DNA from: a virus
Length of the DNA: 23,257 nucleotides
Reading direction: 5' to 3' (one strand)
IMG/VR virus record: IMGVR_UViG_3300042540_000090
Span: 1-23,257 of that record
In this document: positions 1 to 23,257 of the stretch, one piece after another
How positions within the stretch are numbered: position 1 is the stretch's first letter
Layout of the letters: each line of letters begins with the position of its first letter
Notes under the pieces: generated by a model
The model's database searches: none
What the model saw: only the letters and a program-made list of their open reading frames with translations
What the model was told of the DNA's origin: nothing
Translations under genes and position numbers: made by a program

Positions 1-879
1 AAAGTAACCAAGCACACAAAGAACATCCATGAGCTATGCCTAGAGGGTAAGCACGTACAAGTAGCAATGCTTTCTGATATACACTGGGACAATCCTAAAT
101 GTGATTGGGACTATTTAAAGCGACACCTAGATTATTGCGTTAAAGAAAATATGCCTATCATGATTAACGGTGATATGTTTTGTTTAATGCAAGGAAGAGG
201 TGATAAGCGTAGCAGCAAGTCTGATATAAGACCAGAACACAACAACTCAAAGTATCTAGATTCAGTTGTTGAAACAGCTGTTAAATGGTGGTCACCTTAC
301 GCACATCTATTAACTGTTATCGGTTATGGTAATCATGAGACAGCTATAATAAAATGGCAAGAAACTGACATCCTTCAAAGGTTTGTTGATCTGCTTAACT
401 ACACAAATAACACAAGCGTTCAAACGGGCGGTTATGGTGGGTGGTTTTTAATTAAACAAAAATATAACGGTACAACAAGCGAGGCGGTGACAAAGGTAAA
501 GTACTTCCATGGCTCAGGGGGTGGGGGTGTAGTTACAAAGGGAGCAATCAACTTAACACGTTCACTTGAAATGTACGAAGATTTTGACGTGTTTACAATG
601 GGACACATTCACGAAAATTCATCACGTAACGATGTAAGGGAAACAATAAAAAATCATGCAAAAACAGGTGTAAAGATTGAACACAAAGACTTACATTTAA
701 TGATCACTGGAGCTTACAAAGAAGAATACGAAGATGGCTCAAAAGGTTGGCACATTGAAAGAGGCGCACCACCTAAACCAATGGGTGGAAGAATACTAAC
801 GATTGACGTATGCATTACTCAGTCAGATGGTGTAAGAACAGCAAATAAAATAATTGATTCACGAAAATTTCCATTATGA
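1..879 (+). CDS. Calcineurin-like metallophosphoesterase, 5' end outside the window
   Basis: The reading frame is open from base 1 (it reads KVTKHTKNIHELC before the Met at 67), so the true start lies left of the window. Counting from the Met at 67, all metal-binding motifs of the calcineurin-like phosphoesterase fold are present: D4-x-H6, G35-D36, G88-N89-H90-E91, H148 in a Gly-rich loop, and G179-H180-x-H182. Such enzymes hydrolyse phosphoesters with a two-metal centre; the substrate (DNA ends, nucleotides or another phosphoester) cannot be told from the sequence. The stop overlaps the next start (ATGA at 876-879), so it is probably co-expressed with the lysis genes. The family call is secure, the phage role unknown. 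Confidence 0.88.
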   Translation, partial: KVTKHTKNIHELCLEGKHVQVAMLSDIHWDNPKCDWDYLKRHLDYCVKENMPIMINGDMFCLMQGRGDKRSSKSDIRPEHNNSKYLDSVVETAVKWWSPYAHLLTVIGYGNHETAIIKWQETDILQRFVDLLNYTNNTSVQTGGYGGWFLIKQKYNGTTSEAVTKVKYFHGSGGGGVVTKGAINLTRSLEMYEDFDVFTMGHIHENSSRNDVRETIKNHAKTGVKIEHKDLHLMITGAYKEEYEDGSKGWHIERGAPPKPMGGRILTIDVCITQSDGVRTANKIIDSRKFPL

Positions 880-1304
880 AAATAAACTTTAACCATTTAC
901 TAGCCTTCATTTGGGCTTGTTTAATCTCAATCCTTTGGCTTATATTTATGACTAGTTGCTCAGCGCAACATCACTATAATAAAGCAGTCAAGAAAGGACT
1001 TAAGGTAGAAACTCAAAGCGACACGATCAGACTTACTAAGATTGATTCGGTTTACATCAACAACGAATGGGTAAAGGTTGTAACTGAGTTTGATACAATT
1101 ATTCAGTTTAATACTGTTTATGTGCCTAAGACACGTTTACAAGAGCGTTTGATATACAAGACAAAGAAAGATTCGTTTGAAACAATTAGATACGTTACAA
1201 GGCAAGAAACTAAACAAGTAAGTAAACAGTCTTTCCCTTGGCGAATTCTTATAGTATGTATGTTTATTGGGCTTGTAATATCAGTAATTAAGTATAGAAG
1301 ATAG
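876..1304 (+). CDS. Probable unimolecular spanin (lipoprotein with C-terminal membrane anchor)
   Basis: The 142-residue protein has a hydrophobic signal at residues 8-25 followed by a lipobox-like M-T-S-C with Cys28 as the lipidation site; Ser-Cys is common in Bacteroidota lipoproteins. Residues about 30-120 are polar, look periplasmic, and are rich in alternating beta-type strands rather than coiled coil. A second membrane segment lies at 122-139 and ends in basic KYRR. An N-terminal outer-membrane lipid plus a C-terminal inner-membrane helix is the topology of unimolecular spanins (T1 gp11 type), which fuse inner and outer membranes in the last step of Gram-negative lysis. The position just before an endolysin supports this. 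It could be another small lipoprotein; no sequence homology was tested. Confidence 0.68.
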   Translation: MKINFNHLLAFIWACLISILWLIFMTSCSAQHHYNKAVKKGLKVETQSDTIRLTKIDSVYINNEWVKVVTEFDTIIQFNTVYVPKTRLQERLIYKTKKDSFETIRYVTRQETKQVSKQSFPWRILIVCMFIGLVISVIKYRR

Positions 1305-1398
1305 TGTATTATAATAGGCTTTAAGCAGAAATAACTATGAAAAGTGTGTTATATTGCACAATTAATTTGTTTACACTAAACAACTAAATGTAAATAAG

Positions 1399-1854
1399 AT
1401 GTTGACAACTAAAGAAATGATTGCCAAGTATGGCGCACCAAATCCTGAGGGAACTTATTTAAAAACTATTATTTTACCTTATCCATTTATTTACGATGGT
1501 AAACCAGTTTCAAAGATGCGATGTCATAAGCTAGTAGCGGATAAATTCCTAGCAGTATTTGAGGATATATTAGCGCACTACGGATTAGAAGAAATTAATC
1601 GACTTGGTATAAACAAATACGGTGGCTGTTTCAATTATCGACTTATGCGAGGTGGTACGCAATTAAGTAGACATTCTTGGGGGTGTGCCATTGATCTTGA
1701 TCCGCAAAGAAATCTATTAAAAGAAACTAGTAAGACAGCTAGATTTGCTAGACCTGAATATAAACCAATGATTGATATATTTTACAAGCATGGCTTTATT
1801 TCTTTAGGTAGAGAAAAGAATTACGATTGGATGCACTTTGAGATTGGAGAATAA
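1399..1854 (+). CDS. M15 family peptidase, phage endolysin
   Basis: The 151-residue protein is a single-domain zinc peptidase of the VanY/L-alanyl-D-glutamate peptidase type (Peptidase M15). Visible motifs are [12 protein letters not shown] (zinc ligands H92 and D99) and DWMHFE (H146 as third ligand, D143 as likely catalytic acid/base). It should cut peptide cross-links of peptidoglycan. There is no signal peptide, so it needs a holin or another route to the periplasm, and no holin gene is visible here. It follows the spanin candidate after a 94-base gap and precedes a terminator, so it is probably the last gene of its transcription unit. The 1305-1398 gap shows nothing convincing apart from AT-rich sequence. 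Confidence 0.9.
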
Positions 1855-1901
1855 ATAGTACTTTTGGCCATTCATAGAGTTTTTGTTTTTCAAGTTAGGT
1901 T

Positions 1902-1931
1902 AAGCCCTCGCCATATCGGTGGGGGTTTTTT
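1902..1931 (+). terminator. Rho-independent terminator after the lysis genes
   Basis: The arms CCCTCGCC (1905-1912) and GGTGGGGG (1918-1925) pair over eight positions, two of them G-U, around the loop ATATC. Flanking A/T pairs extend the stem and six T follow (1926-1931). It lies about 50 bases after the endolysin stop and separates the lysis genes from the next unit. Confidence 0.85.
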
Positions 1932-1988
1932 ATATGCAATCACGTATAAAAACGCCATAATGCTAAATAGTATATGCAAAAACGTATA
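1931..1988. repeat. Two 18-bp operator-like direct repeats, 40 bp apart
   Basis: TATATGCAATCACGTATA (1931-1948) and TATATGCAAAAACGTATA (1971-1988) agree at 16 of 18 positions. Each is an imperfect dyad (TATAyG...CGTATA). They sit between the terminator and the promoter at 2014-2083, which suggests paired sites for a dimeric repressor. No protein binding is shown by the sequence itself. Confidence 0.5.
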
Positions 1989-2013
1989 GTTTTGTAAAGA
2001 GTATTATACATTT

Positions 2014-2083
2014 ACCACTCATCATTATATTTTACCGTTCATCACAATTATTGTTTTTAATCAAAACAGTAGACATATATTTG
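2014..2083 (+). promoter_or_regulatory. Promoter A with a LytTR-like direct-repeat operator
   Basis: Direct repeats ACCACTCAT (2014-2022) and ACCGTTCAT (2034-2042) have a 20-bp period. The second fits the published LytTR consensus [TA][AC][CA]GTTN[AG][TG] at every position; the first contains ACCACTCA, the half-site form of E. coli BtsR. After 33 bp comes TATATTTG (2076-2083), an exact match to the Bacteroidota -7 element TAnnTTTG. A -33-like TTG lies at 2051-2053, 22 bp upstream, inside the palindrome ACAATTATTGT (2044-2054). It drives the small-gene module starting at 2105. Confidence 0.7.
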
Positions 2084-2104
2084 TTGAAACAAAAAACAAA
2101 AGAT

Positions 2105-2305
2105 ATGAAAACAATTAACAGAAACGAATTAAGAAACATGTACTTAGATTTATCAATCGAATTAAGTGATGTAAAAACATTTGAAGAATTTTGCAAGTTT
2201 TTACCAAAAACGCTACCATTTTTAAAAAAGTATAGTGAAGAAATGTTGGTAAATGTTTTAATTGAAGAAGTTGAAAATAAAGAATTTGAATTAACTAACA
2301 AATAA
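2105..2305 (+). CDS. Small phage protein of unknown function
   Basis: This 66-residue acidic, helical protein is not recognised. I chose the ATG at 2105 instead of the upstream in-frame start at 2051, because 2051 lies inside the promoter, upstream of the -7 element at 2076-2083. The A-rich leader before 2105 (AAAAACAAAAGATATG) is nearly the same as that of the gene at 2359. It is the first gene after promoter A, so an early or regulatory role is possible but not shown. A minus-strand reading frame over the same bases is treated as a shadow. Confidence 0.65.
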   Translation: MKTINRNELRNMYLDLSIELSDVKTFEEFCKFLPKTLPFLKKYSEEMLVNVLIEEVENKEFELTNK

Positions 2306-2313
2306 AAAAATAA

Positions 2314-2330
2314 AGGGGTGAAATTCCCCT
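2314..2330 (+). other. Short hairpin between small genes
   Basis: AGGGG (2314-2318) pairs with CCCCT (2326-2330) around a seven-base loop, between the genes at 2105 and 2359. An AT-rich tail follows but no clean T tract, so it may be a weak terminator or an RNA-stability hairpin. Confidence 0.4.
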
Positions 2331-2358
2331 ATAATTTTAACCTTTAAAAACAAAAGAT

Positions 2359-2526
2359 ATGAATCTAAAAAAATGGCTAAACAAAGATACTAAGCCGACT
2401 AAACTAGAAAACACATACACGCCTCCAATGGGTGTGAATGATGCAAACAGAAAGCAACACTTCACAACTTACAATGTGGAGCTTATGAATGAGATTAGAC
2501 GAATCAAATTAAACGAAGGAAAATGA
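2359..2526 (+). CDS. Small phage protein of unknown function (55 aa)
   Basis: An ATG at 2359 opens 55 codons ending in TGA at 2524-2526. The product starts MNLKKWLNKDTKPTK and is basic, with no recognised domain or membrane segment. Three things support it: the leader AAAAACAAAAGATATGAA matches that of the gene at 2105, it fills a gap that would otherwise be empty in a packed region, and its stop overlaps the start of the next gene (ATGA at 2523-2526), the usual coupling in this window. Confidence 0.62.
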   Translation: MNLKKWLNKDTKPTKLENTYTPPMGVNDANRKQHFTTYNVELMNEIRRIKLNEGK

Positions 2527-2729
2527 CAGCAAAACAAAAAGCAAATGAGTTAGTAGATCGCTACGTTGAATACGTAGAGGCTTACTCTTCACAAGGACAA
2601 ATCGAGAACGCTAAGATATGTGCGTTGATAGTGGTGGAGGAAATGATTGACGTGACTTATGCAGCAACTAGGTCAACTTATGAATATTGGCAAGATGTTA
2701 AACGAGAAATAAAAGCAATCCAATCTTAA
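2523..2729 (+). CDS. Small helical phage protein, family shared with the gene at 11003
   Basis: A 68-residue helical protein starting MTAKQKANELV and ending in a YWQDVKREI segment. The pattern of an N-terminal MTAxxxAxE(L/M)V helix and a C-terminal YWxDV is shared with the 61-residue product at 11003-11188, so the two are probably paralogues. Short proteins of this type are common in Bacteroidota phages, but I know of no function. It starts within the stop of the preceding gene (ATGA). Its own stop lies inside a perfect hairpin (2724-2745). Confidence 0.75.
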   Translation: MTAKQKANELVDRYVEYVEAYSSQGQIENAKICALIVVEEMIDVTYAATRSTYEYWQDVKREIKAIQS

Positions 2730-2745
2730 GGTAATTGCCTTAAGA
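2724..2745 (+). other. Perfect 8-bp hairpin overlapping a stop codon
   Basis: TCTTAAGG (2724-2731) and CCTTAAGA (2738-2745) are perfect reverse complements around TAATTG. The TAA stop of the preceding gene lies inside the left arm. No T tract follows, so a role in mRNA stability or processing, or a protein-binding site, is more likely than a standard terminator. Confidence 0.55.
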
Positions 2746-2771
2746 AAATAATAAATAAATCAGGTAATAAT

Positions 2772-3008
2772 ATGAAAACAGCAGTAGAATTGTACAATCA
2801 AGAAATAAAAGAGTTGTTTAATCAGTTTCAAGATGGAGAAATAAGTAACAATATGTTTCACATGCAAAGACTTGTAGCTTTAACAAAAGCCAAAGAATTA
2901 GAAAAGCAGCAGATAATGAAAGCAGTCTATGATAGCATGGGAACAAATTTAGATCCCAACATGGGAAGAGCTGAACAGTATTATAATGAAACCTATAATA
3001 ATAAATAA
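2772..3008 (+). CDS. Small helical phage protein of unknown function
   Basis: A 78-residue, Gln- and Lys-rich, fully helical protein beginning MKTAVELYNQEIKELFNQF and ending near AEQYYNETYNNK. This overall form (an MKTAVE start, a central KAKELEKQQI helix and an AEQYYNETY tail) is familiar from small proteins of Bacteroidota phages, but no function is known to me. It is separated by 42 bases, including the 2724-2745 hairpin, from the gene before it. Confidence 0.75.
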   Translation: MKTAVELYNQEIKELFNQFQDGEISNNMFHMQRLVALTKAKELEKQQIMKAVYDSMGTNLDPNMGRAEQYYNETYNNK

Positions 3009-3009
3009 G

Positions 3010-3285
3010 ATGATAAAATATAAAGATACAATAGACCGAGGGTTTAAAAGATTTGATTTAGGTAACGATCAGGTTTGGCTCGATACATACGGTTATGAAT
3101 GGTTTATCTGTGAGAAAATATTAGCTAAACTTACAAAGGGAAATATTACTGCTAACTGGTGTCCTGAAACTCAAACTATTGAAGTAATGCGGTTAGTTGA
3201 TAATCAAATAATGGAGCGACAATCGTTTAGTGATATAGCAGAGTTTGATAAGTTTGATAAATTCTTAAATCCACCTTCGTTATGA
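3010..3285 (+). CDS. Small phage protein of unknown function
   Basis: 91 residues from the ATG at 3010 (MIKYKDTIDRGF). An in-frame ATG at 2986 would add eight residues but overlap the previous gene by 23 bases; 3010 starts just after that gene's stop and is preferred. The protein is rich in aromatic and acidic residues, with a likely beta-strand start and the repeated acidic stretch EFDKFDKF near its end. No domain is recognised. Its stop overlaps the next start (ATGA at 3282-3285). Confidence 0.65.
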   Translation: MIKYKDTIDRGFKRFDLGNDQVWLDTYGYEWFICEKILAKLTKGNITANWCPETQTIEVMRLVDNQIMERQSFSDIAEFDKFDKFLNPPSL

Positions 3286-3473
3286 CAATAGGACAAAGAG
3301 TGTATTCAAAGCATTACCAGTGCTTGGGTACAGTTGCAAGGATAAAAGATATGAGCGAAGATTATCCAGTTGTAGTTAGTTTTGATAACGGATCGGTTGA
3401 CTATTACACACTAGATGGGAAGATGTATATTGAGTTTGATGTTAAAGATTTGGAAGATGAGAAAAACATTTAA
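3282..3473 (+). CDS. Small beta-rich protein with SH3-like pattern
   Basis: 63 residues with the pattern IGQRVYS....LGTVARI..... YPVVVSFDNGSVDYYTLDGK, that is, a run of short beta strands with a Val/Ile-rich centre as in small SH3-like or KOW/Tudor-type barrels. Similar short proteins occur in Bacteroidota phages. A nucleic-acid or protein-binding role would fit, but this is inferred from strand pattern only. Its start overlaps the previous stop by 4 bases, and its 3' end overlaps the next gene by 17 bases. Confidence 0.7.
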   Translation: MTIGQRVYSKHYQCLGTVARIKDMSEDYPVVVSFDNGSVDYYTLDGKMYIEFDVKDLEDEKNI

Positions 3474-3825
3474 ACAATTAACAGACGCTGAGAAATTACA
3501 AATATCAGTTCAATTCCACCTTCAAACACTTAAACGGATGTCGGATAAATTCAATGTAAGCAATTCAACTATTCGACTAGTAGTTACCAACTTCTTTAAG
3601 GATAAGCGAATAGACGTTACAGGTTTAACGGTTACTCAGATAATGGATAAATACAAGGTGACGATGGGTAAAGCTATTACACTTCAGATGAAGTTTGATA
3701 AACCATTAGGTGGATCGGTTTACTTCGGTCAAACTAAAGAAGCTATCTACTCTAATGAAGATGAGATGATAATACCAAGTTACTCAGTTAAAGATTTACA
3801 AGGGTGGGAGGCTGCGATGATATGA
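3457..3825 (+). CDS. Probable helix-turn-helix DNA-binding protein
   Basis: 122 residues from the ATG at 3457. An in-frame start at 3415 would add 14 residues deep inside the preceding gene and is not preferred. Residues about 8-48 (LTDAEKLQ... LKRMSDKFNVSNSTIRLVV) look like a three-helix HTH in which 'KRMSDKFNVSNSTIRLVV' would be the turn and recognition helix. Residues about 49-75 may hold a second short helical unit (VTQIMDKYKVTMGKAITL). The C-terminal third is beta-like. A regulatory role for the early genes is plausible; its targets are unknown. It is not of LytTR type, so it is not an obvious partner for the ACC(A/G)(C/T)TCAT operators. Confidence 0.6.
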   Translation: MRKTFKQLTDAEKLQISVQFHLQTLKRMSDKFNVSNSTIRLVVTNFFKDKRIDVTGLTVTQIMDKYKVTMGKAITLQMKFDKPLGGSVYFGQTKEAIYSNEDEMIIPSYSVKDLQGWEAAMI

Positions 3826-4049
3826 CCAACGAACAGAAACTCCTAGCAGCTCAACTTCTTCCAGTACTTGCTGACTTCTTAGAAGATGTACCGATGCAAC
3901 ATTTAGCTAAGATGAAACGGAATAGACTAGTAACCGAGATACGTTCATTCGATTCGTTCCTAATGGTAGGTGCTGGCTTAGATGCAATGGATCAACAGAT
4001 AGAGTTACAACAAGCGTTTAGACAATGGATTACCACTCATCACCAATAA
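3822..4049 (+). CDS. Small helical phage protein of unknown function
   Basis: 75 residues from the ATG at 3822, which overlaps the previous stop (ATGA). An upstream GTG at 3804 would add six residues and is less likely. The product is helical and amphipathic (MTNEQKLLAAQLLPVLADFL at the start) with no recognised motif. Its last codons, coding for ITTHHQ, contain the first half-site of the operator of promoter B, so coding sequence and control site share bases here. Confidence 0.65.
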   Translation: MTNEQKLLAAQLLPVLADFLEDVPMQHLAKMKRNRLVTEIRSFDSFLMVGAGLDAMDQQIELQQAFRQWITTHHQ

Positions 4050-4100
4050 CAACCGTTCATCACAATTACGGTAAACAAGTAAACTAATTGTGTAACTTTA
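4032..4100 (+). promoter_or_regulatory. Promoter B with a LytTR-like direct-repeat operator
   Basis: ACCACTCAT (4032-4040) and ACCGTTCAT (4052-4060) repeat at a 20-bp period, identical to promoter A. After 32 bp comes TAACTTTA (4093-4100), seven of eight matches to TAnnTTTG. No -33 TTTG is seen at the right distance, which fits an activator-dependent promoter. Between operator and -7 lies a perfect 8-bp inverted repeat, CACAATTA (4061-4068) and TAATTGTG (4085-4092). The site controls the recombination module at 4117-5587. Confidence 0.62.
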
Positions 4101-4116
4101 CAAAAAACAAAACAAT

Positions 4117-4635
4117 ATGAAAACAAAAGACGTTAGCTATCGAATAGCTTACAAATCAGACCACCTCGGAGTAATTGATCTAGAGGAAATGTTGGAGAAT
4201 GGTCAATCTCTAATCGTAACTGTCAACGAGGTTTGGCACGAACAGGGCGCAGTTGTCGCTGGGAGCAAAGGTAATTTTAACATAGCTTACTTTGCTGAAT
4301 CAATCAAGCCTTTAGTACTTAACGCAACCAATGCCGCAACGATCAGAAGATTGTGCAACGGTGGTGCAAATCTAAACACTTGGAAAATGCCAGTGCAAGT
4401 TGAACTTTACATTGATGCAACAGTTAAGATGAAAGGTCAAATAGTAGGTGGTGTTAGAATTAGAAAGGCTTTAAACGTAGCACCACAAATAGACGCTACA
4501 GCAGCTTTAAATGTATTAAATGGAGCAACATCACTCGATGATTTAAAAGAGCGTTACATGAGCTTATCTAAAGCCGAGCAAGGTTTGAGTGTTGTAGTAG
4601 CTAAAAAGGATGAAATGAAAATTAAATTAAATTAA
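4117..4635 (+). CDS. OB-fold-like phage replication/recombination protein, candidate ssDNA-binding protein
   Basis: The 172-residue protein has the layout of a common phage family in which an N-terminal beta domain ends in a segment of the form KPLVLN-TNA-TI...(W)....V-LY....K..G..V-G-RIR; here residues about 62-125 read KPLVLNATNAATIRRL and then VGGVRIR. A helical tail (SLDDLKERYMSLSKAEQ) follows, as is usual in the family. Members sit beside exonucleases and helicases and are thought to bind ssDNA; that role is inferred from context. It is followed one base after its stop by the YqaJ-type nuclease at 4637, which suggests a partner or annealing role. Membership is fairly clear, the biochemical role less so. 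Confidence 0.65.
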   Translation: MKTKDVSYRIAYKSDHLGVIDLEEMLENGQSLIVTVNEVWHEQGAVVAGSKGNFNIAYFAESIKPLVLNATNAATIRRLCNGGANLNTWKMPVQVELYIDATVKMKGQIVGGVRIRKALNVAPQIDATAALNVLNGATSLDDLKERYMSLSKAEQGLSVVVAKKDEMKIKLN

Positions 4636-4636
4636 G

Positions 4637-5284
4637 ATGATTACAAGAAAAGATATTATACAAGGCACTCCTGAATGGATGGCTGTTCGATGGGCTAAAG
4701 TTGGCGGTACACGATCAAAAGGATTGTTCACTAAAGGTGATACACTTTACCTTGAGATGCTAGCTGAATACACTGAGCAATATGTACACGAAGAATCGTA
4801 CCAATCCGCTGCAATGGAGCGAGGTAACGAGCTTGAACCTGAGGCAATATTTGAAATGATGCAGTATACCGGTGTTAACGTTCAATCAGTTGGCTGGTTA
4901 CAATCTGTTGAGTGTCCTATCTTAGGCATATCACCTGACGCAATTAGTGAAGATGAAACGATATGTTTCGAGGTTAAGTGTCCTAGCGCAAAGAAGCACG
5001 TTGAAAACTGTCTTAGTGCGGATATTCCACTAGATTATGTACATCAATGTGTACACTATTTCACTGTCAATCCTAAACTATCAACTTTGTACTTTGGATC
5101 ATATAGACCTGAGGCTCTAAAACCTTTGAAAGTTTGGTCGATTAATAGAGAAAGTTTGATTAACTTAGGGACAAATGCAAAGCCAGTAATGAAGTCAGTA
5201 CAGGAATGGAGTGAGATTGCGTTAAACGAAGCGCATGAGTTAAATAAACAAATGAATAAAGGAGTTGAATTATTAAGTTTTTAA
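4637..5284 (+). CDS. YqaJ-type viral recombinase / lambda-exonuclease-like nuclease
   Basis: A 215-residue PD-(D/E)XK nuclease. It begins with the typical QGTPEW (residues 9-14), has ERGNELEP near 61-68, the G-x-S-P-D motif with catalytic D101, then F-E112-V-K114-C-P, and a helix with H136-Q137 and H140. These are the active-site landmarks of the YqaJ/lambda exonuclease family, which resects dsDNA ends 5' to 3' for single-strand annealing recombination. It is flanked by two candidate ssDNA-binding proteins (4117 and 5297), a standard phage recombination set, although no clear RecT/Erf-type annealase is seen. Start at 4637 lies one base after the previous stop. Confidence 0.9.
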   Translation: MITRKDIIQGTPEWMAVRWAKVGGTRSKGLFTKGDTLYLEMLAEYTEQYVHEESYQSAAMERGNELEPEAIFEMMQYTGVNVQSVGWLQSVECPILGISPDAISEDETICFEVKCPSAKKHVENCLSADIPLDYVHQCVHYFTVNPKLSTLYFGSYRPEALKPLKVWSINRESLINLGTNAKPVMKSVQEWSEIALNEAHELNKQMNKGVELLSF

Positions 5285-5296
5285 ATTAACGGAGAT

Positions 5297-5587
5297 ATGA
5301 TTAAAGGTAAAGTAGATTTTGTTGGGCCAACTGTCCAAGTATCAGATAAATTCTCAAAGCGAGAATTAGTAGTTGTAACATCGGACCAATATCCACAACA
5401 TATTCTGATTGAGTTTAACCAGGATAAATGTGATTTGTTAAACAATATTCATTTAGGAATGGAAGTTGATGTTGAATATAATTTACGTGGCCGGTCCTGG
5501 ACTAATCCACAAGGTGAAAAAAAATATTTTAACACCATTCAAGGTTGGAAAATTTTAAGTACAACAGAAACAAAAATTGATTTTTGA
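5297..5587 (+). CDS. DUF3127 OB-fold protein, likely ssDNA-binding
   Basis: The 96-residue protein matches the DUF3127 pattern: an initial G-K-V strand, FSKREL.V.T.DQYPQHI in the middle, then a GMEVDVEYNLRGRSW strand pair and a terminal F-N-T-I-Q-G-W-K-I strand. DUF3127 is a small Bacteroidota family with a single OB fold, and it probably works as a single-strand DNA-binding protein. It follows the exonuclease gene after 12 bases and is the last gene before the terminator at 5628. In base use (two GGCC sites within 290 bases) it resembles the replication genes to its right more than the genes to its left. Confidence 0.85.
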   Translation: MIKGKVDFVGPTVQVSDKFSKRELVVVTSDQYPQHILIEFNQDKCDLLNNIHLGMEVDVEYNLRGRSWTNPQGEKKYFNTIQGWKILSTTETKIDF

Positions 5588-5627
5588 AATGAAAATGTAA
5601 AATTTTTAATAAAAACATTCAACTTAG

Positions 5628-5651
5628 AAGCACCTTAACGGGTGCTTTTTT
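5628..5651 (+). terminator. Rho-independent terminator after the recombination module
   Basis: AAGCACC (5628-5634) and GGTGCTT (5641-5647) pair perfectly around TTAACG, and the T run extends to 5651. It lies 41 bases after the stop of the DUF3127 gene and isolates the recombination module from the replication genes. Confidence 0.85.
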
Positions 5652-5658
5652 GTTTTTT

Positions 5659-5709
5659 GCAAAGGTAGAAATAAACTTAACTGCTTGATTTTCAACAATA
5701 GCAAAGGTA
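5659..5709 (-). repeat. Two GCAAAGGTA repeats, -7-like on the minus strand
   Basis: GCAAAGGTA occurs at 5659-5667 and 5701-5709, each followed by a similar AAATAAA...ACTT stretch (period 42). Read on the minus strand each is TACCTTTGC, an exact match to the Bacteroidota -7 element TAnnTTTG. No well-placed -33 TTTG is seen for either, and no minus-strand gene follows, so they may be protein-binding repeats or drive a short antisense RNA. Confidence 0.42.
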
Positions 5710-5806
5710 AAAATAAAAACTTCAAAGTTTAAATAGAAATATTTTATTTTTTTATTTTCTAAAATAATATTTTATCATTCTTATGTATTATTAGATTTTA
5801 TCTTTA

Positions 5807-5889
5807 TATCCTTAGTATCCTTTGCAAACTCAATGATAGAGCGACTTTTAAAAAAAGTTTATCTTTATTTATCCTTTGCTATCCTTTGC
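5807..5889 (+). repeat. Iteron-like TATCCTTTGC repeats
   Basis: TATCCTTTGC occurs at 5816-5825, 5870-5879 and 5880-5889, the last two in perfect tandem, and a partial TATCCTTAG at 5807-5815 makes a second tandem pair. Each pair is preceded by TTTATCTTTAT, so a larger unit of about 30 bases is repeated roughly 60 bases apart. They could bind an initiator or a regulator of the primase operon. Confidence 0.6.
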
Positions 5890-5915
5890 ATTGATTTTTT
5901 TACTATATTCGCATT

Positions 5916-5988
5916 GTGTAGTTTGAGCTTAGCGGCTTGACGTAAGTGGTTCACGTTCCAGCTACACTTCTTTTATTTTACAACGTGA
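5916..5988 (+). promoter_or_regulatory. Foldable leader before the primase-helicase gene
   Basis: GTGTAGTT (5916-5923) pairs with AGCTACAC (5960-5967), eight positions with one G-U, and encloses two possible small hairpins (GAGC/GCTT at 5925-5938 and ACGT/ACGT at 5940-5956). A competing stem is possible: TCACGTT (5951-5957) with AACGTGA (5982-5988), seven perfect pairs. Two exclusive folds just before a start codon suggest an attenuator or translational switch. No known riboswitch class is recognised. Confidence 0.35.
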
Positions 5989-6008
5989 GTAAAAAACGTA
6001 TTAAAATT

Positions 6009-8135
6009 ATGATTAGTTATTGGAGGGGCGTTAAAATCGTCGACAAAGACATTGACAGAACGTCAGTAGATGAATTTTTAGACCGGGTTAAAAACGGTTA
6101 TTGGAAAGAACAAGTAGAGCTTGTTAGGTCCGAAGAAAGTAAAGACCGAAGAAAGGTAATTAAAGAAACTTTACCGGCTGTTACAATTGGAGGTACTTTC
6201 TCAAGAAGAAGTCAAGACAATTTAGAAAATCATTCCGGGTTTATTTGTATTGATGTTGATGATTATACAGATAGATCAAAAATCAATGAAGATGAGTTTA
6301 CTTATGCTTCATTGCTTTCTGTAAGTGGAACTGGGTTTGCTGTGATTTGTAAGGTCGATTCATTAAAACATAAGGAATCTTATAACTTTTTATCTGAACA
6401 TTACTTTAAAACTTACGGAATAGTAGTTGATGAAGCACCTAAAAATGTTGCATCGGCCCGTTTTGTATCTTATGATCCTGATTTATTTCTAAATAAGAAG
6501 GCCAAGAAGTCAAAATCTAAACTTGAAAAGAAGAAACAAGCTCCGAACTTATCTATTTTAGTTCCTAAAAGTGATGTTGGTGACTTGGTTAACCAGGTGA
6601 ATAAGTCAGTAGTTGATGAATATGGTGATTATTTAGCCCTATCATTTGCTATTGCGAGTGGATTTGGTGAAGGTGGCCGAGAATATTTCTACAAGATATG
6701 TTCGTTTTCTGAAAAGTTTAATTTTGAATCAGCTAAAAAGCAATTTGATATTGCATTGAAACGCTCAGGTTCAGGCATAACAGTAGGAACATTCTATTAT
6801 TTTCTTAAACAAGGCGGTGCAGACTTATCAAGTTATGCAGCAGACAAAGCTATTTCCAATGTGAAACTAGCTAAGCGAATGAATACACCTAAAATAGAGA
6901 TTGTAAAAGAACTAGCTAAAGAAAAGAACATTGATGTTGAACAGGCCTTAGAGATAGTTGACGAGGTTTATGGCCGTAGAGATTTGGATATTAGGAATGA
7001 GGGCGGTGCAGAAAATATGATTATTAATGTTTCTAATTACATACTAAAGAAGTATAAAATTAGAAAGAACATCATTACTCGTAAATATGAATGGGATGGA
7101 GTTCCAATGTACGATAAAGAATTTAATACTGTATTCTTAGATTGTCGGATGATATTTGACGATAAGGCCATAACTTTTGACATTGTAAATAGAATCATTC
7201 AGTCAGTTGCCATTCCTGAGTACAATCCATTTTTTGAATATATTGAATCTAATAAATTTAGAACGTCAAGCGGTAACATAGAAAAGCTATGTAGAACCAT
7301 TGAAAGTGAAACATCTATTAAGGACCGTTTTATTAGAAAGTGGATGCTTAGTTTAATTGCATGTATGTATGGTTATCCTATTAGGTCCGTTCTTGCTTTA
7401 ACTGGTGGTCAAAATACGGGTAAAACGGAATGGTTTAGAAGATTACTTCCAAGTGCTTTACAACCTTATTACGCTGAATCAAATTTAGATCGTGGTAAAG
7501 ATGATGAACTTTTGATGTGTGAAAAGTTAATTGTCATGGATGATGAGATGGGAGGTAAGTCAAAGAATGACGAAAAGAAATTTAAGGAATTGACATCTAA
7601 AAACTACTTTTCGCTTCGGGCCGCTTACGGTAGATATAATGAAGATTATAAAAGATTGGCTCTACTATGTGGAACATCGAATGACCATCAGTTGATTAAT
7701 GATAGCACCGGTAATACAAGAATTTTACCGGTTGAAGTTAAGACTATTCACCATGACTTGTATAATTCTATTGATAAGGATGAGTTGTTTATGGAATTAC
7801 ATAGGGCCTACTCTAATGGTGAAATATATCAACTTGAACCAACTGAATTAGAAATATTAAATGAAGTTGGCCGACAATTTGAAAGCATACCTTTTGAACG
7901 TGAATTGATTTTAAAATTCTTTTCGTTTCCAAATACTAGAGGTGAGTGGTTAACAGCTACGGAAATAAAGGATTTAATAGAAAGTCATTCTAAGCAACGT
8001 ATAATGTCAATGAAAAAACTAGGCAGTGAGCTTCGTGTAACATTTGGCGCACCTAGATTTAAAGAAAGACAAAGTAAATATTTTGTAGAAAGAAAATCTG
8101 AACTTGTAGAAACTGTCAATCCTTTTCACATATGA
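6009..8135 (+). CDS. VirE_N/VirE-type primase-helicase
   Basis: 708 residues from the ATG at 6009; an in-frame GTG at 5946 is rejected because it lies in the structured leader and the family normally begins near MISYW. The N-terminal BT4734-like (VirE_N) domain, about 1-165, has IDVDD (D82, D84, D85), SGTG (106-109) and RFVSYDPD (151-158), which I read as the primase-polymerase-like part. The C-terminal VirE domain (from about 400) has Walker A GGQNTGKT (466-473), Walker B LIVMDDE (507-513) and later ATPase motifs with NDSTGNTR, as in SF3-like AAA+ helicases. It probably primes and unwinds phage DNA. The stop overlaps the helicase start (ATGA). Confidence 0.88.
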   Translation: MISYWRGVKIVDKDIDRTSVDEFLDRVKNGYWKEQVELVRSEESKDRRKVIKETLPAVTIGGTFSRRSQDNLENHSGFICIDVDDYTDRSKINEDEFTYASLLSVSGTGFAVICKVDSLKHKESYNFLSEHYFKTYGIVVDEAPKNVASARFVSYDPDLFLNKKAKKSKSKLEKKKQAPNLSILVPKSDVGDLVNQVNKSVVDEYGDYLALSFAIASGFGEGGREYFYKICSFSEKFNFESAKKQFDIALKRSGSGITVGTFYYFLKQGGADLSSYAADKAISNVKLAKRMNTPKIEIVKELAKEKNIDVEQALEIVDEVYGRRDLDIRNEGGAENMIINVSNYILKKYKIRKNIITRKYEWDGVPMYDKEFNTVFLDCRMIFDDKAITFDIVNRIIQSVAIPEYNPFFEYIESNKFRTSSGNIEKLCRTIESETSIKDRFIRKWMLSLIACMYGYPIRSVLALTGGQNTGKTEWFRRLLPSALQPYYAESNLDRGKDDELLMCEKLIVMDDEMGGKSKNDEKKFKELTSKNYFSLRAAYGRYNEDYKRLALLCGTSNDHQLINDSTGNTRILPVEVKTIHHDLYNSIDKDELFMELHRAYSNGEIYQLEPTELEILNEVGRQFESIPFERELILKFFSFPNTRGEWLTATEIKDLIESHSKQRIMSMKKLGSELRVTFGAPRFKERQSKYFVERKSELVETVNPFHI

Positions 8136-9556
8136 TAGAGTTATACGATTATCAGAATGAATATGTAAACAGTATTCGTAATTCATTTATAGAGGGTAAG
8201 AAAAGAGTTGTATTATGTTCGGCTACTGGTAGCGGTAAAACTGTAATGTTTAGTTTTATAACTAAGCAAACGATTGAACGAGGTAAACGAATCTTAATAT
8301 TAACAGATAGAAAGGAATTATTTTCACAGTCAAGTGGCTCTTTAATCAGAATGGACCTACACCCTTCAGAAATAAAACCAAACACAAAAGTAGATTTTAG
8401 CAAGAATCTTTATGTTGCAATGGTTCAAACATTTATGCGTAGAATCAGTAAACCGGAATACCAGGACCTACTACATTCAATTGATTTGATTATTATTGAT
8501 GAGGCCCATAAAGCTATATTTGATCCATTGTTTAGATTTGTTTCGGATAAGACTTTTGTTATAGGAGCAACAGCTACACCACATAGAGAGGGCAAACAAG
8601 AATCACTTGAGAAATTCTATGATGATATTATTCAAGTGATTGATACACCTGATTTAATATTGAAAGGTAAGTTATCACATTGTACATCTTATGGTGTCAA
8701 AGTGGACCTATCCGGAATAAAAACTAAAGGCGGTGATTATGATGAGAAATCTATGGCCGACAAATTTAGTGAAATAAAATTATTTCATGGTGTTTATGAA
8801 AATTACAATCGAATATGTAACGGTAAAAAAGCTATTGTGTTTGCTCCAAATGTAGATAGCAGTCGAGAATTAGTTAATGATTGGTCCGATAAAGGATTAC
8901 AAGTTAAGCATGTTGATTGTTACATGAGTGACCTGGAAAGAAAATCTATTATTGAATGGTTTACTAAAACGGATGGTGCTATAATTTCAAATTATGGAAT
9001 ACTTACAACAGGGTTTGATGTTCCAAATATTGAAGTAGTAATACTTTATAGGGCCACGAAGTCACTGCCATTATTTTTACAAATGGCCGGGCGTGGTTCA
9101 AGAATATCAGATGGTAAAAACGGATTTACTATTCTTGACTTTGGTAATAACATAAAGCGTCATAACTATTGGGAAGAACCTAGACTATGGACCTTAAAAA
9201 AGAAAGAAAAAAAGCAAGGTGAAGCACCTATAAAAGAATGTCCTAAATGTGCCTATCTTCTTTATGCTTCTATAATGGAATGTCCGGAGTGTGGCCATCA
9301 GTTTGAGAAATCTGAAAAGGAAAAAGAAGAACAAGTAATGGCTGAATTAGTCCTAATGAGTGGAAGTGATATTAAAAAACTTGCTGATAAGTCAAGCATA
9401 AAAGAATTGATATTAATACAACAATCGAAAGGATATGCTAAAAGTTGGATATACTATTACTTAAAAAGTAAAGAAGATTATATTGAATACGGTAAACTAA
9501 TGAAGTATCATTATAAATGGGCTATTAATCAAATTAAATTTAGAAATATATGTTAA
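8132..9556 (+). CDS. Superfamily 2 DEAH helicase with C-terminal zinc ribbon
   Basis: 474 residues with all main SF2 motifs: Walker A SATGSGKT (30-37), DEAH (123-126), TATP (147-150), the TTGFDVP segment of RecA domain 2 and the motif VI region MAGRGSR (318-324). After the helicase core comes a lysine-rich linker and a four-cysteine zinc ribbon (C370, C373, C384, C387), then a helical tail. It resembles the UvsW/RecQ-like small helicases of phage replication modules. It may remodel forks or recombination intermediates with the primase-helicase before it. It starts in the previous stop (ATGA) and overlaps the next gene by 7 bases. Confidence 0.92.
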   Translation: MIELYDYQNEYVNSIRNSFIEGKKRVVLCSATGSGKTVMFSFITKQTIERGKRILILTDRKELFSQSSGSLIRMDLHPSEIKPNTKVDFSKNLYVAMVQTFMRRISKPEYQDLLHSIDLIIIDEAHKAIFDPLFRFVSDKTFVIGATATPHREGKQESLEKFYDDIIQVIDTPDLILKGKLSHCTSYGVKVDLSGIKTKGGDYDEKSMADKFSEIKLFHGVYENYNRICNGKKAIVFAPNVDSSRELVNDWSDKGLQVKHVDCYMSDLERKSIIEWFTKTDGAIISNYGILTTGFDVPNIEVVILYRATKSLPLFLQMAGRGSRISDGKNGFTILDFGNNIKRHNYWEEPRLWTLKKKEKKQGEAPIKECPKCAYLLYASIMECPECGHQFEKSEKEKEEQVMAELVLMSGSDIKKLADKSSIKELILIQQSKGYAKSWIYYYLKSKEDYIEYGKLMKYHYKWAINQIKFRNIC

Positions 9557-9891
9557 CTGAATCAGCAATACAACAAGAATGCGTTATGTACTTTCGGAAC
9601 AAATTTGGATTGAAACATCACATTCCAAGACTTTTAATGTTTAGCGTTCCAAATGAAGGTAAGAATATGATTGAACAGTCAAGAAAAAAAGCAATCGGAT
9701 TAATGTCAGGTGTATCAGATACGATAATCGATACCGGTAAAGATATTATTTACTGCGAGTTTAAAGATGCTAAAGGAGTTCAGTCACCAAAACAAAAGGA
9801 GTTCCAGGAACATGTAGAATCGTTAGGTAGGAAGTATTGGGTAATTAGATCATTGGAAGAGTTTAAAAATCACCTCACCACCAATCATTAA
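9550..9891 (+). CDS. VRR-NUC domain nuclease
   Basis: A 113-residue stand-alone VRR-NUC (PD-(D/E)XK) protein: E4 in the first helix (SAIQQECVMYF), PNEG (34-37), GLMSGVSD with D57, the E70-F-K72 core, and SPKQKEF (79-85). In the family these residues make the metal site of a structure-specific or nicking nuclease, usually found beside SF2 helicases in phages, as here. It may process forks or recombination junctions. Its last codons (HLTTNH) overlap the first half-site of promoter C. Unlike the two genes before it, it contains no GGCC. Confidence 0.92.
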   Translation: MLTESAIQQECVMYFRNKFGLKHHIPRLLMFSVPNEGKNMIEQSRKKAIGLMSGVSDTIIDTGKDIIYCEFKDAKGVQSPKQKEFQEHVESLGRKYWVIRSLEEFKNHLTTNH

Positions 9892-9946
9892 TTTTAACCA
9901 CTCATCACATAACTGATTAACTTATAGAATAATATACATATATTTG
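9877..9946 (+). promoter_or_regulatory. Promoter C with a LytTR-like direct-repeat operator
   Basis: ACCACCAAT (9877-9885) and ACCACTCAT (9897-9905) lie 20 bp apart as at promoters A and B; the first half-site is degenerate (7 of 9 to ACCACTCAT). After 33 bp comes TATATTTG (9939-9946), an exact TAnnTTTG, and 29 bases later the ATG at 9976. No -33 TTTG is visible at the usual distance. The first half-site lies in the end of the VRR-NUC coding sequence. No strong terminator was seen between here and the window end, so this promoter may feed the terminase and structural genes too. Confidence 0.6.
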
Positions 9947-9975
9947 GCTTGTTTATTACAATAAAAACTGGACTT

Positions 9976-10173
9976 ATGGCTGACATAACAAAATGCAAAG
10001 GGGAGGGCTGCCCGATTAAAGAAAGCTGTTACCGATTCACAGCTCAGGCAAGTGAGAGACAAAGCTACTTCTTAACGCCACCATTCGATGGCAAGACTTG
10101 TGAGATGTACTGGGGTAAGCATTCGGAATCTATTTACAATCAACTAAAGGATATAACAGATGAAAGCAAGTGA
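9976..10173 (+). CDS. Small cysteine-containing phage protein
   Basis: 65 residues from the ATG at 9976. An in-frame TTG at 9949 is rejected because it lies only two bases after the -7 element, before the likely transcript start. Four cysteines occur as CKGEGCPIKESC plus a later C near 45 (KTCEMYW), with YRFTA and RQSYF around them, a layout familiar from short Bacteroidota phage proteins and able to bind a metal. First gene after promoter C. Its function is unknown. Confidence 0.7.
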   Translation: MADITKCKGEGCPIKESCYRFTAQASERQSYFLTPPFDGKTCEMYWGKHSESIYNQLKDITDESK

Positions 10174-10525
10174 ATTGAGAATAGGAAGTTATGTATATTT
10201 TGAAGATGAATTATTAAAATTTGATTTTGAAATGGGATGGAACTTTGATTATATTAAACCAATCCCCCTAACAGAAGAATGGTTGTTGAAGTTTGGGTTT
10301 AAAGAAATAGAAAGATATACACATGATTTTGAAGAAATAATATATAGTAAAAGTATTATAGTTGGTAGTGAAAATCACTGTGAAACGCTTACTATATCAA
10401 TGCCTTTTAAAGTTGGGTTTATTGGAGATTATTTATCTGATGAAGAATACACTTTGAATATAGACATTAAACACGTTCACCAATTACAAAACCTATACTT
10501 TGCACTAACAAACGAAGAACTATGA
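10160..10525 (+). CDS. Conserved small phage protein, KHVHQLQNLYFALT family
   Basis: 121 residues. It begins with ELRIGSYVYF, has IPLTEEWLLKFGF in the middle, and ends with IKHVHQLQNLYFALTNEEL. This combination is a well-known signature of small proteins found very widely in Bacteroidota phages and prophages, with no established function. It overlaps the previous gene by 14 bases and the next start by 4. I call the family with good confidence, but assign no role. Confidence 0.82.
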   Translation: MKASELRIGSYVYFEDELLKFDFEMGWNFDYIKPIPLTEEWLLKFGFKEIERYTHDFEEIIYSKSIIVGSENHCETLTISMPFKVGFIGDYLSDEEYTLNIDIKHVHQLQNLYFALTNEEL

Positions 10526-10743
10526 AAATAACAATTGAATACGATGATCAAGAAGATGCTAAGTTAGCACTAGAAGCGTTTGATTGGAAACACACAGTAA
10601 TGCAGCTTGACCAATTATTAAGGTCAACTACTAAGCATGGAATGTACCAAGGTCGAGAGGCTACAACCGATGAGTTAGACATGGCTGATTATCTCAGAGA
10701 GCAAATCAGAGGATTTACTAATTACAATAACTTAGTATTATGA
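10522..10743 (+). CDS. Small phage protein of unknown function
   Basis: 73 residues; MKITIEYDDQEDAKLALEAF, a WKHTVMQLDQLLRSTTKHG helix, then a DMADYLREQIRGF helix. The central 'LDQ-LRS-TKHG' and the following helix resemble a short acidic phage family in which the helix is followed by a region ending near YLR or similar; no function is known. It starts in the stop of the previous gene (ATGA), and its stop overlaps the next start in the same way. Confidence 0.72.
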   Translation: MKITIEYDDQEDAKLALEAFDWKHTVMQLDQLLRSTTKHGMYQGREATTDELDMADYLREQIRGFTNYNNLVL

Positions 10744-11006
10744 GACTTTTCGGATTTAACGGAACACAAACTAGCTTTGAGATAAGATTAGAGGATGATA
10801 TCGAAGTAAGCTACTGCGACTTTACGCTGCGACCTGATTATATTAAGATTCATTCAATTGAGTTCGTTCATGAGGAGGATGCGGACCTAGTTAACCTAGA
10901 GTTGTTAGCCAAGACGATGTACGAGTATATTGATTGGTCAGAGATGCAACAAGACGCATTCGATACTTACCAGCAAGCGTGTGAGGATAATCTTAGAGAG
11001 TTATGA
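10740..11006 (+). CDS. Small acidic phage protein of unknown function
   Basis: 88 residues, strongly acidic, with a beta-like first half (SFEIRLEDDIEVSYCDFTL) and a helical second half (YIDWSEMQQDAFDTYQQACE). No domain is recognised. The overlap with both neighbours (ATGA on each side) and the similar size range put it in the same tightly coupled run of small genes that promoter C is expected to drive. Confidence 0.68.
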   Translation: MRLFGFNGTQTSFEIRLEDDIEVSYCDFTLRPDYIKIHSIEFVHEEDADLVNLELLAKTMYEYIDWSEMQQDAFDTYQQACEDNLREL

Positions 11007-11188
11007 CAGCAGAACTTAGAGCGCAAGAAATGGTTAACGATCATGGATTAGTTGAAGCCATGATTAAGTGTAAGAAGATTTTAGCGGTAGTCCATGAGAA
11101 TGTAGAGTTAGATCCAACAGAAGCAAATTCAAATCTTTTAAATTATTGGACTGATGTTATGAATTTTTTACTTACATTAGTTGCGTGA
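11003..11188 (+). CDS. Small helical phage protein, related to the one at 2523
   Basis: 61 residues. MTAELRAQEMV at the start, an acidic helical middle with AMIKCKKILAVVHEN, and a C-terminal NYWTDVMNF. These are the same landmarks as in the 68-residue product of 2523-2729 (MTAKQKANELV ... EYWQDV). The two genes lie in different modules, but each stands behind a LytTR-like promoter. Its function is unknown. Its stop overlaps the GTG start of the next gene (GTGA at 11185-11188). Confidence 0.7.
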   Translation: MTAELRAQEMVNDHGLVEAMIKCKKILAVVHENVELDPTEANSNLLNYWTDVMNFLLTLVA

Positions 11189-11703
11189 ATAAAGAAGAGA
11201 TTGACCTATATTTTCAAACGAACTGGAATGAAATCCAATCCGTAGTTAAAGTCAACTCTTCTAAATGTGCAACTATAAATGTGTCAGACATCACAACCGA
11301 AATATATTTAACGTGCATAAACAGAGCCGCTAAGATTCCAAATGAAAGGAGTTTAGGCGGCTTTATTCGTATGGTATCGTCTAACACTTACAAGTGGAAT
11401 AATTCAGAATTTAATATAAATAATAAGATTCTCGCAAACGAATTGCTAAATGATAACATATATATGGAGGATGATGAAGTTGTAGATAACCATTACCAAA
11501 ATAGGTTATACGCCATTGAGATGTATCGTTTGAATGCAGAGCCGCATGAACTTAGATTCTTGGATATTTATCTAGTCAAGAAGATAACAACTGTTCGAGG
11601 ATTGGTTAAGCATTTAAACATAAGTCATCATGGAGCTTATACAATAATTAAGGATTTTAAACGTAAATTGAAAGAATATGAAAGGCAAGCAGAAATTGAT
11701 TAA
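11185..11703 (+). CDS. Sigma-factor-like / HTH protein, possible late-gene regulator
   Basis: 172 residues from a GTG at 11185, the only start that gives the usual 4-base overlap. The middle (about 35-70: SDITTEIYLTCINRA ... LGGFIRMVSSNTYKW) resembles sigma region 2 helices, and the C-terminal part (about 118-165: EPHELRFLDIYLVKK, then TVRGLVKHLNISHHGAYTII) has a region-4-type helix-turn-helix. This layout is typical of small sigma-70-like phage proteins. Its place just before the terminase and structural genes suggests control of packaging or late genes, but binding to RNA polymerase is not shown. It overlaps the next gene by 26 bases. Confidence 0.58.
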   Translation: MNKEEIDLYFQTNWNEIQSVVKVNSSKCATINVSDITTEIYLTCINRAAKIPNERSLGGFIRMVSSNTYKWNNSEFNINNKILANELLNDNIYMEDDEVVDNHYQNRLYAIEMYRLNAEPHELRFLDIYLVKKITTVRGLVKHLNISHHGAYTIIKDFKRKLKEYERQAEID

Positions 11704-11863
11704 AAAACTGAAAGCAGTTAAAAAAGTTGATCCAAAAAATGTTGATTTGACAAAGTTAAAATTGAGTGAATTAAGAAAATTATTCCCACATATCAAAGCA
11801 ATATCAGCAAAGGAATTTTTAGAAGAACTAGCAAAAGAGAAAGATGTACAAGCTGAAAATTAA
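11678..11863 (+). CDS. Small lysine-rich protein of unknown function
   Basis: 61 residues with a very basic start (MKGKQKLIKKLKAVKKVDPK), a middle LTKLKLSELRKLFP and an acidic helical tail. The basic first part could bind nucleic acid. It overlaps the previous gene by 26 bases and the next by 20, unusually long for this window, but no better start is seen. It is not recognised as a known family. Confidence 0.6.
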   Translation: MKGKQKLIKKLKAVKKVDPKNVDLTKLKLSELRKLFPHIKAISAKEFLEELAKEKDVQAEN

Positions 11864-12038
11864 ACCAGGAGAGAATACCATCATCAGAAAGCGTGGTGGA
11901 TTCCAAGAAACGATTATCGGAGGTTATTTCTATACTCAAGAAAAACTAGAGAAACTTTATAACGATGGTCATAAGAACTTAGTGAGTTATACTAAACCAA
12001 AGAAAGTGGAGGAGGATAATAAAGATGGCGAAGCATAA
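11844..12038 (+). CDS. Small lysine-rich protein of unknown function
   Basis: 64 residues, MYKLKIKPGENTIIRKRGGF followed by GGYFYTQEKLEKLYNDGHKN and an acidic/lysine-rich tail. The first half is beta-like. No function is recognised. It lies directly before the small terminase gene and overlaps it by 14 bases (12025-12038), which places it in the packaging transcript. Confidence 0.65.
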   Translation: MYKLKIKPGENTIIRKRGGFQETIIGGYFYTQEKLEKLYNDGHKNLVSYTKPKKVEEDNKDGEA

Positions 12039-12423
12039 ATACATAGAATCACCTGAGAAGATGTGGGAGCTATTTGAGGCGTATAGATATGCGACAAAAA
12101 GCAATCCATTTTTAGTTCAAGATTATGTAGGTAAAGATGGAGATATGGTTTATCGTGAAAGAGAAAGACCGTTAACATTCGAGGGATTCAAGAATTACGC
12201 ACGAAAAGAAGTAGGTTGTATTAAGCAATATTTCGATAATGAAGATAATCGATACAACGAATATATGACTATCTGTCATGCGTGTAAGGAAGAAATCAGA
12301 CAAGACCAAATCGAAGGAGGCATGGCTAGTGTTTATAACGCTTCAATTACACAGCGTCTAAACGGATTAGCTGATAAGAAAGAATTGGATGTTAAAGGCG
12401 AGCCACGAATATTCAACTTATGA
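12025..12423 (+). CDS. terS: Terminase small subunit, GP3_package type
   Basis: The 132-residue protein has the features of the DNA-packaging protein Gp3 family (PF16677): SPEKMWELFEAYRYATKSNP, DYVGKDGDMVYRERERPLTF, the region KQYFDNEDNRY, and the well-conserved IRQDQIEGGMASVYNASIT followed by QRLNGL. Small terminases recognise the packaging site and recruit the large subunit. One 74-residue gene stands between it and terL. No cos or pac site was identified. The stop overlaps the next start (ATGA at 12420). Confidence 0.9.
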   Translation: MAKHKYIESPEKMWELFEAYRYATKSNPFLVQDYVGKDGDMVYRERERPLTFEGFKNYARKEVGCIKQYFDNEDNRYNEYMTICHACKEEIRQDQIEGGMASVYNASITQRLNGLADKKELDVKGEPRIFNL

Positions 12424-12644
12424 CCGATAGAGAAATGATTGCAGAAGTTAAAGAAGAGCTAGAGGTGAGATTTATGCCTACTAGATTGAAGATTGATAAA
12501 CTAGCTTCTATTCAATCATTACTTACTTTGACCAAGCCAGTATTAAACGGATTCACTGATGAACAAAAATGGGAGTCAGTTTGGGATGAGCATGAGATGA
12601 CAGCTATTAAAGAAAAGATTTTAATTATTATTAGAGATCTATAA
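12420..12644 (+). CDS. Small protein of unknown function between terS and terL
   Basis: 74 residues, helical and acidic (MTDREMIAEVKEELEVRF, later DEQKWESVWDEHEMTAIKEK). It is not recognised. The position between the two terminase genes, with overlaps of 4 bases (ATGA) and 1 base (TAATG) to them, suggests a packaging-related role, but I see no domain that supports a specific one. Confidence 0.65.
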   Translation: MTDREMIAEVKEELEVRFMPTRLKIDKLASIQSLLTLTKPVLNGFTDEQKWESVWDEHEMTAIKEKILIIIRDL

Positions 12645-13834
12645 TGGCATTCGAAGTTACCACATCTTTAAGAAAAATGCTTGACATGAAAGCCCGTAAA
12701 AAGGTTATTCAGGGAGCTACATCTAGTGGTAAAACTTATGGAATAATTCCAATTATTTACGATAAATGCCTAGCAACACCACGTTTAAAAGTTACGGTTG
12801 TAGCTGAAACACTCCCAGCAGTTAAAGAAGGATGTGTCGATATATTCAAGAACTTCATGATGGATGAAGGTCGATGGATGGATGGACAATGGAACGCTAC
12901 CGAGTTAGTCTATACTTCACTAAATAAATCAAAGATACAATTCAAATCATTCGATTCAGTAGGTAAAGCTAAGGCAGCTGGTAAACGAGATATACTATTT
13001 TTAAACGAAGGTAACCACATTCCTTATCCTATTGCAGATGCTTTAATAATACGATCTCAAGAAGTATGGATAGACTTCAATGCTGATAGTGAATTTTGGG
13101 CGCATACAGAAATTTTACAGCAGCCTAACAGCGAGTTTTTAAAACTTACCTACCTAGACAACGAAGCTATACCAAGCCCAACTTTGGAGGATTTGTTGTA
13201 TAAGAAGATGAAAGCCGAACAAGAAGATGCAAGAGGGCAGCGAGGGTATTGGTGGAATTGGTGGCAAGTGTACGGATTAGGTGAGATTGGAAACCTTCAG
13301 GGGGTTGTATTCAATAATTGGTCGCAAGTAGATAAGATTCCAGAACACGCCAAGTTGCTTGGATATGGACTAGATTACGGATATAGAAACGATCCGACCG
13401 CATTAGTGGCTATTTACTACGCTGATAATATTTATTATTTAGATGAATTGATATATCAAACAGGGCTACTTAATCAAGCTATTTCTAATAAGATGATTGA
13501 ATTAGGTGTTGACCGGTACACAACAATTACGGGAGATAGTGCTGAAATGAAATCCAACGATGAGCTGCAAACTTTAGGGTGGAGAATGCAAGACGCAAAG
13601 AAGGGAGCAGATTCGATTGTGTACGGAGTTAGCAGAATGCAAGAATTAGATTTGAGGGTTACGTCACGAAGTCTAAATTTAATCAATGAGTTTAGGAAAT
13701 ACACCTGGGCAACTGATAGGGATGGTAACGCAACTAACAGACCTATAGATAGTTACAATCACGGAATTGACAGTTGTAGGTATTTCTTCCAGACAAATAC
13801 ATTCAGTCCTGATGCACCTAGATTTTTTGTTTAA
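12644..13834 (+). CDS. terL: Terminase large subunit
   Basis: 396 residues, on the short side for the family. N-terminal ATPase: Walker A GATSSGKT (24-31) and Walker B ILFLNEGN (117-124, with E122 as catalytic Glu). C-terminal RNase H-like nuclease with the three acidic sites D244 (GLDYGY), D298 (TGDSAE) and D376 (YNHGIDSCRY). This is the PBSX/Terminase_3-type motor that cuts and pumps DNA into the prohead. The start is TAATG-coupled to the gene before it. In most siphophages a portal gene follows; here the next gene is gp10-like, so the portal must lie elsewhere. Confidence 0.95.
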   Translation: MAFEVTTSLRKMLDMKARKKVIQGATSSGKTYGIIPIIYDKCLATPRLKVTVVAETLPAVKEGCVDIFKNFMMDEGRWMDGQWNATELVYTSLNKSKIQFKSFDSVGKAKAAGKRDILFLNEGNHIPYPIADALIIRSQEVWIDFNADSEFWAHTEILQQPNSEFLKLTYLDNEAIPSPTLEDLLYKKMKAEQEDARGQRGYWWNWWQVYGLGEIGNLQGVVFNNWSQVDKIPEHAKLLGYGLDYGYRNDPTALVAIYYADNIYYLDELIYQTGLLNQAISNKMIELGVDRYTTITGDSAEMKSNDELQTLGWRMQDAKKGADSIVYGVSRMQELDLRVTSRSLNLINEFRKYTWATDRDGNATNRPIDSYNHGIDSCRYFFQTNTFSPDAPRFFV

Positions 13835-13863
13835 CAAACTTATTTTTTCTACATATAAGATAT

Positions 13864-14220
13864 ATGGCAACTCAGAATGATGTATGGAGGCGAATAGGTA
13901 CAGCAACGAGGGTGTTCAATACTGAGATAAAGAAAGAGATAATCAGACAGCACGCTGTTGATACTGGTTTGATGAAGAATGTAACTAGAGTTGTCAGAGT
14001 GAAATGGGATGTAATGAGCAACGACATACAATTAGAGATTGATGGAAATAGAGCTTTCTATTATATCTATGTTGATGAGGGTTACAGTAAAAAATGGAAG
14101 GGTGGAAAGGTTAAACGTGATTTAACTAAGGCATTTATGAAGCGTGAGAAAGTACTGGACCAAATAGAAAAGATAGCAGCGATAAGCATGGAATACCAAA
14201 TAGATCAAACTTTTAGATAA
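13864..14220 (+). CDS. HK97 gp10-like neck/tail-completion candidate
   Basis: 118 residues; VFNTEIKKEIIRQHAVDTGLM, then a beta-strand pattern around VTRVVRVKWDVMSNDIQLEI and a YYIYVDEGYS region. The DTG-x-M-x-N segment followed by alternating strands is similar to the HK97 gp10 family, which joins the head and tail. The match is by eye and distant, so the label is tentative. It lies 29 bases after terL and is coupled to the next gene by TAATG. Confidence 0.42.
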   Translation: MATQNDVWRRIGTATRVFNTEIKKEIIRQHAVDTGLMKNVTRVVRVKWDVMSNDIQLEIDGNRAFYYIYVDEGYSKKWKGGKVKRDLTKAFMKREKVLDQIEKIAAISMEYQIDQTFR

Positions 14221-15713
14221 TGGCAGTAACAACACTAGCAACACCACAATTTTTAACACCTTCGTACAATCCGATGTACTTTTATTTTGATAGTACAGTG
14301 AGTAATGAGTTAGGATTTAGATACATTATAACCGTAACCAATGATACAACTTCGGAGGTGATTGGAACGTATAAGCTCAAGCCTATTCCATCAACTTTGT
14401 ATGGTGAGATTGATATAGCTAAATTAGTACAAACACAATTGTACAATGACTTTAGACAATTAACATCTTATATTGCAGATGGTCACCAAGTAAGTTATAC
14501 AGTTACAGTAGATGAGAGTTACTATGTAAATTTAGCTTTCACAGATTACGGTTTCGCTGGTGCAGCTACATGGCCTGACTTCGGCACACCTTCAATCAAT
14601 CCAAACGGATTTAGTCGAACAATGTTAGCTCAGGCAACAGCTCCTGTTTATTCACCTGGTGATGTTATTCTAGTTGCTCAAACTCCAGGAGCAAATTTTC
14701 GACCTGAGTTAGATGGCATACATACGGTTTTAGATGTGTTTCTTTCTGCTGGTGTTTACTATACAGTTTTAGATTTAGGATGGATTGGATCGGGTGGAGT
14801 TAGTGCTGGAGTTTCTTCATTTGCCGATGGACAGAAAACAACTGTAAGCGGAATTACTACAAGCGTTAAAAAAGCATACAAGGGAGCGTTTGGTTTTTAT
14901 AGATTCAAAGGATATGACCATACTGATTATATTTGTGATAGTGATTCTAAGCAATTTTTAACAACTATTTTTAACAAGAATTATGATGTTAGAATAAGTC
15001 GCCAAAAGTCAACTTGGCTTAGTTGTTACTTGGATAGTGCAGCAACACATAACGTGGTGTTTAACATCAATGGAACGCTTTATAGATACCCATTAACATC
15101 AATGGGTGATAATGTAGTTATATTCGATGCGCTTCCAAGTGATTCTATAATCACAGAAGAATTTTCAGGTACTTGGATTCCATTTGTAGGAACGATTGAT
15201 TTAACTAATGTAACAAGCTATACGGTACAAATCAGAGAGGATGATGATACTTTAAAGTCAGAAGAGAAAACAATCAATCTTTATTCAGAATGTGACCAAC
15301 ATACAAAGTACGATATTTGCTTTTTAGATCGTTTAGGATCATGGATAACTATTCCATTTTACAAAGGTAGTTATATGAACCAAGCTGTACAGCGAGATGA
15401 TATTAGAAAGAAGTACGGTAACTTAGATGGTGAAAGTTGGACTTATAACACAACAGATACAGGAGACGAAACTTATCACGTTGAAGAGACAATAAGCTAT
15501 ACAGTTAATACTGGTATTCTTTCACAAAATGAGTGTCAGTTTATGCGAGAATTACTATCTTCACCTCAGGCATTTGTAAGTATTGATGGTGGCGATTTCC
15601 AATCTATTAAGATAACAAGCGCATCAATGCCTTTACACTTGAAACGAACAACAAGAGACAGAAAAGTTAACCTAGTATTCACGATGGCTGTACAAGACGA
15701 AATTAACGGATAA
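14220..15713 (+). CDS. Large structural protein, probably tail or baseplate
   Basis: 497 residues, rich in beta-strand patterns, Thr, Ser and Tyr, without Walker or nuclease motifs and without a signal peptide. It has the FYFDSTVSNELGFRYIIT start and the central CDQHTKYDICFLDRLGSWIT region seen in structural proteins of Bacteroidota phages; a function is not established. The position just before the hub/fibre gene and the tape measure points to the tail tip. It is TAATG-coupled on both sides. Confidence 0.6.
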   Translation: MAVTTLATPQFLTPSYNPMYFYFDSTVSNELGFRYIITVTNDTTSEVIGTYKLKPIPSTLYGEIDIAKLVQTQLYNDFRQLTSYIADGHQVSYTVTVDESYYVNLAFTDYGFAGAATWPDFGTPSINPNGFSRTMLAQATAPVYSPGDVILVAQTPGANFRPELDGIHTVLDVFLSAGVYYTVLDLGWIGSGGVSAGVSSFADGQKTTVSGITTSVKKAYKGAFGFYRFKGYDHTDYICDSDSKQFLTTIFNKNYDVRISRQKSTWLSCYLDSAATHNVVFNINGTLYRYPLTSMGDNVVIFDALPSDSIITEEFSGTWIPFVGTIDLTNVTSYTVQIREDDDTLKSEEKTINLYSECDQHTKYDICFLDRLGSWITIPFYKGSYMNQAVQRDDIRKKYGNLDGESWTYNTTDTGDETYHVEETISYTVNTGILSQNECQFMRELLSSPQAFVSIDGGDFQSIKITSASMPLHLKRTTRDRKVNLVFTMAVQDEING

Positions 15714-18637
15714 TGACTAGGATACAACTTGAAACGGGCTTTATTGATTTACCAATCGGAACGGATTTCCCTATTGATTTATCATTCGCTGAAATAACTA
15801 AATCAGGAGCTAGAACGGGTGGAGCTTCACGATCACTTGAGGTAGATGGAACGGAAAACAATACCACTATTTTAGGCGCACTATTCGATATTGATTTAAG
15901 CAATGATACGTTTAACCGAAACAAGAAAACAATAGCATCTGTTATACAAAACGGTGTTGAAGTGTTTGAGGGCTTTATTCAGTTACTAGAGATAATCAGA
16001 GTTAATAGAGTTCGAGGCACTAATCACAAGCTAGTCAAGTATAAGATAAACGTATTTGATGAAGTTAGTAATTTCTTTAATGAGATGGGAGATAAGGAAT
16101 TAACTGAGTTATCATTCCCTGAATTAAGCCATGTTTTTAACCGAGCTAATATAATAGCTAGTTGGTCCAATACAAGTGGTTATACTTATCCTCAATATGC
16201 AAAGAGCGACAATATCTACACGCTCAGAGATTTCAAGCCAGCAATATACGAATGGGAATACTTTAAAAAGATATTCGCTACAAATGGCTACACTTTTACA
16301 TTCGATGAATATAACGAAGATACGATCCAAATGGATAAGCGTATTATTCCTTTCAATGGTAAACAAGGAGATGATACAATAGGAGCTTTCTTAAAACAGA
16401 ATTATTCTGTACGTGGTGAAATGGCTTCGGCTAACTACATTATAGATAATACAAGCAATCCAACTTATCCTATCGGATGGCTTCCGATGTTGGATTATCT
16501 GAGTGCTGTAAGTGTAAACAATTACGCTGCCGCTGCTAACTCTAAAATAGACCTATCATCTATATTTGAAGATGCTCAAGGTCAATGGTCGACAGTAAAT
16601 AATGACCTGACTAACTTAAGCGGTCAAGGTCGAAACTTTCAAATCTTAACTAACTATGATTATAATATTCAAGTACGAGCGCAAGGTGGAGCGAGTTGGA
16701 ATGCGTTTGGTGGTTTAGGGAGTGGCTTGAATAGATGCGATATTAAAATTTGTTTAGTTGCTCAGTCAACAACGAATGTTAATAAAATTGCGTTTATTGA
16801 TGCTGGTCAAACAGCTATATCATTTGGTACAGGTACAACTTCATTCGCTGCGGGTTATCAACCTTTAGCAAGTGGAAACAATGCCTCGTTTGCTAACATT
16901 GGAATATTTGATGCAAACGAAAAATTTGATGTTCACGCTTTAATATTTGGTAGATACTTCACATCAACAGGTGTTCAAGTTGGTAACACTCCAGAGTATA
17001 CATTAATGAGTTCGTTAAGTGTTGACAGTTTGTCGGGTGGTTTGCCAGTTCGGTTTTTAGATACTTCAAGCGGCTTCCCAGTACGATTAGAATTTGATAT
17101 TGATATTACCAATCTACAATTTAGAGCCATTCCTGATATTACTGAATTAATTAACGGTACAAATGTAGATGTGAACGCTTTTATACCAAAGAAGATAAAG
17201 CAAAGAGATCTAATTTCTGCTGTATCAAAAAGCTATAATTTACTATTTACACCTGATCCTGATAATGAAACAAATATAATTATTAAGACTAGAGATAAAT
17301 ATTATAACGATGGCTTAGAATGGGATTGGACTGATAAATTTGATGAGTCACAACCTAACTCAATCACGTTTCTAAACAACGATGTAAAGCAACGCCAGGA
17401 GTACAAATATAAGGACGATAAGGATTCTTTAAACGCAGCCTATCAAGCTGAATTTGTTGAGACTTATGGACAAACTACGTTGATACTAGATAACGAGTAC
17501 ACAGTCGGAACGGATAAGCGTGAGATAATGTACTCACCAACTCCGAGTGTAGGGAGTGGTATTAACATTCCTTTACCTTCAATCAATGGTGTTAATCCTG
17601 ATTGTAACATTAGAGTATTGTTACATAACGGAGTAGGCACAGTTTCACAGTATCCATTCTATGACGATTTACTACCTAATCCAAATCTAGTTGCTCAGGT
17701 AACTGACTACAATCAAACGTCAATGTTTGACAATGATTTGATTCCTAACTTTAGTATCTGTTACGATTCACCTAATATATTATTTCATTCATTTCAGCAA
17801 GGTCAAACAACTAACTATTTATACAACTTACATCACCAACAAGAGCTTACTACAATCAATGAGGGTAAACGCTTGACTGGTTATTTCAACTTAACTGAGG
17901 CAGATTTTCAGAAGCTATCAAAGACCTTGGATTGGAAGATATTTATTAAGGATAACGGATGGTTTTTTGTTTCAAAGATATACGGTTATAATAGCGGTAA
18001 ACGAACTATCACTAAAGTTGATTTGATTACAGCAGATGAAAAGTTACGATTGAAATACAAGCGACCATTTAGACCGTTTGGAGGTACAACTGTTTCGTTT
18101 AGTGGTGTAGTTAATAAACACTTTAATACAGTAGACAGCGACACAAATATAAGATTAGGCAATGATATTTTAATCAATGGAAAGTATAACCTAGCAATAG
18201 GTGAGCGCATTAAAATACAAGGTGATGTTAATACTGTTCGGGCTAGTGACGTTCAAATAATGGGATCAATTAATAACGTTCCTGTTGGACTAAATGGCAC
18301 AAAGGTAATCGGTGATTTAACAACTCCGAGTCGAAGTGGTGTTTATGTAGGTGGTGTAATTAGCGAAGGTATTTCACTTAGAGCTGTGAGTGGAAATTAT
18401 ACGGTGAAATTAGAAGATGAAATAGTAATAGAAGATACAGCAGCGACAACTATTACACTTTTAGATTCAACTTTGTTTATTACTAAAGGCGGCAAAAGAT
18501 ATACGGTTAAAAATACAAGTGCTGGGAATATAAGTTTGACAAGCCCTAATTTAATTGATGGTATTGTAACACAAACATTAACACCGAATCAAAGCATAAC
18601 AGTTATTTCAGATAGTACAGATTGGATAATAATATAA
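15713..18637 (+). CDS. Tail hub-like protein with C-terminal tail-fibre domain
   Basis: 974 residues. The first half (LSFAEITKSGARTGGASRSL, then VFEGFIQLLEI near 85-95) looks like a tail-tip or hub structural protein. The last part (about 800-892) has repeated short beta strands with Gly/Asn/Ile. Residues about 893-974 are a typical phage fibre tip module: YTVKLEDEIVIEDT, a TITLLDS strand, GGKRYTVKN, then a strand pair ending SDSTDWIII. A fused hub and fibre would put host recognition into this gene. It is TAATG-coupled to the 497-residue gene and lies just before the tape measure gene. Confidence 0.66.
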   Translation: MTRIQLETGFIDLPIGTDFPIDLSFAEITKSGARTGGASRSLEVDGTENNTTILGALFDIDLSNDTFNRNKKTIASVIQNGVEVFEGFIQLLEIIRVNRVRGTNHKLVKYKINVFDEVSNFFNEMGDKELTELSFPELSHVFNRANIIASWSNTSGYTYPQYAKSDNIYTLRDFKPAIYEWEYFKKIFATNGYTFTFDEYNEDTIQMDKRIIPFNGKQGDDTIGAFLKQNYSVRGEMASANYIIDNTSNPTYPIGWLPMLDYLSAVSVNNYAAAANSKIDLSSIFEDAQGQWSTVNNDLTNLSGQGRNFQILTNYDYNIQVRAQGGASWNAFGGLGSGLNRCDIKICLVAQSTTNVNKIAFIDAGQTAISFGTGTTSFAAGYQPLASGNNASFANIGIFDANEKFDVHALIFGRYFTSTGVQVGNTPEYTLMSSLSVDSLSGGLPVRFLDTSSGFPVRLEFDIDITNLQFRAIPDITELINGTNVDVNAFIPKKIKQRDLISAVSKSYNLLFTPDPDNETNIIIKTRDKYYNDGLEWDWTDKFDESQPNSITFLNNDVKQRQEYKYKDDKDSLNAAYQAEFVETYGQTTLILDNEYTVGTDKREIMYSPTPSVGSGINIPLPSINGVNPDCNIRVLLHNGVGTVSQYPFYDDLLPNPNLVAQVTDYNQTSMFDNDLIPNFSICYDSPNILFHSFQQGQTTNYLYNLHHQQELTTINEGKRLTGYFNLTEADFQKLSKTLDWKIFIKDNGWFFVSKIYGYNSGKRTITKVDLITADEKLRLKYKRPFRPFGGTTVSFSGVVNKHFNTVDSDTNIRLGNDILINGKYNLAIGERIKIQGDVNTVRASDVQIMGSINNVPVGLNGTKVIGDLTTPSRSGVYVGGVISEGISLRAVSGNYTVKLEDEIVIEDTAATTITLLDSTLFITKGGKRYTVKNTSAGNISLTSPNLIDGIVTQTLTPNQSITVISDSTDWIII

Positions 18638-18640
18638 AAC

Positions 18641-20569
18641 ATGGCAGATAACACAATTAAAATAAATGTAGAGGTTGACGATAGACCAGTTAAAAGTTTA
18701 AAGGCTGAACTACGGGAAACAATCCAACAACTTCAACAAACCGACTTAGGCTCGGCTCAGTTCGATGCACTCAATCAAAAAGCCGCTGCACTAAAGGACA
18801 GAATGGCTGAAGTGAATGAGCAAGTAGCTGTATTTGCAACAGGATCAAAATACGAACAAGTCAGTAATTCATTAGGTGAGATTGGAGCGGGGTTAAGAGA
18901 TATGGACTTCGACAGGGTAACGAATGGTGCTAAACTATTTGCTCAAACGTCTAAGTCAATCACATTTAAAGATGCGATAGGCTCGTTAAAACAAATGGGT
19001 AGTGCTTTCGTTTCTATTGGTAAAACAATTTTAACTAATCCTTTGTTTCTTATTGTTGCGGTTGTTGGTGCTATTATAGGGGCAATCATAGCTTTATTGG
19101 ATGAGTTAGGAATACTAAAGACAATATTCAAAGCTGTTGGTGATGCGATTGGTTGGGTTATTCAACAACTAAAAGACTTTTTAGATTGGATTGGTTTAAC
19201 TTCGTATGCGGCTGAAGATGCAGCAGCTAAACAAGCAGAAGCTCAAGAAAAGATAGCACAAAGTCACGCAGATAAAAGAGCAAAGGTTACAGATGCTTAC
19301 GATCATGAGATTAGATTGGCTCAAATAGCTGGAGAGAATACTGTTGAAATGGAGCGCCAAAAACAGTATGCTATCATTGAAACGTCAAGAGAAGAAATTG
19401 CAGCTTTACGTCTTAAAATGGAATCGTTAAAAATTGCGGGTACATTAACTAAGGAAAAGTCAGACGAGATTCGAGCAGCCATAACCGAGTTAAAGACGGG
19501 TATTCGTGAAGCAAGTCAAGAAATACAAGTTATCAATGCAACTGAGGTAGCGGATAACAACGCAGCAAACGAAAAGAAAGCAGCAGATAATCAGGCAGCA
19601 GCAGAGAAAAGAGCAGCGCAAAGAAAGCAAGAGAAAGCCGACAGATTGGCAGCGTTAAGAGCTATTCAAGACGCTGAAACAGAATTGATAAAAGATGCAC
19701 AATTAAAAGAATACGAAGAGAATAGAATAAAATATGAGCGTTTAATTGCTGACACTTTAACAAATGAGAAACTACTTCAAACAGAAAAGGATAAGTTAGC
19801 ATTTGCACTTAAGCAGCAACAGTTAGCAGCTGAGTTAGCATTGGATAAAAAATATTTAGATGAGAAAGCGGCACTAGAGAAAGAAGCCGCAGATAAGAAA
19901 GCCGAGTTAGCCGAAACACAAAAACAAGCTGTCATTGCGGGTGCTGAAGAAATGGCTAAAAAGAATCAAGAAATTGCAGCAAAAGAAGTTGAAGAGGCAG
20001 CAAAAGCAGCAGAGCAAAAAGCAACTATTGAACAGCAATATAGAGATTCAGTTGTCGCATTATCTGAGGGTATATTTGCAATTTCAAACAGTCTAGGCAA
20101 GCAAGACGAAAAGTCAAAAGAGGAAAGAGCAAAGAGACAATTCAACATTCAAAAAGCCATGAATTTAGCAATGGCTGTTATTGATGGTCATAAAGCAATT
20201 ACAGCTTCTTTAGCTCAAGCACCTTTAGCAATTGGTGCTGTTCCTTCACCAGTTGGTATTGCTTCGTTAACATTTGCTATTGCCACAACAGCGGCTAATA
20301 TAGCAAAGATAGCAAGTGCTAAATATGGCGGTGGTGCTTCAGGTGGTGGAGGTGCAACTGCTCCAAGCGGTGGAGGTGGTGGTGCTATGCCTTCAATGGG
20401 TGGGATGCAACAAGGACCACAAACACCACAAATGAACTTGAATAATTCACAAGCACAAACCGCTCAAAGCAATTCAAAGCGTGACAAAGTTATGGTAGTA
20501 GATTATCATGATATACAAAATAAGGGTAATGAATTGCAAATGATGAATAATAAAGTTACTTTAGCGTAA
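18641..20569 (+). CDS. Tape measure protein
   Basis: 642 residues. Residues 1-125 are a helical start, then a strong hydrophobic segment (about 129-158, LTNPLFLIVAVVGAIIGAII), a long Ala/Glu/Lys/Gln-rich coiled coil (about 190-480), a second hydrophobic helical region (about 505-560), and a Gly-rich stretch before the polar tail. This is the pattern of Bacteroidota phage tape measures, which set tail length; the usual rule of about 0.15 nm per residue would give a tail near 95 nm, if the rule holds here. The gene precedes, rather than follows, the chaperone-like genes. Confidence 0.85.
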   Translation: MADNTIKINVEVDDRPVKSLKAELRETIQQLQQTDLGSAQFDALNQKAAALKDRMAEVNEQVAVFATGSKYEQVSNSLGEIGAGLRDMDFDRVTNGAKLFAQTSKSITFKDAIGSLKQMGSAFVSIGKTILTNPLFLIVAVVGAIIGAIIALLDELGILKTIFKAVGDAIGWVIQQLKDFLDWIGLTSYAAEDAAAKQAEAQEKIAQSHADKRAKVTDAYDHEIRLAQIAGENTVEMERQKQYAIIETSREEIAALRLKMESLKIAGTLTKEKSDEIRAAITELKTGIREASQEIQVINATEVADNNAANEKKAADNQAAAEKRAAQRKQEKADRLAALRAIQDAETELIKDAQLKEYEENRIKYERLIADTLTNEKLLQTEKDKLAFALKQQQLAAELALDKKYLDEKAALEKEAADKKAELAETQKQAVIAGAEEMAKKNQEIAAKEVEEAAKAAEQKATIEQQYRDSVVALSEGIFAISNSLGKQDEKSKEERAKRQFNIQKAMNLAMAVIDGHKAITASLAQAPLAIGAVPSPVGIASLTFAIATTAANIAKIASAKYGGGASGGGGATAPSGGGGGAMPSMGGMQQGPQTPQMNLNNSQAQTAQSNSKRDKVMVVDYHDIQNKGNELQMMNNKVTLA

Positions 20570-21135
20570 TGAAAGTATTTAAAATAAAAGGTAATGAATA
20601 CCAACTGCGTAACCTTGGGAGTGAGGTTACGCTTAATGAACTAGCTAAGATTAGTGCTATACTAGAAAAGGAAGGAGATAAGGACCACACAGAAAGATGG
20701 TTAGAAGTATTGGCTATTTTAGGCAGTAAAGAACTAGTAGAGGTGATTCCTTTAAAACTATTTGGCGAGGCAATCCAATCCGTTCAAATTACTGAAGTAA
20801 AGAATGAAATACAACCAACCTTTGAAGTGAATGGTAGAGAATATACTTGTGAATTAGAAGATGGTAAACTTTACCTATCAGCTCAGGACATAGCTAAGAT
20901 TGAAAACCTAGCGAGAAAAGGTGGCGCATGGGGAAACAAAGCATTTGCAGTTGTTTACAAAGATACTCAGTTGACCAAGACCGAACATTATACGGATGCT
21001 CACATTGACCACAAAGCAAATCTATTTGGTGACTTTGTAACAGCTGATATTGCAAGCCCTGTGATATTTGATTTGTCTAAACAATACGTTGAACACGTAC
21101 AGATGCTTATTGATGCTGCTGACAAGACAGTATAA
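20569..21135 (+). CDS. Tail assembly chaperone-like protein, first of a pair
   Basis: 188 residues, starting MKVFKIKGNEYQLRNLGSEV. It has a beta-like segment FEVNGREYTCELEDGKLYLS, a helix QDIAKIENLARKGG, then AFAVVYKDTQLTKTEHYTDA. The same order of elements is found in the next gene product (ITIDNVTLKLQSFSTLTLRQ, NLEDYVSKG, ISQIAATIYLAESGG), so the two may be diverged copies. Beside the tape measure gene they are best read as tail assembly chaperones. It is TAATG-coupled to the tape measure. Confidence 0.48.
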   Translation: MKVFKIKGNEYQLRNLGSEVTLNELAKISAILEKEGDKDHTERWLEVLAILGSKELVEVIPLKLFGEAIQSVQITEVKNEIQPTFEVNGREYTCELEDGKLYLSAQDIAKIENLARKGGAWGNKAFAVVYKDTQLTKTEHYTDAHIDHKANLFGDFVTADIASPVIFDLSKQYVEHVQMLIDAADKTV

Positions 21136-21829
21136 AGAAATAAACTCCGAAACATTAGAGGGTGTATTTGATAAGATGATACACCTTGTTTCGGTTGTTG
21201 ATGATTTAGATCCGTTAGACGTTCAAGAATGGAGGGTTAATAAATTAGTTAATGCCTATTCAATAGCACAAACAAAAGTAAAAATATCAGATAGGCATTC
21301 AGAGAATATAACCATTGATAACGTCACTTTAAAGTTACAATCGTTCAGCACATTAACGCTTAGACAATTTATTAATTTAGAAGATTACGTTTCAAAAGGA
21401 TTTACACAAAATATTTCACAAATAGCTGCGACTATTTACCTTGCTGAAAGTGGTGGCGGTATGTACGATGTAGTTACGGAGGACTATAAGAATGTAAATG
21501 TAGATTATCGAAGTCAGTTAATTGATGAATTACCAATCAATCAAATTTTAGGAGCTTGTAAAAAGTACAATAAATTCAGAGAAACTTTTTTTAATTCCTA
21601 TGAATTATTTAGCGATCCATATGCAGATGTTAAAGTTGAAGAACTTAACGAAGAGGAGAAAGCTGAATTTGAATTAGAAATGAAAACAAGGGCAAAGCAA
21701 GGAGATAACCAGTGGATGGTTGTTTTAAATATGCTTGCTGATTTCGATATTACAAAATTCAACGATGTGCTAGACCAAAATTTATACCTAGCATTTAATC
21801 AATTATCTTACATAAAATCTAACAAATAA
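21113..21829 (+). CDS. Tail assembly chaperone-like protein, second of a pair
   Basis: 238 residues from the ATG at 21113, 23 bases inside the preceding gene and in the +1 frame relative to it. A TTG at 21068 would give a longer form but overlaps by 68 bases and adds residues that look like noise. The first 150 residues follow the layout of the preceding product. The acidic C-terminal part (VEELNEEEKAEFELEMKTRA and then a helix NQWMVVLNMLADFD) is extra. No slippery sequence was found in the overlap, so independent initiation is preferred over frameshifting. Confidence 0.5.
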   Translation: MLLTRQYKEINSETLEGVFDKMIHLVSVVDDLDPLDVQEWRVNKLVNAYSIAQTKVKISDRHSENITIDNVTLKLQSFSTLTLRQFINLEDYVSKGFTQNISQIAATIYLAESGGGMYDVVTEDYKNVNVDYRSQLIDELPINQILGACKKYNKFRETFFNSYELFSDPYADVKVEELNEEEKAEFELEMKTRAKQGDNQWMVVLNMLADFDITKFNDVLDQNLYLAFNQLSYIKSNK

Positions 21830-21852
21830 GTTTTTTTCACATATATAGTTGT

Positions 21853-23257
21853 ATGTCAGAAATTGCGACTTATTATGTTACGTTAAAACCAATTCGGGAG
21901 GGTGCTATGCCAGCTTTCGGTTGGAAGAATATAGCCTATGTTAACGATCCTGCGATTGAAGAGGTTGGTGTATATTTAAACGCACACGATCCAAGAATAG
22001 TTGCTGATGAATTAGTACAATCTAAAATATTAGAATACCTTAAAACGGTTGGAATTATAAAGCCTAGCCATTGGATTGAAGTAACGGAGGAAGAATATCT
22101 TTCAAAGCGTGAGATTAATTTAGGCATTGAAGACTCAGAAAGCTACAACGATTTTCAAAAGAAGGGTGGCGGTGGTCAATGGCTTGTTCGTTATGAATAC
22201 AAAGGACCAAATGACGATAAGACTCGTTCATTCTGTTCAGAGGTTTTATCACTAGGTAGATTATACACAGAAGAAGAAATCACAAACGGTTTATCTAATC
22301 CTGAGTTTGGTAACTATTCAATCTTCGATTATAAAGGAAGTTATGGATGTCGCCACGTATGGAAACGTCAAATCTATTTTGAAGATTACGAAGATGACGA
22401 GGTTAGGCGAGTTGGTTTCGTGCCGCAAGTTGTAGCAAGACTAGATGATCGTATGGCAACAACTCTAAACGCTTACTTATCTAAGGATGAGTTAATGCAA
22501 GTTTGCGCTCCATTACTTGTACCGGACAAAGATATATTCAGGGACGATGAGATAGGTCGATACAATATGCGCTTCTCTTCTGAGACAATTAAAGAGATGC
22601 ACGAAATCGCATTATCAAACGGTACACTAGAGAAAGATGATTTATTTAAAGACACGCATAAGGGCGGTGTTGCTCCTTCGTATGTTTTAGATTCATGGAT
22701 TTCAGAAAGTGCAGATGATAAGGCATATACTCAATATGGATTTGACCAAAACGCTTTACCATTCGGAACGCTGTTTGTTTTATCTCAAGTAACTGATAAG
22801 GGCTATTGGGAGAATGAAATCAAAGCAAATAAAAAACACGCATACTCAATTGAAGCATTAATAAATTTATCAATAATTAAACTATCAAAAATGGAGAAAG
22901 AACAAATCTTACTTCCTGACGGTGAACACTTAATTAACGGTACTATCTACGTTGTAAAAGATGGCGTAGTTATCGAAAAGAAAGAGGTTACAGCTGAACA
23001 AGAAGAAGTAATTGAGGAAGTTGCAGCAGCAACACCTGAAGTAATGGCAGATGTGCCAGTCGAAGAAATCGTAACACCGACTGCGGTTGTAGAAGAAGTT
23101 GCACCAGTTGTTGAAGATGACAGATTGGCAAAACTAGAAGCAGCTCAAGAAAGTTTGATGAGTGAAATCGCAAAGTTAAAAAGTGAATTAGAAGCACCAT
23201 TATTAGAGGAGCTTCCAGTAGAAATGTCAGATAATCGCCCAATGTGGAGACGTATAT
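21853..23257 (+). CDS. XkdF-like prohead protease with scaffold-like C-terminus, 3' end outside the window
   Basis: The reading frame is open from the ATG at 21853 to the window end (468 codons, no stop seen). Residues about 100-180 include a Cys-containing region with the GCRHVW motif. Residues about 269-335 match the XkdF serine protease pattern (Peptidase_S78_2): THKGGVAPSYVLDSW, GTLFVLSQVTDKGYW, then HAYSIEAL; likely catalytic residues are H269 and S332. From about 347 the protein is acidic, rich in Glu/Val/Ala/Pro and helical, like a scaffold. Prohead proteases mature the capsid, often fused to or nested with the scaffold. The major capsid gene is expected to the right. Confidence 0.82.
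   Translation, partial: MSEIATYYVTLKPIREGAMPAFGWKNIAYVNDPAIEEVGVYLNAHDPRIVADELVQSKILEYLKTVGIIKPSHWIEVTEEEYLSKREINLGIEDSESYNDFQKKGGGGQWLVRYEYKGPNDDKTRSFCSEVLSLGRLYTEEEITNGLSNPEFGNYSIFDYKGSYGCRHVWKRQIYFEDYEDDEVRRVGFVPQVVARLDDRMATTLNAYLSKDELMQVCAPLLVPDKDIFRDDEIGRYNMRFSSETIKEMHEIALSNGTLEKDDLFKDTHKGGVAPSYVLDSWISESADDKAYTQYGFDQNALPFGTLFVLSQVTDKGYWENEIKANKKHAYSIEALINLSIIKLSKMEKEQILLPDGEHLINGTIYVVKDGVVIEKKEVTAEQEEVIEEVAAATPEVMADVPVEEIVTPTAVVEEVAPVVEDDRLAKLEAAQESLMSEIAKLKSELEAPLLEELPVEMSDNRPMWRRI

Follow-up and report, generated by a model that had tools for sequence, protein, structure and literature searches.

Why does the same pair of short direct repeats stand at the start of three gene modules in the window, by which we mean the whole 23,257-nucleotide stretch of viral DNA analysed here, and which protein would read it? 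As listed in Table 1, three pairs of half-sites of an ACC[AG][CT]TCATCA-like form occur in the window, all on the plus strand and with a period of 20 bp, each ahead of a TAnnTTTG-type -7 element of the kind recognised by Bacteroidota sigma-A. The initial annotation had described three such blocks at near-equal spacing to the promoter and none before the primase operon, and both observations were borne out, the spacings being 33, 32, and 33 bp and the intergenic region ahead of the primase operon (about 5590-6010) containing no operator copy. Its picture of one block repeated with an exact TAnnTTTG element was right as to the number of copies but not as to their exactness: operators A and B are perfect, operator C has two mismatches in ACCNNTCATC of its distal half-site, and the -7 element, exact at A and C, carries one mismatch at B, where the last base is A. 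By eye, the primase operon is provided with a promoter-like TTTG-N-TATATTCG sequence of its own at 5879-5920, without an operator, and terminator-like hairpins with T runs lie at about 1903-1930, before operator A, and at 5630-5656, after module B. Two further proteins were assigned by eye, namely a 151-residue M15 peptidase endolysin-like protein (1399-1854), an M15 match being present also in the protein set of the relative G033, and a sigma-like protein of 172 residues ahead of the terminase genes (11185-11703), which gave no Pfam or PHROG match.

Table 1. Half-sites, -7 elements, and modules in the window.
Feature	Position	Strand	Remark
Operator A, distal half-site ACCACTCAT(CA)	2014..2022	+	Same site in complete relative G033 (at 9021) and in G040
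Operator A, proximal half-site ACCGTTCAT(CA)	2034..2042	+	20 bp past distal half-site
Promoter A, -7 element TATATTTG	2076..2083	+	33 bp past proximal half-site
Module A, first ORF	2105..2305	+	Module of small genes without assigned function, to about 4049
Operator B, distal half-site ACCACTCAT(CA)	4032..4040	+	Overlaps end of ORF 3804-4049
Operator B, proximal half-site ACCGTTCAT(CA)	4052..4060	+	
Promoter B, -7-like element TAACTTTA	4093..4100	+	32 bp past proximal half-site
Module B	4117..5587	+	
Module B, phrog_21613 protein	4117-4635	+	
Module B, YqaJ/RecE-like exonuclease	4637-5284	+	
Module B, DUF3127 single-strand DNA-binding protein	5297-5587	+	
Operator C, degenerate distal half-site ACCACCAAT(CA)	9877..9885	+	Overlaps end of ORF 9550-9891
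Operator C, proximal half-site ACCACTCAT(CA)	9897..9905	+	
Promoter C, -7 element TATATTTG	9939..9946	+	33 bp past proximal half-site
Module C, first ORF	9976..10173	+	One-direction module on to terminase and structural genes

The LytTR half-site consensus, as supplied by the initial annotation, is [TA][AC][CA]GTTN[AG][TG]; ACCGTTCAT agrees with it at every position (by eye), and ACCACTCAT deviates at both purine/pyrimidine positions. The direct repeats that had been likened to LytTR sites are present, but with a period of 20 bp rather than the approximately 21 bp cited for such sites; 21 bp is also the period reported for the BtsR/YehT operator. With 9-bp direct half-sites and 11 bp between them, the layout is that of a LytTR operator as defined in the literature, namely, a pair of direct repeats of about 9 bp lying 10–13 bp apart (PMC11347149). 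That the pairs are chance repeats, or an origin iteron or packaging signal, has next to no probability, because the pair, when up to two mismatches were allowed, matched 3 times in the window versus 0 times in 60 first-order Markov resamplings, the strict pattern ACCRYTCATC-N10-ACCRYTCATC occurred in at least 120 IMG/VR stretches versus 3 for the reversed pattern, and the pairs keep a fixed distance and direction to promoters.

When the gap between the half-sites was left free (4 to 34 bases), it was 10 nearly throughout, with a few of 11, among the matches listed. Each of 30 phage records, of 12-76 kb, held 1 to 8 matches to a relaxed pattern, and none matched the reversed control; as these records were picked for holding the motif, such counts say nothing of its frequency among phages. 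Across 22 of the records, the sites were mostly intergenic, most of these facing the next gene on the same strand, and few lay inside ORFs under a longest-ORF rule. The stretches L015, L037, L049, L055, L057 (single repeated sequence, no promoter-like element), L122, and L048 look by eye like possible coding or chance matches and were kept in the counts. Among cultured phages, a short-query search of 50,697 phage records gave no convincing motif match. In L120 and G017 (near 21417-21466), from a phage of 76 kb and 50% G+C, three or four tandem half-sites precede a TTGACA-type promoter, indicating that the element occurs also in phages outside the Bacteroidota promoter type.

The distance between the proximal ACCNNTCAT and the start of TAnnTTTG was then compared over 98 distinct phage sites (54 after removal of similar sequences), and was found to be 32-33 bp in 28, 42 bp in 5, and 52-54 bp in 37, with further values of 65 bp (1 site), 25 bp (2), and 37 bp (1). 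Steps of about one or two helical turns such as these would be predicted for a bound protein that has to face RNA polymerase. Moreover, promoters of the 33-bp class mostly lack a -33 TTG (4 TTG matches 21-25 bp before the -7 element among 22 promoters of the 54-site set), whereas 13 such matches were found among 14 promoters of the 53-bp class, which suggests that the closer sites stand in for a missing -33 element. A pair at 33 bp has its centre at about -60, upstream of the -35/-33 region, the exact centre assuming that the T of the -7 consensus TANNTTTG is at -12 (PMC6847099). This geometry bears on the sign of the predicted regulation. A host LytTR regulator might also act as a repressor, holding the modules until a signal releases it, as the LytTR protein CoxC represses (PMC11347149) and as CtrA has been proposed to defer lysis in Alphaproteobacteria phages (PMC9437464). 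We consider such repression improbable, because repressor sites usually overlap the promoter, whereas the present sites lie upstream of -33, are helix-phased at three distances, and in the 33-bp class serve promoters without a -33 element.

The strict pattern was also found in bacteria, in 60 stretches among 84,980 bacterial and archaeal genomes. In 29 of these stretches, of up to 8 kb each, an iterated HMM grown from one LytTR protein detected a LytTR response-regulator gene, whereas about 1.6 LytTR-bearing loci are predicted from gene density (240 genes per about 70 Mb, by PF04397 in 12 of these genomes), corresponding to an about 18-fold link. The 60 loci include close relatives, the non-redundant LytTR-linked set being 20, and the other 31 have no LytTR gene in the stretch, some being chance or coding matches. 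As the in-house HMM had been trained on these same loci, which affects its E-values, a sample of them, and no more, was checked against Pfam; this confirmed response-regulator and LytTR domains, alpha/beta hydrolases, and LytS-type kinases (PF06580), the type to which the kinases beside the motif belong. Several of the 12 searched genomes are rich in LytTR genes, with up to 39 in one genome. The TAnnnT hexamer starts exactly 33 bp away in 10 of the 20 non-redundant LytTR-linked sites and 34 bp away in 3, other distances being far fewer, so that sites spanning several phyla have the -10/-7 element at the same 33 bp as in the phages. The LytTR gene mostly shares its operon with a LytS-type kinase gene, and typically, as seen in Saprospiraceae, Duganella, and an unplaced MAG, a hydrolase-kinase-regulator operon starts at the site. 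Thus, the LytTR-type reading of the phage tags, proposed earlier from the half-sites, is strongly supported by these comparisons, since the same double motif adjoins LytTR genes in 29 of the 60 bacterial loci and at the same 33-bp distance.

Two other bacterial settings were seen. In Pseudoalteromonas (L134, L149, L154, L171, L173, and L177), the double site is flanked by an AlgR-like kinase-regulator pair on one side and a type IV pilin operon on the other, and in Flectobacillus and other Cytophagales-like genomes (L159, L164, L174, and L175), a conserved double site precedes a gene for a 77-residue protein without assigned function, the stretches containing no LytTR gene. By eye, none of the 60 bacterial stretches showed a prophage with the pair.

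Among Bacteroidota, the probable host phylum of this phage, a slightly looser pair considered without a promoter was found in 3 of 395 genomes, two of these matches being probably due to chance, and a near-strict pair in 4 of 150 Saprospiraceae. Such scarcity of near-perfect pairs in the Bacteroidota sampled counts against the reading of a host regulator. When two mismatches were allowed and TAnnTTTG was required at 33 bp, 18 places in Bacteroidota matched versus 2 for the reversed control; the relaxed sites precede a hydrolase gene in at least L283 and L284 and LytS-type kinase-like genes (by eye) in L289 and L292, and some others are clearly coding. The excess over the control, together with the sites before hydrolase or kinase genes, indicates that the architecture exists in Bacteroidota.

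Which genome encodes the predicted regulator was addressed by searching the phages themselves. A PF04397 search of 40 motif-bearing phage records detected no LytTR domain, and an HMM built from the LytTR proteins adjoining the motif, applied without filters to six-frame ORFs of 30 records (966 kb in total), gave nothing convincing. Seven of the 30 (G008, G009, G015, G017, G022, G033, and G035) carry exact terminal repeats of 50-127 bp and appear complete. The window is a 23 kb fragment; its nearest complete relative, G033, is one of these seven, holds all three operators, and gave no LytTR. Protein matches in G033 are to portal, terminase-region, protease, endolysin, exonuclease, SSB, and primase families, besides two weak ones to HTH families (UPF0122 and HTH_8; E about 0.001), and neither LytTR nor integrase is among the Pfam families listed (all but one gene scanned); the PHROG matches listed for G033 are 25 of 54 families. 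In the six-frame search, the best LytTR match (E 0.086) lies in a protein that is prohead protease-like by eye; weak LytTR matches in G036, G025, and G031 were set aside after inspection.

Small phage proteins evolve fast and many have no family match, which would allow for a phage LytTR protein diverged past detection; we judge this very improbable, as neither PF04397 nor the unfiltered motif-linked HMM, a sequence-based search of six-frame ORFs from 30 records, found one. An activator of another kind, encoded by the phage, for example by the small HTH- or sigma-like genes near 3457-3825 or 11185-11703, might instead bind the repeats and time the modules. Multi-copy sites at module starts would suit such a middle or late activator, and candidates can be named in the weak HTH matches of G033 and in an apparently sigma-like protein family (by eye) common to 11 of 22 motif phages. 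When the gene families of these 22 records were clustered, however, no non-structural family was present in all of them; terminase was the most widely shared (19 of 22), only structural or terminase families exceeded 11, and the sigma-like family was absent from 11. Furthermore, the half-site, the period, and the 33-bp spacing are shared with bacterial LytTR operons of several phyla, which a private phage regulator would not explain, and we therefore regard this alternative as unlikely. Since the phages searched, seven of them apparently complete, yielded no LytTR, the most likely reading is a regulator encoded by the host and, with the promoter geometry described above, one that activates. 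Of the two origins that the initial annotation had left side by side, host or phage, the searches of 40 records and of 30 in six frames thus favour the former and speak against the latter.

The operators are retained in related phages. Over 189 bases, copy A shares 96% identity with its counterpart in G033; for copy B, the identity is 96-100% over about 160 bases in four relatives. At copy C, the flanks are nearly unchanged between the window and G033, and the half-sites ACCACCAATC and ACCACTCATC are replaced by ACCGCCCATC and ACCGTTCGTC; the distal orthologue reads ACCGCCCATC in G033 and ACCGCACATC in G040, and the proximal one in G033, ACCGTTCGTC, contains the AlgR core (PMC4064291). The orthologous half-sites drift at tolerated positions only. 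In five relatives (L082, L241, L098, L096, and L013), homology restarts within two bases of operator B (4030-4032), with other genes upstream, as if the operator and its module travelled together or the operator marked the end of an exchangeable module.

Collectively, we think it rather probable that the three blocks are operators for a host LytTR-domain response regulator of the AlgR/BtsR/AgrA type, tying the modules to a host signal. In the mechanism that we propose, a host kinase would phosphorylate the LytTR response regulator, whose dimer would bind the two direct half-sites near -60 and would recruit host RNA polymerase to promoters having a -7 but a poor -33 element. Modules A (small genes), B (recombination and SSB), and C (toward terminase and structural genes) would then follow the host two-component signal, their joint switching being suggested by the shared operators, and the untagged primase operon would stand outside such control. 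As the motif phages carry a LytTR landing tag with no detectable LytTR gene, dozens of them probably let a host sensor system switch on their genes. On the wider view that in many lytic Bacteroidota phages and, separately, in some phages with other promoter types, core lytic modules have come to start under the control of a host LytTR two-component system, infection thereby following a condition sensed by the host, we lean slightly in favour; this would be a widespread and undescribed strategy.

To our knowledge, CtrA and PhoB are the only host response regulators known to control phages, in phages of Alphaproteobacteria and cyanobacteria, respectively. The present operators would add a third family of regulators, acting on core modules instead of auxiliary genes, in many phages of a phylum whose phages have received little study, and in a form that is testable with short promoter fragments. 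They also provide an inexpensive signature by which metagenomes can be screened for phages of this kind, and they predict the operator of LytTR systems in Saprospiraceae, Oxalobacteraceae, and other groups. We found no paper on LytTR operators in phage promoters in the open-access literature searched, whereas the control of phage genes by host response regulators is already established for CtrA (PMC9437464) and PhoB (PMC10976474). The CtrA sites of Alphaproteobacteria phages, interpreted as serving 'lytic deferment' (Mascolo et al. 2022, PMC9437464), are likewise host two-component operators in promoters of lytic-phage genes that evolved in several phage lineages. CtrA, however, lies outside the LytTR family and controls the cell cycle; its binding and regulation have been shown, whereas here both are predicted. 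The tags found here, in turn, stand one to a module, at a constant distance from the promoter, in phages of the Bacteroidota type. The Pho boxes of cyanophages (Zeng and Chisholm 2012, as cited in PMC10976474; phage S-PM2d in PMC10976474) are similar in that the PhoBR two-component system of the host reads phage promoters, and differ in the regulator family, in the nutrient signal, and in serving a specific gene set including auxiliary metabolic genes, in contrast to the core module starts found here.

Outside phages, the BtsR/YehT operator of Enterobacteria (PMC5552118) resembles the present one as the conserved paired site of a LytS/LytTR system, although the BtsR half-site form ACC(G/A)CT(C/T)A given in the initial annotation was not found in the searched text of that paper. 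In Pseudomonas, the AlgR box has the core CCGTTCGTC (PMC4064291), from which the half-site CCGTTCATC differs by one base, and the location of the Pseudoalteromonas site between an AlgR-like regulator and a pilin operon recalls the regulation of fimU-pilE by AlgR; the AlgR sites described in that review are, however, single and at varied distances, unlike the pair found here, with its 20-bp period and its constant distance of 33 bp. The AgrA pair at agr P2/P3 consists of two direct repeats centred at -60 (PMC4227749), as near -60 here, and is bound by a LytTR dimer that activates poorly spaced promoters, although AgrA is a Gram-positive quorum-sensing regulator acting outside phages.
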